This document shows positions 1 to 64,000 of a stretch of 64,000 nt of DNA, piece by piece. Position 1 is the stretch's first letter. Each line of letters opens with the position of its first letter. The stretch is from contig JAJNNC010000006.1 of NCBI GenBank assembly GCA_021730635.1, forward strand, positions 423,364 to 487,363. Reading direction: 5' to 3'. Source of the DNA: Catalimonadaceae bacterium JC749. GTDB taxonomy: Bacteria > Bacteroidota > Bacteroidia > Cytophagales > Cyclobacteriaceae. The notes beneath the pieces are model-generated. The model did not search any database and had not been told where the DNA came from. It worked only from the letters and a program-made list of their open reading frames with translations. The translations under genes were made by a program, and so were the position numbers.

Positions 1-382
1 AGCGGGCAGGTACTTTGAGATATTCCTGCATCCCTCCATCCTGATGCACCCCCAGCACCGAAACATTTTCACCACAGTTGGTAAAGCCCCTACGGACCGC
101 CTGATCCTGTTGCGTATTGAAATAAGGTTCTACTGCACATTGGTCTCCTATTTTTACCTGCGTAACGGCTGAGCCAACGGCCACAACCTCTACCCCAAGT
201 TCATGGCCCAGGATCCTGGGGTAACTAAAAAATGGTTGATTACCGGCATAAGCATGATAATCGGTACCGCAGATGCCTATCCGACGAACTTTCAGCAAAG
301 CTTCTGTTTCCTGTAAATGCTCGTTCAAAGGCGCTTCTCTGTATTCAAAAGTTCCGGGTTGTTGTAGTACAATGGTCTTCAT
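1..382 (-). CDS. Zinc-type alcohol dehydrogenase, N-terminal part (cut by window edge)
   Basis: The minus-strand frame opens at an ATG (380-382) and runs off the left edge, giving about 127 residues. They match the GroES-like catalytic domain of medium-chain zinc dehydrogenases: an ICGTDYH segment (catalytic Cys) and a GHELGVEVVAVG segment (catalytic His-Glu). Such enzymes oxidise sugar or polyol hydroxyls with NAD(P). The ATG overlaps the stop of the upstream aldo/keto reductase as ATGA, so the two are very probably co-transcribed and translationally coupled. The loop that normally carries four structural-zinc cysteines keeps only one Cys (in GFTNCGEN), so the structural zinc is probably absent. 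The substrate is unknown; L-fucose-type or other sugar oxidation is an inference from the neighbour. The family call is solid. Confidence 0.9.
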   Translation of the reverse strand, partial: MKTIVLQQPGTFEYREAPLNEHLQETEALLKVRRIGICGTDYHAYAGNQPFFSYPRILGHELGVEVVAVGSAVTQVKIGDQCAVEPYFNTQQDQAVRRGFTNCGENVSVLGVHQDGGMQEYLKVPAR

Positions 383-1359
383 GCGTCAATATCGTTTTGT
401 CTAAGGGTTACAATCGTGCGACTTATTTCCTCAAAGATGGGTTCGGGCAAGGCTCCCTGCCGCCAGTCATCCAGGGTAGCCGCAATCTGCTCTCTGGTAT
501 GAGCCCCTACCACCACCCTGTTCGCTTCCTGCACTGCAAAAAGATAGCGCTGTGCCAGAGAAGAAAGTGGCATGCCATATTTTTGGGCAATTCCCTGCAT
601 GGCTTTGGCCGTTTTTATATCTGTATGCGTAATCCAGGCGGAATCCGGCTTCCGGGTGCTATAGGATTCAAAACGATTACCCAATAGCCCCATATGCAAA
701 GCAGAGGCCGCATAATAGGCAATGCCCTGTTGCTGAAGGTGTGGAATATCTTTTTCAAAAGCGGATAGGTTACAGGCATTCATTTTTAAAAAACCGGAGA
801 CCACCTGAAAATTCTCCAGGGTGATATAGGGACGAAATGCATCGGTTGGGTTACCGCCCACTCCCAGCAGGCGGGTATATCCTTCGGCCTTGAATAGCTG
901 TAAAGTCTCTATAATCTCCTCCATCTTTTCCAACGGTACCAGTTGTGGTTCGTGCAGGAACAGTAAATCTATCCGTTCCACCCCCATTTGATCCAGGCTC
1001 CGCATCAGGCTGTCACGCATACGGGCTGGGGAATAGTCCACATAACATTCATCCGCTCTTTCAGCGGGCAGACGTCCCACTTTGGTACTGATAAAGGGGC
1101 GTTTTCCGCTCCACCTTCTCAGTGCTTTTCCCACATAGCTTTCTGCTTTGTAGTAGGAGGGCGAAGTATCAATGGAAGTGACATGATGCTCAAAGGCATA
1201 GAGCAGGCAGTCTATGCTTTCCTCCTCCTCCACTTTACCCCACACCCCTCCCAGACCGGAAGTGCCATAGGTTAGCCGGCTGCCTTTTTCCAGAAAAGGA
1301 TGGCACGGCTTGGCAATATCTGCCAGGTAAGTAGGGGTAAAAGATACAAGGGTTCTCAT
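379..1359 (-). CDS. Aldo/keto reductase, D-threo-aldose 1-dehydrogenase-like
   Basis: A 326-residue single-domain TIM-barrel oxidoreductase. It starts with the beta-1 segment RLTYGTSGLGG, then shows the family tetrad: Asp and Tyr in DTSPSYY (about residues 64-70), Lys in ISTKVGR, and His in LLFLHEP. Family members oxidise L-fucose, D-arabinose or similar aldoses to lactones with NAD(P). Its TGA overlaps the ATG of the downstream zinc dehydrogenase, so the pair forms a coupled operon. A LacI gene starts divergently 168 bp away and is the obvious candidate regulator. L-fucose dehydrogenase-like activity is the best guess, but the exact sugar cannot be read from the sequence. Confidence 0.85.
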   Translation of the reverse strand: MRTLVSFTPTYLADIAKPCHPFLEKGSRLTYGTSGLGGVWGKVEEEESIDCLLYAFEHHVTSIDTSPSYYKAESYVGKALRRWSGKRPFISTKVGRLPAERADECYVDYSPARMRDSLMRSLDQMGVERIDLLFLHEPQLVPLEKMEEIIETLQLFKAEGYTRLLGVGGNPTDAFRPYITLENFQVVSGFLKMNACNLSAFEKDIPHLQQQGIAYYAASALHMGLLGNRFESYSTRKPDSAWITHTDIKTAKAMQGIAQKYGMPLSSLAQRYLFAVQEANRVVVGAHTREQIAATLDDWRQGALPEPIFEEISRTIVTLRQNDIDA

Positions 1360-1527
1360 GTCTCATTCTTGTCAAGAAAGTGTCAGGGGGCATTTTGCAC
1401 TTAAAAGTAGATGTTTTGATTTTCACTTTCCAGTCAAAGGTTTGCGCAATCCAACTTACTTGTCTACCTTGACCCAAACATTCCTTACTTTCACGCGTTT
1501 TAGTCCTTCAGAGTAGGGTTTGCCGGT
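1360..1527. promoter_or_regulatory. Divergent promoter region with palindromes
   Basis: This is the only gap between the divergent aldo/keto reductase and LacI genes, so both promoters should lie here. A perfect inverted repeat, TTCTTG-T-CAAGAA (1366-1378), sits 7 nt upstream of the reductase start. A second site with an ACGCGT centre (TTCACGCGTTTTA, 1490-1502) lies about 25 nt before the lacI start; a CG-centred site is typical of LacI-family operators. Which one is the true operator is not decided by sequence alone. Confidence 0.4.
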
Positions 1528-2541
1528 ATGAAAAGGATAAGCATTACAGATATCGCCCGGGCGTTGAATGTCACGCCATCTACCGTCTCAAGGGCCTTAA
1601 ATGGAGAACCCAGAATCAGTGAAAAAACCAGAAAAGCTATTCTGGCTTTAGCTGAAGAATGGGGATACCGGCCGAATCCTCTTGCCAAAAGCCTGTTACA
1701 CCATAAGACTTTTACGGTAGGATTGATTATTCCTGAGTTTACGCACCATTTTTTTAACCAGGTGTTGAGTGGCATTGAAAGCATTACCAATGTGAAAGGG
1801 TACCACATCATCATCTGCACGTCTGACAATGCCTACGATAAAGAAAAAAAGTCGGTACAGACCCTGCTGGATATGAGAGTGGATGGACTGCTGGCAGCCA
1901 TAGGTAACAACATCAATACTTTTGATCACTTTCAGGAGATTGTAGATATCAAAGTACCGCTGGTGCTGGTAGACAGAATTTGTGAAGATGTGGAAACCTC
2001 TTATGTGGTGACCAACGATTTTGAGGGAGCATTACAGGCCACAGAATATCTCATCCAGAGCGGTTGTAGACAAATTGGCTACATCAAAGGTCCTACCCAT
2101 ATTTCCACTACCTTCAATCGGTATATGGGCTACCGGGAAGCGCTGAAAAAATGGCAGCTCCCTTATCAGGAAGAATTTGTCGTGGAGAGCAATGAGCCCC
2201 AAAATTTAAGAGAAAAACTGACGCCCCTGCTAAAGAATCGTTTGCTAGATGCTGTTTTTGCCCACAACGATTATATAGCTTACGACGTGATAGATATTAT
2301 CCAGGAGGTGGGACTCACCGTACCCAACGACATTTCTGTGATGGGCTATGCCAACGAACCGGTCGCCTCTTACATGTCTCCTAAACTTTCCACGGTGAAG
2401 CAGCCTGCCTTTGAAATGGGAAGCCTGGCCGCCTCTATCCTACTCCAAATAGTGGAAGGCCATATTGCTCCTTCACAAATTCTGTCAGAATGTCTTTCTA
2501 CGGAATTGGTGATCAGAGCGTCTACTCCGGTACGTTCCTGA
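1528..2541 (+). CDS. LacI family transcriptional regulator
   Basis: A 337-residue repressor. Residues 4-24 are the LacI helix-turn-helix (ITDIARALNVTPSTVSRALN), followed by the hinge helix (about 45-57, PNPLAKSLL) and a periplasmic-binding-protein-like effector domain starting at TVGLIIPEF. It is transcribed away from the aldo/keto reductase-dehydrogenase operon, so it probably controls that pair and itself. The effector is unknown, presumably a sugar or sugar acid. It converges on the Nramp-like gene, only 44 bp away. Length is normal for the family. Confidence 0.93.
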   Translation: MKRISITDIARALNVTPSTVSRALNGEPRISEKTRKAILALAEEWGYRPNPLAKSLLHHKTFTVGLIIPEFTHHFFNQVLSGIESITNVKGYHIIICTSDNAYDKEKKSVQTLLDMRVDGLLAAIGNNINTFDHFQEIVDIKVPLVLVDRICEDVETSYVVTNDFEGALQATEYLIQSGCRQIGYIKGPTHISTTFNRYMGYREALKKWQLPYQEEFVVESNEPQNLREKLTPLLKNRLLDAVFAHNDYIAYDVIDIIQEVGLTVPNDISVMGYANEPVASYMSPKLSTVKQPAFEMGSLAASILLQIVEGHIAPSQILSECLSTELVIRASTPVRS

Positions 2542-2585
2542 AAAGTTTTCGCGTGAATCTCCCACCCAGACTATTATCTTCGTTG

Positions 2586-3872
2586 CTAAAAAAACTCACT
2601 GAGGGCGATCACCCCAGTATATGAAATAATACAGGCAAAAATCAGGGCAGCCACCAGTCCTATGTTCAGGCCAGTGCCAGCCTTGTGTACGCCCATCATA
2701 TCCTTCCGGTTGACCAGGTAGAGGATACCGCCAATCACCAGGGGCAACACAAATACGCCCGCTACCTGGGTGGCAATCTGGGCAGCGATAGGATTAGCTC
2801 CCAATACCGGTACGGTAAGGCCCACCAGACTCGCCAGCCCTGTCAATATTTTAAACCGTTTGGAACCTGTATCCAGCGCTCCATCCTGGTAGTCGGCAAT
2901 CAGTAAGGGCGTTACCATCAGGATGGGAAAGACAGACGAAAGACCCGCACTCAAGGCACCTACCATAAAAAGGACTACAGCAAATTTGCCTGCCACCGGT
3001 TCCAGCGTATGCACCATATCCAGTACTTTTTCTATGGTTTTGCCTTCGTAGAATAAAGCCCCCGTGGCGGCTGCCATAATCGCCAGGTTGATAATAAACA
3101 TGAGAATACCGGAAGTGAGGGCATCTCTTGATTGTTCTTTCGTGTGCTCGGCCGTCCATCCTTTTCCTTTCATCAATAGCGGACGCACCACAAAGGTAGG
3201 AGCGGCCATGGTGGTGCCCACAAAAGCGGCCACCAGCAGTTTACCGCCCGGCACCGCAGGAATACTGGGGACCATGCCCCTGGCCATGTCTCCGGGTTGT
3301 GGGAAAACCACAAACATGGAAACGAGGAAGGAAATGGCCATCAGCGTGACAAAAAATATCAGCACCTTTTCAAAGAAGGAGTACTGGCCCACCCACAACA
3401 TGGCATACATGATGAGGATCAGGGTGATGGCGATCCCCAGGACCACCCAGTAGTTTTCTGCCGGTAAGCCAGGCACAAACAGATGGATGGTCTCATAAAT
3501 GGCGTTGGCACTGAGCCCTAAGATCCCTGACAGGGAGTTCAACTGAGCCACAATAATTCCCACGACAACCAGAATGGCCACCACTTTTCCGGCTTTCAGT
3601 TTGCTTTTAAAACTGTAGATAGACGTAAGGCCCGTTACTACCGCATAACGGCCATAGGCTTCCATCAGCACCCAGGAAAAGAGGCAGCTCAAAAAGAGGA
3701 CCCAGGTGAGCTGCATGCCAAACTGGCTACCGGCTTTAGCCATGGAGGTCACACTACCGGTACCGATCGTATAGCCAATGCAGAAAATACCAGGACCTAT
3801 ACTGAGTAGGGCAAGCCATATTTTCTGAAAGAATGAAATACTTTTTTGCGTTTTAACTTTTTCTGCTGGCAT
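2586..3872 (-). CDS. Nramp-related membrane transporter lacking the metal-binding motifs
   Basis: A 428-residue polytopic membrane protein with about 11 hydrophobic segments and the Nramp/APC-type fold start (SIGPGIFCIGY, residues 24-34). In true manganese/iron Nramps transmembrane helix 1 carries DPGN; here the aligned residues are GTGS (37-40). In helix 6 the usual MPHN becomes a stretch reading MAAPTF (about 215-225), so the Met and His metal ligands are also gone. A divalent-metal role is therefore doubtful. The gene ends the dgoK operon, 3 bp downstream of the lipoprotein gene. Import of a sugar acid or keto-deoxy sugar acid is an attractive inference, not shown. The fold assignment is good; the substrate is unknown. 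Confidence 0.8.
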   Translation of the reverse strand: MPAEKVKTQKSISFFQKIWLALLSIGPGIFCIGYTIGTGSVTSMAKAGSQFGMQLTWVLFLSCLFSWVLMEAYGRYAVVTGLTSIYSFKSKLKAGKVVAILVVVGIIVAQLNSLSGILGLSANAIYETIHLFVPGLPAENYWVVLGIAITLILIMYAMLWVGQYSFFEKVLIFFVTLMAISFLVSMFVVFPQPGDMARGMVPSIPAVPGGKLLVAAFVGTTMAAPTFVVRPLLMKGKGWTAEHTKEQSRDALTSGILMFIINLAIMAAATGALFYEGKTIEKVLDMVHTLEPVAGKFAVVLFMVGALSAGLSSVFPILMVTPLLIADYQDGALDTGSKRFKILTGLASLVGLTVPVLGANPIAAQIATQVAGVFVLPLVIGGILYLVNRKDMMGVHKAGTGLNIGLVAALIFACIISYTGVIALSEFF

Positions 3873-3875
3873 ACC

Positions 3876-4895
3876 TTAAGGATTTTGAATGAGTTGTTTG
3901 GATTGTAGATAGTGGATGCTTTGTTGCATATTGTCATAAGCCTGATCCAGGCTGTTCACGGCCTGCAATTCAATGGCAATATAAGGCACTTCATGTGCCG
4001 ACAGGAGTTGCAGCACCTCCCCCAGTGCCAAGGGATTATCCATCAAGGTAGGCTGTGCCTCTCCATTTTTTGCTGACTTCAGATGAATGTAGTGCACATT
4101 GTCGATGTGTTCCACCAAAAAGGATTTGATGCTATCCGGTGAAGCATGGACACGCGACACACTAAAAGGATTCGCCGTATCAAACTGCCAGCCTACCGCA
4201 TCACTGACACGGGAAAGCAGATCAGCCATACCATAGTACTGATTATTTTCTCCGAAAAAGGCTTCGGCTCCATTTTCTATGACATACTGTAATCCATTCT
4301 CTTTTGCGATCAGGGCAGCACTATCTGCATAGTGCACCAGTTTTGCCAATTCTTCCTGTGTCCATCCCTTTCTGGATTCGTCATTGGTGAGCTCCTTGCC
4401 ACTGGCCAGAGAACGTATCACTTTCTGTCCGTTCATCACCACCGCGTTTTGTATACCTCTTTCAAAGGTGGGCCAAAAATCTTCGTCCAGTAAGCCTTTC
4501 TGAATGGCATAGCTGACTTCAACACCCTTTTTCTGTGCATAGGCCGCAATTTCTTTACTTTCTTCCAGGGTCAGTACGGCATCAGGATCTCTTAATTCTA
4601 TCCATAAATAACCCTGCTCAGCGGCGTAGTCAATAAGTTGTTGGCTGTTGGCCAGACTCACAGGCAAAGCCTGTAAGAAATTTTGCGTCGTAAACCCCAG
4701 CTTGAGGTTTGGGTAATCCTGGAATTGCAGGTCTTCCTGGATTTCCTGAGGGGTATCCTGCGATTGAGAGGTACTGCCTGACTGGCAGCTCGGGAAAAAG
4801 AGAGAGAGCAGCCATAAGGCAAAGCAAAGGAAGAGTCGGGGGCGGGGCATACCGCTGGGCGGCATACCGCTTCTTTTACATAGGTTGATGATCAT
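3876..4895 (-). CDS. Sugar phosphate isomerase/epimerase-like TIM-barrel lipoprotein
   Basis: A 339-residue protein with a lipoprotein signal peptide (hydrophobic LFLCFALWLLSLFFPSC; lipobox Cys near residue 37 from the first ATG). The mature part resembles xylose isomerase-like TIM barrels (LGFTTQNF near the start, YVIENGAEAFFG, WQFDTANPFSVS, HIDNVHYIHLKSA). Such proteins isomerise, epimerise or dehydrate sugars using a metal. Lipidation places it in the cell envelope, unlike cytosolic relatives. The first ATG overlaps the dgoK end by 20 nt; ATGs at 4865 or 4850 would give a more ordinary signal peptide and are real alternatives. It lies in the middle of the dgoK operon, so action on a sugar acid or ketose of the same pathway is likely. 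The reaction is unknown. Confidence 0.8.
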   Translation of the reverse strand: MIINLCKRSGMPPSGMPRPRLFLCFALWLLSLFFPSCQSGSTSQSQDTPQEIQEDLQFQDYPNLKLGFTTQNFLQALPVSLANSQQLIDYAAEQGYLWIELRDPDAVLTLEESKEIAAYAQKKGVEVSYAIQKGLLDEDFWPTFERGIQNAVVMNGQKVIRSLASGKELTNDESRKGWTQEELAKLVHYADSAALIAKENGLQYVIENGAEAFFGENNQYYGMADLLSRVSDAVGWQFDTANPFSVSRVHASPDSIKSFLVEHIDNVHYIHLKSAKNGEAQPTLMDNPLALGEVLQLLSAHEVPYIAIELQAVNSLDQAYDNMQQSIHYLQSKQLIQNP

Positions 4896-5913
4896 TGTTA
4901 TTAATGGTTAACTGCTGGTTTTGAAATATTATTATCTGACCGGCAATGGCTGCCTTGTCTATCAGGTCAGCCGCGATGGTGATGGTGCTGCCTGATAATT
5001 GCAGGGCTTCGATAGCCAGTTGATAGAATGCAAACAGATTACTACCACTGCACAATACGATCTGCCATTTTTCTTTTTTCCCCAGTTGCTTTAACTCCGC
5101 TCCTATCAGTAACCCACTCAGATACAGGGAATTTTGCTTTCTATTCAATTTGCCAAAGAGCTGGTTGGTCCTGACTTTAAACAAACTGTGCAGTACATTG
5201 GCATGACTTGACTCTCTGACACCCAGTTTGAAAGCTTTCAGATCGTTTTCTGACGCTCCGGACAGGTTGTTACTTTCCACAGAATCTTTGAGGATACTGT
5301 GGTGAGCCATCAGGTTGAAGACCTCTCCTGTCATGAAGGTCCGAAAGTTGATTAATTGTCTGTTTTTGATGTAAATATGTTTGGAATGGGTACCGGGAAA
5401 AATCAAAATTGCTTTTGGCTGATTGTTTAAGAAATCAGCTAGGGCTACCAATCCGATGAGTTGTGTTTCTTCACCCCGCATCACATCTTCCTGGCTTTTC
5501 ACACCCGATATCAAGATGATATCATGCGGAAATGCTTCCTGTTTCTCAAAATACCTGATGCTTGCCTGGCTTCCGTCCACCGCAAAAGGCAAACACGCAT
5601 AGGGAACCTCTTCCATCCCTACCGATGAAGAGGCCATTCCGGAAATAACCAGGGTGATATGCTCTAAGCTTATTGCCAGCTTTTCTGATAAGAGACGGAT
5701 CTGCTTCTTCAAATACTGGCGGAAAAAATGATTTCTGGCTATTCCCTTGGCTTCGCCTTCTGCTTTCCAGGCATTATAGGTATGGGCCACTCCCTCCTGG
5801 GAAATCACTTCTCCCAGAAGCTGATGATGCGAAATGTCATCTCCGAGCATGTGGATCAACCGTAATCTGAAAGAAGAAGTACCCCAATCACAACACAGCA
5901 AATTGTTTTTCAT
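4876..5913 (-). CDS. dgoK: 2-dehydro-3-deoxygalactonokinase
   Basis: A 345-residue cytosolic kinase that phosphorylates 2-keto-3-deoxygalactonate (De Ley-Doudoroff pathway). Family landmarks are visible: an N-terminal phosphate-binding DWGTSSFRLR, an ISGMASSSVGM segment, and DVMRGEETQLIG near the middle, followed by FPGTHSKH. No signal peptide is present. It is the first gene of a three-gene operon with the TIM-barrel lipoprotein and the Nramp-like transporter. The galactonate dehydratase that would make its substrate lies about 3.5 kb upstream in the same direction. The aldolase that would act next is not in the window. A LacI-type operator sits about 215 bp before the start. Confidence 0.9.
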   Translation of the reverse strand: MKNNLLCCDWGTSSFRLRLIHMLGDDISHHQLLGEVISQEGVAHTYNAWKAEGEAKGIARNHFFRQYLKKQIRLLSEKLAISLEHITLVISGMASSSVGMEEVPYACLPFAVDGSQASIRYFEKQEAFPHDIILISGVKSQEDVMRGEETQLIGLVALADFLNNQPKAILIFPGTHSKHIYIKNRQLINFRTFMTGEVFNLMAHHSILKDSVESNNLSGASENDLKAFKLGVRESSHANVLHSLFKVRTNQLFGKLNRKQNSLYLSGLLIGAELKQLGKKEKWQIVLCSGSNLFAFYQLAIEALQLSGSTITIAADLIDKAAIAGQIIIFQNQQLTINNNDHQPM

Positions 5914-6236
5914 CGATTCTGATAAATATTTTTCACATTGGGCTACATCAAATCTGATCCGCTCAACCTATGGATCATTATATGCTTGGATGAACTTGGG
6001 GAGCGTAAGCGTTGGCTGAATTGCTCCTCCCTGAAAGGGCAGGCATTACATGTAATCATATGATCAGTAGTTAAACGGCAAGGTTGCCATCCTCTTCATT
6101 TTGAAATATACTAAGCAATATAGTATGCTTAATCGTTAAAATATATCATTTAATAAATTAAATCCCTTTTGCTGCTTTGCTTTTATATGGTCCCGTCCTG
6201 GTTTTGGAATATGACCTGCACAACGTTTTTTAACCT
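5914..6236. promoter_or_regulatory. Intergenic control region upstream of dgoK
   Basis: A 323-bp gap without a gene. It contains a perfect 12-bp palindrome ATTACATGTAAT (6045-6056), followed at once by TCATATGA, and farther on a LacI-type site listed separately. The dgoK promoter should be here, as well as the end of the quinoprotein transcript. No clear rho-independent terminator was found. Confidence 0.45.
6128..6140. promoter_or_regulatory. Putative LacI operator upstream of dgoK
   Basis: The bases CTTAATCGTTAAA match the TTAATCG(A/T)TTAA palindrome found four more times around the second LacI gene. The location, upstream of the dgoK operon 12 kb away from that regulator, suggests that both loci share one regulon. 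It is 215 nt from the start codon, which is far for direct promoter blocking. Confidence 0.5.
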
Positions 6237-8462
6237 TTATGGTAAAGCAAAAGCCACATAAGAACCTCCCGGTTTCAATCCGTATCGGGTACCTCCTGCC
6301 GCTATCACAATATACTGTTTTCCATCCACCATATAGGTAACAGGGGTAGCAAAACCGCCGGCCGGCAGTTGATATTCCCACACTATTTTTCCCGTATCTT
6401 TATCAAAAGCGCGTAGCTTTTCATCATAGGTAGCCGCGATGAAGACCAGCCCTCCTGCTGTTACGATCGGCCCTCCATGATTTTCCGTCCCCGTAGGGGG
6501 TATTCCCTGCTCGGTCAAAGCCGGATACTCACCCAACGGCACCTGCCACACATAATCCCCTGTATTCAGATCAATGGCATTGAGGGTACCCCAGGGAGGC
6601 TTGATGGCCGGGTAATCATCCTGATCCCGAAATTGTATGTTGCCATTGTTTAAAAAAGGAGGTATATACGGAAATTCATCCTCTCCTGAATAGGCTACTT
6701 CAGGCATCGTTCGATGCAGCTCATCCGCTGGTTTTTTTTCAGTATGGAGCAGAAAATCAATGATATGATCCCGGTTTTCCTGGGAAATATGCTGAAACGA
6801 AGGCATTCGTCCTCTCCCCGTTTCCAGGAGCTCACTGATCTGTGCTCTGGTCATCCTTTTTCCCACCTCTGTCAGCACCGGATAAGCCTGAGCGGCATTG
6901 CTACCACCACTTCCTTTTCCACCCATGCCATGACAAACAGAACAGTTGGCATTAAACAAGGAGGCGCCCCGGGAGGTAACAGACTGTTGGTTTTGTTCGC
7001 GGATATCACGCATCTGAAGCCACCAGAGCATATTGTTGGCGTTCAGGTAGAGTATGCCTTCCGGATCAGCCGCATTGCCTCCCCACTCTGCGCCCCCTCC
7101 GAAAGCGAAATATAAGGAGCCTTCCAGACTGGGAGGCATGTACTTACTGCCATGCAAGCTGTTGCGATACCGTTCCAATACATACGCATGGGCTTCCGGG
7201 GTACGGTCGGTGATATTTTCTTCGGTGAGTTCCTGAATCGCAAAAGGTGCTGGTTTGGTTGGCACAGGCTGCGTCGGCCAGGGCTGTTCTCCGGGTAAGG
7301 CCGGTGTGGTCGGTACCGGTACCTCTTTGACTTCAAACAAGGGTGTGCCGGTATCCCGGTCGAACAAAAAGACATATCCATCTTTGGTCGCCTGTGCTAC
7401 AGCCTCCACTTTTCGCCCCTCATGCTGTACGGTCAACAGATTGGGCGGACAGGGCAGGTCACGGTCCCAGAGGTCATGATGCACCGTTTGAAAGTGCCAT
7501 TTTCTTTCGCCGGTTTCGGCATCCAGGGCGATTACACAATTGGCAAAGAGATTTTTCCCATGGCGGGCCCCACCATAAAAATCAACGGAAGGGGATCCTG
7601 TGGCTGCGTACACCACTCCCCGTTTTTCGTCTAAAACCATGCCCGCCCAGCAGTTGGCGCCCCCCAGTTTGCGATAGGCATCTTCAGACCAGGTATCATA
7701 TCCAAACTCTCCGGGGAGGGGAATGGTATGAAACACCCAGGCCAGCTTTCCGGTACGCACATTGAATGCTCTGATATAACCGGGAGGGGCATCCCCAGCC
7801 TCTGACACACTGGAGCCCGTTATCAACAAATCCTTATAAATGACACCAGGGGTGGTCACCCTGATAGAAAGGTTGCTGACTTCATGCCCTAATGTTTCTT
7901 CACCACCCAATCCTTCGTGCAGGTCTACCATGCCATGCTTCCCAAAAGTTGTAATGGGTTTCCCGGTATTGGCATCAAGGGCATACAGAAAAGAGCCTAC
8001 CGTATACAACACACGCTGGTCCGCCCCATCTTCCCAGTACATCACACCTCGCAGGGGATGAAACCTGGGTTCTCTCTCCGGATTGGCAAAAGGATCAAAT
8101 TTCCATAGAGGTTCACCCGTGGCCGCTTTGACCGCAAACAGTTTCATCTGTGGGGTGGTGCCGTATAAAATTCCCTTGACCACAATGGGTTGACATTGCA
8201 GGTTCATGGCCCTTTCTTCCGGATTCTTATTTTCACCGGTGTCGTACGTCCAGGCCAGTTGCAGTTGATGTACATTTTCCCTGTTGATCTGCGTGAGCGG
8301 TGAATACCGGTTGCCTGCGTGATTTCCCCCATAGGTAGGCCAATCCAGGTCTTTGCTCCCTGCCACCTCATTTTCTTTCTGCGCAGTGGTCAGACAACCT
8401 CCCAACAAAAATAAACCAACAATTATAGGTGTTACTAAATACTTCATTGGTGAATTAAACAT
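6237..8462 (-). CDS. PQQ-type quinoprotein sugar dehydrogenase with inserted cytochrome c domain (lipoprotein)
   Basis: A 741-residue protein of the membrane-bound glucose dehydrogenase type. A lipoprotein signal (LFLLGGC, Cys about residue 23) is followed by an eight-bladed propeller starting WPTYGGNHAGNRYSPL. The propeller is interrupted at about residues 490-590 by a cytochrome c domain with CSVCH at 507-511 and a distal Met in GRMPSF, and resumes at WGTLNAIDLNTGDYVW. It should oxidise aldoses to lactones outside the inner membrane and pass electrons to its own haem. The start overlaps the stop of the DUF4380 gene (TAATG), so the two are coupled; an ATG five codons later is also possible. 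Galactose or a related sugar is the likely substrate, judged from neighbours. PQQ synthesis genes are not in the window. Confidence 0.9.
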   Translation of the reverse strand: MFNSPMKYLVTPIIVGLFLLGGCLTTAQKENEVAGSKDLDWPTYGGNHAGNRYSPLTQINRENVHQLQLAWTYDTGENKNPEERAMNLQCQPIVVKGILYGTTPQMKLFAVKAATGEPLWKFDPFANPEREPRFHPLRGVMYWEDGADQRVLYTVGSFLYALDANTGKPITTFGKHGMVDLHEGLGGEETLGHEVSNLSIRVTTPGVIYKDLLITGSSVSEAGDAPPGYIRAFNVRTGKLAWVFHTIPLPGEFGYDTWSEDAYRKLGGANCWAGMVLDEKRGVVYAATGSPSVDFYGGARHGKNLFANCVIALDAETGERKWHFQTVHHDLWDRDLPCPPNLLTVQHEGRKVEAVAQATKDGYVFLFDRDTGTPLFEVKEVPVPTTPALPGEQPWPTQPVPTKPAPFAIQELTEENITDRTPEAHAYVLERYRNSLHGSKYMPPSLEGSLYFAFGGGAEWGGNAADPEGILYLNANNMLWWLQMRDIREQNQQSVTSRGASLFNANCSVCHGMGGKGSGGSNAAQAYPVLTEVGKRMTRAQISELLETGRGRMPSFQHISQENRDHIIDFLLHTEKKPADELHRTMPEVAYSGEDEFPYIPPFLNNGNIQFRDQDDYPAIKPPWGTLNAIDLNTGDYVWQVPLGEYPALTEQGIPPTGTENHGGPIVTAGGLVFIAATYDEKLRAFDKDTGKIVWEYQLPAGGFATPVTYMVDGKQYIVIAAGGTRYGLKPGGSYVAFALP

Positions 8463-9385
8463 TATTCAACAAGCATTCGAACAAAGTCAGCCAAGGCAAC
8501 ATGGCCCACTTCAGCTTGAAGGTGAGGGGGCAACTTTCTCAACAGCCACCGTACCTCCCAGGAGAGGGAAGCACCCGGTTGCAGCGTTTCATAAGCGCCC
8601 TGCTGCTCTATTTCCACATAGGTCTTGTCTGCATTTGTATAAATTTCTACCTCCGCCTCAGAGGGTGCTGCACGGTTAGCGGGAAAATCCGGAAACTTTT
8701 TAATGAAAATCACCCGATCATTGACCTGGGCGACCCAACCTTCCGCTCCATCTGAAAAGAATTTGTGGTGCCGGGCCGGAATCTTGTCTACCTGATGGGC
8801 AAACCAGGTAATCCCATGCTGGTCTTCTGCCAGCGTGGCCAGGTTGCCCCAGCGTTCGCCGGTACCTCTAGGGAAGAAGGCCAGCCCTCCGGGATGCACC
8901 CGGGTGACTTCCCAGGGTGCCACCTGCCGCACCTGATCCGACGCATTGGTAATGGTATAGACGATTGTAAAAGAAGTATCAGCAGGGTTTCCTGAAATTT
9001 CTTTCGTGAAAACGTAACCGGATTTAGGGTCTTTCTGGCTGACCAGCTTGAGGACCTTGTTTTGTACAGAAACCGTATAGGGCTGATGGTCTAAGGCTGG
9101 TGAAACAGCACCCCCCCAGGCTTTTTGCGGACTTGGCCATAGGGTAGAACCCCAGTAATCCGCATGAACCGCCTGACCGGTGAGAAAGTTTTTTCCCTCC
9201 AACGTAAGGGAAGTGATCCTCCCCCCGACGGCAGGATCGATCTCCAATACCTGTTGATGAAAACTGATACGATACTTCCCTTCCAGATTTTCAGGCATCG
9301 CTCGCTGGTGGCTTTTTTGCGCCAGGCAGGTAACCACCAGGAATAAGCAACACCCAAATGGAAGGACAGATAATTTAATCATCAT
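8462..9385 (-). CDS. DUF4380 domain protein, secreted, aldose-epimerase-like fold
   Basis: A 307-residue protein with a cleavable signal peptide (cut after about residue 22, VVTCLAQ). The rest matches DUF4380: EIDPAVGGRITSLTLEGKNFL, then LWPSPQKAWGG and a beta-rich body. The VGGRI segment resembles galactose-mutarotase-like domains, which bind sugars. A periplasmic role in sugar binding or anomer conversion for the quinoprotein encoded next to it is plausible but unproven. The stop codon overlaps the start of the quinoprotein gene. The upstream galactonate dehydratase gene ends 36 bp away, so all belong to one operon. Confidence 0.78.
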   Translation of the reverse strand: MMIKLSVLPFGCCLFLVVTCLAQKSHQRAMPENLEGKYRISFHQQVLEIDPAVGGRITSLTLEGKNFLTGQAVHADYWGSTLWPSPQKAWGGAVSPALDHQPYTVSVQNKVLKLVSQKDPKSGYVFTKEISGNPADTSFTIVYTITNASDQVRQVAPWEVTRVHPGGLAFFPRGTGERWGNLATLAEDQHGITWFAHQVDKIPARHHKFFSDGAEGWVAQVNDRVIFIKKFPDFPANRAAPSEAEVEIYTNADKTYVEIEQQGAYETLQPGASLSWEVRWLLRKLPPHLQAEVGHVALADFVRMLVE

Positions 9386-9421
9386 AAGCCTTACTTTTGA
9401 TACACCCGTAGCATCATCTCC

Positions 9422-10669
9422 TCACCAATCTACCACTGAACCATCTCTGGGATCATAGCTCTCCGGATTTTTCCAGTCATGCCCTATCTTGTCGGCCATC
9501 AAGTCGTCATCCAGCTCTATGCCCAGTCCCGGCTTGGTAGGCAACAGCACCGTCCCATCTTTTTCCAACGTAAAAGGTTGCTTCAGATACCCTTCCCCCA
9601 GAGAGACCTGTTCCTGCACCAGAAAATTAGGAATACTGGCTGCCAGTTGCAAGCCTACAGCCAGCGAGATGGGCCCCATCGGATTATGCGGTGCAATGGG
9701 AGCATAATAGGCTTCTGCCATACCAGCAATGATACGTCCTTCGGTAAGGCCTCCGGCATGACAAAGATCAGGTTGTAAGATAGCAGCCGCTCCCTTTTCA
9801 AGAATTTCACGGAAACCCCATTTCGTAAAAATCCTTTCGCCGGTGGCGATGGGCAAATGCGTACTACGAGCTATATCTACCAGCACGTCTACGTTCTGTG
9901 CCTGACAAGGCTCCTCGACAAACATCGGTTGATAGGGTTCTAGGGCTTTGATGAGTACCTTGGCTGTCTGGGGAGAAATGGCGCCATGAAAATCAATGCC
10001 AATATCCATCTCACTGCCTCCCGCTTCTCTCAAAGCGGCAAAATTATCCTCGGCATATTGAATAAATTTCGGGTTTTCCACAGCCCGGGCAGGATTTTCT
10101 TTGGCGACCCCTGTTTTTATCACTGTATAGCCTTCACTGATTCGTTTCTTCATATCTTCCGGCGTGCTGGCCCTGCCATAAATACGCACCCTGTCGCGGG
10201 TAGGTCCACCGAACAACTCGTAGACCGGAATATTGAGCAATTTCCCTTTGATATCCCATAGGGCATGATCAATCCCACTCAGGGCGCTGGTGAGGATGGG
10301 GCCACCCCGATAGAACGCATGGCGGTAGATGGCCTGCCAATGATGCACCACCTGCCTGGGGTCTTTCCCGATCAGGTAAGGTTCTATTTCTTTGATGGCT
10401 GTTTGGATGGTGAGCGCCCTACCTTCCAGCAGGGGTTCTCCCAAACCGACCACCCCTGCATCGGTGTGTATTTTGAGGAATATCCAGCGGGGTTTCACCA
10501 GAAACGTTTCCAGTCTGGTAATTCTTACCTTTTCTTGGTCTTGCCATCGCCCGGGTGTAGAGGCATAAGAAGAGGAAGGCAAGGCCATCATACCCACCCC
10601 GGCTACGCCCAACACCGACTGAATGGCAGCCCGCCGCGACATACCGGATTTTTTCTTTCCATATTTCAT
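9422..10669 (-). CDS. dgoD: D-galactonate dehydratase-like enolase-superfamily enzyme with Tat signal
   Basis: A 415-residue enzyme predicted to dehydrate D-galactonate to 2-keto-3-deoxygalactonate. After an N-terminal twin-arginine signal (SRRAAIQSVLG, residues 11-21, then a hydrophobic stretch ending ASTPG), the body aligns closely with E. coli DgoD. The metal ligands are Asp226, Glu252 and Glu278, and the acid/base pair is His228 and His328; each equals the E. coli position plus 43. QPDLCHAGGLTE and IAPHNPMGPISLA are family signatures. Cytosolic DgoD has no signal peptide, so periplasmic placement is unusual. It sits between a second dehydratase-like gene and the DUF4380-quinoprotein pair. 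Substrate assignment is strong by motif but untested. Confidence 0.88.
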   Translation of the reverse strand: MKYGKKKSGMSRRAAIQSVLGVAGVGMMALPSSSYASTPGRWQDQEKVRITRLETFLVKPRWIFLKIHTDAGVVGLGEPLLEGRALTIQTAIKEIEPYLIGKDPRQVVHHWQAIYRHAFYRGGPILTSALSGIDHALWDIKGKLLNIPVYELFGGPTRDRVRIYGRASTPEDMKKRISEGYTVIKTGVAKENPARAVENPKFIQYAEDNFAALREAGGSEMDIGIDFHGAISPQTAKVLIKALEPYQPMFVEEPCQAQNVDVLVDIARSTHLPIATGERIFTKWGFREILEKGAAAILQPDLCHAGGLTEGRIIAGMAEAYYAPIAPHNPMGPISLAVGLQLAASIPNFLVQEQVSLGEGYLKQPFTLEKDGTVLLPTKPGLGIELDDDLMADKIGHDWKNPESYDPRDGSVVDW

Positions 10670-10833
10670 GATAGAATAGTTTTTAGGTTAAAGATCTTAG
10701 TGTAAAATGAACTTGTCTGGACAGAGGCATGAACCAGCCTCCCGCATGAATGCTTCATAGCGGTAGGCGTACAAGTACTCCTGTTAGGCTAGTTCCTGAC
10801 AATTTGCCTCAAAAGGCTACAATCACTCCGGGC

Positions 10834-12177
10834 TTATGGTCTGATGATAGTGCCATCGTCTTTTCTGACCGTCCAGCTGGATTTGGTGGTCATCGGATAT
10901 TTGGCTGCCAGTTTTTCATCGATTTCCACGCCAAATCCTGGTGCTTCATTCACAGACATATAGCCGTTGTTCATGGTCGGCGCGCCGGGAAACACTTCTT
11001 TTACCTCGTCCGGGAAAAGAGCCGCTTCCTGTATCCCAAAATTCCAGAGCGCCAGATCCATGTGAGCCTGGGCGGCATGCCCTACCGGTGACACATCGCC
11101 GGGACCATGCCAGGCTGTGGCGATCCCAAAAAATTCACCCAGGCGGGCCACCTTCATGGCAGGTGTGAGCCCTCCAATCTGAGAAACGTGAATTCTGATA
11201 AAGTCAAACCAATGGTTGACCATGGGCAACTTAAACTCATTGATATTGTTGAACAGCTCTCCCATGGCAATGGGCACAGCGGTACTAGCTCTCAGCTCTT
11301 TAAACCACTCCATATTCTCCGGGGAGAAAGGATCTTCAATAAAGAAAGGATGGTATTCTTCCAGATTCTTGATCATGTTAATGGCATCGATGGGAGCTAC
11401 CCGCTCATGGATATCATGCAAGAGTTCTACCTCCTCGCCGCAAGCTTTGCGCACCGCTTCAAACATTTTCGGCACGGATTTCAGATAAGTACCCTGACTC
11501 ATATAGCCGTCTGTTTCCTGGGCAAAGCCTGCCTTCTTAAAGTCAGGCGTACCGGAGATGCCAGCGCCCCCATAGCCTCCCTGCTGTATCCGGATATACT
11601 TATACCCCCGGTCCATGAAGCTTTGCACATCGGTGGCCACCTCCTCCGGCGTTTTGCCGTTGGCGTGACCATAGCAGGGAATAGCAAACCGCACTTTACC
11701 CCCCAGCAGTTGATACACCGGCATCCCTGCTCTTTTCCCTTTGATATCCCACAGGGCCTGGTCTAAGCCGCTTAGAGCATTATTCAGCACGGGGCCGTTT
11801 CGCCAGTAGGAACTGACATAGGCCGACTGCCACATATCTTCTATGTTATCCACATCTTTGCCGGCACAAAACTCATTCAGATATTCAACGGCAGGTAATA
11901 CGGCAAAAGCCCTTTGCGTGAAGGTAGCACAACCCAATCCATACAAGCCAGGTTCGGTAGTTTCCACTTTCACAACGATTAAATTAGAGCCACCGGGACG
12001 GGTCCCAATGGCTTTTACACTTTTGATTTTAATAGGAGCCATCCCTTTGGCATAAGCAGGTTTCTCCTGGGCTACTGCGCTGGAAACACCTCCGAACAAG
12101 CCCAGCATTCCTGCCGAGCCAAGTCCCAGCATTTTCATTGAATCACGTCGATTCCATTTTTTTTGATTTTCTGTCAT
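10834..12177 (-). CDS. RspA/mannonate dehydratase-like enolase-superfamily protein with Tat signal
   Basis: A 447-residue enolase-superfamily member. A twin-arginine signal (NRRDSMKMLGLG, residues 9-20) precedes a mature domain starting near PIKIKSVKAIGTRPGG. Metal ligands are visible as Asp255, Glu281 and Glu307, with DIHER at 255-259 and WHGPGDVSPVGHAA at 356-369. The last motif and CYGHANGKT are typical of the mannonate dehydratase/RspA group, which acts on acid sugars such as D-mannonate or D-gluconate, often slowly. It lies 54 bp downstream of susD and is followed by the dgoD-like gene. Periplasmic export fits a stepwise sugar-acid route outside the cytosol. The substrate is not determined. 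Confidence 0.85.
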   Translation of the reverse strand: MTENQKKWNRRDSMKMLGLGSAGMLGLFGGVSSAVAQEKPAYAKGMAPIKIKSVKAIGTRPGGSNLIVVKVETTEPGLYGLGCATFTQRAFAVLPAVEYLNEFCAGKDVDNIEDMWQSAYVSSYWRNGPVLNNALSGLDQALWDIKGKRAGMPVYQLLGGKVRFAIPCYGHANGKTPEEVATDVQSFMDRGYKYIRIQQGGYGGAGISGTPDFKKAGFAQETDGYMSQGTYLKSVPKMFEAVRKACGEEVELLHDIHERVAPIDAINMIKNLEEYHPFFIEDPFSPENMEWFKELRASTAVPIAMGELFNNINEFKLPMVNHWFDFIRIHVSQIGGLTPAMKVARLGEFFGIATAWHGPGDVSPVGHAAQAHMDLALWNFGIQEAALFPDEVKEVFPGAPTMNNGYMSVNEAPGFGVEIDEKLAAKYPMTTKSSWTVRKDDGTIIRP

Positions 12178-12231
12178 TGTGCGATCTGTTACTAAAGATT
12201 TAAAGTTAGACTGTATTGGGGAAGATAATCA

Positions 12232-13776
12232 TTACAGCGCAACATCCCACCAGATACGGGTATCCAAATTATCAGGTCCCTGCCGGGAAATCGCATCCGT
12301 TACATTCTGCTGATTGGTAATGATTTCGCTATCAGGATAAGGCATCCGCCGGATGAACTCTTCCTCTATTTCCGAACCTGGGTAAGGGTTGGGCTCCAGA
12401 TCAGGATAGCCGCTTCGGCGGAAGTTGGCCCACAATTCAGAACCGTTGAGGAAAGAAGCGACCCAATACTGAGTATTGATCTGCTCGAAGGCCGTAGCCA
12501 TCTCCAGCGGATGAGCATCCAGATAGGCCTGTATGTCACTTTCCGCAATGACAGCACTTGGGTCATAGAGGGCCATTTGCTCCATATTGGCTCTGATCCC
12601 GCTTTCAAACAGTTCAGCGGCATCACCGGTCACCCACCCTCGAACGGCGGCTTCCGCTAATAGTAACTGCGTTTGGGCATAGGTGACATGAAATTCAGGG
12701 GCATCCACCTTTAGCACGGTGTAGATATTCCCCTGAGAGAAATCCCAAAGACTGGCGACGCCATTCTCCTCAAGTACCGTATTGATAGACACGTCGTCGT
12801 AGCCCATCGGCATGCCTATCTGATCCGCAGGATCGGTAGAGGCCCTGTCTAAAGTTTGCTCCGGCCCTCCTGCAGCCCCTACATACCGGATGGCAATAGA
12901 AGCAAGGCGAGGATCATTGTTTTCCTTCAGGTAGTTGACAAAGGGCGCTGCCAGATAGTAATTGGTTTTTTCACGGGCCGAGAGATGCTGCCCTAAGTAA
13001 TTGTTGTAGAGCGCTGTGTGCCTTGTCATGGCGTTGTCTGCGTTGGACTCTATCAGCCCACCGCTTACGGCTTTGGTCACATAGGTTTGTGCCGTAGCCG
13101 GATCTACTTTGGTCAGACGCATGGCGGCTCTGAGTAATAAAGAATAGCCTAAACGCTTCCAGTTCACCACACTGCCACCATAGAGAATATCACTGGTCTC
13201 GATGGGTTTGGATTCGTCCAGGGCCGCTGAGGCTTCATCTAATTCTTTCAGGATATCCGTATAGATAGCCTGCTGCGGATCATAGGTAGCCTGTGTGATA
13301 TCTTCCAGATAGCCTTTTCCCGCTTCAAAATAAGGAATATCACCATAGGTATCTGTCAGAATCATAAAAGAATACGCTTTCCATATTCTGGCCATATTGT
13401 GCAGATTGGAGCGCTCCGCATCATCCTGTGTTTTATACACCACATCTACGACCTGTTTCACCACATTCTGATAAAAATTCTGCCATACCCGGGGCGTATT
13501 GGCTGTATTGGTCTGATTGTAATTGGCCCCGGCCAGAGAACTTCCATAAGGGGTAATGATTTGCTGAACAATACCAAAGTTGTAGGACAGCATCTGCAAT
13601 GTACCAAACCCGTCACGATAGGTGGCATCCAGAATACCTTTGTTCATCACAATGACGGGGTCCAGGGTAGTAGGATTGACTTTATCTGTGTTGAGATCAT
13701 CAAATCCTTCCTCACAACTTGACAGCAGCATCACGATGGTGAGCAAACTGCTAATATATACTTTCAAATTCTTCAT
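12232..13776 (-). CDS. SusD/RagB-like outer-membrane nutrient-binding lipoprotein (SusD-like 2 type)
   Basis: A 514-residue lipoprotein (LLTIVMLLSSCEEGFDDLNTD, lipobox Cys about residue 21). The sequence, with NVVKQVVDVVYKTQ, ARIWKAYSFMILTDTYGDIPYFEAGKG and WKRLGYSLLLRAAMRLTKVDP, is that of the SusD-like 2 branch whose helical TPR core caps a SusC transporter. The C-terminal part holds FRRSGYPDLEPNPYPGSE, a common SusD ending. It is encoded 48 bp after the paired SusC and should bind the oligosaccharide or sugar acid at the surface. The ligand is unknown. Confidence 0.92.
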   Translation of the reverse strand: MKNLKVYISSLLTIVMLLSSCEEGFDDLNTDKVNPTTLDPVIVMNKGILDATYRDGFGTLQMLSYNFGIVQQIITPYGSSLAGANYNQTNTANTPRVWQNFYQNVVKQVVDVVYKTQDDAERSNLHNMARIWKAYSFMILTDTYGDIPYFEAGKGYLEDITQATYDPQQAIYTDILKELDEASAALDESKPIETSDILYGGSVVNWKRLGYSLLLRAAMRLTKVDPATAQTYVTKAVSGGLIESNADNAMTRHTALYNNYLGQHLSAREKTNYYLAAPFVNYLKENNDPRLASIAIRYVGAAGGPEQTLDRASTDPADQIGMPMGYDDVSINTVLEENGVASLWDFSQGNIYTVLKVDAPEFHVTYAQTQLLLAEAAVRGWVTGDAAELFESGIRANMEQMALYDPSAVIAESDIQAYLDAHPLEMATAFEQINTQYWVASFLNGSELWANFRRSGYPDLEPNPYPGSEIEEEFIRRMPYPDSEIITNQQNVTDAISRQGPDNLDTRIWWDVAL

Positions 13777-13824
13777 AATTGCAATATTGTTGGTTGTTGA
13801 AACATCATCCTTACACCTGTGTGG

Positions 13825-16800
13825 TTAGAACTTGATGTTAAGGTTAAATCCTATACTTCTGGTAGGCGGTAAGCTGGGCCAGAAGTCCAGTCCCATCGCA
13901 TTGTCAGAAGAGTTGTTTACCATTTCCGGATCCATATTTTCTGTCCACTTTTTCAGCACCAGCACATTGTTAGATACCGCATCGAACCGCAATCCTCTGA
14001 TAAAGAAGTTGGCCGGCAGATGCTTGGTAAAATCATAACCCAGTGTCACCTGACGCAGCTTCCAGAAGCCAGCGTTGAAAGCGAAATCTTCGTAGATTCC
14101 CAGCACGTTGGGGGTTTCGTAGAAAGGCTGCAGATCGGATCGGGTCGTGTTGACTTCTCCGTTCGGATTGACGCCATCTCCGATCACATATCCTTCTGCA
14201 CGCCCTACCAAAGTTCTTTTGTGCAGACCGTGACGCAGATAGTTCATGTTTGAACCGGCAATCATTTTGTGTCCTAACTTAAAGTCAATGAGAGTAGACA
14301 AGCGAATACCCCTGTAGGTAAAGGTATTGGTAATACCCCCAAAATATTTAGGGAGAGCACTGCCCACATTGATGGGGATGGGTTCACGCATCGGTCGGCC
14401 ACTGTTGGCATCAAACACTTTTCTGCCCTGATCATCCCGGAGATAACCAAAAACAAACAATTGTCCGATGGGCTTGCCTACCACCTGACGCAGTGTGCTA
14501 CCGCCACCACCACCTACCGTGATCATCGTATCTGCCGGCGTAGCACCTAATTTCAACACTTCAGAAGTGTTGTAAGAAGCATTCAGGCTCAGATCCCACC
14601 GGAAGGCAGTTGTATTCACTGGTGAAAGGGTCAACAGCATTTCGAGGCCTCTGTTCATACTACGGCCCACGTTGATCAATTTGCTGGTATAGCCAGAAAC
14701 ATCGGGTACCTGCGCGGCCAGAATCTGGTCTTCCGTAATTTTACGATAATAAGCCAGGTCAAATCCGATGGCGTCGTTGAAGAGTTTTAATTCCAGACCC
14801 ACTTCCGCTTCTGACACCCTTAAAGGTCTCAGGTTGCTGTTGGGAATGGTACTGGTATAGATCCCGCCAATAGGAACCGGCTGTCCGGAAGGTGTGGGGA
14901 AGAGGTTGTTTTCCACGCTGTAATATAAAGCATTAGAATAGGGAGCCACGTTGTCGTCCCCTACCTCAGCATAGGCTGCCCTGAACTTTCCGAAGTTTAA
15001 CCACTCAGGCAGGTTGGCAAAAGCCTGAGAAAACACAAAACTACCCGTTACCGAAGGGTAAAGAATACTTCTGCTGCCCGGAGCCAGGGTAGAAAACCAG
15101 TCGTTACGAGCGGTGACATTGAGGAAAGCATACTCTTTATAGGATAATTCAGCGGCGCCATACAGGGAGTTCACCTTTCTTTCTGACAAACTGTAGAGTG
15201 GATTCTTTTCCCGTCCGTTCATCACTGTATACAGGCCGGGTTGAATAAAATCCTTCACCGTGACGCTGTTATAATCCATGCGCACATAGCGCTGGTTACC
15301 TCCTAAAGTCACATCTAAAGCAAAATTTCCACCTATATTTCGATTAGCGCCCAGCAGGAAGTCATAGTTAGCTTCTCTGAACTGCCGCACATCCTGGGTA
15401 TAGGAACCATTCACAAAACCCTGCGGTGCCCTGGGAATAGGCGCATAGCCATTTGGTATATTATAATCCTGATTCCGCACATAAAAGTCCTGCGCGATAC
15501 GGCCCTGCAGATACAACCAATCGGTGAATTGATATCTCAAAGCGAGGTTTCCAAAGACCCTGTCCCTTTTGATATTTTCGAAATGATAGTTCATAGAATA
15601 GTAGGGATTGTTGCGCACCAGGAACCTGGAGAACACAAATTCATCCCCGTTGGGAAGGGTCTGGTTCTGCTCCAATGCCTCAAGCGGCATAGAGTTAGCC
15701 AGCGTGGCTATGACTGTGGGAACGGCAAAATCCTGGGTGTTGATCTGAGGCGGATTCTCGTTATCTTCATTGGAGTAGTTGATATTACCCTGAGCAATCA
15801 GCTTTTTGGAGATGTTCTGGTTGAACCCCAGGTTGATTGTCTGCCTGTTAAACTTGGCATTCGGCATGATCCCTTTGTTATCTGTGTTGGCCAGGGAGAG
15901 GCTAAAGCTGCCATTGTCACCTCCATTAGACACTGTCACGGTATTGGTCCAGTTGGTACCGATGTCATAGAATTTCCGAAAGCGGTCGTATACAGGTTCA
16001 TAAGGCCATTCTTCCCCGTCAAATAAAATCTGGGTCATGCCGGGTTCAAACTTTTCTCCAAAACTCCACACGCCGGAAGTCGGATAAGGCGATGTAGGGC
16101 GTACACCTCTTTCCCCCTGACCGTACTCATACTGAAAATCGGTGAAATCCAAAGGTGTTTCTGTCGTAAAGTTGGTATTATATTCTATCCCCAGCCCGGC
16201 ACCTCTGCTGCCACTTTTCAAGGTAATCATGACTACTCCATCCTTTGCTCTGGAGCCGTACAAGGCAGCTGCGGTGGCTCCTTTCAGCACGGTCATAGAT
16301 TCTATATCATCCGGATTGATACTAAGCAGACCATCTCCCCCATCCGAACTGTTCTGTGCCCGGTTGCCAAAGTTGCCACCCAAGGCATAATTGGAATTAT
16401 CTACCGGCACACCATTGATCACAATCAAAGGACTGTTCTGACCACTGAAAGAAGATTGCCCCCGAATCCGGATTTTGCTGGTACCGGCAGGTCCGGTGGA
16501 CAGGGTAGCAATGTTTACCCCGGCCATTTTTCCCTGCAGAGAGCTCATCACGTTGGGGGTACGGTTGACAGAGATATCCTCTCCATTTACGGTGGCTACT
16601 GCATATCCCAGGCTTTTGGATTCTCTTTTAATACCGAGTGCCGTCACCACCACTTCTTCCAGTGCCTGATCGTCAAAAGCCATGGTCACATTAACTTCTG
16701 ATCGTCCGTTGATTGCAACGGTTTGGGTGACATAGCCAATATAGGAGAAAGTTAAGGAAGCATCATCCGGTGCTTCTATCCGATAGTTACCCTCAATATC

Positions 16801-16962
16801 AGTCACTGTACCTATGGTGGTACCGGTAACCAGGATATTGACCCCGGGCAAACCCGCTTGATCCGGGCCTGTTACTTTACCGGCAATGCTACTTTCCTGT
16901 GCAAAAGCAAAGCTCTGGCACCATAGCAACAGTAAAGTGAATAGTTTTACAGGTTTTTTCAT
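13825..16962 (-). CDS. SusC/RagA family TonB-dependent outer-membrane transporter
   Basis: A 1045-residue protein. Order of parts: signal peptide (to about residue 21, AFAQE), a carboxypeptidase-regulatory-like domain (about 25-105, SIAGKVTGPDQAGLPGVNI), a plug domain (about 115-250, IRIRGQSSFSGQNSPLIVINGVP and LYGSRAKDGVVMITLK), and a long beta-barrel ending in a phenylalanine (NIKF). No STN domain is present, so it is not a signalling transporter, unlike the second SusC of the island. It is the first gene of the SusCD-dehydratase-quinoprotein operon and takes up the substrate across the outer membrane with TonB energy. Confidence 0.95.
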   Translation of the reverse strand: MKKPVKLFTLLLLWCQSFAFAQESSIAGKVTGPDQAGLPGVNILVTGTTIGTVTDIEGNYRIEAPDDASLTFSYIGYVTQTVAINGRSEVNVTMAFDDQALEEVVVTALGIKRESKSLGYAVATVNGEDISVNRTPNVMSSLQGKMAGVNIATLSTGPAGTSKIRIRGQSSFSGQNSPLIVINGVPVDNSNYALGGNFGNRAQNSSDGGDGLLSINPDDIESMTVLKGATAAALYGSRAKDGVVMITLKSGSRGAGLGIEYNTNFTTETPLDFTDFQYEYGQGERGVRPTSPYPTSGVWSFGEKFEPGMTQILFDGEEWPYEPVYDRFRKFYDIGTNWTNTVTVSNGGDNGSFSLSLANTDNKGIMPNAKFNRQTINLGFNQNISKKLIAQGNINYSNEDNENPPQINTQDFAVPTVIATLANSMPLEALEQNQTLPNGDEFVFSRFLVRNNPYYSMNYHFENIKRDRVFGNLALRYQFTDWLYLQGRIAQDFYVRNQDYNIPNGYAPIPRAPQGFVNGSYTQDVRQFREANYDFLLGANRNIGGNFALDVTLGGNQRYVRMDYNSVTVKDFIQPGLYTVMNGREKNPLYSLSERKVNSLYGAAELSYKEYAFLNVTARNDWFSTLAPGSRSILYPSVTGSFVFSQAFANLPEWLNFGKFRAAYAEVGDDNVAPYSNALYYSVENNLFPTPSGQPVPIGGIYTSTIPNSNLRPLRVSEAEVGLELKLFNDAIGFDLAYYRKITEDQILAAQVPDVSGYTSKLINVGRSMNRGLEMLLTLSPVNTTAFRWDLSLNASYNTSEVLKLGATPADTMITVGGGGGSTLRQVVGKPIGQLFVFGYLRDDQGRKVFDANSGRPMREPIPINVGSALPKYFGGITNTFTYRGIRLSTLIDFKLGHKMIAGSNMNYLRHGLHKRTLVGRAEGYVIGDGVNPNGEVNTTRSDLQPFYETPNVLGIYEDFAFNAGFWKLRQVTLGYDFTKHLPANFFIRGLRFDAVSNNVLVLKKWTENMDPEMVNNSSDNAMGLDFWPSLPPTRSIGFNLNIKF

Positions 16963-17128
16963 AGTTATATTAGATTAGGTAAAAGGTTTAAACAGAATTT
17001 GACATGATGGCTATCCGACCAAAGCCCGGCTACCCGCTTAATAACAACTTCCTACTTCAGGCGTATGACCACAACCTTTTTAGAAACCTACTGGATAGGG
17101 TCATGCGAATGCGCTACGGGTGGCTTTC

Positions 17129-17143
17129 GGGTGCTACGCACCC
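17129..17143. terminator. Hairpin just after the third dehydratase gene
   Basis: GGGTGC-TAC-GCACCC forms a six-pair stem with a three-base loop, beginning 2 nt beyond the TGA of the minus-strand gene. There is no T-run, so it may be a weak or RNA-stabilising hairpin rather than an intrinsic terminator. Confidence 0.35.
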
Positions 17144-17145
17144 TT

Positions 17146-18444
17146 TCACCAGTTATGAATAGAGCCATCCGGACTCTTAAGAATCGGATGAGGAAACTTG
17201 GTATTTTCGGTTACCTCCATGACAAAAGTGGCTTTCTTGGGATCAAACACCACGCCCAGGCCGGGTGCCGGATTCAGGTGAAGCTTACCCTCTCTGAACA
17301 GGATATAGTCTTCGTTGAAATAGGCAGGACGCTCGGCTTCACCGCCTGCCAACTCCATCAGACAACGGGTCGGACTACTGGAGCCCAGCACATGGACCAG
17401 GGCTGCGGTAGACAATGGACCGGTAAAATGAGGGATCATGCCCACATAATGGGTTTCACAAATAGCCGCTATTTTTTTAAATTCAGAGAGGCCTCCCGTA
17501 TTGGGAAGGGTAAAGCGGGTATAATCAATCAGATGATCTTCTATCAGCTCATTGGTATCCCAGCGGTCACCGAATTGTTCCCCTACTGCAATGGGTACGT
17601 TTGTCATCTGACGGAGCGTGCGGTAGACGCCCGGATTTTCTGACCGGATGATATCTTCTACGAAATAAGGTTCGAGGTCTTCCAGGGCACTACAGATTTT
17701 GAGCGCCTCCGGCGTGTCAAAACGGGTATGCAGGTCTATAGCCCAGTGGCCGGCGCCTCCCACGGCCGCATCGATCTTCTTGCAATATTCTATGGTTTTC
17801 CTGGCGTTCTCATAAAAGTCAAAGCGTTCATCTCCGTTGCCGCCGGTAGGTCCGATCCGGTAGGCCCGGAATCCTGCTTTGATACAATCCTGGGCTCTGC
17901 CCTCTTCGGTGGTGGCTTTCGACGGACGGAATCCGGTAGCATAACACTCCACATAGTCACGGGTAGCCCCACCCAACAGTTCGTAGACGGGCACCCCCAG
18001 CGCTTTTCCTTTGATATCCCAGAGCGCCATCTCCAGTGCCCCCAGGGCATGCAGTTTTTCCCGGCCTGGCGGATAGAACATACCCCGGTATACATTCTGC
18101 CAGATGTGCTCTATGCGAAACGGATCTTCCCCGATCATCATCTGGGCGCACTGCTCTATCGTATCTTTGGCACCTCCTTCACCAACACCCACGATGCCTT
18201 CGTTGGTTTCTATGACTACTATGCCACGGGCCTGGTTAAAAAGCGGTTTATTATAATCCGGAGCGCTGTAATACCTGATTTTGGAAATTTTTAAATTGGA
18301 GACTTCTGCGGTGGAAGCCAATGCCTGTTGAGGTTTGTGGGTGAACCCGGCAGTATCGGAGACAGCGCTGCTGCGGATAAAAGGAAAACTACTGAGTGCG
18401 GCTGAGCCTAAGGCCGCTGTTTTAAGGAAACTTCTTCTTTGCAT
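17146..18444 (-). CDS. Enolase-superfamily sugar-acid dehydratase-like enzyme with Tat signal
   Basis: A 432-residue enzyme with a textbook Tat signal (RRSFLKTAALGSAAL, residues 3-17). The mature barrel has the mandelate racemase-type residues Asp237, His239, Glu263, Glu289 and His339; their spacing is identical to galactonate dehydratase (offset 54 from E. coli DgoD). The surrounding sequence (FVEDIIRSENP, IAVGEQFGDRW, MIPHFTGPLSTA) differs from the dgoD-like neighbour, so a different acid sugar is likely. It lies between susC and lacI, with two LacI-type operators directly upstream, so it heads or belongs to the LacI-controlled unit. The substrate is unknown. Confidence 0.86.
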   Translation of the reverse strand: MQRRSFLKTAALGSAALSSFPFIRSSAVSDTAGFTHKPQQALASTAEVSNLKISKIRYYSAPDYNKPLFNQARGIVVIETNEGIVGVGEGGAKDTIEQCAQMMIGEDPFRIEHIWQNVYRGMFYPPGREKLHALGALEMALWDIKGKALGVPVYELLGGATRDYVECYATGFRPSKATTEEGRAQDCIKAGFRAYRIGPTGGNGDERFDFYENARKTIEYCKKIDAAVGGAGHWAIDLHTRFDTPEALKICSALEDLEPYFVEDIIRSENPGVYRTLRQMTNVPIAVGEQFGDRWDTNELIEDHLIDYTRFTLPNTGGLSEFKKIAAICETHYVGMIPHFTGPLSTAALVHVLGSSSPTRCLMELAGGEAERPAYFNEDYILFREGKLHLNPAPGLGVVFDPKKATFVMEVTENTKFPHPILKSPDGSIHNW

Positions 18445-18487
18445 TACATCATAATCATTAGGTTGTTGGATGATATCTTATTTCCTA

Positions 18488-18502
18488 CTAAATCGATTAA
18501 GC
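18488..18502. promoter_or_regulatory. Putative LacI operator, proximal to the third dehydratase gene
   Basis: CTAAATCGATTAAGC has a CG centre and AATCGATT core and lies 44 nt upstream of the start at 18444. It matches the site at 18564 in 13 of its 15 bases. The position is right for repressing the dehydratase promoter. Confidence 0.6.
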
Positions 18503-18563
18503 AAAAAATCCCAGTAAAATCATTTTTCTACTGATTTCACGATAAATATTATGGATTAATGGC

Positions 18564-18583
18564 TTGCCTAATCGATTAAGCAA
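18564..18583. promoter_or_regulatory. Putative LacI operator, 20-bp near-perfect palindrome
   Basis: TTGCCTAATCGATTAAGCAA is its own reverse complement except for one base pair, with the CG centre characteristic of LacI-family operators. It lies between the lacI stop and the dehydratase start, 76 bp from the first operator (centre to centre, about seven helical turns), so paired binding or looping is possible. Confidence 0.7.
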
Positions 18584-18600
18584 AATTGTAAAAAAAGTTG

Positions 18601-19635
18601 TTATAGCTCATGCTTGGCCTTTGAAGATTCTCTTACGATTAATTTGGCTTCCATCAGCACTTGTTGCATGCCCTGTTCGGGATTTTTCAGTTTCTTCACC
18701 AGCAATTCCACAGCTGTTTTCCCCAAATCTTCAATGGGTTGCTTTAAATACGTAATAGGGCAGTAATAAAGATCAAACCCTTCGGCCTGACCAAAGCTCA
18801 CAATGCCCAGATCGGTCGGCACTTTCAGATGAAGTTCATTAATATACTTCAAGCCGTTGATCGCCAGACCATAGGTAGCGAAGATGATGGCATCTACCGG
18901 AAGGTCGGAAGCCAGCATCGAATCAATCGCCGCTTTCACTTCTTTTTCAATGTAGTTGAACCTGACTTCTTTCAGCCAGTTTTTATGAAAGTGCACATTA
19001 CTATCTTTGAGAGCATACAAATAGCCCCGTATTCTTTCTTTCATATGAAAGAGCTGCGATTTGTAGGCAATCATCCCGATATTCCGATAGCCTCTCTGCA
19101 GCAGATGAATACCGGCATCATAAGAAGCTTTAAAATTGTTAATGGTCACAAAATCAGTCTGTATCTCAGAAAAATGCCTGTCTAACAGCACAAAAGGAAT
19201 ATTCTTTTCTTTCAGATAATAAATCTGATTTTCTGCATTTTCAGAAGAAACAATAATAAAGCCTTCCACCTGCCGGTTTAACAAAACATTCAGCAAATCC
19301 CAGGACTTCTCTGCGTTTTCGTCGGAGCTTCCGATAATGACCGTGTATCCGTTGTGCCTGGCTTCATCTTCCACAATGCGGGCGATATTGGCAAAAAAGG
19401 GATTCGACAAATCAGCGATAATCAAACCAATGGTATACGTTTTACCACTTCTCAGACTCTTTGCCAAATGATTAGGCTGATAATTCAGCTCTTTGGCAAT
19501 TTTCTTTATTTTAAGAGCAATTTCATGCCCGACCCGGCTCTCTTTTTCCTTTCCATTCAGAACATAAGACACCAAAGCAGTGGATACGCCGGCTTGTTGT
19601 GCTATGTCTTTTAAGGAAATTTTTTTCTTGCTCAT
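18601..19635 (-). CDS. LacI family transcriptional regulator (likely regulon master)
   Basis: A 344-residue repressor. The helix-turn-helix spans residues 6-26 (LKDIAQQAGVSTALVSYVLNG), the hinge is QPNHLAKSLRSGK, and the effector domain begins at TIGLIIADLSNPFFANIA. Two matching CG-centred palindromes lie upstream of its own start, two upstream of the next gene and one before dgoK, so autoregulation and control of the sugar-acid genes are likely. The effector is probably a pathway intermediate. It is distinct from the LacI at 1.5 kb. Confidence 0.93.
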   Translation of the reverse strand: MSKKKISLKDIAQQAGVSTALVSYVLNGKEKESRVGHEIALKIKKIAKELNYQPNHLAKSLRSGKTYTIGLIIADLSNPFFANIARIVEDEARHNGYTVIIGSSDENAEKSWDLLNVLLNRQVEGFIIVSSENAENQIYYLKEKNIPFVLLDRHFSEIQTDFVTINNFKASYDAGIHLLQRGYRNIGMIAYKSQLFHMKERIRGYLYALKDSNVHFHKNWLKEVRFNYIEKEVKAAIDSMLASDLPVDAIIFATYGLAINGLKYINELHLKVPTDLGIVSFGQAEGFDLYYCPITYLKQPIEDLGKTAVELLVKKLKNPEQGMQQVLMEAKLIVRESSKAKHEL

Positions 19636-19667
19636 TCACAGCAAATAGTAACTGGTATGTAATATAG

Positions 19668-19683
19668 GTTTAATCGTTTAAAC
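19668..19683. promoter_or_regulatory. Putative LacI operator (autoregulation), proximal
   Basis: GTTTAATCGTTTAAAC is a 16-bp near-palindrome with a CG centre, 33 nt upstream of the lacI start codon. It has the same core as the other copies. Confidence 0.65.
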
Positions 19684-19868
19684 AAAAAATCTATTAAAAT
19701 ATTTTTTTACATTTTTTTTATCAAATGCTTTCAGTGAGTTTAAAATCTCAATAACCAGGAAAGAAATAAGGGTTGATTTTAAGGGTTATGCAATACCGTT
19801 GATATTTTAACAGTATTTCACATACAAAAACTTTTCAGATCATTGTGCATGATACTGTCTGTTTCTGC

Positions 19869-19882
19869 TCAAACGATTAAAC
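19869..19882. promoter_or_regulatory. Putative LacI operator (autoregulation), distal
   Basis: TCAAACGATTAAAC is the reverse complement of GTTTAATCGTTTGA and so nearly equals the proximal site. The two are about 200 bp apart, a distance compatible with a repression loop. Confidence 0.55.
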
Positions 19883-19951
19883 TATTCTTTCCTGAATACA
19901 CCGATTTTACGATTATATTTTATACCAACAGGCCGGCAGGGCTTTTTTTAT

Positions 19952-19973
19952 AGAGTTTTATAAGCAAAACTCT
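19952..19973. terminator. Hairpin between DUF5107 gene and lacI
   Basis: AGAGTTTT and AAAACTCT form a perfect 8-bp stem around a 6-nt loop, flanked by A- and T-rich runs on both sides. It lies about 50 nt past the stop of the minus-strand DUF5107 gene and probably ends that transcript; on the plus strand the stem is followed by TTTT, so it could be bidirectional. Confidence 0.5.
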
Positions 19974-20020
19974 TTTTAAGAAAACAGAAGGAGAGACAAA
20001 TCATCCCTCCCATTAAATGC

Positions 20021-21769
20021 TCACTTTTCAAATTCCCGGTATGCGCCAAATACTGCCAGATTGTCTTCTCCCAATGATTTGGGCACCGGGAAACAAGGTA
20101 TTTCCAGCTTATCACAGAGCTGCTTCCATAAATGGGTACGGGTATAAGTCTGGTGTATTTTCTGAAAGGGAAAAGACAACAGTAATTCCTTGGCCTCCAG
20201 TATGTCTTCTTTGTCAATCAACAACTGCACTTTTCTTTCTATAATCCATTCATCTGCTGAGGCATCTACTGCTTGTAACCATTGTTCACGCTCAGCCAGG
20301 GTATGGGTTCCTAACATTCGGAGTGTCTGGTCTCTTTCAACTACTACCTGCGGATGCTTTTGCAGCCAGGGTTCCTTCACGGTAGTAAGTGTTTCTACAG
20401 CAGCCTTTACCTCGCCGCTGATCCTGAGCAACCGGGCTAACAAAACTTTTGCCAAACCCATATCACAGGAAGAAAGGATATTCATGGCCTGCTTGGCTTC
20501 TCCCTTTCCTGCTAACCAGCTTCCGTAATAAAATTTCCAGCTCGTAGCCTCTTTACCATCGGTTTGTGCGATGGCCCATGGAAAGGCTTCCGCCAGGTTT
20601 TCCATACCGGAAGGTGGCCAACAGTTTTGATGCATCTCCGGCGGTGCCTGTAGTTCAAATTTCCCCTTTGAAGCCTTTAGCAGGTCTACCCAAGGCTGCA
20701 CTTCCGCACTCCTGGCCCATGTAAAAAGTGGAATCTCCTTTACCGACCGCAGGCTGATCTCAGGAACCTGCATTGCGTAAATGTCCAAAGGTTGATCACT
20801 GGGTATCCAGTATTCTGTATGCCCTCCTGTTTCTTTGGGTTGTAACGTTAATTTGACAGACTGATCGGCGATAGGACCTGCCTGTATCTCAAGATAGGGA
20901 ACCTGGCTGTTGGTACTCAACATGGCCCAATCTCGGTCTTCTCCTACCCCATAGCTCCACAATTTGATACCGGGTGTTTCCTTCTCGTCAGCGATATGAT
21001 ATAAGCCTGTGCCCAAGGAAGGCGTAAACACGCCAAATGCATTCACGGCCTTCGTTTTCCAGAAATACCCAGTCATTTCTTTGATATCAGCCTCTCGCTG
21101 AGGCCCTTCTGTTTCCCAACGGATCGTGTTTAAGGTAGAAGCATGGGATAAAACTTCTCCCTGTGGGAAATGAAAAGTAGTATCCGGTGCCGACGGCAAG
21201 GCCGCATTGGACCAGGACATCCAAGGACAGGCCTTGCTACCCGGATTATGATATATGACTCTCTGGGTCAGGAAAGTGTCTTCCGGGCCTAAAGAATACT
21301 CCACCGACCAGTGCATCCCAAAGCGCAACTCCCGCTCACCACAGGTGACATACACCCGCTCCTGGGTGCCATCGATGGTGTAAAGCACTTTTTCATTCTG
21401 TACAGGGGAATGGGCAATAGGAAAACTCACCTCAATACCCCCGGCCACAAAATAAAAACGGGGCAGTATCCTGGTGTAACGGATTACAGCGGGCACATAA
21501 AGCACCTCTTTATTCGAGGGCTTATGCACCATCGACATGACCTTTCCCCCAAGATCAGGACAAACAGTGACTTGGAGATACGCGTTTTCTAAAACAATGA
21601 AGATATATTTTTTTAATACTGGCCTATGGGATGTCTCACAATAACTCACATAAGGATAAACACCGTTAGGATCGTATGCCGTGGGGACCGGACCAAAAGG
21701 TGTAAGTACATGGGTTAACACATAGTCCTGGTATTCTGAATAAACCACCTTGCCCGTATTGTCTTTCAT
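20021..21769 (-). CDS. DUF5107 domain protein with C-terminal helical repeats
   Basis: A 582-residue protein without a signal peptide. The first 330 residues match DUF5107 (VCPDLGGKVMSMVHKPSNKEVLY, IEVSFPIAHSP, a beta-sandwich resembling galactose-mutarotase-type carbohydrate-binding domains). The C-terminal third is helical with repeats resembling TPR units (WLAGKGEAKQAMNILSSCDMGLAKVLLARLL). Such proteins are common in polysaccharide loci and probably bind or process sugars, but no reaction is established. The start lies 17 bp after the GH123-like gene, so both are in one operon. Confidence 0.8.
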   Translation of the reverse strand: MKDNTGKVVYSEYQDYVLTHVLTPFGPVPTAYDPNGVYPYVSYCETSHRPVLKKYIFIVLENAYLQVTVCPDLGGKVMSMVHKPSNKEVLYVPAVIRYTRILPRFYFVAGGIEVSFPIAHSPVQNEKVLYTIDGTQERVYVTCGERELRFGMHWSVEYSLGPEDTFLTQRVIYHNPGSKACPWMSWSNAALPSAPDTTFHFPQGEVLSHASTLNTIRWETEGPQREADIKEMTGYFWKTKAVNAFGVFTPSLGTGLYHIADEKETPGIKLWSYGVGEDRDWAMLSTNSQVPYLEIQAGPIADQSVKLTLQPKETGGHTEYWIPSDQPLDIYAMQVPEISLRSVKEIPLFTWARSAEVQPWVDLLKASKGKFELQAPPEMHQNCWPPSGMENLAEAFPWAIAQTDGKEATSWKFYYGSWLAGKGEAKQAMNILSSCDMGLAKVLLARLLRISGEVKAAVETLTTVKEPWLQKHPQVVVERDQTLRMLGTHTLAEREQWLQAVDASADEWIIERKVQLLIDKEDILEAKELLLSFPFQKIHQTYTRTHLWKQLCDKLEIPCFPVPKSLGEDNLAVFGAYREFEK

Positions 21770-21786
21770 ACTGTTAGGAATAGCAT

Positions 21787-23604
21787 TTAACGAGCTAATT
21801 GCTCACTTAATTCCCTGATCATAGCCTTTCCCTGAGAAACCGCCTTTTCAAGATGCGCTGCTTCAAACTCACTTTCTTCCGTAAAGGTCTTCAAATAGGT
21901 GTCAAATGCATGCATCAACTTCCTAATCTCTTTATCAGAAGAGGCTGACGCCAGCTCTCGCAAGATTCTAATTTTTTCATAATCGACGATCCCTTCTCTT
22001 AGTTTCTCAAACCGGATACTGCTATTGGCGCCCGGATAAACCAGAAAGCAATCCCCGGCAGGCCATAACACATGCCTGGCATCTCTGACAGGGTCTTCCG
22101 GCCAGGCATCGTAGGCCCAACGCAGAAAGCCATCATAGCCGTAAGCTGCTGTGTACCAGCCCATCCATCTTCCTTCGATGGGAGGAGAATACACAAAGTT
22201 GTTAGGCTTGGCCGGATTGCAGCATACATAATAGGTAGAGGTGAACCCCTTTTCAGAGCGGGCTTTTACTTCTTCTACACTGGGTTCTTCCCCATACAGA
22301 AAAGAATAGTCATCCAGCAGATGATCCAGTTCGGGATGCCAGTTACCGGCATAGGTGATCTTCCATTCTTCTGAATGATCATGGATTACTTTCGCAGCTG
22401 CTAAGGTATAGTCCAGCGGGTTTTCATTGATGCCCAAATAGGTTTTTTCAAACCAACCTTTGTCCTCCAGATGGGCTTTCAGATCATCCAGAAAAATATG
22501 CCAGAATTCCTTGAAGTCGTTTGAAGTCGGTGCCCAGGTTGCATAAACATAATGGCCTGTTTTTTCATCCATATAGCGGAACCTGTCTCCCCAGGGTATT
22601 AAAGTATAAATGGTGATAGCTTCATCCACACCCACTTCCATGGCTAATGACACATACTGATCAAAAATACTATAGTCGAAATGCCATGATCCATCTTCAC
22701 GTTTGATCCAGTCGATCATCGTTCCTTCGATGCGATAAGAATTATCTGACCAGGGAGAATGTACTGCATAGGTGGTAATGTATTTTCCGCCAGCGTCAGC
22801 ATATAACTTCAGATGCTTTTTCAGTAAAGACTGATGCTCCTCCGACCAGGGTTCCAGATGATAGTACCAGGCAACCACCCAGGGATTTTGCCACAGATCC
22901 AGCCTGAATTTCCAGTCACCAGGGGCAGGCAACCGCTGATCCTGCACTTCTATTTTCACCTGCAGGCTTGCGTCATATTCTTCAGTATTCACCTCGATGG
23001 TTCCGCTATAAACACCCGGTTTAGCATCCTCAGGTATGTCAAATGAAAGCCACACCGGCCGGGTAGTACGACCCGGAACCTCAAAACGATCGAGTGTTTC
23101 AAGCCTGTCGGGCATCAGATAGGCGGTATCTCTGGAACCTGCCGCACAGTGTAAAGCATTTGCGCCATAAGGATAATCCGACAGTACATAGCGGACCATG
23201 TTCAGTTGCATATTATTTTTACTCAGCACATCGCCCTCAGCATTTACCAGATCGTTCATCGTAAAGCATACCTGTCGTAAGGTATCGGGCGACCATACCA
23301 GCATCTGAGCGTTCATTCGCTCCCCTCTCCATCCTGTACCTTCCCAGGAAAGTGTTGCTGTTTCCAGATCCGGCACTTCGCTTCTGAAATAAAGCTTGTC
23401 AGTTGATCCGAATGAAACATGCAACCCCGCCTCCTGCTGCTGCCAGGCCAGGGTATCCACGGTCCTGTCGAAGGTATATTCTGATTGATAATGGGGATTT
23501 AATGCCGGCACTGCTGAAGCCTCTAGCTTTCCTTTATGTCCTTGTCCAAAGGCCAGCCCGCAAAAGTAATGGGACAGGCAGAAGATTAACGTTATTTTTC
23601 TCAT
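21787..23604 (-). CDS. GH123-like (DUF4091) secreted protein with altered catalytic pair
   Basis: A 605-residue secreted protein (signal to about residue 20, GLAFGQG). An N-terminal beta-sandwich (about 30-220) precedes a TIM-barrel region with the DUF4091/GH123 C-terminal signature (LRWAYDAWPEDPVRDARH, GDCFLVYPG, SIRFEKLREGIVDYEKIRIL). GH123 enzymes remove N-acetylgalactosamine with an adjacent Asp-Glu pair; here the corresponding place reads GINENP, so the Asp appears to be Asn. The substrate may not be an N-acetyl sugar, or the activity may differ. It follows susD by 88 bp in the ECF-sigma-linked locus and likely releases the sugar imported by SusCD. Confidence 0.78.
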   Translation of the reverse strand: MRKITLIFCLSHYFCGLAFGQGHKGKLEASAVPALNPHYQSEYTFDRTVDTLAWQQQEAGLHVSFGSTDKLYFRSEVPDLETATLSWEGTGWRGERMNAQMLVWSPDTLRQVCFTMNDLVNAEGDVLSKNNMQLNMVRYVLSDYPYGANALHCAAGSRDTAYLMPDRLETLDRFEVPGRTTRPVWLSFDIPEDAKPGVYSGTIEVNTEEYDASLQVKIEVQDQRLPAPGDWKFRLDLWQNPWVVAWYYHLEPWSEEHQSLLKKHLKLYADAGGKYITTYAVHSPWSDNSYRIEGTMIDWIKREDGSWHFDYSIFDQYVSLAMEVGVDEAITIYTLIPWGDRFRYMDEKTGHYVYATWAPTSNDFKEFWHIFLDDLKAHLEDKGWFEKTYLGINENPLDYTLAAAKVIHDHSEEWKITYAGNWHPELDHLLDDYSFLYGEEPSVEEVKARSEKGFTSTYYVCCNPAKPNNFVYSPPIEGRWMGWYTAAYGYDGFLRWAYDAWPEDPVRDARHVLWPAGDCFLVYPGANSSIRFEKLREGIVDYEKIRILRELASASSDKEIRKLMHAFDTYLKTFTEESEFEAAHLEKAVSQGKAMIRELSEQLAR

Positions 23605-23692
23605 TTGTTTGCTTAGTGTTTATACCAGCAAGGGCAATCATAGCCCCTAGCCAGTTAGGTTGCTCTTAACTTTTATTGAAATGACAAATTCC

Positions 23693-25366
23693 TTACTGTT
23701 GCCAACCCTCATTTTGCTCAAGAGCCCCCTGAGACAACTGAATTTCCTGTTGTGGAAGTGGGTTCAGGTAATGTCTGGGAAGAAACTGGCGGGCGTCGGC
23801 AGGTTCTGCTACGACAAAGCCGTCTTCGTCTACGATAATATCTATCCCTATCTGAAGATCCGGGTACTGCTCTTCATATTGGGTACCGACAAACCGCACA
23901 CCTTTGATGGCCTGTGGCAACACATCTTCCGCGATTTTCCATCGCCTGAGGTCATACCTTCTGAATCCTTCGAAGGCCAGCTCCACTGTTCTTTCCCTTC
24001 TGATCTCAGTCAGCATATCCAACGCATTCGTACTGACGTGAGCATTTGTCAGAGGAGGCATGTTGACTCTGGCTCTCAACAGGTTAATGGTACGATCCAG
24101 ATCCTGGTCACTGATTTGTCCATTCTGCTCATAGAGCGCTTCTGCCAGGTTGAGTAATACTTCCCCATACCGGAACTCTTTGAAATCATAGTGCCCTCTG
24201 AAGGTAGCAGCCTCCAGCCCTTCATCCAGAAATTTTCTGAGCATGTAGCCGGTTCGGGTGGCATTGGTACCGGCAAATCCCGGGTAGATCGTCTGCCAGA
24301 CGCCTCCGTCACGCACCGATTGTGTTCCCGGAATGATGAAGGACATGGCCATTCTGGGGTCTCTGTTCTGAAATTCGCTCTCAAACTGTTCATATCCCTG
24401 AAACAGGGGCGACTGGGTGATAGGCAGCCCATCGGTACACAGGTAAAGGTCTGCCAGATTCTTGGTAGGAATCATCTGGTTGAACCATAGCTCTCTTGTC
24501 CAGTTATGGGTTGCAATATTGATGTAATACCGTCTGGCCAGGATCACTTCTTCACTGTCATCTCCCTGAAGAATGAAAAGATACTTATAGCTCTCTTCTC
24601 CCATTGCATCATACAAGGCATACACATTGGAGGCAATCACCTCTTCGGCTGACTGAATAGCGGCTGACAGATAGGCGTTGGCATCCCCTTCTCCATGATA
24701 TTTGGCCCAAGTGCCCATATACAATGCTGCTCTGGATTTCAGGGCAAGCGCCGCCCCCCGGGTAACCCTGCCTAGTTCGTCCTCGGTTAATTCACGCTGT
24801 AAAGGTAACTTACTAATGGCATTGTCCAAGTCGCTGAGTATAAAATCCATGATTTCTTCCTGAGAAGATCGGGGTGTATACAGTTCTTCCGAATCGGTAT
24901 TCAATACCTGATCTATCTTCGGCACTCCACCAAAATTTTTCACCAGGTTCCAGTAATGGTATGCCCTGAAAAACAAGGCTTCCCCTACCCAACGATCAAT
25001 GTCTGTGCCTAATCCGGATTCCTCTGCTTTCTGCAGCATGTAGTTGGTGGAACGAATCCAGGTATAAGAGTCATCCCATAGGGTTGAGGTTTCCGTAGGC
25101 AGGTAGGAACCATTGCTTTCAGCGTTTGGACCTAAACCGAAAGCGATGTCTGCATTCAAATCTACATAGGGGGCGGCCGCCAGTCCAAAATATAAATCGT
25201 TGGCTGCCAGCATAAAGTCATTGGGTGTCTTCCAGAACGAGGCATCCGAAATCTGATCCTTAGGACTCAGATCCAGTGATTTTTCACAACCTGCCAGCAC
25301 GATGGTGAGCAGGAGACTGACACATATATATAGGTTTCGCATGATTTTCAAGTTAAAAGGTGACAT
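23693..25366 (-). CDS. SusD/RagB family outer-membrane nutrient-binding lipoprotein
   Basis: A 557-residue lipoprotein of the classical RagB/SusD branch. Signal and lipobox appear as LLLTIVLAGCEKSLDLSPKD (Cys about residue 26). Typical blocks are WVGEALFFRAYHYWNLVKNFGGVPKI, ALALKSRAALYMGTWAKYHG and TEIRRERTVELAFEGFRRYDLRRW. Its start overlaps the end of susC by 14 nt, so the two are tightly coupled. It should cap the SusC barrel and bind glycans at the surface. The ligand is unknown; the GH123-like neighbour is the only hint. Confidence 0.95.
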   Translation of the reverse strand: MSPFNLKIMRNLYICVSLLLTIVLAGCEKSLDLSPKDQISDASFWKTPNDFMLAANDLYFGLAAAPYVDLNADIAFGLGPNAESNGSYLPTETSTLWDDSYTWIRSTNYMLQKAEESGLGTDIDRWVGEALFFRAYHYWNLVKNFGGVPKIDQVLNTDSEELYTPRSSQEEIMDFILSDLDNAISKLPLQRELTEDELGRVTRGAALALKSRAALYMGTWAKYHGEGDANAYLSAAIQSAEEVIASNVYALYDAMGEESYKYLFILQGDDSEEVILARRYYINIATHNWTRELWFNQMIPTKNLADLYLCTDGLPITQSPLFQGYEQFESEFQNRDPRMAMSFIIPGTQSVRDGGVWQTIYPGFAGTNATRTGYMLRKFLDEGLEAATFRGHYDFKEFRYGEVLLNLAEALYEQNGQISDQDLDRTINLLRARVNMPPLTNAHVSTNALDMLTEIRRERTVELAFEGFRRYDLRRWKIAEDVLPQAIKGVRFVGTQYEEQYPDLQIGIDIIVDEDGFVVAEPADARQFLPRHYLNPLPQQEIQLSQGALEQNEGWQQ

Positions 25367-28300
25367 CTATACCAAAGGAATACAATCGCTGAAAGGGATA
25401 ATTGAATCCTGTAGTAGACGATTCAGGATCCCAACCCCCTTCTACCTCATGCAACTCCCACAGATTTTCTCCGCTCAGATAAATCCGGGCTCTGGAGAGG
25501 GTCAGCTTATCGAGTACACTGGCAGGCAGTGAATACCCGATCTGGAGATTCTTAAGCCGCACATACGCTGCATTTACTTCCTGCAACGTAGACTTTTCAT
25601 AATTCCAATACCGTATATTGCCATGGCTAAGCTTGGGATAGGACGCGTTGGGCCGATCCGCCGACCAGGTTTTGCCATAATAGAACAGGGGCGGTTGTCT
25701 CCACCAGTCACTCCAGGGAATAGCATATTCTCCTTCTCTGAATAAGGTTCGCTGGCCTACTCCTTGAATAAAGACACTCAGATCAAAATTTTTGAAGCTA
25801 GAACCCAGGTTGACACCATAGTTAAAACGAGGTGTGGTGTTCCCCACGTTGATCACATCGCCGTCTTCTCCAGGCGCATCGCTGTAAGGACTGATCTGTC
25901 CGTCCCCATTGAGGTCTTTATATCTGGCATCGCCCAACCCAATGTCGCTGGGCACCCCGCCCAGTTGCCGGTAGGCGGCCAGTTCTTCTTCCGTTCTGAT
26001 GAGTCCATCGAAAACATAAGCAAAATAGGTATTCAGGGGATAACCTTCCCTGATCTGATTCAGACCCAGCGTATACGTATCCTGCCCTCCGTAGTTGACC
26101 AGCTCGTTTTGCGCATCGCTGAGTATCAGTTTTGCGGAATACTGAAAGTCATCGATCTTATCCTGCCATCCTACGGAAGTTTCAAAGCCCCACGTTTTTA
26201 GTTCACCTGAATTGGAATAAGGCGGTATAGCCCCCAGCACTGCCGGATAGGTGACAGGAATCAGCATGTTCTTATTTCTTTTGATAAAATAATCGAAGGA
26301 GACATTCAGCTTTGACGAAAACAGGGCCATATCCACACCAGCATTCTGATTCACAACTGTCTCCCAGGTTCTGCCCAAAGACACCATTCCGGCCAGGGAA
26401 GCCGATTGGTCTCTACGGCCTGCCCCGAACGGATAGGGACCGCGGGCACCGATCTGAATTAATTGCAGATAATCGTACAGGTTGATACCTTCCTGGTTAC
26501 CTGTCTCTCCATAGGAAGCCCTGAGCTTCAGCTCATCAAATAATCCGAGATTCTTGATGAAATTTTCTTCTGACAAGCGCCATGCCGCTGATACCCCGGG
26601 AAATAGTCCCCATCTCGTATCGGCTTGGAAACGGGAACTTCCATCGTAACGCAGATTGGCCTCAAGGATGTATCTGTCATTAAAAATATAACTCAGCCTG
26701 GAAAACAATGACCGGATAGCCCAATGGTTGCCTGCTCCATTATTCTGCATGTTCTGCGTTCCTCCGAGGTTCAGCGACCATACTTCATCGGTGGGAAAAT
26801 TATCTCTACTGGCCTGGAACATTTCCCACTCATTTTCTTCATGAGAGGCACCTCCCATAAGGTCAATCTGATGTTTTTCTGCCACCTGTTTACTGTATTG
26901 GATATAACCTGTGAAATTCCGGTAAGCACTTTCCACGCTTTGCTGAGACAGATACGCTTCATTCGGATTCACAATGGAATAATAAGCTATACTGCTCTCA
27001 TCCCAGTTGTAGAGCGGATGGGCTTTGGCAATATCTTTATTATCCTCAGCGCTATGATTAATCCCTGCCTGCAGGTTCAAGGTGAGCCCTTCCAACATAT
27101 CCACTATCAGTCTGAAATTCGTGTTCACATTTCTCGTCTGATAGGTAGCTGTTTCAGCTTCCCTGGCCATGGCTACGGCATTGCCCCATCCTCCCTGGGC
27201 AAAGTATTTCGTTCCGCTCTGTGTATAAATCGGAAAGTATGGCATCCCAAAAATGGATTCTGTCACCAGCCAGGCAGAGCCCACACCCCCTACATCCGAC
27301 CGTTTCTGGTTTTCCAGCGACAGCTTGGTTTCCAACCGGATACGATCCGTAAAATCATAATCATAATTCAGCCTGAGGTTATACCGCTGGTTGTTATCAT
27401 CTGCGTGTTTGATTACCCCTTCCTGATTGAGATAGCTTCCAGACAAATAATAAGAGGAATTTTCTCCACCTCCTGACACATTCAGGTTATGGACATGCTG
27501 AAAACCATTCCCGAAGACGGCAGCCCCCCAGTCGGTGGTAGGAAAGTGAAGGATATATCCCCCATACACCGGGTGCGGAATGGGGTTGGGATCATTGTTT
27601 CTGATTCTTTCCAGCAGGTCAGGGGTATACATGGGCGTTGAACCATTATGGATGTTGGCCTCATTATCCATGATGGCAAACTGATAATGGTTAGGCGTTT
27701 CCATCATACCGGAAAGTTTGGTGATAGCCAGGTTGTTGCTATAGCTGATCCTGGGCTTTCCTGATTTACCCTGTTTGGTCGTCACCAACACTACGCCATT
27801 GGCTCCTCTGGAACCATAGATGGAAGCGGAAGCATCTTTTAACACTGAAATTGACTCAATATCTTCCGGATTCAGCAGGTTCAGGCTGCCGGGAACCCCA
27901 TCGATCAGTACCAGCGGCATATTGCCCCCGCCAGAAAGCTCATTTCCGCCATTGGTAGATGAAAAGCCTCTTACATTCAGGTTGAATCCCTCCTGCCCGG
28001 GTTGTCCGGTAGATCGTTGAATCGTTAGTCCGGGGATTTGTCCCTGCAGGGCCGACACAGTATTGGTCACCGGCCTTGCCTCTATGACTTCCTCCCCTAC
28101 TGAAGCGACAGAGCCGGCGAGATTTTCTCTTTTCCGGGTTCCATAGCCAATGACAACCACCTCTTGCAAAGCCTGGATATCCGGCGACAGGGTAACATCA
28201 ATTGTACTTTTTCCGGTAACGGCGATCTCTTCTGTCACATAACCGATGGACGAAAACACCAGTGTATCATCTTCTTCAGGTACATTAATTGAGTAATTCC

Positions 28301-28814
28301 CATCTACATCACTTACGGTTCCCAGATTGGTTCCTTTCACCAGGATGTTGACTCCTGGCAAGCTTTGTCCATTCTCCAGGTCGGTCACCTTACCGGTAAT
28401 CGTTCTGGCTTCCAGCAGGATTTCTACCTCGGGTTCGCGACCTTTTTCCACACGCCTTTGCACAGAGATATTGTTATTCACCTGTTTGAAAGCTAATCCA
28501 ATGCTTCTGGAGATACCCAACAGGACCTTTTCCACGGTAGTCCGTTGTTTTGCCATCGTAAACTTTTCCCGGAGAAACGCGTCGTTTTCGTGATACACAA
28601 AGTCAAAATCGGTCAGCGATTCAATCGTCAGGAAGACTTTCTCTAATTGGATTTGGTCGAATCCAACCTCCAGTTCTACCTCTTTTACACTCCTTACCTC
28701 TTGGGCGGTAGTGGGCGAAGCCAGTCCTATGGTAAGCCAGATACACTGGGCTAATGTGCCGAAAATCACATATTTTGACACCATGAGCAGTTGTTGTGTA
28801 AGTTTAGAATACAT
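25353..28814 (-). CDS. SusC-like TonB-dependent transporter with N-terminal STN signalling domain
   Basis: A 1153-residue transporter. After a signal region the STN domain occupies about residues 45-115 (VELEVGFDQIQLEKVFLTIESLTDF), followed by a carboxypeptidase-regulatory-like domain (about 137-215, RTITGKVTDLENGQSLPGVNI), the plug (about 230-350) and a barrel ending in phenylalanine (GIDVTF). STN domains contact FecR-type anti-sigma factors, and a fecR and an ECF sigma gene lie directly upstream, so substrate binding probably induces this operon across the envelope. The N-terminal stretch before STN is about 35 residues and includes the hydrophobic segment YVIFGTLAQCIWLTIGLASP. Confidence 0.95.
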   Translation of the reverse strand: MYSKLTQQLLMVSKYVIFGTLAQCIWLTIGLASPTTAQEVRSVKEVELEVGFDQIQLEKVFLTIESLTDFDFVYHENDAFLREKFTMAKQRTTVEKVLLGISRSIGLAFKQVNNNISVQRRVEKGREPEVEILLEARTITGKVTDLENGQSLPGVNILVKGTNLGTVSDVDGNYSINVPEEDDTLVFSSIGYVTEEIAVTGKSTIDVTLSPDIQALQEVVVIGYGTRKRENLAGSVASVGEEVIEARPVTNTVSALQGQIPGLTIQRSTGQPGQEGFNLNVRGFSSTNGGNELSGGGNMPLVLIDGVPGSLNLLNPEDIESISVLKDASASIYGSRGANGVVLVTTKQGKSGKPRISYSNNLAITKLSGMMETPNHYQFAIMDNEANIHNGSTPMYTPDLLERIRNNDPNPIPHPVYGGYILHFPTTDWGAAVFGNGFQHVHNLNVSGGGENSSYYLSGSYLNQEGVIKHADDNNQRYNLRLNYDYDFTDRIRLETKLSLENQKRSDVGGVGSAWLVTESIFGMPYFPIYTQSGTKYFAQGGWGNAVAMAREAETATYQTRNVNTNFRLIVDMLEGLTLNLQAGINHSAEDNKDIAKAHPLYNWDESSIAYYSIVNPNEAYLSQQSVESAYRNFTGYIQYSKQVAEKHQIDLMGGASHEENEWEMFQASRDNFPTDEVWSLNLGGTQNMQNNGAGNHWAIRSLFSRLSYIFNDRYILEANLRYDGSSRFQADTRWGLFPGVSAAWRLSEENFIKNLGLFDELKLRASYGETGNQEGINLYDYLQLIQIGARGPYPFGAGRRDQSASLAGMVSLGRTWETVVNQNAGVDMALFSSKLNVSFDYFIKRNKNMLIPVTYPAVLGAIPPYSNSGELKTWGFETSVGWQDKIDDFQYSAKLILSDAQNELVNYGGQDTYTLGLNQIREGYPLNTYFAYVFDGLIRTEEELAAYRQLGGVPSDIGLGDARYKDLNGDGQISPYSDAPGEDGDVINVGNTTPRFNYGVNLGSSFKNFDLSVFIQGVGQRTLFREGEYAIPWSDWWRQPPLFYYGKTWSADRPNASYPKLSHGNIRYWNYEKSTLQEVNAAYVRLKNLQIGYSLPASVLDKLTLSRARIYLSGENLWELHEVEGGWDPESSTTGFNYPFQRLYSFGIDVTF

Positions 28815-28965
28815 ACATTTGAATAGTTATTAGTATTATACATGAAGTAAGCTTACAGCAGGTACCCCTACACTGCTATAAGGTATGTTCAAACAATTCT
28901 GGCTGTACCCTTGGTATGGCCAGTTTTTTTTGGTTTTAGAGGGTTGGACTCATAGGCAGCAGCGT

Positions 28966-29964
28966 TTAATGGAACCTGAATGTTAAAGTGTTATTGTCAA
29001 GTGTATAGTCGAATTTTCTCCCAAACTGAATAATCTCTATCACATGGGACAGATGCTCGTTTTCAAAACGACCTGATAAGCGCCAATCCGAAGGAGGCGT
29101 ACCTTCTATCTTCACATCCACCCCATACCATCGCTGTATCTTTTTTACGACCTGGCTGAAATCGTCTCCTTCAAAAGTGAGTATCCCCAGTTTCCAGGCT
29201 AATACTTTCTCTTCCTCAACCTGAAAAATATTCTGTTGCTGACTCTGAAGATTCAGTTGAAAACCATTTCCAGCCTCCAGCAACACTTCCTCTTTCCTTG
29301 GATGCTGTTCTATCTTTACCTTGCCGGTAATCAAAGCGACGGTCAGGTTCTCATCCTCTGCATAAGCGCTGATGTTAAAGGAAGTTCCCAGGGCTGTGGT
29401 GAATACCTCCCCCGATTGCACGGTGAAAGGTTTCTGCTCATCTTTAGCCACCTCAAAGTAAGCTTCTCCTACCAGCCGCACCCATCGCAATGAATCTGAA
29501 AATGTGGCAGGATAGGTTAAGGATGATTCTGAATTCAGCCACACAATGGTGCCATCAGGTAGAAATAACTTGGATTTTTGTCCGGCAGGGTTGTTTTTTT
29601 GCACCATCGTCTGCTGTATCTCCACCACATTTTCCTGTCGGTTGACCCAAAACAGAACACTTCCAAAAATCAACAGAAAGGCGATAGCGGCTGCTATTTT
29701 AGCCTGTAGCACAAAGGATAGCCTGCGGGAGCGAGTGACGGTTTCCGGCATCATGGCTTTCTCCCATATCCGCTGACGCTGATTTTCCAGATGCCCCAGC
29801 ATAGGATCAGGAGCACGTTCCCGCCAGACCTGCTGCATGACCTTAAACGTTTGTTCGTTCTTTTTTGCAGCACTTCTCCATGCTTCAAGCTTTTCAATCT
29901 CTTCCTGTGTAGCGCTTTGGCTCAGCACCTTACGGATCAGACTGTTGATTTCTTCCTGGCTCAT
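28966..29964 (-). CDS. FecR family anti-sigma factor
   Basis: A 332-residue inner-membrane regulator. A cytosolic helical part (residues 1-80) binds the sigma factor, one transmembrane helix lies at about 88-107 (AKIAAAIAFLLIFGSVLFWV), then comes the periplasmic FecR domain (LFLPDGTIVWLNSESSLTYP, LVGEAYFEVAKD) and a C-terminal DUF4974-type STN-like domain (about 260-332). It passes the signal from the STN-bearing SusC to the ECF sigma encoded 253 bp upstream. A 151-bp gap separates it from susC. Confidence 0.95.
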   Translation of the reverse strand: MSQEEINSLIRKVLSQSATQEEIEKLEAWRSAAKKNEQTFKVMQQVWRERAPDPMLGHLENQRQRIWEKAMMPETVTRSRRLSFVLQAKIAAAIAFLLIFGSVLFWVNRQENVVEIQQTMVQKNNPAGQKSKLFLPDGTIVWLNSESSLTYPATFSDSLRWVRLVGEAYFEVAKDEQKPFTVQSGEVFTTALGTSFNISAYAEDENLTVALITGKVKIEQHPRKEEVLLEAGNGFQLNLQSQQQNIFQVEEEKVLAWKLGILTFEGDDFSQVVKKIQRWYGVDVKIEGTPPSDWRLSGRFENEHLSHVIEIIQFGRKFDYTLDNNTLTFRFH

Positions 29965-30217
29965 GATAAACTTTTCATTCGTCCTAAAGACAACGGCCAG
30001 CGAGAAATCCCCTAATGACCCTTAAAAAAAATTAAAGTATTTTTTTGGTTGGCCTTCCTACTGAAAAATCAGGAAGTATTTATGTTTTGAATGATCCTGT
30101 CAGCAACCGGTATTCAGCCTTCTCGGTTGACGAAGTCAAAAAGTCTATTTGAATGTACCGGTATCCGTTGATGACGTTATAAAGTTTTAGCGCAGGGGGA
30201 TGGTTTTTCTGCTTTGG

Positions 30218-30844
30218 TCAAATACCAAAACCGAATATCATCAACATTTTTGCTATTTTATAAGCAGAAAAGGAGGAAGCCTGTCGATCTAAATAATTTT
30301 CTACCACGGCTCTGATTTCCTTTAGGGCAAGGTCCAGATGGTTCTCTACCGTTTTAACAGAAATGCCTAATAAATTCGCTACCTCCTTGTATTTGAGACT
30401 TTCATCCTTGATGAGTTTGTACACTAATTTTCGCTGTCTGGGAAGCTTTTCTACCGTTCGAAAAATAAGTTGGCGCAGTTCCTGTTCTAAGATTTTCTCT
30501 ACCGGATCCGAAACATGAGCGGATAAAAATAATTCATCCGCACCCGCAGCACAGTGTTCCCTATGGCGCTTTTCTTTTTTAAGCGCATTCAGCGCTGTAT
30601 TTTTCACCGAAAGGAAAAGATAGCCTTCAAATCGATCAATTGTATGAAGCTCTTTTCTTCTTTTCAGCAATCGTACCAGCACTTCTGAGACCACATCTTC
30701 GGCTGTCTCCTGCTGATGAACAAAGAGTAAAGCAAACTGAATCAGGCGGTTGTAGTATAGGGAGAAAAACTGATCAAAAGCTTTTCGATCGTCCTGAGCA
30801 ATTTTTTTCAGCAGGCTATCAATATAATCTTTACTGTTTCCCAA
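30218..30844 (-). CDS. ECF RNA polymerase sigma factor (Bacteroidota SusC-linked type)
   Basis: A 208-residue sigma-70 family protein. Region 2 spans about residues 21-90 (FDQFFSLYYNRLIQFALLF, ETAEDVVSEVLVRLL) and region 4 about 130-185 with the helix-turn-helix LKYKEVANLLGISVKTVENHLDLAL. Region 3 is absent, as in ECF factors. It is followed by fecR and the STN-type susC in the same direction, the standard cell-surface signalling order. It should direct transcription of the SusCD-GH123-DUF5107 operon. Confidence 0.95.
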   Translation of the reverse strand: MGNSKDYIDSLLKKIAQDDRKAFDQFFSLYYNRLIQFALLFVHQQETAEDVVSEVLVRLLKRRKELHTIDRFEGYLFLSVKNTALNALKKEKRHREHCAAGADELFLSAHVSDPVEKILEQELRQLIFRTVEKLPRQRKLVYKLIKDESLKYKEVANLLGISVKTVENHLDLALKEIRAVVENYLDRQASSFSAYKIAKMLMIFGFGI

Positions 30845-31187
30845 GGTTTCCTTTCAATGTAGCATACAAGTTGTCATAAATTACAAAGAAAAGCAATGTT
30901 TCACGGATAGTAGCCTCTATGTATCAACCGCCAACTCTTTCCGATGTTGCCTAGGACAAAGCGAAAAAATTGAAATACCACCATCGGCTTTCAAGCCTCC
31001 ATCAGGTTCTGTTGAGGAAAGATCAGGCAAAGTTGCCAAGCCTTACTAACAATCCGGGGAAAACCGACTTTTCCTCTATTTCTGTTGCAGAAAGGTAAAT
31101 CCGAGACAAGAAAAAATAATTTCAATACTGCTATTAGGAAATAGCTTCTTTTTTTACTTCATTGCAATACTACAAATAAGAGATTGC
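30845..31187. promoter_or_regulatory. Divergent promoter region with inverted repeat before padR
   Basis: A 343-bp stretch between the sigma gene and padR. GCTATT-AGGA-AATAGC (31130-31145) is a perfect inverted repeat 42 nt upstream of padR and a fair candidate for a PadR operator. A T-rich run follows it, so it could also act as a hairpin terminator. I saw no small gene or RNA in the rest. Confidence 0.4.
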
Positions 31188-31526
31188 ATGAAAACTTATC
31201 CCCTGGGTGAATTTGAAGAGATTGTACTGCTTACTGTAGGCGTGTTGTATGATGAAGCGTACGGCGTCTCTATCAAAGATGCCATTGAAGAAAGAGCCCA
31301 TCGAAAAGTAAGTGTTGGCGCCCTGCAATCGGCGCTGAAGAGAATGGAGAAAAAAGGCTATCTGAAATCCAGAAATGGAGAGGCCAATGCTCAGCGGGGC
31401 GGCAAACCCAAGCGCTTTTACACTATCACCGCCTTTGGGAAGAGAGCCTTGCAGCAAAGCAAAGAGATCAGAACCGAGCTTTGGGAAGCCATCCCGCAGA
31501 TAGCCCTAGACTTCACATACAGATGA
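31188..31526 (+). CDS. PadR family transcriptional regulator
   Basis: A 112-residue winged-helix regulator: GEFEEIVLLTVGVLYDEAYGVSIKDAIEER, then the recognition region VSVGALQSALKRMEKKGYLKSR and wing GGKPKRFYTIT. Small PadR proteins repress transport or stress genes. The TGA overlaps the start of the downstream permease (ATGA), so both are translated together. The final codons (DFTYR) lie in a block that is repeated 2.7 kb downstream. Confidence 0.92.
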   Translation: MKTYPLGEFEEIVLLTVGVLYDEAYGVSIKDAIEERAHRKVSVGALQSALKRMEKKGYLKSRNGEANAQRGGKPKRFYTITAFGKRALQQSKEIRTELWEAIPQIALDFTYR

Positions 31527-31706
31527 TCAAACGATTGGCTGACCGGCTCTTCCGATGGTTCTGCCATCCCGACTACTACGACGAAATCGTAGGGGATCTG
31601 GAAGAAATGTACCATCGGAGTATCCATACTAATGCCCGTTTTGTACAATGGCGATACCTCTTCCAGGTACTGAGCCTGTTTCGTCCCGGCCTGATCCGTT
31701 CTTTTC
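31511..31706 (+). repeat. 196-bp direct repeat, copy 1
   Basis: This block covers the last codons of padR and the first 60 or so codons of the first permease. It is matched at 34214-34409 with about six differences by eye (97 percent), whereas the flanking sequence and the rest of the two permease genes are strongly diverged. Confidence 0.9.
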
Positions 31707-34180
31707 TTCAAATCTCATTAACGAATCCAGCTATATTTTTACACTATATCCACATCAGCACTCGTATCCTACTCAGGCAAAAGTTTTATTCACTCATCAA
31801 CATTCTGGGTCTGGCAGTAGGTTTGGGCGTATGCCTTTTGATTTACCAGTACATCCACTTTGAACTAAGCTACGATCAGTTTCATAAAAAAGCTGAGAAT
31901 ATATATCGACTTACCCAAACTACCATCAGGAATGGCGAGCAACTGGGTACTGGAGTATACACCACTTATGCCTTAGGTCCAAGGAGCAAAGAAACTATCC
32001 CTGAGATAAAGGAATTTGTCCGCGTACATCCTCAGGAGGAAGGCCTGATTCTTATAAATTCCGAGAAAAATGTGCGCCACCAAGAAGATAAATTGTGGTA
32101 TGTTGACAGCAACTTTCTGCTAATGTTTGATTTCCCACTCAAATATGGAGATCAGAAGACTATTCTAGATGACAAACATAGTATTGTAATCACTGAGCCA
32201 ATGGCCATTAAATATTTTGGATACATTAATCCTGTGGGTAAACTTTTGAGGATCAGTGGAGGAACGCTGAGTGGAGATTTTATAGTAACAGGTGTATTAA
32301 ACAGCTTACCTGTCAATAGCCATCTTCAATTTGATTTTCTGTTGCCCATGACATTCTTGCTTGAACACTGGCGTATGTACAGCGAAGGAGATGGTTGGGG
32401 ATGGGACAATTTTGTTACCTATGTTACAGTCAATGAAGATGTAAATCTAGATGAAGTAAGGAAAAAATTTGATCAATTAATCAAAACTTACAAAGGAGAG
32501 GAACTGAATCAAACCAATTTTGCATGGAAGATTGATTTTCAGCCATTAGCAGATATCCATTTAAAATCTGATTATTCAAGAGATCTAGCTATTAATCATG
32601 GGGATATTCAAATTATACATTCTTTCTCAATTATTGCCCTCTTAATTCTTCTAATGGCATGGGGCAATTTCATCAACCTTTCAACTGCACAAGCAATTCA
32701 TAGAGCGAAAGAGGTAGGTGTGCGCAAATCCATAGGCGCGTTGAGATCACAACTTATCAGCCAGTTTATCCTAGAATCCGCATTGATAAATTTGGTCGCT
32801 GCCCTGCTATCGATAGGTATTGCCTATCTGACTTTACCAATACTAAACAGTATCATTGGAATAGAACTTACTTTTAGTGTTTTGCAAAGCTTTGAATTCT
32901 GGTTTGGTTTTGCTGCGACTCTCGTTGTTGGCTCAATACTCTCAGGACTCTATCCTGCTTTTATTTTATCTTCATTTAAGCCTGTAAGTATCCTCAAATC
33001 AAGCAATATTACTCTGACAAGGGGTCCCAATTTGCGAAAAGGATTAATTGTTTTTCAGTTCACTGTTTCTTTGCTGCTCATTTCAGGGACCTATCTAATT
33101 TATCAGCAGCTCACCTATATGAAGAATCAGGAATTGGGTTTTGATATAGAAAAAATTTTGGTTGTGAATGGTCCACGTGTCATTTTGGAAACATCAAACT
33201 TAAAAGGGGCAGCCTTAGCATCCAAATACCAGACATTTAAAACCCAAATAGTTAAACAAAATTCTATTAATTCAGTATCCGGCACAAGTTCAGTACCTGG
33301 TAAGGGATACACCTATCGTTTTGGTATTCGTAAATTAGATGAACCTGCTTCTATTGAAAAGGAAGGAAATATTGTCTTAGCAGATGACAGCTTTATTGAT
33401 ACATATGATTTAGAGTTTTTGGCAGAAAGATCATTTTCTGATGAAATGAAGAGAAGAGATGGCGTCGTAATCAACGAAGAGGCTGTCAAAGTCCTCGGGC
33501 TAGGTTCTCCCCAGGATGCAATGGGTAAGGCATTGATATTCCTTGATGATACTCTCATTGTACAAGGCGTAATAAAAAACATTCATTGGAGTTCGCTGAA
33601 GAATGCTCAGGAGCCTACTTTTTTTGTCATTGATAACCTATATAATGTCTATTTTTCTTTCAAAATAAATACCTCTAATATTCCACAGACCATCGATCAA
33701 ATAAAGGCAACATATCATTCGGTTTTCCCTGACGATCCTTTCTACTACTTCTTCCTGGATGACGACTTCAACCGTCAGTACCAAGCCGATCTTCAGTTTG
33801 GCAATTTGTTCTCGGCCTTTTCAATACTAGCCATCATTATTGCCTGTTTAGGGCTTTTTGCCTTGGTATCATATTCTGCTACTTTGCGAATCAAGGAGAT
33901 AGGTATCAGAAAAGTGTTGGGTGCTGGTATAGGGCACCTGATGATGCTACTGTCCCGGGAATACTTATGGTTGCTTTTGGTAGCATTGCTGTTGGCTGTC
34001 CCCGCTATTATTATAGGAGGAAGGACATGGTTGAATAACTATGCGTATAGAACTAACTTAGGCATTGACTTATTTCTAATTCCTGGTTTGGTATTACTAA
34101 TAATCTCTCTGTTAACCGTAAGCTACCGAACTTACACTAGCGCCAAAGCAAATCCAGTAGAATCACTGAAAACAGAATGA
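31523..34180 (+). CDS. FtsX/MacB-like ABC permease with N-terminal permease prefix domain
   Basis: About 885 residues from the ATG at 31523, which overlaps the padR stop as ATGA; an earlier in-frame ATG (31481) lies inside padR and is less likely, because the sister gene also starts at MIKRLADR. Residues 1-65 form the permease prefix (FCHPDYYDEIVGDLEEMY). Next come a transmembrane helix, a MacB-type periplasmic domain, three helices near NFINLSTAQAIHRAKEVGVRKSIGA, a second periplasmic domain and a C-terminal FtsX set (LRIKEIGIRKVLGAG). No ATPase is encoded nearby, so it must use one elsewhere or act as a mechanical transducer. It is more AT-rich than its sister. Confidence 0.9.
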   Translation: MIKRLADRLFRWFCHPDYYDEIVGDLEEMYHRSIHTNARFVQWRYLFQVLSLFRPGLIRSFLQISLTNPAIFLHYIHISTRILLRQKFYSLINILGLAVGLGVCLLIYQYIHFELSYDQFHKKAENIYRLTQTTIRNGEQLGTGVYTTYALGPRSKETIPEIKEFVRVHPQEEGLILINSEKNVRHQEDKLWYVDSNFLLMFDFPLKYGDQKTILDDKHSIVITEPMAIKYFGYINPVGKLLRISGGTLSGDFIVTGVLNSLPVNSHLQFDFLLPMTFLLEHWRMYSEGDGWGWDNFVTYVTVNEDVNLDEVRKKFDQLIKTYKGEELNQTNFAWKIDFQPLADIHLKSDYSRDLAINHGDIQIIHSFSIIALLILLMAWGNFINLSTAQAIHRAKEVGVRKSIGALRSQLISQFILESALINLVAALLSIGIAYLTLPILNSIIGIELTFSVLQSFEFWFGFAATLVVGSILSGLYPAFILSSFKPVSILKSSNITLTRGPNLRKGLIVFQFTVSLLLISGTYLIYQQLTYMKNQELGFDIEKILVVNGPRVILETSNLKGAALASKYQTFKTQIVKQNSINSVSGTSSVPGKGYTYRFGIRKLDEPASIEKEGNIVLADDSFIDTYDLEFLAERSFSDEMKRRDGVVINEEAVKVLGLGSPQDAMGKALIFLDDTLIVQGVIKNIHWSSLKNAQEPTFFVIDNLYNVYFSFKINTSNIPQTIDQIKATYHSVFPDDPFYYFFLDDDFNRQYQADLQFGNLFSAFSILAIIIACLGLFALVSYSATLRIKEIGIRKVLGAGIGHLMMLLSREYLWLLLVALLLAVPAIIIGGRTWLNNYAYRTNLGIDLFLIPGLVLLIISLLTVSYRTYTSAKANPVESLKTE

Positions 34181-34213
34181 AGAGTAAACTTGAAAATGAA
34201 TGTATAACTTTGC

Positions 34214-34409
34214 CTTCACATACAGATGATCAAACGATTGGCTGACCGGCTCTTCCGATGGTTCTGCCATCCCGACTACTACGACGAAATCGTAGGGGAT
34301 CTGGAAGAAATGTACCGGCGGAGTATCCCTACTGATGCCCGTTTTGTGCAATGGCGATACCTCCTCCAGGTACTGAGCCTGTTTCGTCCCGGCCTGATCC
34401 GTTCTTTTC
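34214..34409 (+). repeat. 196-bp direct repeat, copy 2
   Basis: Begins 12 nt before the ATG of the second permease with the bases that encode the padR C-terminus in copy 1 (CTTCACATACAG), although no padR is present here. This shows that the block was copied across a gene boundary, by recent duplication or gene conversion. Confidence 0.9.
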
Positions 34410-36853
34410 CTCCAACTCTGATAACCCCTCCCATCATGATTAGAAATTATATTAAAATCGGCACACGCAACCTGCTCAAGCAAAAGCTCTTTACAACCAT
34501 CAACATCACAGGACTGGCACTTGGATTATCGTCCTTTTTGCTGATCAATGAATATGTCCGCTTCGAAGAAAGTTATGACAGCTTCTTTGAAGATGCCGAA
34601 CAGTTATACCGTCTCTCTACCGTGCAGGTGAGCAACGGGGAGATAGGCGTTAAAGATGCCATGACTTTCCATCCTGCTGCCAAAGCCCTCAAGGAGGAAC
34701 TGCCGGAAGTGCAAGCCTACACAGTGACGTATAAATTTGACCAGCTTATTTTCCGGAAAGGGGAATCCGTCATCCAGGAAAAAAATGTCATTGCAGCTGA
34801 TACTCATTTTTTCAAACTTTTTGACTATGACGTATTGCAGGGTTCTGCTGACAATATGCTCTCTGAGCCGAATTCCTTAGTTTTGACGGAAAGCAAAGCC
34901 AGATTCTATTTTGGGGAGGAGAATCCGCTGGGAAAAACCATTCAGCTATTGGGTGGCTTTAACCGCCCATTCCAGGTCACAGGGGTCATTGAAGACCTCC
35001 CTGAAAATACCCATTACCCTTTTGACATGCTTATATCCGACGAGAGTCTGAAAGACCGTGATGATTACGATAGCTGGAATGCCTTTAACTATTACTCCTA
35101 TATAAAACTAGACCCCTCAACTGCTCCTTCCAGGTTGACTGACAAACTGGAGAAACTATCCAAGAAATATCTGGGAGAACAGTCCAGTTTACGTTTTCAT
35201 CTCTACTCTGTCCGGGACATCCACCTTCACTCTGATTTTACCTTTGAAGCAGAAATCCCCGGTAGTGAAAGAGCCGTTTCCATGATGCGTATCATTGCCC
35301 TGTTTATCCTCATCATCGCCTGGGTAAATTACATCAACCTGTCTACGGCAAGAGCTGTGGACAGAGCCAAGGAAGTAGGTCTCAGAAAAGTTATCGGTGC
35401 CTATAAAGGACAACTGATAGGGCAGTTTCTACTGGAAGCCTTGCTGGTGAATTTGCTGGCAGCCCTACTAGCCCTACTGATCGCAGAGTTAGTCCTGCCC
35501 TTTTACCATCAACTGATTGGTAAAGAGATCAGTGCCCATGTTTGGAATCATCTCTCTTTCCTGAAAAGCCTGCTGATGTTTTTCATACTGGGTACGGCAG
35601 TGTCTGGCTTTTATCCGGCACTGGTACTTTCCGGCTTCAAACCGGTAGCCGTTCTGAAGGGAAAATACCGTAATTCCAGCAGTGGCGCAATGCTCCGGAA
35701 AAGTTTGGTGGTCCTACAGTTTACGGCTTCTATGATCCTGATTGCCGGCACCTTTATCGTATACCGACAGGTGCAGTATATGCAGGGCAAAGACCTGGGC
35801 ATAGCCACCGATTATGTGATAGGCCTCCCCCTACCTTCTGTAGAAGCAGCCCAGCAAGAAGCGCATGCTTCCAAAGTGGAATCCTTTAAAGAGGCGCTAC
35901 GACAGCATAGTGCCATCAAAACGGTGGGGGGCACTTCCAACCTTCCCGGTGGCGATGGGGCGGACATTAACTCTACCTCTGGTAAACTTCGCCTGGTAGG
36001 CCTGACCGACAGGATAGAAGGTACTACCTATGTGCAGTACAATGACGAACATTTTCTGAAGGCCGTCGATATGCAGTTGCTGGCCGGAAGGAATTTTGAT
36101 CGAAACAGAATAGCCGATTCTCTGGTGGTGATGGTAAACGAAGCCTTCCTGAAAAAATTTAATATTGCTGACATAGAAAGCGTCCTGCATGAGGAAATTC
36201 AATTTGGGGAGGATGAAAACAACGATAAATATCAGATTATAGGGATTGTAAAAGATTTTAACAGAACCTCCTTGAAATCGAGTGTGGAACCTACCCTCTA
36301 TTTTCCTGACTACCAACCTGGTCATGTGGTAATCGCCTTACAGCCTGATAGTTACCAGGACGGCTTAACCTATTTAGCAGAGACATGGCAGCAATATTTC
36401 CCTGAGGCACCTTTGGATTATACCTTTCTGGATGATCGCTTCGCAGCCCTTTATGAGCAGGACCGTAGATTTGGAGAGGTCTTTGGTACTTTCTCTGCTC
36501 TGGCTATTTTTATCGCTACCCTAGGCCTGTTTGGATTGTCTTCCTTCTTATCTATCCAACGCACAGTAGAAGTAGGTGTGAGAAAAGTGTTAGGCGCTTC
36601 CGTCTCCAACATCATTGGGATATTCTACAAAGATTTTCTGTGGCTGCTTGGCATCGCCGGTTTCATCAGTATGCCGGCCATCTATTTTGGCATGAATGTC
36701 TGGCTGGAAAATTACGCTTACCGCATTGCTTTTCCCTGGTGGCTGAGTATGGCAGCCTTGGGTATCGTCGTCGTATTCGCCCTTCTCACGGTAGGTTATC
36801 AGATTTATAAGGTAGCGATCCTCGATCCGGCCAGAACATTGAAGTACGAATAA
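34226..36853 (+). CDS. FtsX/MacB-like ABC permease with N-terminal permease prefix domain (second copy)
   Basis: An 875-residue paralogue of the preceding gene with the same layout: prefix domain (1-65), first helix (LFTTINITGLALGLSSFLLINEY), MacB periplasmic domain, FtsX helices with YINLSTARAVDRAKEVGLRKVIGA, second periplasmic domain and final FtsX module (VEVGVRKVLGASVSNIIG). Such permeases export peptides, lipids or drugs or signal through the envelope. It starts 45 bp after the first permease and is likely co-regulated by PadR. The prefix is nearly identical to the sister's, the rest clearly not, so the proteins probably have different substrates but share a partner through the prefix. 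Confidence 0.9.
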   Translation: MIKRLADRLFRWFCHPDYYDEIVGDLEEMYRRSIPTDARFVQWRYLLQVLSLFRPGLIRSFPPTLITPPIMIRNYIKIGTRNLLKQKLFTTINITGLALGLSSFLLINEYVRFEESYDSFFEDAEQLYRLSTVQVSNGEIGVKDAMTFHPAAKALKEELPEVQAYTVTYKFDQLIFRKGESVIQEKNVIAADTHFFKLFDYDVLQGSADNMLSEPNSLVLTESKARFYFGEENPLGKTIQLLGGFNRPFQVTGVIEDLPENTHYPFDMLISDESLKDRDDYDSWNAFNYYSYIKLDPSTAPSRLTDKLEKLSKKYLGEQSSLRFHLYSVRDIHLHSDFTFEAEIPGSERAVSMMRIIALFILIIAWVNYINLSTARAVDRAKEVGLRKVIGAYKGQLIGQFLLEALLVNLLAALLALLIAELVLPFYHQLIGKEISAHVWNHLSFLKSLLMFFILGTAVSGFYPALVLSGFKPVAVLKGKYRNSSSGAMLRKSLVVLQFTASMILIAGTFIVYRQVQYMQGKDLGIATDYVIGLPLPSVEAAQQEAHASKVESFKEALRQHSAIKTVGGTSNLPGGDGADINSTSGKLRLVGLTDRIEGTTYVQYNDEHFLKAVDMQLLAGRNFDRNRIADSLVVMVNEAFLKKFNIADIESVLHEEIQFGEDENNDKYQIIGIVKDFNRTSLKSSVEPTLYFPDYQPGHVVIALQPDSYQDGLTYLAETWQQYFPEAPLDYTFLDDRFAALYEQDRRFGEVFGTFSALAIFIATLGLFGLSSFLSIQRTVEVGVRKVLGASVSNIIGIFYKDFLWLLGIAGFISMPAIYFGMNVWLENYAYRIAFPWWLSMAALGIVVVFALLTVGYQIYKVAILDPARTLKYE

Positions 36854-36910
36854 ATAATTACTGCGCTTTCACGAACAGAGAACTGTACAGAAAGTGGCTG
36901 GGTCCGAAAA

Positions 36911-36923
36911 GCCTGTACCAGGC
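36911..36923. terminator. Small hairpin between convergent genes
   Basis: GCCTG-TAC-CAGGC forms a 5-bp stem in the 123-bp gap between the permease and the RND gene, which converge here. There is no clear T-run; a terminator role is only suggested by position. Confidence 0.3.
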
Positions 36924-36976
36924 GTTGTTCACCTGATACAAGCAGTATGGATCAAAAAACCAGTCGCCAGGTAACT

Positions 36977-39900
36977 TCAGGCTACAACCTTCACTTTCGG
37001 AGTGATGGCTGGCGGCATCAGCTTATAGACGACCGGCGTCACAATACGGGATAAAAGCGTGGAACTGATCAACCCGCCAATCAATACGATGGCCAAAGGA
37101 GAAATCAGCGGATTGGTGGAGATAGCAATCGGTATCAGCCCGCCAATGGCTGTCAGTGAAGTGAGCACAATCGGTAGAAAACGGATTTCCCCGGCTTCCC
37201 GTATGGCCTCCTCCAGACTCTTGCCCTGTTCCCGCAACTGATTGGTAAAATCTACGAGCAGAATAGTGTTTTTCACTTCAATACCGGCCAGGGCGATCAG
37301 ACCGATGATGGCTACGAAAGAAAGCGAATTCCCTGTGATCCATAAACCCAGCGCCGCTCCTACAATGCCCAGCGGGATGACAGACAAGACGATCAGGGTG
37401 CTTTTAAAAGTCCCGAATTCCAGAATGAGCACAGCTACAAACATAAAGACGGTAATGATGATGATGCTGAGAAAACCTCCGAAAGAATCCTGACGGGTTT
37501 CTACTTCCCCTCCCATCTCGTAACTATAGCCTGCCGGTAAAGAAAACGCATCCATCTGCTGCACCACCTCATCGATAACCCGGTTGACCAGAAACCCTTT
37601 CTGCACATACGCACTAACGGATACGACCCTCTTTTTCTCCTGATGGTTAATTTTCAAGGGCCCCGACTCCAGCGTCAGGTCAGCGACCTGGCTTAAGGGG
37701 ATAGCCAGCCCCTGGCTGTTGTTGACAAACAGGTTCTCAAAAGCGGCCATCGTAGGGCGCCCTGTTTTGGTTCGGGTCACCAATACCTCGTAATCATTTC
37801 CGTTGAGGTCCGAGTAACTGCCCAGGTTGAGTCCTGCAATTGCCAACCGTACCGTGCGGTCGATACTGGCGGTAGATACTCCCAACAGATGCGCTTTCTC
37901 CTTGTTCACGGCTACCCGGATGTCGGACTTCAACAGATTGACAGGATTTTTCACATAAATGGTGCCTGGTGTTTTTTTCAGCATCCCTTCTACCCTTCCG
38001 GCCAGCCTCCTTAAGGTGTCAAGATTATCGCCAAACAAACGGACTTCCACAGGTGCGATGACGGGCGGTCCCTGCTCAAAATTCTTGACTTCTATCTCCG
38101 CATTGGGGAAAGGGGTCCATTGTTGGCGCAGCTTTTCTATCAGCGCCAGCTTCTCCTCAGGAGCGGTATGTTCTTCCAGTTGGATAAAGAGCTGGGCAAA
38201 GTCGCTGCGCTCGTTTTCAGGAACTTCGTTGTAATACACCCTGGGATTGCCTTTTCCTACATTGGCTGCGATATATTTCACGGCAGGCTCCTGCTTCAAT
38301 TCCTTCTCCAGGGCCTGGGAAACACTGTCTGTATAGCCTATATTAGACTGCGGCGGGGTTGTGATGTTGACCATAAACTGGGGTTTCTCAGAAGCCGGAA
38401 ACAGGCTGAAGCCCACCACCTCAAAAAGGATCAGAGAAGCACCAAATACTGCACCTGCGATGAGGAGTGTCCACACAGGCCGGTTCAAAGCCTTGTCGAG
38501 CAGCCGGGCATAGCTGCCATGAATCACCCGCTTGAGCAGGCGCATAAAAATGTTACCTTCCGGATGACCGCTATGCTCTTTCAAAAGCCGGCTGGAAAGA
38601 AAAGGAATGATGGTCAGGGAAACCAGCATGGATGCCAGCACACACAAAATGACAGCCAATGGCAGGCTACGGATAAAGTCACCGGAGGCTTCCGGCAGGA
38701 ATACCAGCGGCATAAAGGCGATGATGAGGGTCACGGTGCAACCCACAATGGCCAGGCCAATCTGTCGGGTGGCTTTCAGCGTGGCTTCCATCCGGGAATG
38801 TCCTTCCAGCATCCATCGTTCAATATTCTCCACAACCACAATACTGTCATCGACCAACAACCCTAGAGCGACCACCAGTCCTACAATGCTCAGCTGGTTC
38901 AGGTTATAGCCCAGCAGATCCATCATCACAACGCCAATGGCTATAGACAAAGGGATGGAGATCATCACGATGATGGCCGGGCGTCCTCCCAAAGGTAGCA
39001 GGGTGATGGCCACCAGCAGAATAGCGATAAGAAAGTCGATGCCCAGTCCGCTCAACCGCTTGTTGACATTGTCGGCCTGGTCGAAATGCTGCACCATGTC
39101 TATGTTGGCCGGAAGGGTTTCCCGGAACTGCTCAATGACTGGCTGATAGACTTTCTGGGTACGGCTGATGTTCTCTCCTTCCTTCTGAGCGGCGACCACA
39201 AAAACACATCGATGACCATTGAGGCGGGTCCGGTAATTGTCCTCGCCGAATCCGTAATATACCTTAGCAATATCTTTTAGCAACACATTTTTGCCATTGG
39301 CAGCATACACGATGGCATTTTCCACATCCTCTATGCTTTGAAAGCTTTCGGTCGTCTTGACGTTAAAAGTCTTATTCCCAGCCTCAAGGCTACCCCCCGA
39401 GATGTTGGACATCTCATTTTGCAGGTTATTCATCACATCCTGCACCGGAATATGCCGCTGCCCCATTTCTTCCAGTTCCAGCTCCACCCGGACCTGCTGC
39501 TCAGGCAATCCATGAATTTCCACATTCTTCAGTTGCGACAGTTTTTCCAGTTCTTCCTGCAGACGCTCTGCGTATAATTTCAGCTGATCGCGGGGAGCAT
39601 TCTCCGAGATCAGGGCAACCTGCATGATGTTGACATCCGAAGGCTGGAACTTCTGCACCTCTATACTGTAAATATCCCGGGGCAATGCATTCCGCTGGCT
39701 GTTGACCACCCGCACAATTTCCTGGTATTTGGCATCTACATCGCTGTTGTAGGTATATTCCACCCGTAACACAGCCACGCCGTCCCCAACTGTTGTACGG
39801 ATTCGCTTGATATCATCCAGACTGAATATCTCTTTCTCCAGCGGATCGACCACCAGTTCTTCCATATCTTCCGGGCTGGTACCCGGATAAATGACAATCA

Positions 39901-40039
39901 CCGGAAAGGTAGGCGCATGCATCTCCGGGTCTTCCGACCGGGGCATATTCATCAGCGTGGTCACACCCAGGGCCACCACCATGATGAAAATCACTAAAGT
40001 AAACTGATAATTTTTGACAGCGTAATCTGAAATCTTCAT
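36977..40039 (-). CDS. RND family efflux pump inner-membrane permease
   Basis: A 1020-residue proton-driven pump with twelve membrane helices and two large periplasmic loops. N-terminal helix at about 12-32, pore-domain segment YPGTSPEDMEELVVDPLEKE, and in helix 4 the proton-relay pair GLLVDDSIVVVENIE. The second repeat shows GLIALAGIEVKNTILLVDF. It is the last gene of tetR-tolC-adaptor-pump, 11 bp after the adaptor. The PRSEDPEMHAPTFPV start and overall type fit multidrug rather than heavy-metal pumps, but the substrate cannot be fixed. Confidence 0.95.
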   Translation of the reverse strand: MKISDYAVKNYQFTLVIFIMVVALGVTTLMNMPRSEDPEMHAPTFPVIVIYPGTSPEDMEELVVDPLEKEIFSLDDIKRIRTTVGDGVAVLRVEYTYNSDVDAKYQEIVRVVNSQRNALPRDIYSIEVQKFQPSDVNIMQVALISENAPRDQLKLYAERLQEELEKLSQLKNVEIHGLPEQQVRVELELEEMGQRHIPVQDVMNNLQNEMSNISGGSLEAGNKTFNVKTTESFQSIEDVENAIVYAANGKNVLLKDIAKVYYGFGEDNYRTRLNGHRCVFVVAAQKEGENISRTQKVYQPVIEQFRETLPANIDMVQHFDQADNVNKRLSGLGIDFLIAILLVAITLLPLGGRPAIIVMISIPLSIAIGVVMMDLLGYNLNQLSIVGLVVALGLLVDDSIVVVENIERWMLEGHSRMEATLKATRQIGLAIVGCTVTLIIAFMPLVFLPEASGDFIRSLPLAVILCVLASMLVSLTIIPFLSSRLLKEHSGHPEGNIFMRLLKRVIHGSYARLLDKALNRPVWTLLIAGAVFGASLILFEVVGFSLFPASEKPQFMVNITTPPQSNIGYTDSVSQALEKELKQEPAVKYIAANVGKGNPRVYYNEVPENERSDFAQLFIQLEEHTAPEEKLALIEKLRQQWTPFPNAEIEVKNFEQGPPVIAPVEVRLFGDNLDTLRRLAGRVEGMLKKTPGTIYVKNPVNLLKSDIRVAVNKEKAHLLGVSTASIDRTVRLAIAGLNLGSYSDLNGNDYEVLVTRTKTGRPTMAAFENLFVNNSQGLAIPLSQVADLTLESGPLKINHQEKKRVVSVSAYVQKGFLVNRVIDEVVQQMDAFSLPAGYSYEMGGEVETRQDSFGGFLSIIIITVFMFVAVLILEFGTFKSTLIVLSVIPLGIVGAALGLWITGNSLSFVAIIGLIALAGIEVKNTILLVDFTNQLREQGKSLEEAIREAGEIRFLPIVLTSLTAIGGLIPIAISTNPLISPLAIVLIGGLISSTLLSRIVTPVVYKLMPPAITPKVKVVA

Positions 40040-40050
40040 GGCTTTACAAG

Positions 40051-41115
40051 TTATTCTATGACACGGATGATACTGCTATCCGTCAGGTAAGCACTTCCGG
40101 CAATGATCAGGGCATCGGCCTCCTGAAGTCCATCACTGACAATCACCTGATCTTTCTCTATCCCGGCGATCGTCACTTCTACTTTTTCAGCCATTTTACC
40201 ATCGTTGGTGACAAAGACATAGCCTGTACTGCCTTCCCCATCCAGCAGAGCATCATAAGGGATCGCCCAGTACTGACTGTTGTGTTGACCAGAAGCAGGA
40301 TTAGTAGTAATGGTAGCTTTCCCGAACATACCGGTAGCCAGGGGAGCCGTTTGCGCATCCTCTAAAGCAACATCGACTGTGAAAGAGCCGCTTTGCGGAT
40401 CGGCACTTTGGGATTTACGCAAGACCCGGGCAGACCATTGCCGACCGGGCATCGCAGTAGTTTCTACGAGTGCCTGATCTGCTGGCTGTATCATTGCCCA
40501 TTCTCTGTCGCTTACCCCTACCTTCAGTAACCATTGGGCAGACCCGGCCCCATTGGCCTGTAAGATGGGTGTGCCTGGACTCACCACCTGCCCTTCACGG
40601 GCCAGCTTCCGCAGTACATAGCCACGATGCGGCGCATGAATCTCCGCATACTCTCTGTTGAACCGGGCTGACTCCCACTGTTGTGTGGCTACCTCAAGGG
40701 CAGTTTTACTGTTTTGAAGCTGCTCCAGGGTGGCTACACTATCCTCATACAGATTGGTCACCCTGGCATGATCTCTTTTTGCCTTTTCCAGTGCCAGCTG
40801 TGCCTGCTGCACCTGGGCATCTATTTCAGTGGTATTGAGCGTAGCCAGCAACTGTCCTTTGCGCACAGCCTGCCCTTCTTCCACATAAAGGGTTTGGAGA
40901 ATGCCTCCCGTCTTGAAACTCAGATACACTTCATCGTCGGTGGTAAACTGACCCGCTGCGGCTATGGTAGCCGCGGTATTTTCTGTAGATAAGGCCATCG
41001 TTTTCACGGGGATAGGATCTGTCTCCTGCGTTTTAGCGGCTTCAGACTTTTCACCACAGGAGTTGAGGCTTACTGTGAGCAACATCAGCCAAGCCATCGG
41101 ATATAATATTTTCAT
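40051..41115 (-). CDS. RND efflux periplasmic adaptor (membrane fusion protein)
   Basis: A 354-residue lipoprotein (LLTVSLNSCGE, Cys about residue 20). Order: lipoyl half (GGILQTLYVEEGQAVRKGQLLATLNTTEI), coiled-coil hairpin (about 95-150), second lipoyl half (EIHAPHRGYVLRKLAREGQVVSPGTPIL), beta-barrel and membrane-proximal domain. It bridges the pump and the TolC channel. The start is 28 bp from the tolC stop. Confidence 0.93.
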   Translation of the reverse strand: MKILYPMAWLMLLTVSLNSCGEKSEAAKTQETDPIPVKTMALSTENTAATIAAAGQFTTDDEVYLSFKTGGILQTLYVEEGQAVRKGQLLATLNTTEIDAQVQQAQLALEKAKRDHARVTNLYEDSVATLEQLQNSKTALEVATQQWESARFNREYAEIHAPHRGYVLRKLAREGQVVSPGTPILQANGAGSAQWLLKVGVSDREWAMIQPADQALVETTAMPGRQWSARVLRKSQSADPQSGSFTVDVALEDAQTAPLATGMFGKATITTNPASGQHNSQYWAIPYDALLDGEGSTGYVFVTNDGKMAEKVEVTIAGIEKDQVIVSDGLQEADALIIAGSAYLTDSSIIRVIE

Positions 41116-41143
41116 GAGATATAGCGATAAGATAGAAGATGAT

Positions 41144-42514
41144 TTATAATGGGTAAGCCGCCTGACACCGCTCTATTTCAGCCAGTGAAATCTGCACCTC
41201 TGCCAATGAGACTGATTGCTGCAACTGTGCGTTGGTGAACTGATGCTGGGCATCCAGCAGTTCAAGATATAGTAACTGCCCCTCTCTGTAGAGCCGCGAC
41301 TGATCCTGATAATAATCTCTGGCGAAAGCCCACTGACTTTTAGCATTCTGATATTGTGCCAGGGCGGTATGATAGTTGTTATAGGCCTGCTCCAACTGTA
41401 ATTGCAAGGCCTTTTCAGTGTCATCCGTACGGGCCTGTAAGGTTTTTATATCAGCCTCTGTCTGTTGAACCTGATATCGGTAACGGCCAAATCCGAAGAG
41501 GTCCCATTGCAAATTGACACCCCAGAAATAATATCTCGATTGTCCATCAAAATTCCAGTCGAAACCCTGGGAGCCCAGATCCAGAAAAGTATTCACTTTG
41601 GGGAGCAGATGAGCCTTTTGTATTCGGCGGTTGAGACCGTATATCTGTTGAGCCGAATGCAGCTGTAACAATTCTTCCCGTTGCGTTACAAAACCTTTGT
41701 CTATCTGCTGTAGCAGTTCAGGATAGGAAACAGAGGCTGAATCCAGATCGATTGGGGTTTCCAGGGGCTGGTTCAACAGGAAGTTAAAATAGGCCTGTAC
41801 ATTCTTGCGGTCATTGCGGGCACTGTGGAGCGCCGCCTCTATTTTCTGTTTTTCTGCTTTCGCCCTATTCAGGTTGGTATTGTTGCGAACGCCATTCCGA
41901 TACAAGCTTTCATTCACCCGGATACTTTCATCTACCAGCAACAGACTGTTTTGATAAATCTCTACGGCTTTCGTACGCTGATACAACTGGTAATAGGCGG
42001 TTTTGATGTCTTTCACCAGCTGTCTTTTAAATACCTGCACCGCCGCCTGCTGCTGGGTAATCAGTTCTTTTTTAATCTGCTGGTTGTACCAGATTTCCGC
42101 ATTGATCAGGGGCAGGGTAGTCCGGAATTTAGCATCATAGAAATGATCAGGGTTGAGCAAAATAGAAGCATTCTCCAGGGTAGGAAAGTTCTGGCTTTCT
42201 GTCAGCCGGTTTAAGGTGCTATAGACCGGGTTGAGCAGATCCCCAACGGGAAAATCAATGGTACGCCCTCCGCCAGCACGGGTAAAGGATCCCTGTAGGC
42301 TGACAGCGGGTAGAAAGAGCGATTTGGCCTCTTTCAAAGCAAACAGAGATTTTTCCAGCTGAAACTGCTGTTGTTTCAGTCCATCGTTTTCTTTGAAAGC
42401 CAGCCGGATATACCCGTCCAGTACGTTTTGCTGGGCTGCTCCCGGATTATATACAGTGGCGATCAGCAGAAAACAAAAACTAAACGCCACACCTTTATTA
42501 ATCGTCGTTGACAT
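41144..42514 (-). CDS. TolC family outer-membrane channel
   Basis: A 456-residue outer-membrane efflux protein with signal peptide (about 1-28, YNPGAAQQ) and two long helical-hairpin repeats rich in Gln, Glu and Ala (KELITQQQAAVQVFKRQLVKDIKTAYYQLYQ and QLQLEQAYNNYHTALAQYQNAK). It completes the tripartite pump encoded by the two following genes. A TetR-type operator overlaps the area right before the start codon. Confidence 0.93.
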   Translation of the reverse strand: MSTTINKGVAFSFCFLLIATVYNPGAAQQNVLDGYIRLAFKENDGLKQQQFQLEKSLFALKEAKSLFLPAVSLQGSFTRAGGGRTIDFPVGDLLNPVYSTLNRLTESQNFPTLENASILLNPDHFYDAKFRTTLPLINAEIWYNQQIKKELITQQQAAVQVFKRQLVKDIKTAYYQLYQRTKAVEIYQNSLLLVDESIRVNESLYRNGVRNNTNLNRAKAEKQKIEAALHSARNDRKNVQAYFNFLLNQPLETPIDLDSASVSYPELLQQIDKGFVTQREELLQLHSAQQIYGLNRRIQKAHLLPKVNTFLDLGSQGFDWNFDGQSRYYFWGVNLQWDLFGFGRYRYQVQQTEADIKTLQARTDDTEKALQLQLEQAYNNYHTALAQYQNAKSQWAFARDYYQDQSRLYREGQLLYLELLDAQHQFTNAQLQQSVSLAEVQISLAEIERCQAAYPL

Positions 42515-42516
42515 TA

Positions 42517-42529
42517 TGAACAGTGTTTA
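42517..42529. promoter_or_regulatory. Putative TetR operator before tolC
   Basis: TGAAC-AGT-GTTTA is a near-palindrome with one mismatch to the perfect site in front of tetR. It starts 2 nt upstream of the tolC ATG, where bound repressor would block initiation or elongation. Confidence 0.5.
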
Positions 42530-42591
42530 GTAGATGAGAAAAATTTTTTAGCTATCTCTATGTTTGGGTAAAACCATGACTATAAGACAGA

Positions 42592-43206
42592 TTATGCTTT
42601 GATGACGCGCAAATATTCCTCAATAGAGGTATCGATGGCCTGACTGATCTGTTCCTCATTCATTTCCATGACTTTAAACCGGCAGCGAAGATTCAGTGAA
42701 ACCAGCCCATGCCCCATAGACCACACCGATAGTGCCAGAATCATCACATCTTTGTATCGCAGCAGTTTTTTGTCCATACATTCTTTCAGACAATCTACCA
42801 GATAATGAAAAACAACATGGCCGTTGGTCCATAGGTGTTTTTCTTCCAGCACATTCATGGGGGCGCGGATGATAAACATCAGGTCGTATAGCTCAGGATG
42901 CTGAATACCAAAATGCACATAGGTTTTACAGAGTTGATGAAGCCGTGTCAGAGGGTCCGGATGGTTAGCTTTCGTGGTAAAGGCTTTGTAGAGTTTATCA
43001 AAAGCCTCCCGCTGCACTTCATACAACAGTTCATCCTTATCCTTGTAATAGAGGTAAATGGTGGCCGGACTGTATTCAATCATTTCAGCAATCTTCCGGA
43101 TAGAGGTTTTTTCGTACCCTTCTTCCCGAAACATCGTCATGGCTGCCTGTATGATCTGGCGGCGCATTTGCTTTTTCTCTCGCTCTTTTCTTTCTGTAAT
43201 TCCCAT
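42592..43206 (-). CDS. TetR/AcrR family transcriptional regulator of the efflux operon
   Basis: A 204-residue regulator. The helix-turn-helix covers about residues 15-62 (QIIQAAMTMFREEGYEKTSIRKIAEMIEYSPATIYLYYKDKDELL); the C-terminal part is an all-helical ligand domain. It is the first gene of the tetR-tolC-adaptor-pump operon and should repress it until a pump substrate binds. Perfect TGAAC-n3-GTTCA symmetry lies 28 nt upstream of its start, suggesting autoregulation. Confidence 0.93.
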   Translation of the reverse strand: MGITERKEREKKQMRRQIIQAAMTMFREEGYEKTSIRKIAEMIEYSPATIYLYYKDKDELLYEVQREAFDKLYKAFTTKANHPDPLTRLHQLCKTYVHFGIQHPELYDLMFIIRAPMNVLEEKHLWTNGHVVFHYLVDCLKECMDKKLLRYKDVMILALSVWSMGHGLVSLNLRCRFKVMEMNEEQISQAIDTSIEEYLRVIKA

Positions 43207-43234
43207 ATAGGTGACGTTTACGTTGTAAATTTAC

Positions 43235-43247
43235 TGAACGTTGTTCA
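43235..43247. promoter_or_regulatory. Putative TetR operator before tetR
   Basis: TGAAC-GTT-GTTCA has perfect 5-bp arms and a near copy in front of tolC (42517). The two sites bracket tetR, a typical efflux-operon arrangement. The remaining gap up to the map gene also has the perfect palindrome GCGCTATAGCGC (43361-43372), of unknown role. Confidence 0.6.
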
Positions 43248-43480
43248 TTTTATTAATTTTTTTCAGGAATTTTTCATCCCTCCTTCTTTTTCTCAGAAAG
43301 GATTTCATAGACACAGGGCAGGTTTCCGTGTATCAGGCTAGCCTTGAAAAAGGGTTTTTTGCGCTATAGCGCCTTACTAGGAGGAGGAAAAAAATAAAAC
43401 AGCGGTAACCAGGAGCGTATATTCAGTAACAGACTGAGTGCCTCAGGAGAAATCGCTTGAACAGTGGGAATTGGTAACCT

Positions 43481-44245
43481 TTAATGCCAGATTTCATTGG
43501 AAGCTGTCAGGATGACCGGCTTCCCGTCAGTCACTATGATGGTGTGTTCGTGCTGCGCGACAAAGCCTCCTCTGTTGCCTACCAGTGTCCAGCCATCTTT
43601 CTCTTCCCTGGCAAAAGTTGAATCTGTCGCGATGAAAGTTTCCACCGCCACTACCATATTTTTTTTAAATCTTTTCCGGTTGTGTGGATCGTAACAGTTA
43701 AGAATTTCAAGAGGTTCTTCATGCAGGCTTCTGCCCACGCCGTGTCCGGCTAAATTCTTAATCACTTTGAAGCCTGCTTTTTTAGCTTCTGTTTCCATCA
43801 GTTTACCGATGGCAGCAATTTTAACACCTCCTCTGATCTGGTGAATGGCTTTGTATAGAATCTGACGGGAAGCTTTTACGAGGGGTTTATAATGGTACTT
43901 ATCCGGTCCTAACACAAAAGACCCGCCATTGTCGGCCCAAAAACCGTTGAGTACCGCCGACACGTCAATGTTGACAAGGTCGCCTTCTTGCAGCACTTTG
44001 TGGGGGGAAGGGATGCCATGGGCAATTTCATGGTTCACACTGATGCACGTCCAGCCAGGAAAGCCGTAGCAGACCTGAGGTGCGGACTTTGCGCCCATTG
44101 CTTTGAGCACACGCCCGCCATACTCGTCCAGTTCCTGCGTGCTCATACCGGGTTGGGCATGGGCTCTCATTTTCCTGAGGGTGGTGGCTACGGCTTCGCT
44201 AACTTTTCGGATGCCTCTTAGTTCAGCCTGAGAGGTGATAGACAT
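43481..44245 (-). CDS. map: Type I methionine aminopeptidase
   Basis: A 254-residue cytosolic metallopeptidase that removes N-terminal methionine from new proteins. Metal ligands are visible in order: Asp and Asp in NIDVSAVLNGFWADNG, His in GHGVGRSLHEEP, Glu in VVAVETF and Glu/His region QHEHTIIV. Length equals the usual bacterial enzyme without extensions. It starts 20 bp after the DUF1080 lipoprotein gene, probably by operon read-through. Bacteria normally need at least one Map, so this may be the essential copy or a second one. Confidence 0.95.
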   Translation of the reverse strand: MSITSQAELRGIRKVSEAVATTLRKMRAHAQPGMSTQELDEYGGRVLKAMGAKSAPQVCYGFPGWTCISVNHEIAHGIPSPHKVLQEGDLVNIDVSAVLNGFWADNGGSFVLGPDKYHYKPLVKASRQILYKAIHQIRGGVKIAAIGKLMETEAKKAGFKVIKNLAGHGVGRSLHEEPLEILNCYDPHNRKRFKKNMVVAVETFIATDSTFAREEKDGWTLVGNRGGFVAQHEHTIIVTDGKPVILTASNEIWH

Positions 44246-44265
44246 ACGCTTTTATTGATTAATTG

Positions 44266-45015
44266 TCATTTCAGTTCCTGAATCCGGATATTTCTCCATT
44301 GCACCTGCATAGGCTCTTCTTCCTCGGTGCTGTGTACTTGCAGGGCAATAAACCCACTGCTGGTCATGGTATCCACCAGGTTAGTCACCGGCACGCCATT
44401 GACCCAGGTACGGATGGTGTCTCCTTTGGCTTCTACCCTGTACTGGTTCCACTCTCCGTTTTTAAATGCCTTTCTGGCTTCCGCATGCTCCTCTCCGGTA
44501 AGGTCTGTCAGCCATCCCCGGCGGGCTTCGTCATAAATACCGCCACTCCAGCCACGATCCGATGGGTCAATCTCTACCTGGTAGCCATACACCCGGCCTT
44601 TCTTCTGTTGGCTTTCGTTGACTTCTCCTTCGCTGTTTTTGATTTGCAGCGTAGTATCCTGCTCATAAGCATGACTCCTAATCTGCACGCCGGAGTTCAT
44701 TCGCGGGTCTACCATCACTTCATATTCCAGGATAAAATCTCCATATTCTTTATTGGTCGCTAAAAAACTGTTAGGCTCCCCCAATTTAGTCGTGCCGATG
44801 ACTACGCCGTCTTTGATCTCATAAGTGGCCTGTCCGTTGAGCTGATGCCACCCTTCTTTGGTATCTCCCTGGAGCAGCGGTTCCCAGGCTTCTTCCGTAT
44901 TAGCGGTATTCATAGCGGTTGTAGTATCCTGACCATCAGACTCAGAAGAAGGACTGTTACAACTAAAAAAGAGCGCGCCCAGCATAGCGGCCATCATAAG
45001 GGTTGGTTTTTTCAT
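44266..45015 (-). CDS. DUF1080 (3-keto-disaccharide hydrolase-like) lipoprotein
   Basis: About 249 residues from the ATG at 45015, chosen because it opens a clean lipoprotein signal (MKKPTLMMAAMLGALFFSC). The frame stays open 34 codons farther upstream without a sensible start. The mature domain is a DUF1080/3-keto-disaccharide hydrolase beta-sandwich: WEPLLQGDTKEGWHQLNG, FILEYEVMVDPRMNSGVQIRSH, GWLTDLTGEEHAEARKAFKNGEWNQYRVEAKG and TWVNGVPVTNLVD. Related proteins bind or cleave 3-keto-glycosides in the periplasm. Its partner oxidoreductase is not in this window. Confidence 0.88.
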   Translation of the reverse strand: MKKPTLMMAAMLGALFFSCNSPSSESDGQDTTTAMNTANTEEAWEPLLQGDTKEGWHQLNGQATYEIKDGVVIGTTKLGEPNSFLATNKEYGDFILEYEVMVDPRMNSGVQIRSHAYEQDTTLQIKNSEGEVNESQQKKGRVYGYQVEIDPSDRGWSGGIYDEARRGWLTDLTGEEHAEARKAFKNGEWNQYRVEAKGDTIRTWVNGVPVTNLVDTMTSSGFIALQVHSTEEEEPMQVQWRNIRIQELK

Positions 45016-45121
45016 GGTATTGGTAAGGTTGTAAATGAACGGATAAAGATATACATAAAGGAAAAACCCTGACAGCTTTTTACAAAAAAACGGCCAGGGT
45101 TTGCAAAAGAAAAGCAAAACC

Positions 45122-46492
45122 TTAATTACTCATCGCCATGAGCAGATCGTGGCGGGTAATAATATGGACTACGTTGAGCCTGTCTCTGACTAACAGCGCT
45201 TTGTTGTTTTTGTCAATGAGCGAAGACAACACGTCCAGCGTATCTCTGGGAGAGACAAACTGGAAGGGTTTATCCATAATGACAGACACCGGCTGATTTT
45301 TCAATTCCGGATTATCCAGTAGTTTGTGCAACACTTTGGAGTCGGTCAGGCTACCCACAAAACTTTCACCTTCTACCACCGGAATCTGGGAAATACCCTG
45401 CTCATTCAGGATTTTGATGGCCTCGCCAATGCGGGTATCCTTGGAAACGGTGATCAGATCGCTGGTACCGTTGCGGTCTTTGAGGATATCCTGCGCGGTG
45501 GCAAATTCCCTTTTCTCCAGGTATCCATGGTCTTTCATCCAGCTATCATTATAGATTTTGCCCAGATAGCGGGTACCATGATCCGGCAGAATGATAACCA
45601 TCACATCGTCTTTTTTCAAATGCTTGCGGGCATATTTCAGTGCTCCATACACAGCAGAACCACAAGACCAGCCCACGAACAAACCTTCTTCACGGGCCAG
45701 TCTGCGGGCCATGATGGCCGCATCTTTGTCTGTAACTTTCACAAAATGGTCAATCAATTCAAAAATGACATTTTTCGGTAAAATATCTTCGCCAATGCCT
45801 TCTGTCAGATAAGGGAATATCTCATTTTCATCGAACTCACCGGTTTCTTTATATTTCTTAAAGACCGATCCGTAGGTATCGATACCCAGGGTAAATATCT
45901 CCTTGTTTTTTTCCTTCAGATACTGGGATACCCCGCTGATGGTACCGCCCGTACCCACTCCCGCAGCAAAATGCGTGATATTCCCTTCGGTTTGTTCCCA
46001 TATCTCCGGACCCGTCGTTTCGTAATGGGCCTGTGTGTTGGAAAGATTATCATACTGATTGGGATAAAAAGAATTAGGAATTGTTTCGTTGAGCTTTCTG
46101 GCTACCGAATAGTAAGAGCGAGGATCTTCCGGCGGCACATTGGTAGGACATACTACCACTTCGGCCCCCACAGCTCTGAGAATGTCTATCTTTTCCTGCG
46201 ACTGTTTGTCTGCCAGGGTAAAAATACATTTATAACCTTTGGAAATAGCAGCCAGCGCCAAACCCATCCCGGTATTGCCGGAAGTTCCTTCTATGATAGT
46301 GCCTCCAGGTCTGATTTTTCCTTCCTTTTCAGCATCTTCAATCATTTTAATGGCAATACGGTCCTTCACCGAATTTCCCGGATTAAAATACTCCACCTTG
46401 ACCAGAATGGTCCCTTCTATACCTTCGTTGATTCTGTTCAGTCTGATCAGGGGAGTGTTACCCACAGTGTCAATAATAGAATTGTAATACAT
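45122..46492 (-). CDS. Cystathionine beta-synthase-type PLP enzyme with two CBS domains
   Basis: A 456-residue enzyme. The PLP fold (1-325) shows the Schiff-base lysine in NPGNSVKDRIA, the phosphate loop-type GTSGNTGMGLAL, and GVGTGGTISGVSQYL. Two CBS domains follow (about 335-456: RIGEAIKILNEQGISQIPVVEG and VMDKPFQFVSPRDTLDVLSSL). It makes cystathionine from serine and homocysteine, or acts as a cysteine synthase; no haem-binding N-terminus is present. It is divergent from the SPFH gene. Confidence 0.92.
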   Translation of the reverse strand: MYYNSIIDTVGNTPLIRLNRINEGIEGTILVKVEYFNPGNSVKDRIAIKMIEDAEKEGKIRPGGTIIEGTSGNTGMGLALAAISKGYKCIFTLADKQSQEKIDILRAVGAEVVVCPTNVPPEDPRSYYSVARKLNETIPNSFYPNQYDNLSNTQAHYETTGPEIWEQTEGNITHFAAGVGTGGTISGVSQYLKEKNKEIFTLGIDTYGSVFKKYKETGEFDENEIFPYLTEGIGEDILPKNVIFELIDHFVKVTDKDAAIMARRLAREEGLFVGWSCGSAVYGALKYARKHLKKDDVMVIILPDHGTRYLGKIYNDSWMKDHGYLEKREFATAQDILKDRNGTSDLITVSKDTRIGEAIKILNEQGISQIPVVEGESFVGSLTDSKVLHKLLDNPELKNQPVSVIMDKPFQFVSPRDTLDVLSSLIDKNNKALLVRDRLNVVHIITRHDLLMAMSN

Positions 46493-46792
46493 CTCGATTT
46501 TGCTTATAACTTTTATTTTCTACAAAAATACCAACATAATTTGTCAAATGCTTTTATTTTGAGGTAAATCCTGTACCTTAATTTACCAATTCTTTATAAC
46601 ATTGCACACGGGTAAAGCCATGGACAGGTTATGTACCCCTTGTCTTAAACTTTATTTTAACCGCTTATTGTCCAAACAGAACTGTGTTTTATTTTTGTCC
46701 GTTATACTTTTAACACACACAGTGTACCAACAATAAGCCAGTCTGAGGAGCCTTAATAGAAAGTAACCTCAAGTAAATTTAAATTTTTATTT
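46493..46792. promoter_or_regulatory. Divergent promoter region between cystathionine synthase and SPFH genes
   Basis: A 300-bp gap. On the minus strand TATTTTTG (46523-46530) matches the Bacteroidota minus-7 consensus TAnnTTTG, and a TTTG (46545-46548) lies 14 nt upstream, shorter than the usual 19-21. On the plus strand no clear promoter could be fixed. No gene or RNA is evident. Confidence 0.35.
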
Positions 46793-47617
46793 ATGGATAA
46801 CAGAAAGTATTTACCTTTGATCATTATTGGTGTTGCCTTGTTTTTTGCGGTGATTTACTTGTCTTCCAGTATCTTTTTGACCATCAATGCCGGTGAACGG
46901 GGCGTTTTGTTCAAAAAATTTGGAGGTGGTTTAGACAAAGAAAACATTTATGCCCCCGGTTTTGTCATCAAAGCACCCTGGAATACCATGTATGTCTATA
47001 ATGTGAAAGAAACGAATGTAGAAGAAACCATGGATGTGTTGGACAGAAACGGACTCTCTTTGAAAGTCGATGTTTCCGTTCGGTTTCATCCTATGTATGA
47101 CAAGATCGGCTTTTTGCATGAATACTTTGGAGAAGAATATGTCAGCCAGCTCATTATCCCGGAAGTGCGTTCCACAGTAAGGAGAGTCATGGGGCGCTAT
47201 TCGGCAGAGGAAATTTATTCTACCAAAAGGAGCGAAGTGGAAGCGGCCATTATCAAGGAAACGGAAGAGATTCTCCAAAGTGAAGACAACAACATAAGGA
47301 TGAAAGCCTTGTTGATCCGTTCTATCAACTTGCCTGAGCAGATCAAACAAGCCATTGAAAGCAAGCTCCAACAGGAACAGGAAGCCCTAGCTTATCAGTT
47401 CAGGTTGGAAAGAGAACGCAGTGAGGCAGAACGTAAAAGAATTATGGCAGAGGGTGAAGCGCAGGCCAATCTGATCATCAACAACAGTTTGACCGATAAA
47501 TTGTTAAAGATGAGAGGTATTGAGGCCACGACCCGTTTATCAGAATCGGATAATTCAAAAGTAGTAGTGATAGGGGGCGGCGAGGGCGGCTTACCTTTAA
47601 TTTTGGGCAATAATTAG
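46793..47617 (+). CDS. Prohibitin/SPFH family membrane protein
   Basis: A 274-residue protein with an N-terminal transmembrane anchor (LPLIIIGVALFFAVIYLSSSIFL, residues 8-30) and a prohibitin-homology domain (about 32-200: INAGERGVLFKKFGGG, LSLKVDVSVRFHP), then a coiled coil rich in Glu, Arg and Ala (ESKLQQEQEALAYQFRLERERSEAERKRI). It probably forms ring-like membrane scaffolds that guard membrane proteases. The GGGEGG C-terminus is flexible. It lies 46 bp before citrate synthase. Confidence 0.9.
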   Translation: MDNRKYLPLIIIGVALFFAVIYLSSSIFLTINAGERGVLFKKFGGGLDKENIYAPGFVIKAPWNTMYVYNVKETNVEETMDVLDRNGLSLKVDVSVRFHPMYDKIGFLHEYFGEEYVSQLIIPEVRSTVRRVMGRYSAEEIYSTKRSEVEAAIIKETEEILQSEDNNIRMKALLIRSINLPEQIKQAIESKLQQEQEALAYQFRLERERSEAERKRIMAEGEAQANLIINNSLTDKLLKMRGIEATTRLSESDNSKVVVIGGGEGGLPLILGNN

Positions 47618-47663
47618 TATCATCGAAAACTAAATTTTTTATCACATAAATTATCTCTCTCGT

Positions 47664-48941
47664 ATGTCAAGTAATACTGCTGAATTAAAGATAGACGGAA
47701 AATCCTATGAGCTTCCCGTTATCGAAGGAACAGAAAATGAAAAAGCTGTAGATATCAGTAAGCTTAGAGCCCAAAGTGGCTATATCACTTTAGACCAGGG
47801 TTTTAAAAATACGGGTTCTACCACTAGTTCTATTACTTTCTTGAATGGAGAAGAGGGTGTGTTGCGCTACCGCGGGTATTCCATAGAGGAGCTTACAGCT
47901 AAATCCAATTTTCTGGAAGTCGCTTACCTGCTGATCTACGGGGAACTCCCTAACAAGGCGGAATTTGATCATTTTCAGGAAAACATTATACACCACACAC
48001 TGGTCCATGAGGATATTAAAAAAATCCTGGATGGTTTTCCTTCCAGTGCTCACCCTATGGGTGTGTTGTCCTCTTTGGTGTGTTCGCTCACCGCTTTCTA
48101 TCCTGAATCTCTGGACCCTAACCGGTCAAAGGAGGAAGTGGACCTGAGCATTATCCGTATCATGGCCAAGATTCCTACTTTTGCCTCCTGGGTATACAAA
48201 CACAAAATCGGGCATCCGGTCAATTATCCAGACAACTCACTGGATTATTGCTCTAATTTTCTGAAAATGATGTTTGCCCTGCCAGCCGAAAAGTATCAGC
48301 CCGATCCGGCTGTCACCGATGCCCTGGACAAACTGTTGATCCTGCATGCGGATCATGAGCAAAACTGCTCAACTTCTACCGTCAGAATTGTTGGCTCTTC
48401 CCAGGCCAGCCTCTATGCTTCCATCTCTGCCGGGATCAATGCACTGTGGGGACCTTTGCACGGGGGTGCCAACCAGGCTGTGATTGAAATGTTAGAGAGC
48501 ATTAAAAAGGATGGCGGCGATGTAAAAAAATATATTGATAAAGCCAAAGACAAGGATGATCCCTTCCGGCTGATGGGCTTTGGTCACAGAGTGTATAAGA
48601 ATTTTGATCCCAGAGCCAAGATTATCAAGAAAAATGCGGATGAGGTTTTATCCGGACTGGGCATCAAAGACCCGGTCCTGGACATCGCCAAAGGGCTGGA
48701 AGAAGCCGCCCTGCAGGATGATTATTTTGTAGAAAGAAAGTTATATCCCAATGTGGATTTCTACTCAGGTATCATCTACCGGGCTATGGGAATTCCTACC
48801 GATATGTTCACGGTAATGTTTGCCCTGGGAAGGCTGCCCGGCTGGATTGCCCAGTGGAAAGAAATGCGGGAAAATAAAGAACCTATTGGCAGACCGCGGC
48901 AGATCTATACCGGCTATAACGAAAGAAAAATTGAGAGATAA
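47664..48941 (+). CDS. gltA: Citrate synthase
   Basis: A 425-residue type II citrate synthase of the TCA cycle. Catalytic segments are HADHEQNCSTSTVRIVGSSQ (first His), GPLHGGANQAV (His-Gly-Gly), GFGHRVYKNFDPRA (His-Arg) and VDFYSGIIYRAMGIP (Asp). The N-terminal beta-rich domain (LDQGFKNTGSTTSSITFLNGEEGVLRYRGY) is the NADH-sensitive type-II form. A strong terminator follows the stop. Confidence 0.97.
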   Translation: MSSNTAELKIDGKSYELPVIEGTENEKAVDISKLRAQSGYITLDQGFKNTGSTTSSITFLNGEEGVLRYRGYSIEELTAKSNFLEVAYLLIYGELPNKAEFDHFQENIIHHTLVHEDIKKILDGFPSSAHPMGVLSSLVCSLTAFYPESLDPNRSKEEVDLSIIRIMAKIPTFASWVYKHKIGHPVNYPDNSLDYCSNFLKMMFALPAEKYQPDPAVTDALDKLLILHADHEQNCSTSTVRIVGSSQASLYASISAGINALWGPLHGGANQAVIEMLESIKKDGGDVKKYIDKAKDKDDPFRLMGFGHRVYKNFDPRAKIIKKNADEVLSGLGIKDPVLDIAKGLEEAALQDDYFVERKLYPNVDFYSGIIYRAMGIPTDMFTVMFALGRLPGWIAQWKEMRENKEPIGRPRQIYTGYNERKIER

Positions 48942-48952
48942 AAAACGAAAGA

Positions 48953-48976
48953 GGCTCTGAAAAGAGCCTTTTTTTT
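48953..48976 (+). terminator. Rho-independent terminator of citrate synthase
   Basis: GGCTCT-GAAA-AGAGCC forms a perfect stem with a GNRA-type loop, followed by eight T bases, starting 12 nt past the stop codon. Confidence 0.92.
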
Positions 48977-48997
48977 ATACTTTGATTGTAGCAGCCC

Positions 48998-49318
48998 TCA
49001 TTCTAAAAATACGGCGGTGCCGCTGGCACTTACCATCAGCATCCCCTGGTCTTTGCCCAACGTTTCATAATCCAGATCCACGCCAATCACCGCATTGGCA
49101 CCCATCTTGGCAGCCCTTTCCTCCAGTTCTTCCAGGGCATAATCTTTGGCCTCTCGCAGGGCAGACTCATACGCGCCGGAGCGGCCCCCTACAATATCGC
49201 GTATACCGGCAAACAGATCTCTGAAAATGTTAGCCCCGATGATGGCTTCTCCGGTCACCAGCCCTATATATTTGATGACTTTTCTCCCTTCTACATGGTG
49301 TGTGGTGGTTACTAGCAT
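48998..49318 (-). CDS. YbjQ/UPF0145 family protein
   Basis: A 106-residue protein with the family sequence [38 protein letters not shown] and [17 protein letters not shown]. YbjQ proteins form pentamers resembling heavy-metal-binding domains; their role is unknown. It follows the beta-barrel-like protein gene by 19 bp on the same strand and converges with gltA. Confidence 0.9.
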
Positions 49319-49337
49319 AGTGGTAAAGTGTTAGATG

Positions 49338-50081
49338 TTAAAAAGTTACAATGCCTCCTATCACGGCATAATGCAGGAGCGTGAAATTATAGACTTCCTC
49401 ATTATCCGCCCCTCCTTCCAATACACGATAACCGAGTTTCAGGGTTATGTTTTTACTGGGATATAGGAGTGCAGCCAGTATAACATCCTCTGCCCTTCCC
49501 TGAGGAGCCGCCAGCGCGTCTCCCTGCAACAACAGGGTGAGCCTTTCCCTGGCGATCCACTCCAGATGAAAATGGATCAGGGGAACAAACCCCACATTCG
49601 TTTTTCGGGCGCTCTGATTTTCAGCAGAGATGGCAATCGCGGCATCCCGGATTTTTGCCGTAGCGCCCAGCCCAAACTGAAACCGCTCCGTCCGGGGAAA
49701 ACCGTAACGGTAGGTAAAGCGGTAAGAATTGAACTGATAGGTTCCGGTGAGCGATGCCTCCGGGGCAAAACGAGTACCCTGAAACAGCAGTTCTTCTTCC
49801 AATGTGCCTTCCGCTCTCAGTTGTAAGGGGGCATACAACAGGGAAAAATAATGCTTGTCCTGCCACTCATAGGAAAGGCGCAGCCGGTAAAAAAGTTTGG
49901 AAGGTGTATCAAGTTCATCTGAGAAAGAAACCAGGGTACCGGTATTGCCCGGCACACGAATATCATTGTACCCGGGGATGACTACTCCTGTTTCTGCCTC
50001 CAGACTCCACTGGCCCTGTCCGGGTACAGCTGAAAAAATAAGGCCTGTCGATAACAAGTAAAAAAGAAAATGTTTGGTCAT
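49338..50081 (-). CDS. Secreted beta-rich protein, probable outer-membrane barrel
   Basis: A 247-residue protein with a signal peptide (about 1-22, SAVPGQG). The rest alternates aromatic and polar residues as in small outer-membrane barrels (FYRLRLSYEWQDKHYFSLLYAPLQLRAEGT, YQFNSYRFTYRYGFPRTERFQFGLGATAKIRDA), ending in an aromatic residue. I do not recognise a named family. It may be co-transcribed with the YbjQ gene. Confidence 0.7.
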   Translation of the reverse strand: MTKHFLFYLLSTGLIFSAVPGQGQWSLEAETGVVIPGYNDIRVPGNTGTLVSFSDELDTPSKLFYRLRLSYEWQDKHYFSLLYAPLQLRAEGTLEEELLFQGTRFAPEASLTGTYQFNSYRFTYRYGFPRTERFQFGLGATAKIRDAAIAISAENQSARKTNVGFVPLIHFHLEWIARERLTLLLQGDALAAPQGRAEDVILAALLYPSKNITLKLGYRVLEGGADNEEVYNFTLLHYAVIGGIVTF

Positions 50082-50210
50082 TGGTTCAAAAGATAGGTTT
50101 ATCCATGAAAAATGCTAGCGCACTTTAACATTGAACTGACGCTATCCCGAATCGTTTAAAAAAATTAAACGGTATGGCATATCGACAGGCGGCGGGTACC
50201 CTCCCTCTCC

Positions 50211-52439
50211 TCAGTGTTTGAAATATACTTTGAAAGTAGCTCCCTGCTCGGGCACACTTTCTACCTCAATACGCCCCTCTGCATTTTCTACCATCCTTTT
50301 GACAATATACAGACCAACGCCTGAACCTTCCACATGGGTGTGTAGCCGGTTGAACATGCCAAACACCTTGTTTTTCTTACTGGACGAAAAACCCATCCCA
50401 TTATCAGCAAAGCTCAGCACCGTATAGTCACCGGCTCTTTTGGTAGACACGCGGATCAAAGGTATCCGTTGCGGAGAAGAATATTTGAGAGCATTGGACA
50501 ACAAATTGTAAAGGATGCTTCGCAGATTTTTTCTTGAGAAAGAAATATGTGTTTCTTCCAGGTCCAGACAGATTCTGGCCTGATATCGATCAATCTCATG
50601 CTGCAACACGCCAGTCACATCTTCCCAAAGCCCGGAAAGATCAACTTCCTCCGTTTCTCCGTCATGGGCTTTTTGCACTTTGGAGATCTCTGTCAGTTCC
50701 CGGAGCGTCCCTTTAAACCGCTGTACAGAGTTGTTCATCATATGCAGCATCTTTTCCACCTCACCTTCTGCCTGTATTTTCCTTTTCAGTACCAGGAGCA
50801 ATCCTTCCAGGTTGACAATAGGAGATTTCAGATCATGAGAAGCTGTATAGATGAAATTATCCAGGTCATTATTGATCTTTGAAAGCTCCTGGTTGGCCCG
50901 CAACAGATTTTCTTCCGAAAGTTTGCGGTCATGAATATCGGTACAGGTACCAAACCATTTAATGATATTTCCCCAGGGGTCTTTCATGGGCAAGGCTCTT
51001 CCCAGATGCCAGCGATAGGAACGATCTGAACCTCTCAGCAGTCGGTATTCTACCTGATAAAACTTGCCCGTTTTTAAAGATTCTTCCCAGATATTGACCG
51101 TTTGCGGAAGGTCATCGGGGTGAATAACCTTCTGCCAACCCCAGGCTTTGGTCTCTTTAAAATCCAGTCCGGTATAGACGTACCAATGAGCGTTCCAGTA
51201 ATCTACGTTGCCATTATGTTCGGCGGTCCACACAATTTGAGGAATGGCATCAGCCAGAAACCTGAACCTTTCAGCTGACTGCCTGTTTTCTGTGATATCC
51301 AGTAAGGTACCAATCAGACGGTAAGCCTTCCCTTCTTCATTATAAAAAGCCTTTCCTTTGGCCTTGACCCATCTTTCTTTTTTATCTTCCAAACCCAACA
51401 CCCGATATTCCACATCGTAGTGGCCGCCGCTATCACGGTGATGCAACCGTTGCACTTCCTTTTCTATAGTGTGCCGGTCGTCCGGATGCAACAGCTGCAA
51501 CGATGAGGCGAAATCCACCTCCTGATCGGGGCGTAGGCCATACAGGGCTTTGCACTTGTCAGACCAGATTAATTCCCCTGTCAGCGGATAGTAATCCCAG
51601 GTACCCAGTTCGGCCGACTCCGTAGCTAGCCGCAGGCGTTCTTCACTTTCTTTCAGCAGAATTTCTGAGACCTTTCTATCGGTGATATCCACCACAGAGC
51701 CAATGAAACCTAAAAACTCACCCTGGCTGCTATAGCGGGGCAATCCGCTGTCAATCACATACCGGTAGACACCATCATAGTGTTTGAGCCTGAATTCTAC
51801 CCTATAAGTAATTCGTTTGCGGTTAGCGCCCAGAAAAGCTTCCTCTGCCATAGCCGCATCTTCAGGATGTACTGCATTTACCCAACCCAACCCCAGCCCC
51901 TCTACCATCGATTGTCCGGTAAAATCATACCACTGCTTGTTGAGGTAGGTACAGTAACCACTGGCATCTGTCGTCCATATCATCACCGGTGCATTGTCTG
52001 CCATATCCCTGAAGTACAATTCATTAGCCTCCAGGGCCTGCTTTTCCTGCTCCATCCGTACCTCCCGCAAATGTTCCGCTTTCTTACGGTCGTTGATATT
52101 GTTGAAAAAAACCGACAGTCCTTCGGAAAAGGGCATGGCATTTACTTCGAACCAGGTGTCGAGGGGTTCATAGAACGCTTCAAATTTCACGGGCGACCCT
52201 GCCTGCACCGCAAAATGATATTTCTGGTAAAAGGGAGTACCTACGGCCTCTCTGAATTCATTCCAAACATTTTTTCCGAGCAAATCCTCTTTTTCTCGCT
52301 TCAGCAAAAATGCCGCCGGTTGGTTGAGAAAAATAAAGTTCCAGGCCTTGTCTAACACAAAGCAGGGATCTGTCATATTTTCTAAAATGGTTACGGCTTG
52401 TTGTTTAAAATCTGTTTTCAAATGCAAAAAATTTATCAA
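50211..52439 (-). CDS. Multi-PAS sensor histidine kinase (cytosolic)
   Basis: A 742-residue kinase without transmembrane segments. Four PAS units are visible (about 14-120, 140-260, 262-385 and 388-510; for example DNAPVMIWTTDASGYCTYLNKQWYDFTG and FLADAIPQIVWTAEHNGNVDYWNAHW). The dimerisation box has the phospho-accepting His in YTASHDLKSPIVNLEG (about 535). The ATPase shows LLSNALKYSS (N box), FADNGMGF and GSGVGLYIVKRMVE (G boxes). No response regulator is adjacent, so its partner is elsewhere. PAS/PAC repeats suggest a soluble ligand, redox or light signal. Confidence 0.93.
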   Translation of the reverse strand: MINFLHLKTDFKQQAVTILENMTDPCFVLDKAWNFIFLNQPAAFLLKREKEDLLGKNVWNEFREAVGTPFYQKYHFAVQAGSPVKFEAFYEPLDTWFEVNAMPFSEGLSVFFNNINDRKKAEHLREVRMEQEKQALEANELYFRDMADNAPVMIWTTDASGYCTYLNKQWYDFTGQSMVEGLGLGWVNAVHPEDAAMAEEAFLGANRKRITYRVEFRLKHYDGVYRYVIDSGLPRYSSQGEFLGFIGSVVDITDRKVSEILLKESEERLRLATESAELGTWDYYPLTGELIWSDKCKALYGLRPDQEVDFASSLQLLHPDDRHTIEKEVQRLHHRDSGGHYDVEYRVLGLEDKKERWVKAKGKAFYNEEGKAYRLIGTLLDITENRQSAERFRFLADAIPQIVWTAEHNGNVDYWNAHWYVYTGLDFKETKAWGWQKVIHPDDLPQTVNIWEESLKTGKFYQVEYRLLRGSDRSYRWHLGRALPMKDPWGNIIKWFGTCTDIHDRKLSEENLLRANQELSKINNDLDNFIYTASHDLKSPIVNLEGLLLVLKRKIQAEGEVEKMLHMMNNSVQRFKGTLRELTEISKVQKAHDGETEEVDLSGLWEDVTGVLQHEIDRYQARICLDLEETHISFSRKNLRSILYNLLSNALKYSSPQRIPLIRVSTKRAGDYTVLSFADNGMGFSSSKKNKVFGMFNRLHTHVEGSGVGLYIVKRMVENAEGRIEVESVPEQGATFKVYFKH

Positions 52440-52693
52440 CGGTTATGGCCAGACCTTTCCTGATTGTACATCCAGAGATGGCTTGGGGAATAAAATATAT
52501 ACGCTATATCCTAAATCCAGGTCTATAACATTTCATTTTATGCCACTATTTTTTACTTTTGGCCTCCTTTAGTTCAATCAGGCAATCATGCTATCCTGTG
52601 AGTAAGCATTTCTCTATGGAATAATACTAAAAATTGTTTGTTCTGTTTGTTTACTTTTAGGCAGTAGTATGCATTAAGCAAAAATAATAATTC

Positions 52694-53032
52694 ATGAAAG
52701 AAACCCTTGCGGAAACTAAAACGGGTGTTTTAGCCCGGTTACAAGAAAAATGGAAGTTAGAAAGTGCCTTACAGGTGGTCATCGTATTACTGGTGTTCTC
52801 TCTCACCGGCAGCACCGTTGTGATGATCCGGAAAGCTTTTTTCGCCTGGATGGGCTTTGATGCTACGACCAGCCTATGGCTGAAAACCTTCGCCTATATC
52901 GCTTTCATCATGCCAGCCTACCAGATTTTGTTGTTGGGATATGGGGCTTTATTCGGTCAATTCTCATTTTTCTGGAGAAAAGAAAAGAAACTATTTGCAA
53001 AAATTAAGAAAGTGCTTGTCAGAGAAAAATAA
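52694..53032 (+). CDS. Small membrane protein, DUF6787-like
   Basis: A 112-residue protein with a charged N-terminus, two or three hydrophobic segments (ALQVVIVLLVFSLTGSTVVMI and TFAYIAFIMPAYQILLLGYGALFG) and a basic C-terminal tail (KEKKLFAKIKKVL). It resembles the small DUF6787 membrane proteins of Bacteroidota, function unknown. The family name is from memory, so moderate confidence. It stands alone, upstream of a terminator. Confidence 0.7.
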   Translation: MKETLAETKTGVLARLQEKWKLESALQVVIVLLVFSLTGSTVVMIRKAFFAWMGFDATTSLWLKTFAYIAFIMPAYQILLLGYGALFGQFSFFWRKEKKLFAKIKKVLVREK

Positions 53033-53376
53033 AAGCTCAAATTTTGCATTAAATTCTACTTCAACTAAACTAACCAATTCAATAAAACAAGGTAATCCTA
53101 ACCGGTTACCTGTATTCATTCAAAAAATGATACCCTTTCCATCAGGCGAAAGGGTATTTTGTTTTAGGATACCCTGCTCCGATACGTTTTAGCCCGAAAG
53201 GAATTATGACTATGGCCTCTTCTTTTTTGTTCCATAGCCGCCACTTAGGCCATAAAAACACGTATGCTCAGGAAATATTTTTTTTGAAGGTAAGATTTTG
53301 GAACTGATACTGACCGGGAACTTATGAGACAGGAACCTCCTTTACTAGTTACAAATTCCAGACTACCGTAACCTAT
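53033..53376. terminator. Intergenic region with strong terminator (stem 53131-53156)
   Basis: A 344-bp gap holding TACCCTTTC (53131-53139) and GAAAGGGTA (53148-53156), a perfect 9-bp stem with an 8-nt loop, then TTTTGTTTT. It ends the small membrane protein transcript. No other gene is evident. Confidence 0.8.
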
Positions 53377-54564
53377 ATGATTTCACAACGGCAGCTTTTT
53401 CTGCAACATCTGGCACAAACCACCCATTTCCCTCTGATGCTTGAGATTGAACGCGCAGAAGGCATTTATATGTATGGGCCGGATGGTAAGCCTTACATAG
53501 ATCTGATCTCCGGAATAGGCGTGAGTAATGTGGGACACCGGCATCCCAGGGTGGTGGAAGCCGTAAAAAATCAGCTAGACAAATACATGCATCTGATGGT
53601 GTATGGAGAGTTTATACAGTCGCCACAGGTACAGTTAGCCCAGGCATTGTCGGAAACCCTGCCCCCTTCCCTTAGCTGTTGTTATCTGGTCAATTCGGGA
53701 AGTGAAGCCGTTGAAGGTGCCTTAAAACTGGCCAAACGCTATACGGGTCGGCCGAACCTGGTATCCTGCTTCCAGGCCTATCATGGCTCTTCCCAGGGTG
53801 CTCTTTCTGTCTGTGGGCAGGAAAGTTTCAAACAGGCTTACCGCCCTTTGTTGCCCGGAATCCGGCATATCCGTTACGGGTATACTGAAGATTTACATTG
53901 GATTGACCATCAGACGGCGGCCGTCATTATAGAAACAGTGCAGGGAGAAGCCGGGGTCAGAATTGCCTCTCAACACTATTTTGCAGCACTTCGCCAGCGG
54001 TGCGACCAGACAGGCACCCTGCTGATTCTGGATGAAATTCAGGCCGGTTTCGGCCGTACCGGCACTTTCTGGGCTTTTGAGCAGTTTAACCTTGTGCCCG
54101 ATATGCTGGTCACTGCCAAAGGCATGGGAGGGGGCATGCCCATCGGGGCTTTTATCGCTTCTCCCTCCATCATGGCCTCGCTGAGGGAAAATCCTATTCT
54201 TGGCCATATCACTACTTTTGGCGGTCACCCGGTGAGTGCGGTGGCCTCCCTGGCTACCTTACGCTTAATCCGGGAGCAAAATCTATTGCAGGAAGTTCCT
54301 CACAAAGCCTCTTTGTTCAAACAGTATCTGCAACATCCGGCCATTCGGGAGATCAGACACCAGGGATTGATGATGGCTGTTGCTTTTGATTCTTTTGAGG
54401 TGCTCAAACCTATCATTGACCGTGCCCTCATGCTGGGTGTGGTGACCGACTGGTTTTTATACTGTAACGATGCCATGCGCATTGCTCCTCCCCTGACCAT
54501 CACAGAGGAAGAGATCAGGAAAGCCTGTGCGATCCTCTTACAAGCCATTGATGAATCTACCTGA
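53377..54564 (+). CDS. Class III (acetylornithine/ornithine-type) aminotransferase
   Basis: A 395-residue PLP enzyme of subgroup III: DLISGIGVSNVGHRHPRVVEAVKNQLD at the start, NSGSEAVEGALKLAKRYTGR, a PLP-pocket LILDEIQAGFGRTGTFWAFE and the Schiff-base lysine in VTAKGMGGGMPIGAF (about residue 248). Such enzymes move amino groups between omega-amino compounds and 2-oxoglutarate. Acetylornithine, ornithine or another omega-amino donor is possible. It precedes a HAD gene by 23 bp. Confidence 0.92.
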   Translation: MISQRQLFLQHLAQTTHFPLMLEIERAEGIYMYGPDGKPYIDLISGIGVSNVGHRHPRVVEAVKNQLDKYMHLMVYGEFIQSPQVQLAQALSETLPPSLSCCYLVNSGSEAVEGALKLAKRYTGRPNLVSCFQAYHGSSQGALSVCGQESFKQAYRPLLPGIRHIRYGYTEDLHWIDHQTAAVIIETVQGEAGVRIASQHYFAALRQRCDQTGTLLILDEIQAGFGRTGTFWAFEQFNLVPDMLVTAKGMGGGMPIGAFIASPSIMASLRENPILGHITTFGGHPVSAVASLATLRLIREQNLLQEVPHKASLFKQYLQHPAIREIRHQGLMMAVAFDSFEVLKPIIDRALMLGVVTDWFLYCNDAMRIAPPLTITEEEIRKACAILLQAIDEST

Positions 54565-54587
54565 GCCACGCCCCGCAAATTTCAGCT

Positions 54588-55232
54588 ATGCCTTCCAAGA
54601 AAACCCTTCTTTTTGATTTTGATGGTACCCTGGCTGATACACTCAGACCTATTCTTACCATCAGTAACCGCCTTTCTGACATGTATGGCTATAAAAAGGT
54701 AGGTGAAGAAGATATTGAGCGCTTTAGAAAGAAGAAGACACGGGAAGCGATCCGGGAACTGGAAATCCCTGTGTTGCTGCTCCCCTCCATTGTGGCTCAT
54801 GTGAAAAGAGAGCTACAGAAAGAGATACACCTGATCCGCCCTGTCCACAATATGCAGGACGTATTGCAACAATTAAGTCATCGATATCAACTGGGTATTC
54901 TCACCTCTAATTCTGCTCAGAATGTGTCTCTTTTCATCCGGCACAACCACCTCCCTCCTTTTGAAATCATTTATACCGGGAGCAGCATTTTTGGCAAGAG
55001 CCGCCTGCTCCAAAAAATCATGCTAAAACACCGGATTGCCCCAGATGATCTGATCTATGTAGGCGATGAAACACGGGATATTGAAGCGGCCCGCAAAACG
55101 GGCATTTCTATGATAGCGGTGAGTTGGGGAATTAATACGGCGGAAACGCTGGCGAAGCTGCAGCCCACTTACCTCATTCATCATCCCCAAGAAATGCTTC
55201 CTTTGCTGCTACAAGAGGAAGCTGAGAATTAA
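54588..55232 (+). CDS. HAD superfamily phosphatase (phosphoglycolate phosphatase-like)
   Basis: A 214-residue haloacid-dehalogenase-type hydrolase. Motif I is LLFDFDGTLAD (nucleophile Asp), motif II LGILTSNSAQ, motif III lysine in KSRLLQKIMLKH and motif IV YVGDETRDIEAARKTG. The helical cap is small. It probably dephosphorylates a small metabolite; the substrate is unknown. It follows the aminotransferase closely. Confidence 0.9.
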   Translation: MPSKKTLLFDFDGTLADTLRPILTISNRLSDMYGYKKVGEEDIERFRKKKTREAIRELEIPVLLLPSIVAHVKRELQKEIHLIRPVHNMQDVLQQLSHRYQLGILTSNSAQNVSLFIRHNHLPPFEIIYTGSSIFGKSRLLQKIMLKHRIAPDDLIYVGDETRDIEAARKTGISMIAVSWGINTAETLAKLQPTYLIHHPQEMLPLLLQEEAEN

Positions 55233-55243
55233 AACTGGCAGGT

Positions 55244-55930
55244 CTATCGCTTTTTCTGAGGTTCCTCCTCCTCATTGCGGAAAATTCTGAGCAGGTGTAC
55301 GTTCTCAAAAAGCTTAGTGTCTTCTTCTTCTTTGTTCCTCCTGTCTTTCCCCTTTGCTTTTTTCTCTTTTTCCTTGGCTTTTTCTTTTCTTCGCTTCTCT
55401 CTTTCTTTCTGCCATTGGCGTTTCTCTTTGTCACGTTCCTTTCGCCGCTTTCTTCTTTCTCTGGTTTTTTCCCGTTTCTTTTTGGATTCTTTTCCAATGA
55501 TATAACGGACAGAAACGGCGGAGTTCAGGTTAAATCGCTCTTCGTGCATCACCTGGTAGGCAGGCTTCACATCGGCAGAAACCACCAGTGGTAAAAAGGG
55601 TACTTTGAGTTCCGCTCCTATCAGCGCATCAGCGCCAGCGACAGGTCCATACCCCTGCAATCCACCCAGATGAGCACCACCACCAATATAGGCATTGAGG
55701 CCTTTGCCAATCAGTGGAAAATGTTTTTCTACCAGCAGCGTCCCGGTCAGTTCCCTGTCATTGCCAGAGACAATACCTTCTACGGAGAAGCTTCTGAAAA
55801 CCCTTTGTTTGGCAGTCACACCGTAATTTCCTTTGGACAATCGAACGCCCAGGGTCGTACTGTATTTTTGCGCAAAAGTCTCCCCTGCCAGCCAACATAG
55901 CATAATACTGAATCCAATAACCTGTTTCAT
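55244..55930 (-). CDS. Secreted barrel-like protein with long lysine/arginine/glutamate-rich tail
   Basis: About 228 residues from the ATG at 55930, chosen because it opens a clear signal peptide (MKQVIGFSIMLCWLAGETFA). Residues 20-145 are beta-rich with glycine turns, resembling a small outer-membrane barrel. From about residue 145 to 205 the chain is almost only K, R and E with a few Q and W (RERRKRRKERDKEKRQW), a charged helix or disordered tail. It ends with an acidic stretch and KKR. I know no function; the tail may bind nucleic acid, polyanions or peptidoglycan from the periplasm side. Confidence 0.75.
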   Translation of the reverse strand: MKQVIGFSIMLCWLAGETFAQKYSTTLGVRLSKGNYGVTAKQRVFRSFSVEGIVSGNDRELTGTLLVEKHFPLIGKGLNAYIGGGAHLGGLQGYGPVAGADALIGAELKVPFLPLVVSADVKPAYQVMHEERFNLNSAVSVRYIIGKESKKKREKTRERRKRRKERDKEKRQWQKEREKRRKEKAKEKEKKAKGKDRRNKEEEDTKLFENVHLLRIFRNEEEEPQKKR

Positions 55931-56049
55931 AATAAAATTTCCATTACAACGATGGCAGCCCAATAATATTTAATATGCGTATGGCTTCTTCCTCCTACCT
56001 GTTCCCAGGCTGGGATTAGCACCAGCAATTTTAGAAAACAAACATCAAT

Positions 56050-56068
56050 CCAATGTTGGGTGTGAGTT
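56050..56068 (+). repeat. Inverted repeat, left flank of toxin-antitoxin module (attC-like)
   Basis: CCAATGTTGGGTGTGAGTT is repeated in reverse complement at 56772-56790 with one mismatch. The inner part GTTGGGT fits the integron core-site pattern GTTRRRY. Confidence 0.8.
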
Positions 56069-56124
56069 AAAATAAACTGGATTTTAACCTATATGGAAAA
56101 ATCCGTATAATTGATAAAAAAGCT

Positions 56125-56328
56125 ATGATCATAGAGAGAAATAAAGACGAAGTGATTTTTAAGTTATCAGGTAACATCAATATTGATGACTTGCAGGATA
56201 TGACTGACCTTTTTGAATTCAAAGAAATTTCCAAGAAATCTAAAGCTACCCAAAAAGATGTGGATCAACTGGTAAAGACTATAAAAAAGGGACGTTGGGA
56301 GAAGTCCAGAAATGAACTTGATTTATGA
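56125..56328 (+). CDS. Probable antitoxin of a PIN toxin module
   Basis: A 67-residue acidic and basic mixed protein: MIIERNKDEVIFKLSGNINIDDLQDMTDLF followed by KSKATQKDVDQLVKTIKKGRWEKSR. Its ATGA overlap with the PIN gene and its size support an antitoxin role. No DNA-binding motif is certain. It is intact, whereas the toxin gene carries a stop codon. Confidence 0.7.
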   Translation: MIIERNKDEVIFKLSGNINIDDLQDMTDLFEFKEISKKSKATQKDVDQLVKTIKKGRWEKSRNELDL

Positions 56329-56768
56329 GAATTGTGGTAGACACCAATGTCGTATTCAGTGCGATGTTAAATACCAATAGCCGCATGGCAAGAATTTTTC
56401 TCCAACCAAAAACTAAGCTTAAATTTTATGCTACCGAGCAGCTTTTACAGGAAATAGAGGAACATTCTGATAAACTAAGAGATATCTCAGGATATACAGA
56501 ATCATAACTGAAAAGAGTCTTTACACTCTTTACCCGTAGAATTAGATTTATCAATATTAGGTTGATCCCTAAAGACATTTACCTCAAGGCATTATCCCTA
56601 ACAGCAGAGGTAGATATTGACGATACTGAATTTGTTGCCTTGACCGAGCATATCAAAGGAAAATTTTGGAGTGGAGACAAAGCCTTGAGAAAAGGACTTG
56701 ATAAAAAAGGTTGGAATAAATTCATCTCAACCGATGAACTCTTCACTATAGTGAAATCACAAAAATAA
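56325..56768 (+). pseudogene. PIN-domain toxin gene interrupted by one in-frame stop
   Basis: The frame starts MRIVVDTNVVFSAMLN (first PIN Asp) and is stopped by TAA at 56505-56507 after residue 60. The same frame continues to 56768 with LKRVFTLFTRRIRFINIR, DIDDTEFVALTEH and FWSGDKALRKGL, the later acidic PIN positions. Together about 147 residues, the normal size of a PIN-family toxin ribonuclease. A single base change (for example CAA or GAA to TAA) explains the break, so it is a recent pseudogene unless the stop is read through or is a sequencing error. Confidence 0.82.
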
Positions 56769-57069
56769 TGAAACCCACACCCAACATTGGCTAAATGAAA
56801 TAAAATTACAGATTATCTTCACTTGCATTAGCTACAAGAGATGTGCTTCTAAATCCTGCATGCTCTTAGCCCAAGTGATACAGACATGCTGCTTTGACAC
56901 ACATTTTTTATCTTTTCTTGCAGTGTCAGGCTAAACAAAGACTTTTCTGACACCCAAGAAGACGCTGCTGTGTGGCTCCTTTCACCAATACCCCTATTCT
57001 TTCATGGATTCTTATCTGTGTAAAACCAGCAGAAAGCAAGAGACGTAGTAAATTATTAATTGAGATAGC
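56769..57069. other. Gene-free stretch after toxin module
   Basis: About 300 bp without a coding frame. It begins with the right inverted repeat and then AT-rich sequence. A weak pairing between GGCTAAATG (about 56789) and CATTAGCT (about 56827) could be the worn stem of an attC site, but a closing GTTRRRY core is missing. Several TGACAC words occur at 56896-56958 without a clear meaning. Confidence 0.35.
56772..56790 (-). repeat. Inverted repeat, right flank of toxin-antitoxin module (attC-like)
   Basis: AACCCACACCCAACATTGG is the reverse complement of the left flank, 18 of 19 bases. The inner ACCCAAC fits the RYYYAAC pattern of an attC R'' core site, and the inner ten bases CACACCCAAC complement GTTGGGTGTG exactly. 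Confidence 0.8.
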
Positions 57070-57558
57070 ATGGAAAAAGAATCTGTTATTGGACAACTTT
57101 TAGAAACCTTGCCCCAGCGGGGCACCGTCACCTGGATAGGGATACGCCCGGAGAGAAGGGCACCCCTTCGGGTTATCAATGAAATCAAAGCCATGCCTGG
57201 CAGCGGACTGGAAGGTGACCATTATGCCGGTACGTTTGAAAGTAAAAGGCAGGTGACGCTCATCAATGAGGAGCATATTCAATCGGTAGCTTCCATGTTG
57301 GGCAAAGACACGCTTGACCCCGGCCTGATGCGCCGTAACATCGTGGTAAAAGGCATTAACCTACAGGCCTTGAAAGACAGGCTTTTTCAGGTGGGCGAAG
57401 TAGTGATGGAAATGACAGGCCCTTGCCAACCCTGCTCACGGATGGAAGAAAACCTGGGACCTGGAGGGTACAATGCTATGCGTGGACATGGAGGTATTAC
57501 GGTCCGGGTCGTGCAGGGAGGTGTGATCCGGGTAGGTGATCCGGTACAGGTGGTGTGA
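57070..57558 (+). CDS. MOSC domain protein
   Basis: A 162-residue protein that is essentially one MOSC domain, the molybdenum-cofactor sulfurase C-terminal fold: PGSGLEGDHYAG, LINEEHIQSVA, LMRRNIVVKGINL, and the conserved Cys in GPCQPCSRME (a second Cys is adjacent). It may bind sulfur-bearing or molybdopterin-type compounds; no partner genes are nearby. The function of the stand-alone family is not well known. Confidence 0.9.
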   Translation: MEKESVIGQLLETLPQRGTVTWIGIRPERRAPLRVINEIKAMPGSGLEGDHYAGTFESKRQVTLINEEHIQSVASMLGKDTLDPGLMRRNIVVKGINLQALKDRLFQVGEVVMEMTGPCQPCSRMEENLGPGGYNAMRGHGGITVRVVQGGVIRVGDPVQVV

Positions 57559-57664
57559 TACACCATCGAAATAACAGCTACTCTTTGGATACGCCACTAT
57601 TTGCTTCATTTAATAATTTTTATCTTCTACCTTTACCACTGATCCTATTCTATCCCTCACTGGT

Positions 57665-58480
57665 ATGTCTGCATTAAACATTATTTTAATAGGTGCTCAT
57701 CCCGATGATTGTGAACTTTTCGGGGGAGGCACAGCCGCCTTATTTTCGCGCATGGGGCATCGGGTAAAATTTATCTCCATGACAGATGGCAGTGCCGGCC
57801 ATCACCAGCTTACCGGCACGGAACTGGTAGAGAGAAGAAGCCTAGAAACCATCGCTGCAGCCGACATTCTGGGGATAAGTTATGAGATTTTGGGCAACCC
57901 CGATGGACAACTCATGCCTACCCTGGAAAATCGCCATCTGATGATTCAAAGGATACGGGAATGGGAAGCAGATGTGGTGATTTCGCATCGGCCCAATGAC
58001 TACCATCCTGATCATCGATATACCAGTCAGATTGTGCAGGACGCCGCCTATATGGTGATGGTGCCACATGTGGTGAGACAGGCAGCCCCTTTGACAAAGA
58101 ATCCACTATTCCTTTATTTCAGAGACCGTTTTCAGAAACCCACGCCTTTCTCTCCGGATATTGCTGTCGCCATCGACGAAGTATATGAACAGAAAATGCA
58201 GGCGCTTCACGCCCATGGTTCTCAATTTTACGAGTGGCTGCCCTGGATTGAAAGGCAGGCCCATACCCTACCGGAAGATACCCAAGCAAGGATTGCCTGG
58301 CTTAAAGCAAAATGGACTTTTCCGCTAACGCCACTGATACGCCATTCACTGCAACGGTGGTATGGCCCGGAACAAGCCGCTCAGGTGCAACAGGCAGAAG
58401 CTTTCGAGATAGGAGAATACGGGTTGCAACCGGATGAATCTGAAATACGAAGGCTCTTCCCCATGCTGGGGTTATCCTGA
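57665..58480 (+). CDS. PIG-L family deacetylase
   Basis: A 271-residue metal-dependent deacetylase-like protein. Catalytic zinc motif AHPDDCELFGGG (residues 11-22), a TDGSAGHH segment, then RPNDYHPDHRYT for the third ligand. Relatives deacetylate N-acetylglucosaminyl lipids or thiol precursors such as bacillithiol; the substrate here is unknown. It lies about 105 bp after the MOSC gene. Confidence 0.9.
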   Translation: MSALNIILIGAHPDDCELFGGGTAALFSRMGHRVKFISMTDGSAGHHQLTGTELVERRSLETIAAADILGISYEILGNPDGQLMPTLENRHLMIQRIREWEADVVISHRPNDYHPDHRYTSQIVQDAAYMVMVPHVVRQAAPLTKNPLFLYFRDRFQKPTPFSPDIAVAIDEVYEQKMQALHAHGSQFYEWLPWIERQAHTLPEDTQARIAWLKAKWTFPLTPLIRHSLQRWYGPEQAAQVQQAEAFEIGEYGLQPDESEIRRLFPMLGLS

Positions 58481-58662
58481 CTTGCTCCCTACCCTTGCCA
58501 GAAAGTTTTACGGTCTGTCGCTGATAATAGTCTCTTGTAAAGATTGATTTCTTGCCTGTGCTGAGAAGGGCCACGCCTATACAGTTTCTTTTATTGGATT
58601 CATTTCCAGCAAAAACGAGTCATTTACCCTATCCGATACCCTGGGAGGTGAAGCATATGGTT

Positions 58663-59070
58663 TTAGTGTTGATCAAACCTGTTTTGAAACATTTTTTGAT
58701 GCATCTGCTGATGCATATAGGGCTGCCAGGTAACCAGCACTATTTTATCCTCCGGCACAAAGGAGTAGCCGTATTCATAACAGAAATAGTAAATCACCCC
58801 GTTTTTTGTCCTATACGTGTGGGTATAGAAATTGAATTCAAATTGCTGATCCAGCAATAGTTGTCTCCGGATAGTGGTTTTACCCACCGGGTTATAACTT
58901 TTCAGAATAGAACGGTTCCTGCGAAGTATCTGATTGATATTGGCCATAGGAATTTCTACCTGTCGCTTTTTGCGGTTGTTAAACAGGAAACGGCACTGAT
59001 CGGAACAAAACTTTTTATCGATACGACCTTTCAGGACTTCCCCACACTCCTGGCAATTTCTTTTTTTCAT
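58663..59070 (-). CDS. Small zinc-ribbon protein of unknown function
   Basis: About 135 residues from the ATG at 59070; a start 7 codons earlier (59091) is possible. Two CxxC-type pairs form a zinc ribbon at the N-terminus (CQECGEVLKGRIDKKFCSDQCR), then a conserved RNRSILKSYNP segment and a beta-rich YYFCYEYGYSFVP region. It is transcribed away from the recombinase gene. Similar proteins occur widely in Bacteroidota without assigned function. Confidence 0.75.
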   Translation of the reverse strand: MKKRNCQECGEVLKGRIDKKFCSDQCRFLFNNRKKRQVEIPMANINQILRRNRSILKSYNPVGKTTIRRQLLLDQQFEFNFYTHTYRTKNGVIYYFCYEYGYSFVPEDKIVLVTWQPYMHQQMHQKMFQNRFDQH

Positions 59071-59197
59071 GACAGATGATAAAGTTTTCAATGATTTTAT
59101 CCGTGTTATAACCCGAGTATATACGGATATACCCGTTTAATACCACAGCGAATACAATACCTGCTCCTATTTTTGATGAGGCAAACCATGTGACTTT

Positions 59198-60604
59198 ATG
59201 CGAATACCTGTTATTTTTCTCAACGCTATGGACCCTAGGGGGGATCATCTGAAATTAGTGCTGAAAGATTTCCCACCCTCTCTGAAAAAAGAACTTGTCC
59301 ATTTTCACCTAATCCGTCAACAAGCAGGCAATTTACTCCTTCTACGTGACGAAAATCACATACGCCAGCTTTCGGATTATTTTAGGGGTAGGGTTATGAT
59401 AAATACTTCGTATCTGTACAAAAAGGGCATCAAAGTTCCTGAGCGTGCGGTCAGTCTTATCCCCGGCAAGCCCAAGCCGGCCATCAGCACTTTGTATTTG
59501 TTGCCCATCACCCATGAAGGCAAATTGTTTCTCAAAATACAATTCAGGTATCAGAGGCAACTTTACCGCCTCTTATCTCAGGCAGAAGGTGTGCGGTGGA
59601 GCCAGACTTACCGTTGTTTTCTCACACACTTTTCAGAGGCCAGTATCATGAACTTATTGGACAATATAAAAGGGGTAGCCCGTTTAGCTTTGAACAGTAA
59701 GGTGACAATCAATAGTCTGGAATTACAAAAAGCACTGTGGGAGCAGCAACTCCTGGCAGGTAGTAAGACTTGTTCATTGCACCTATTGGAAATTATGAAG
59801 CTCAAAAACTACAGTTTCAACACCGTAAGAACCTATCATGCTTTGATCCTCAAATTTCTGAATGCGACCTCCCTCCCACTAGAAATCATTCATGACTATG
59901 ATGAAGCAGAGATCAACCGGTACCATACCGCACTAAAAGAAAAGGGAGGGTATTCTGTATCCTATGTGAATCAATCTATTAATGCTATTCAATTCTATTA
60001 TCATCATTGTGTCAAAAGACCTTTGAATCTACAACAGGTATTCAGGCCTAAAAAACCAGCTACTTTACCCAAGATATTATCCAGACAAGAAATCGAAGAA
60101 ATATTTAGAATGACAGACAATCCTAAACATAAATCAATGTTGCTGATTCTGTATTCTTCCGGTTTAAGGGCAGGTGAACTGTTGAATCTAACATGGGATG
60201 ATATCAGTCTTGCGGAACGCAAAATTCACATCAAGGCAGCAAAGGGCTGTAAAGACAGGTATAGTATACTTTCTCAGAAGGCCTGTCATTTATTAGGACA
60301 GTACAGAAAATCTTACCGCACAAAATATTATGTGTTTGAGGGGCAATATGGAGGGAAATATTCTTACAGGAGTCTGCAACAAATTTTCAAAAGATCTTTG
60401 CAGCGTGCTAATATCACTAAACCCTATACACTTCACTGTCTTCGACATTCATTTGCTACACATTTACTGGAAGCTGGTACAGATTTACGCTATATACAAC
60501 AGCTACTCGGGCATAATTCCTCCAGGACCACTGAAATATATACCCATGTATCTATGCAAGCACTACATAAAATTATAAGTCCTGCAGATTCTTTGAACAT
60601 ATGA
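59198..60604 (+). CDS. Tyrosine recombinase, candidate integrase of the cassette array
   Basis: A 468-residue site-specific recombinase. Residues 1-188 are an extra region, including a domain with WSQTYRCFLTHFSE at 134-147, not found in classic integron integrases or XerC/D. Residues about 190-280 are the SAM-like core-binding domain (KNYSFNTVRTYHALILKFL). The catalytic domain carries Arg324, Lys349, His413, Arg416, His439 and the nucleophile Tyr448. Lys-to-His spacing is 64 residues, close to XerD (72) and far from IntI1 (about 106), so the integron-specific insert is absent. It is followed in the same direction by attC-bordered cassettes, so it is the natural candidate for moving them. A start at residue 11 is possible. 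Confidence 0.88.
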   Translation: MRIPVIFLNAMDPRGDHLKLVLKDFPPSLKKELVHFHLIRQQAGNLLLLRDENHIRQLSDYFRGRVMINTSYLYKKGIKVPERAVSLIPGKPKPAISTLYLLPITHEGKLFLKIQFRYQRQLYRLLSQAEGVRWSQTYRCFLTHFSEASIMNLLDNIKGVARLALNSKVTINSLELQKALWEQQLLAGSKTCSLHLLEIMKLKNYSFNTVRTYHALILKFLNATSLPLEIIHDYDEAEINRYHTALKEKGGYSVSYVNQSINAIQFYYHHCVKRPLNLQQVFRPKKPATLPKILSRQEIEEIFRMTDNPKHKSMLLILYSSGLRAGELLNLTWDDISLAERKIHIKAAKGCKDRYSILSQKACHLLGQYRKSYRTKYYVFEGQYGGKYSYRSLQQIFKRSLQRANITKPYTLHCLRHSFATHLLEAGTDLRYIQQLLGHNSSRTTEIYTHVSMQALHKIISPADSLNI

Positions 60605-60765
60605 AAACCATAAAATCTAAGCATTTATATGTACGCCATTACATTATGTTAAATGTCAAAACTTACTGCAAAAAAAGGGCAGATTATTCTTTAAATTTAT
60701 CTTATCTTATAATTAATATAATATATTTAACTGCTACTATAGCGTATATACATTAGTTGTGTGTG
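60605..60765 (+). promoter_or_regulatory. Candidate attI recombination site and cassette promoter region
   Basis: AT-rich sequence between recombinase and first cassette. The first cassette begins at GTTGTGTGTG (60756-60765), with cutting expected after the G at 60756. No attC stem lies upstream, as expected for an attI. AACT (about 60729) and AGTT (60755-60758) face each other in inverted orientation and might be recombinase half-sites. TTATGTTAAAT (60644-60654) equals the XerD arm of bacterial dif sites, but no matching XerC arm at 6-nt spacing was seen. A Pc-like promoter for the cassettes may lie here. Confidence 0.45.
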
Positions 60766-60826
60766 ATCTAAGAAAGCAATTAGAATATAAACGAGTTTAT
60801 CTTTAACTTTTGAAACACCTACACAA

Positions 60827-61180
60827 ATGAAAAAGCTCTTTCTTTTTTCTGTTATTTTCGGAATCTTTTCTCTAATAATTCCTGTCATGACCAATGCTCA
60901 ACGGGTCGTAAATGATTCTCTCAAAAATGAGCTAATCGATTCTCTATCTCAAGATGAAGATTTTGAATATCTGCATTTGGGAGTATTTGATGATTTGCGA
61001 TCAGTAAAATCGAATAATTATTCAATTGAAGAATTAGAAGCAACCTCTAAGAAGTATCAAAAAATAGACGAGAATTTTAAGAAAAAATATCCAATGTTAA
61101 AATTCCTTGGTCAGGAAGAATTATTTATAGTTGAGAGCAAGGCTATTGATAATATCCGGGAAAGAAGAAAAAAGAACTGA
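60827..61180 (+). CDS. Cassette 1: small secreted protein, unknown
   Basis: A 117-residue protein with a signal peptide (LFSVIFGIFSLIIPVMTNAQ, cleavage about residue 25). The mature part is helical and charged, with SLSQDEDFEYLHLGVFDDLRSVKSN, and no Cys. It is the only gene of the first cassette, which runs from 60757 to the R'' at 61185-61194. I recognise no family. Confidence 0.72.
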   Translation: MKKLFLFSVIFGIFSLIIPVMTNAQRVVNDSLKNELIDSLSQDEDFEYLHLGVFDDLRSVKSNNYSIEELEATSKKYQKIDENFKKKYPMLKFLGQEELFIVESKAIDNIRERRKKN

Positions 61181-61184
61181 AGAC

Positions 61185-61319
61185 CACACACAACACAAGG
61201 CAGTAGCTAGCCCTAGTTAAAAGCTATCAAACGTTTTGCTCTCCAGGCACGAACAATAATTGTGGAAAGATAAACGCAAACATGACCGGGCCAGCTACTT
61301 GCCCAAATCGTTATGCCCC
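61185..61319 (+). repeat. attC-like site A
   Basis: R'' CACACACAAC (61185-61194) pairs with the first cassette's start GTTGTGTGTG. The stem is GGCAGTAGCTAGCCC (61199-61213) with GGGCCAGCTACTTGCC (61288-61303): nine and five matched bases with one extra base and one mismatch, the extrahelical bases typical of attC. R' is GTTATGCCCC (61310-61319). Total 135 bp, in the normal attC range. Confidence 0.85.
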
Positions 61320-61329
61320 ATTAAAAAAA

Positions 61330-62016
61330 ATGAAAAGATTGATATTGATACTGATGATTTGTGCAGGTTGTGGAGAACAGACAAAGCAGAACCAGAAACA
61401 AGCAGACTTTGAGAAAGATACTTCTATACAAGTAGTTAGTAATCAAGAAAGTGCTACCTCATTCGCAGAAGAGGGAAGTAATTTCATTGATCCAGAAAAA
61501 TTTAAAGTGTCTCGACAAGACTCTTTTAGTCTTGAAGATTGGTATTATGGGGCCAGACAGGACAGCTTGGTAATACTAACAAAACAAGAAATTGAGAAAT
61601 ATTTTCAAGATTCAGCTCTAAAAAACGATTTAGATAAGGATAGAGGCTTTTACTACTATTTTTCTGTTCAGGAGAATCAGAAAGATAAAGTAGTAATCAC
61701 ACTCATTGAAGAATATGATTACTGTTGTGCTGATTTATATCTCATGACTTATGATCAAAATAATAAATTGATTGGAAAAAGTAAGGTCGCAAGTAGTGTT
61801 GGGGATGGAGGTTCAGGATATGAGGAATATGGGAAATTTATTTCTGATTCAATCTATCAATTAATCCGGTTAGAGGAAACGACTTTACGAGATGATCAGG
61901 ATACAATGGAATACAAAATTGATTCAGTAGTGACTCGATTTTCAGTGGACAAGAATTTGAATTTTGAAAAGCTGGACGAAGAGAAATTTCAATGGAATAA
62001 AATTATAGCAAATTAG
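61330..62016 (+). CDS. Cassette 2: lipoprotein, unknown
   Basis: About 228 residues from the ATG at 61330, which opens a lipoprotein signal (KRLILILMICAGC, Cys about residue 15). An earlier ATG at 61282 lies inside the attC site and is not used. The mature part is acidic, with an N-terminal low-complexity region and a globular part holding EEYDYCCADLYLMTYDQNNKLIGKSKVASS. No family recognised; the look is that of a small cell-surface lipoprotein. Confidence 0.75.
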   Translation: MKRLILILMICAGCGEQTKQNQKQADFEKDTSIQVVSNQESATSFAEEGSNFIDPEKFKVSRQDSFSLEDWYYGARQDSLVILTKQEIEKYFQDSALKNDLDKDRGFYYYFSVQENQKDKVVITLIEEYDYCCADLYLMTYDQNNKLIGKSKVASSVGDGGSGYEEYGKFISDSIYQLIRLEETTLRDDQDTMEYKIDSVVTRFSVDKNLNFEKLDEEKFQWNKIIAN

Positions 62017-62026
62017 AAATGAAAAC

Positions 62027-62162
62027 GGGGCATAACAAAATGCAGTAGCTAGCCCTATTTAAAAAGTACTCGGAAACTATTTGCCCTAAGTACGAAAATT
62101 GATAGTTGAAAGATAAACGCAAACAAGGCCGGGCCAGCTACTCGCACAGGCCGTTATGCTGC
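62027..62162 (+). repeat. attC-like site B
   Basis: R'' GGGGCATAAC (62027-62036) is the exact complement of the R' opening cassette 2. The stem TGCAGTAGCTAGCCC (62041-62055) pairs with GGGCCAGCTACTCGCA (62131-62146) with one extra G and one mismatch. R' GTTATGCTGC (62153-62162). Its own R'' and R' cores, GCATAAC and GTTATGC, are fully complementary. Confidence 0.9.
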
Positions 62163-62187
62163 ATTAACTAAGAAATGATTGACATAA

Positions 62188-63081
62188 ATGAAGTTTATAA
62201 AACTGATAATCTTTTGTTTCTTTGTTCATTCTGCTTGGAGCCAACACGTCATTAGAGGTAAAGTAATTGACCCGACTGACAATAATCCTATACCTGGGGT
62301 TGATGTAATTGAAGATTCTCTTAATCAAACGGTTACCGATGAACTAGGGCAATATTCTATCACGATTAACACACTACCAACTACTTTAACTTTTTCTATG
62401 ATAGGGATGCTTACAAGGACTGTAAATGTTGGTATAGATAGTACTTTGAATGTGTTCCTGCAACCTTACATATTGATTCATTACTTTGAAAGTCAAAAAA
62501 TTGGCTTGTACCTGACATCTGGAATTACCAATAACCCGATTGGTGGGAAAGCTTATTTAACATCCCCCTACTTTCTTGATTCACGATTATTTAAGAGTTC
62601 TATTAGCTATCAGACTAATTTAGATGACAACAGATTGGTCAATGGCTCTTTATCACTGGATAATATCTTGTTTGATCAACATTTCAGCGTAGGATTAAGT
62701 TTTGCGTATCAAGAAGTAGCTCTTGGTGAGATTTATAACTTAACAAATACGTCCATTGGAATAGATCTTTGGCATCGTTATAGTCCTTTTGACCTTACTC
62801 TTGGGTATAGTAATCTTCAAATTTTGAATGCTGAAGTAGTAGAAGATTTTCATGGTCTTGTTTTGAAAGTAAGCCGATATTTTGATAAAATATTAAGATT
62901 GGAAGCATCAACCAACATTTGGATTTATAATAATCTATATGGATTTCAGGCTCAATTAGAAAGGTCATTTAATCAGCTTCATATATTTGCCAATTATCAG
63001 CAACTTGATTCGTACTCTGAATTCAATATAGGTGTAGGTTGCATGGTAACTTATATATTGAGTGATCCAAATAGATATTAA
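62188..63081 (+). CDS. Cassette 3: carboxypeptidase-regulatory-like domain plus beta-barrel, unknown
   Basis: A 297-residue secreted protein. Signal peptide (IIFCFFVHSAWSQ, to about residue 19), then a carboxypeptidase-regulatory-like domain (about 20-90: IRGKVIDPTDNNPIPGVDVIEDSLNQTVTD) as found at the start of SusC proteins, then about 200 beta-rich residues resembling a small outer-membrane barrel (FDLTLGYSNLQILNAEVVEDFHGLVLKVSRYF). No plug domain is present, so it is not a full TonB transporter. A surface role is likely. Confidence 0.78.
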   Translation: MKFIKLIIFCFFVHSAWSQHVIRGKVIDPTDNNPIPGVDVIEDSLNQTVTDELGQYSITINTLPTTLTFSMIGMLTRTVNVGIDSTLNVFLQPYILIHYFESQKIGLYLTSGITNNPIGGKAYLTSPYFLDSRLFKSSISYQTNLDDNRLVNGSLSLDNILFDQHFSVGLSFAYQEVALGEIYNLTNTSIGIDLWHRYSPFDLTLGYSNLQILNAEVVEDFHGLVLKVSRYFDKILRLEASTNIWIYNNLYGFQAQLERSFNQLHIFANYQQLDSYSEFNIGVGCMVTYILSDPNRY

Positions 63082-63085
63082 AAAC

Positions 63086-63225
63086 GCAGCATAACATCAC
63101 CTAGCCCTCAGGCAGCGTGACAATGAGCATTGGGGGATTTTTTTACCAAGCATAATCTTTGATACTCGAAAGACAGACATCAACCAAAGGCGCTGCCCGA
63201 CCGGCTAGCCTGGTCGTTGTAGGCA
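63086..63225 (+). repeat. attC-like site C
   Basis: R'' GCAGCATAAC (63086-63095) complements the R' at 62153 exactly. Stem CTAGCCCTCAGGCAGCG (63101-63117) pairs with CGCTGCCCGACCGGCTAG (63191-63208) with a bulge and an inner mismatch loop. R' GTTGTAGGCA (63216-63225). The loop sequence differs from sites A and B. Confidence 0.85.
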
Positions 63226-63231
63226 ACCTAA

Positions 63232-63735
63232 ATGAAAAATCCAAAAGACAATATTGATCTGTTAATTCTTTACAAGGTAGGTTTACAATGCGGAATTTTA
63301 GATACGACAACGCTGATAGATTTTGCCGATAACATAATCGCAAATGAAGAAGATCCAGAATATTTATTTATTGAGATCTCGCTATGTGGGAATAACAAAA
63401 GTAAACTGATTGATGTACTTTCGGAATTTACAAGAGAGTACCGCAAAAAGATTTCTGGCGAGTATCTATTTGGCGCAATACGATCCAATTATTTAAAGAA
63501 GAAGATTGACCTTGAAGGTACAGTCAGATTACTCTACAAGCTAAGGGATGAACTTGATTTAACTGACGAGGAAGAAGGTTTTATCTACAGCATAGACGAC
63601 CAATATTATCTTGCTGCCGATAATATAATTGGAACAATTGAAGATGTTGAGAATGACTTATTAAATTTCCTGGCGAACTATAGAGAGTCTGACTTAGGAA
63701 ATCGTATACCCTGGAAAGAGGTAACTGATGATTGA
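63232..63735 (+). CDS. Cassette 4: small acidic cytosolic protein, unknown
   Basis: A 167-residue protein without a signal peptide, very acidic and predicted to be helical (LIDFADNIIANEEDPEYLFIEISLCG, YKLRDELDLTDEEEGFIYSIDDQYYLAADN). The size and charge resemble immunity or regulatory proteins carried in cassettes, but no family is recognised. Confidence 0.75.
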   Translation: MKNPKDNIDLLILYKVGLQCGILDTTTLIDFADNIIANEEDPEYLFIEISLCGNNKSKLIDVLSEFTREYRKKISGEYLFGAIRSNYLKKKIDLEGTVRLLYKLRDELDLTDEEEGFIYSIDDQYYLAADNIIGTIEDVENDLLNFLANYRESDLGNRIPWKEVTDD

Positions 63736-63741
63736 AAAGGC

Positions 63742-63875
63742 TGCCTACAACATCGCGCAGCCGTCAGCCTAGCTAAAATGAGCCAGAAAGTTTGTTACTC
63801 TAAGTCACGTTATTGATATACGAACTGATAACGCAAACAAGTCCGGCCGTCGGCTCGCGCTGGTCGTTAGCGGGC
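63742..63875 (+). repeat. attC-like site D
   Basis: R'' TGCCTACAAC (63742-63751) is the exact complement of GTTGTAGGCA at 63216. Stem GCGCAGCCGTCAGCC (63755-63769) pairs with GGCCGTCGGCTCGCGC (63845-63860) with one extra G and a mismatch. R' GTTAGCGGGC (63866-63875). Confidence 0.88.
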
Positions 63876-63889
63876 ATAGGAATTAGAAT

Positions 63890-64000
63890 ATGAAGATAAG
63901 TGGTATATATTGGGATAGACTACTATTTGTATCATTACCATTATGGGTGATAGTTGCCTTAATATACCTTTTAGCCCATAATACTGAAATAAAAGATTAT
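63890..64000 (+). CDS. Cassette 5: membrane protein, N-terminal part (cut by window edge)
   Basis: The frame opens at an ATG and runs off the edge, giving 37 residues with a hydrophobic segment LLFVSLPLWVIVALIYLLA typical of a membrane anchor or signal. It lies 14 nt after the attC R' core. If the pattern holds, the cassette should close with GCCCGCTAAC. Confidence 0.6.
   Translation, partial: MKISGIYWDRLLFVSLPLWVIVALIYLLAHNTEIKDY

What the first reader, a model, noticed from the sequence alone, without database searches (positions are those of the whole stretch)
59198..64000. Integron-like cassette array in a Bacteroidota genome
Seen: a tyrosine recombinase followed by four complete gene cassettes and a fifth beginning, all on one strand, separated by four imperfect hairpin sites (A-D, 134-140 bp) with extrahelical bases. 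Cassettes 1-4 start with GTTRRRY-like bases and end with the exact 10-nt complement. Known: this is the hallmark of integron cassettes (attC R'/R'' symmetry). Integrons are best known from Proteobacteria and appear rarely annotated in Bacteroidota. Inference: this is a working or recent integron-like system.
Basis: partly seen in the sequence, partly recalled or inferred. Interest (0 to 1): 0.95.

Follow-up and report, generated by a model that had tools for sequence, protein, structure and literature searches.

The report
Integron run by a different recombinase
Beside a recombinase that lacks the hallmark domain of known integron integrases, this Bacteroidota genome carries a row of gene cassettes separated by predicted hairpin sites, likely captured and moved by that recombinase; related loci in the phylum are built the same way, and one array holds the tetracycline-resistance gene tet(X) as a cassette.

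Summary
Four cassettes and the start of a fifth follow a tyrosine recombinase; each of the four closes with the exact 10-nt complement of its own start; sites A-D are 134-140 nt. The window stops at a contig end; fifteen more cassettes lie on contig C6 of the same genome.

It works like an integron but is not a canonical one. The recombinase lacks the ~41-residue IntI domain (motif spacing 91-92 against 132-133), falls outside a fully supported IntI clade, and is read in the same direction as its cassettes. Its family occurs in 121 of 395 sampled Bacteroidota genomes. Cassette chains lie downstream of it (8 of 15 loci; upstream 0 of 15).

Cassettes move as ORF plus following hairpin, bounded at GTT: a 737-nt identical pair in a sister genome, and a 1327-nt tet(X) cassette identical in a Bacteroidota chromosome and a Bacteroides plasmid with unrelated flanks. 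In that chromosome class D beta-lactamase and aadS cassettes follow it.

That the recombinase itself acts, and acts on folded single strands, is inferred. A 2026 Riemerella study reports unexplained homology-free gene uptake with an attC-like tail, which this system would explain.

The parts
59198..60604 (+). XerA-like tyrosine recombinase, 468 aa, with a ~190-aa N-terminal extension and without the IntI-specific domain
   Evidence: Pfam PF00589 and PF13495; IntI family 188 bits, cut-off 265, XerA 206, cut-off 220; Arg-to-HxLRH spacing 91; R324, K349, H413, R416, H439, Y448 present
60722..60758 (+). attI-like stretch ending in the first GTT (inferred entry point)
   Evidence: position 152 nt after the recombinase; shares the T-A-rich TATAnACAnna|GTT pattern of 29 compared sites, but has no inverted repeat above shuffles itself
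60756..61309 (+). cassette 1; ORF 60827-61180 (117 aa, no family)
   Evidence: 10-nt complementary ends
61185..61319 (+). site A, attC-like
61310..62152 (+). cassette 2; ORF 61330-62016 (228 aa, no Pfam family)
62027..62162 (+). site B, attC-like
62153..63215 (+). cassette 3; ORF 62188-63081 (297 aa, CarboxypepD_reg-like domain)
63086..63225 (+). site C, attC-like
63216..63865 (+). cassette 4; ORF 63232-63735 (167 aa, DUF2247 below cut-off)
63742..63875 (+). site D, attC-like
63866..64000 (+). start of cassette 5, cut by the contig end; the same cassette start stands at G000:C4:229026
   Evidence: 133 of 135 nt identical from GTT on, 12 of 60 before it

Best explanation
This is a cassette-capture platform that works like an integron, in which a XerA-like tyrosine recombinase that is not an IntI likely inserts and excises gene cassettes at GTT. 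Shown: each cassette is a gene (or gene pair) followed by its own site, with complementary ends; identical cassettes occur in different places with breakpoints at GTT; arrays sit downstream of, and on the same strand as, this recombinase family in several Bacteroidota genera. Inferred: the recombinase binds the site as a folded single strand (as IntI does with attC), cuts between G and TT, and joins the circular cassette to the attI-like site just behind its own gene, so that new cassettes enter at the recombinase-proximal end. The N-terminal extension (two predicted beta-beta-alpha-beta-beta-alpha-beta repeats) is a candidate replacement for the missing IntI domain, but at least one array-linked member lacks most of it.
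For: Exact complementary cassette ends in the window. On sites found by a covariance model that does not use cassette ends, the two ends of one cassette match at 6.0 of 7 positions in G001 (12 pairs) and 5.75 in G013 (4 pairs), the two ends of one site at 2.4 and 1.5. Chains of four or more lie downstream of the recombinase in 8 of 15 Bacteroidota loci, upstream in 0 of 15, and on 0 of 24 sides of 12 other tyrosine recombinases. Loci without a long chain: first cassette close behind the recombinase in 11 of 19 Bacteroidota loci, 1 of 8 others, 0 of 108 shuffles. G001: 737-nt identical pair from CGGCCG|TT to CCGTTG that includes the hairpin after the genes. tet(X): 1327 of 1327 nt identical between G286 and a Bacteroides plasmid, flanks 13/40 and 14/40; in 11 of the 15 listed plasmid records the match begins exactly at that GTT. 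Recombinase outside the IntI clade, catalytic residues present. [quoted passage not shown]
Against: No recombination has been measured here, and nothing here shows that this recombinase rather than another does the work. Not every family member has a detectable array: in 20 loci of few-contig genomes 6 had a chain of four or more and 15 a chain or a first cassette (shuffles gave 9 first-cassette hits in 80). On the tree the label 'array found' is not clustered (13 changes; as low in 86 of 500 shuffles). Unpaired bases are not confined to one arm: 27 in L'' and 39 in L' over six arrays. The attI-like sequence is weak: an inverted repeat beyond shuffles (at most 2 of 60) in 14 of 29 sites, not in the window's own. 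The tet(X3) copy in Acinetobacter has no recognised 3' site.
Confidence: 0.8

Rival explanations
1. The recombinase works like Xer on double-stranded DNA: it joins short duplex sites around GTT, as in Xer-recognised resistance modules, and the hairpin is kept for another reason.
Against: Only GTTR is conserved at the cassette start, too little for a duplex site, while the inner arms of one site fit each other better than mixed arms (12.65 against 9.32, own above cross in 11 of 13 model-found sites), and site length varies from 61 to 140 nt.
Confidence: 0.12
2. A canonical IntI elsewhere in the genome moves the cassettes and the neighbouring recombinase is a bystander.
For: The genome has one IntI over the family cut-off, at C13:43538-44470.
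Against: It stands alone (no site found in C13:30000-65000) and has Gln where the first catalytic Arg is expected (sequence). None of the other 58 genomes searched has an IntI match at E 1e-50, although six of them have chains of four or more cassettes at the XerA-like recombinase (G001, G002, G013, G016, G027, G033).
Confidence: 0.03
3. The sites are dispersed repeats and genes were shuffled between them by homologous recombination.
For: Sites of one genome resemble each other, and the contigs C56, C6 and C4 all end inside arrays or cassettes.
Against: Breakpoints lie at GTT, not anywhere in the repeat; tet(X) and cassette 5 also sit behind attI-like DNA that shares no repeat with the other copy.
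Confidence: 0.03

Closest known systems
Integrons with IntI (mobile and sedentary chromosomal)
   Same: Tyrosine recombinase next to an array of one-directional cassettes; hairpin sites 3' of the gene; complementary cassette ends; movement bounded at GTT; toxin-antitoxin and resistance cassettes
   Different: Integrase lacks the IntI domain and lies outside the IntI clade; integrase gene co-directional with the array; core GTTR not GTTRRRY; unpaired bases not confined to one arm
XerA recombinases (archaeal XerA, 5hxy, 4a8e)
   Same: Closest solved structures by sequence and fold
   Different: XerA is a chromosome-dimer recombinase of about 290 residues (recalled); here an N-terminal extension and cassette arrays
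Riemerella anatipestifer homology-free uptake of aph(3')-IVb (PMC13148043)
   Same: A gene integrates with a constant 27-bp 5' and 140-bp attC-like 3' segment, beside relE, without homology (section read)
   Different: No recombinase is named there; the text calls the mechanism yet to be fully elucidated
xerD/tpnF-tet(X) regions of Acinetobacter plasmids
   Same: The 'xerD/tpnF' gene is a truncated relative of this recombinase in front of tet(X3)
   Different: Papers attribute the spread there to ISCR2 (passages of PMC7722449); that is a later step and not in conflict

Membership tests
Canonical integron (IntI type) | IntI-specific additional domain in the integrase | tested here: not met
   Arg-to-HxLRH spacing 91-92 in 14 measured of 16 array-linked sequences (window included) against 133 in 12 IntI entries and 132 in P0121; alignment gap in IntI4 208-246
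Canonical integron (IntI type) | Integrase inside the IntI clade | tested here: not met
   15 IntI form one clade, 100/100, without the window; IntI plus XerA-like sequences of other phyla are set apart, 98/92; 188 bits against cut-off 265
Canonical integron (IntI type) | attC-like sites: complementary outer and inner arms with bulges, 3' of the gene | tested here: met
   hairpin travels with the gene before it
Canonical integron (IntI type) | Core site GTTRRRY | tested here: not met
   GTTR in 111 of 119, GTTRRRY in 12 of 119
Canonical integron (IntI type) | Cassettes move as units bounded at GTT | tested here: met
Canonical integron (IntI type) | attI beside the integrase gene | tested here: inconclusive
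   first cassette 35-179 nt behind the recombinase in 13 of 17 loci, 301-562 in 3, none convincing in 1; loosely conserved, partly palindromic sequence
Canonical integron (IntI type) | Unpaired bases confined to one arm that sets the strand (recalled) | tested here: inconclusive
   27 in L'', 39 in L' over six arrays
Canonical integron (IntI type) | Recombination of the folded bottom strand | not testable with these tools
   needs a bench assay
XerA_Arch (NF040815) | Score at or above the curated cut-off | tested here: not met
   206.4 bits, cut-off 220

The most novel reading that the evidence does not exclude
Bacteroidota run their own class of integrons, with an integrase lineage that took up cassette capture separately from IntI. 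It has been invisible to surveys keyed on the IntI domain, and it is the home system of the tet(X), class D beta-lactamase and aadS cassettes and the engine behind the unexplained homology-free gene uptake of Riemerella.
Probability: 0.65. Interest if true: 0.97.

Novelty: new variant of a known kind. Interest (0 to 1): 0.93.

Why it matters
Integron surveys select integrases by the IntI-specific domain (passages of PMC8352920, PMC2426708, PMC9668308). [quoted passage not shown] Here a recombinase family without that domain sits at cassette arrays in several Bacteroidota orders, and the family is present in 121 of 395 sampled genomes of the phylum. If its activity is confirmed, cassette capture does not need the IntI domain, and the evolution of integrons becomes testable with a second lineage. 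It also gives tet(X), and at least two further resistance genes, a defined mobile unit in Bacteroidota, which matters for tracking how they spread.

Tried and rejected
Rfam on the window: nothing at gathering scores. Model R1 is narrow: over 395 genomes of the phylum at E 1e-4 it found sites in 8, so presence in the phylum was judged by the recombinase profile and by a cassette-end detector. Among the 10 of 59 relatives with R1 matches, four have one weak hit only (G011, G014, G015, G038). The chain detector selects cassette-own complementarity, so its own average (6.54 of 7) is circular and is not used as proof; on model-found sites is the fair test. The detector is tuned to this system and would miss canonical arrays. 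In G003 (L070) a chain of four overlaps the recombinase gene and is not counted. Winogradskyella (L096) has a chain but no convincing first cassette. An upstream site beside tet(X2) in the Bacteroides plasmid scored only 8 and is not claimed. Two Chryseobacterium plasmids gave chains of three only. One G028 duplicate (563 nt identical) ends at GTT on its right side only; a second G028 pair ends elsewhere. HARP domain in the N-terminal extension: under cut-off in two relatives (24.3 and 21.2 bits, cut-off 25), no match in the window protein, and not among the 25 of 53 families shown for 63 nearer members, so it stays a lead; the PDB second look hardly tested that part. The window cassettes have no long match outside their own genome among 194 genomes of the order. 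Phage records hold three distant relatives of the recombinase only (E limit 1e-30). An earlier count said 7 of 20 chains; the output shows 6.
Full report
OBSERVATION. A 468-aa tyrosine recombinase (59198-60604) is followed on the same strand by four complete cassettes and the start of a fifth. Each of the four begins with GTT plus seven bases and closes with the exact 10-nt complement. The sites between them are 134-140 nt with paired inner arms and bulges, and the bottom strand is the more stable fold at all four.

THE SAME GENOME HOLDS MORE. A short pattern from the sites led to contig C6. From that contig's end inward a partial and fifteen further cassettes follow each other on one strand, with sites of 61-138 nt. 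In 14 of the 15 the longest ORF lies on the array strand; one (2156-2499) has none of 30 codons. Of nine proteins searched, two form a Gp49/HTH pair of toxin-antitoxin type, one is DUF4279, the rest have no family over the cut-off. A covariance model of 16 sites (R1) finds 35 sites in this genome, 33 in the sister genome G001, and some in 10 of 59 genomes in all, four of these with one weak hit.

THE LINK BETWEEN RECOMBINASE AND ARRAY. Counting only DNA downstream of the gene the chains are: Rufibacter sp. SYSU D00344 8, Flavobacteriaceae bacterium S0862 6, Algibacter onchidii 9, Winogradskyella ursingii 4, Flavobacterium aciduliphilum 3, Flavobacterium enshiense DK69 11, Seonamhaeicola aphaedonensis 7, a Sphingobacteriales MAG 4, Bacteroidetes bacterium GWF2_41_31 5. 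In the 15 Bacteroidota loci with at least 5 kb downstream and 8.6 kb upstream, chains of four or more lie downstream in 8 and upstream in 0; for 12 other tyrosine recombinases, two IntI among them, 0 of 24 sides (the detector is tuned to this system and would miss canonical arrays). Among loci without a long chain, 11 of 19 Bacteroidota ones still have a first cassette close behind the recombinase, against 1 of 8 others and 0 of 108 shuffles. In 20 high-scoring loci from genomes in few contigs, 6 have chains of four or more (shuffles 2 of 200) and 15 have a chain or a first cassette (the shuffles there gave 9 first-cassette hits in 80). Of 395 genomes sampled from the phylum, 121 (80 of 171 genera) carry the family at E 1e-60 or better.

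A FAIR TEST OF THE CASSETTE UNIT. On sites found by the covariance model, which does not use cassette ends, the ends of one cassette match at 6.0 of 7 variable positions in G001 (12 pairs) and 5.75 in G013 (4 pairs), while the two ends of one site match at 2.4 and 1.5. The inner arms of one site fit each other better than mixed arms: 12.65 against 9.32, above its cross mean in 11 of 13 G001 sites (one short site of the 14 was left out).

ENTRY SITE. The first cassette starts 35-179 nt behind the recombinase in 13 of 17 loci and 301-562 nt in three; one gave nothing convincing. Before 29 such starts (C4 included) the sequence is loosely conserved (A at -8 in 25, A at -4 in 23, T at -9 in 21) and carries an inverted repeat beyond shuffles (at most 2 of 60) in 14; the window's own does not. 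It is called attI-like on position and this pattern only.

MOVEMENT. In G001 two cassettes are identical over 737 nt. The identity runs from CGGCCG|TT to CCGTTG and includes the hairpin after the genes, not the one before. So the hairpin belongs to the gene upstream of it, as in integrons. The start of the fifth window cassette recurs at C4 of the same genome: 133 of 135 nt identical from GTT on, 12 of 60 before it, and the DNA before it there resembles the attI-like sites of relatives.

TET(X). In plasmid records 68 match the recombinase, 50 of them Acinetobacter; in the eight Acinetobacter rows listed only residues 253-468 are matched. In the two such records that I opened (one A. indicus, one uncultured) this truncated gene stands directly before tet(X3). 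In the A. indicus record a palindrome like those of some attI-like sites and then GTTATGTGCC lie between the two. In the Bacteroidota chromosome G286 tet(X) is a complete cassette: GTTATGTGCC, gene, GGCACATAAC, a 119-nt hairpin stretch, then the next cassette. A class D beta-lactamase cassette and an aadS cassette with equally exact 10-nt ends follow, and a fragment of the recombinase family ends 70 nt upstream. The same 1327-nt cassette is identical base for base in a Bacteroides xylanisolvens plasmid, where 13 of 40 positions before and 14 of 40 after it are alike. In 11 of the 15 plasmid records listed (of 293 matching), from Bacteroides, Riemerella, Empedobacter, Myroides and Sphingobacterium, the match to G286 begins exactly at this GTT; eight of the 11 are single pieces and end within seven bases of the cassette end. 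The Acinetobacter copy also matches from that GTT on (86%), but its 3' site was not recognised.

CANONICAL INTI AS THE ENGINE. The genome has one IntI over the cut-off, on C13, with Gln where the first catalytic Arg is expected and no cassette site found in the 35 kb read around it. None of the other 58 genomes searched has a match at E 1e-50, while six of them have chains of four or more at the XerA-like recombinase and G024 a chain of three.

LITERATURE. Surveys choose integrases by the IntI domain (passages of PMC8352920, PMC9668308, PMC2426708). IntegronFinder 2.0 names one complete integron within Bacteroidetes proper, in Salinibacter (PMC9024848, section 3.1 read); intI genes and integrons in the phylum are also listed in PMC2426708 and PMC8618304 (passages). 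In ten paper searches no listing described cassette arrays run by a non-IntI recombinase in Bacteroidota; subscription journals and preprints are not held. The tet(X) papers note xerD or tpnF beside the gene; one says it would be interesting to test whether XerD mobilises it (passages of PMC7473080). A 2026 study found that aph(3')-IVb enters Riemerella without homology, always with 27 bp before and an attC-like 140 bp after it, beside relE, by a mechanism yet to be fully elucidated (PMC13148043, section read).

HOST. G024 of the same family has a contig of 221,084 bases, the length of the contig behind protein P0057 of Cytophagales bacterium LB-30, so Cytophagales is inferred.

VERDICT. An integron in design and in evidence of movement, with a recombinase that is not an IntI: a new variant of a known kind, perhaps a second origin of integrons. 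That this recombinase does the work, and does it on folded single strands, remains to be shown.

Noticed in passing
L238:4390-7780 minus (unnamed Bacteroidota chromosome G286); L236:6001-7327 (NZ_CP072214.1): tet(X), a class D beta-lactamase and aadS stand as consecutive cassettes with exact 10-nt complementary ends; the tet(X) cassette is identical in a Bacteroides plasmid with other flanks.
   Followed up: yes
L221:6986-9007 (NZ_CP041297.1) and L223 (FJ012881.1): The 'xerD/tpnF' gene before tet(X3) is a truncated relative of this recombinase; in L221 an attI-like palindrome and a cassette start lie between them.
   Followed up: partly
G000:C13:43538-44470 (L082:13539-14471 minus): A solitary canonical IntI with Gln where the first catalytic Arg is expected and no cassette site found in the 35 kb read around it.
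   Followed up: partly
G000 contigs C8, C1, C86, C23, C67, C56:325682, C2, C78, C11: Model R1 also finds scattered single or clustered sites without a recombinase of this family beside them, like integrase-less cassette clusters.
   Followed up: partly
L054:12115-16197 minus (G013): The array-linked recombinase of G013 lies in several separate pieces, while its array is still recognisable.
   Followed up: no
L053:1317-3008 minus and L058:12135-14015 minus, N-termini: Longer N-terminal extensions with W-rich motifs that score under the HARP domain cut-off (24.3 and 21.2 bits, cut-off 25); that HARP binds DNA structures is recalled.
   Followed up: partly
L222 and L224 (Chryseobacterium plasmids): Plasmid-borne members of the recombinase family, one annotated as integron integrase; cassette chains of three only, not beyond what shuffles can give.
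   Followed up: partly
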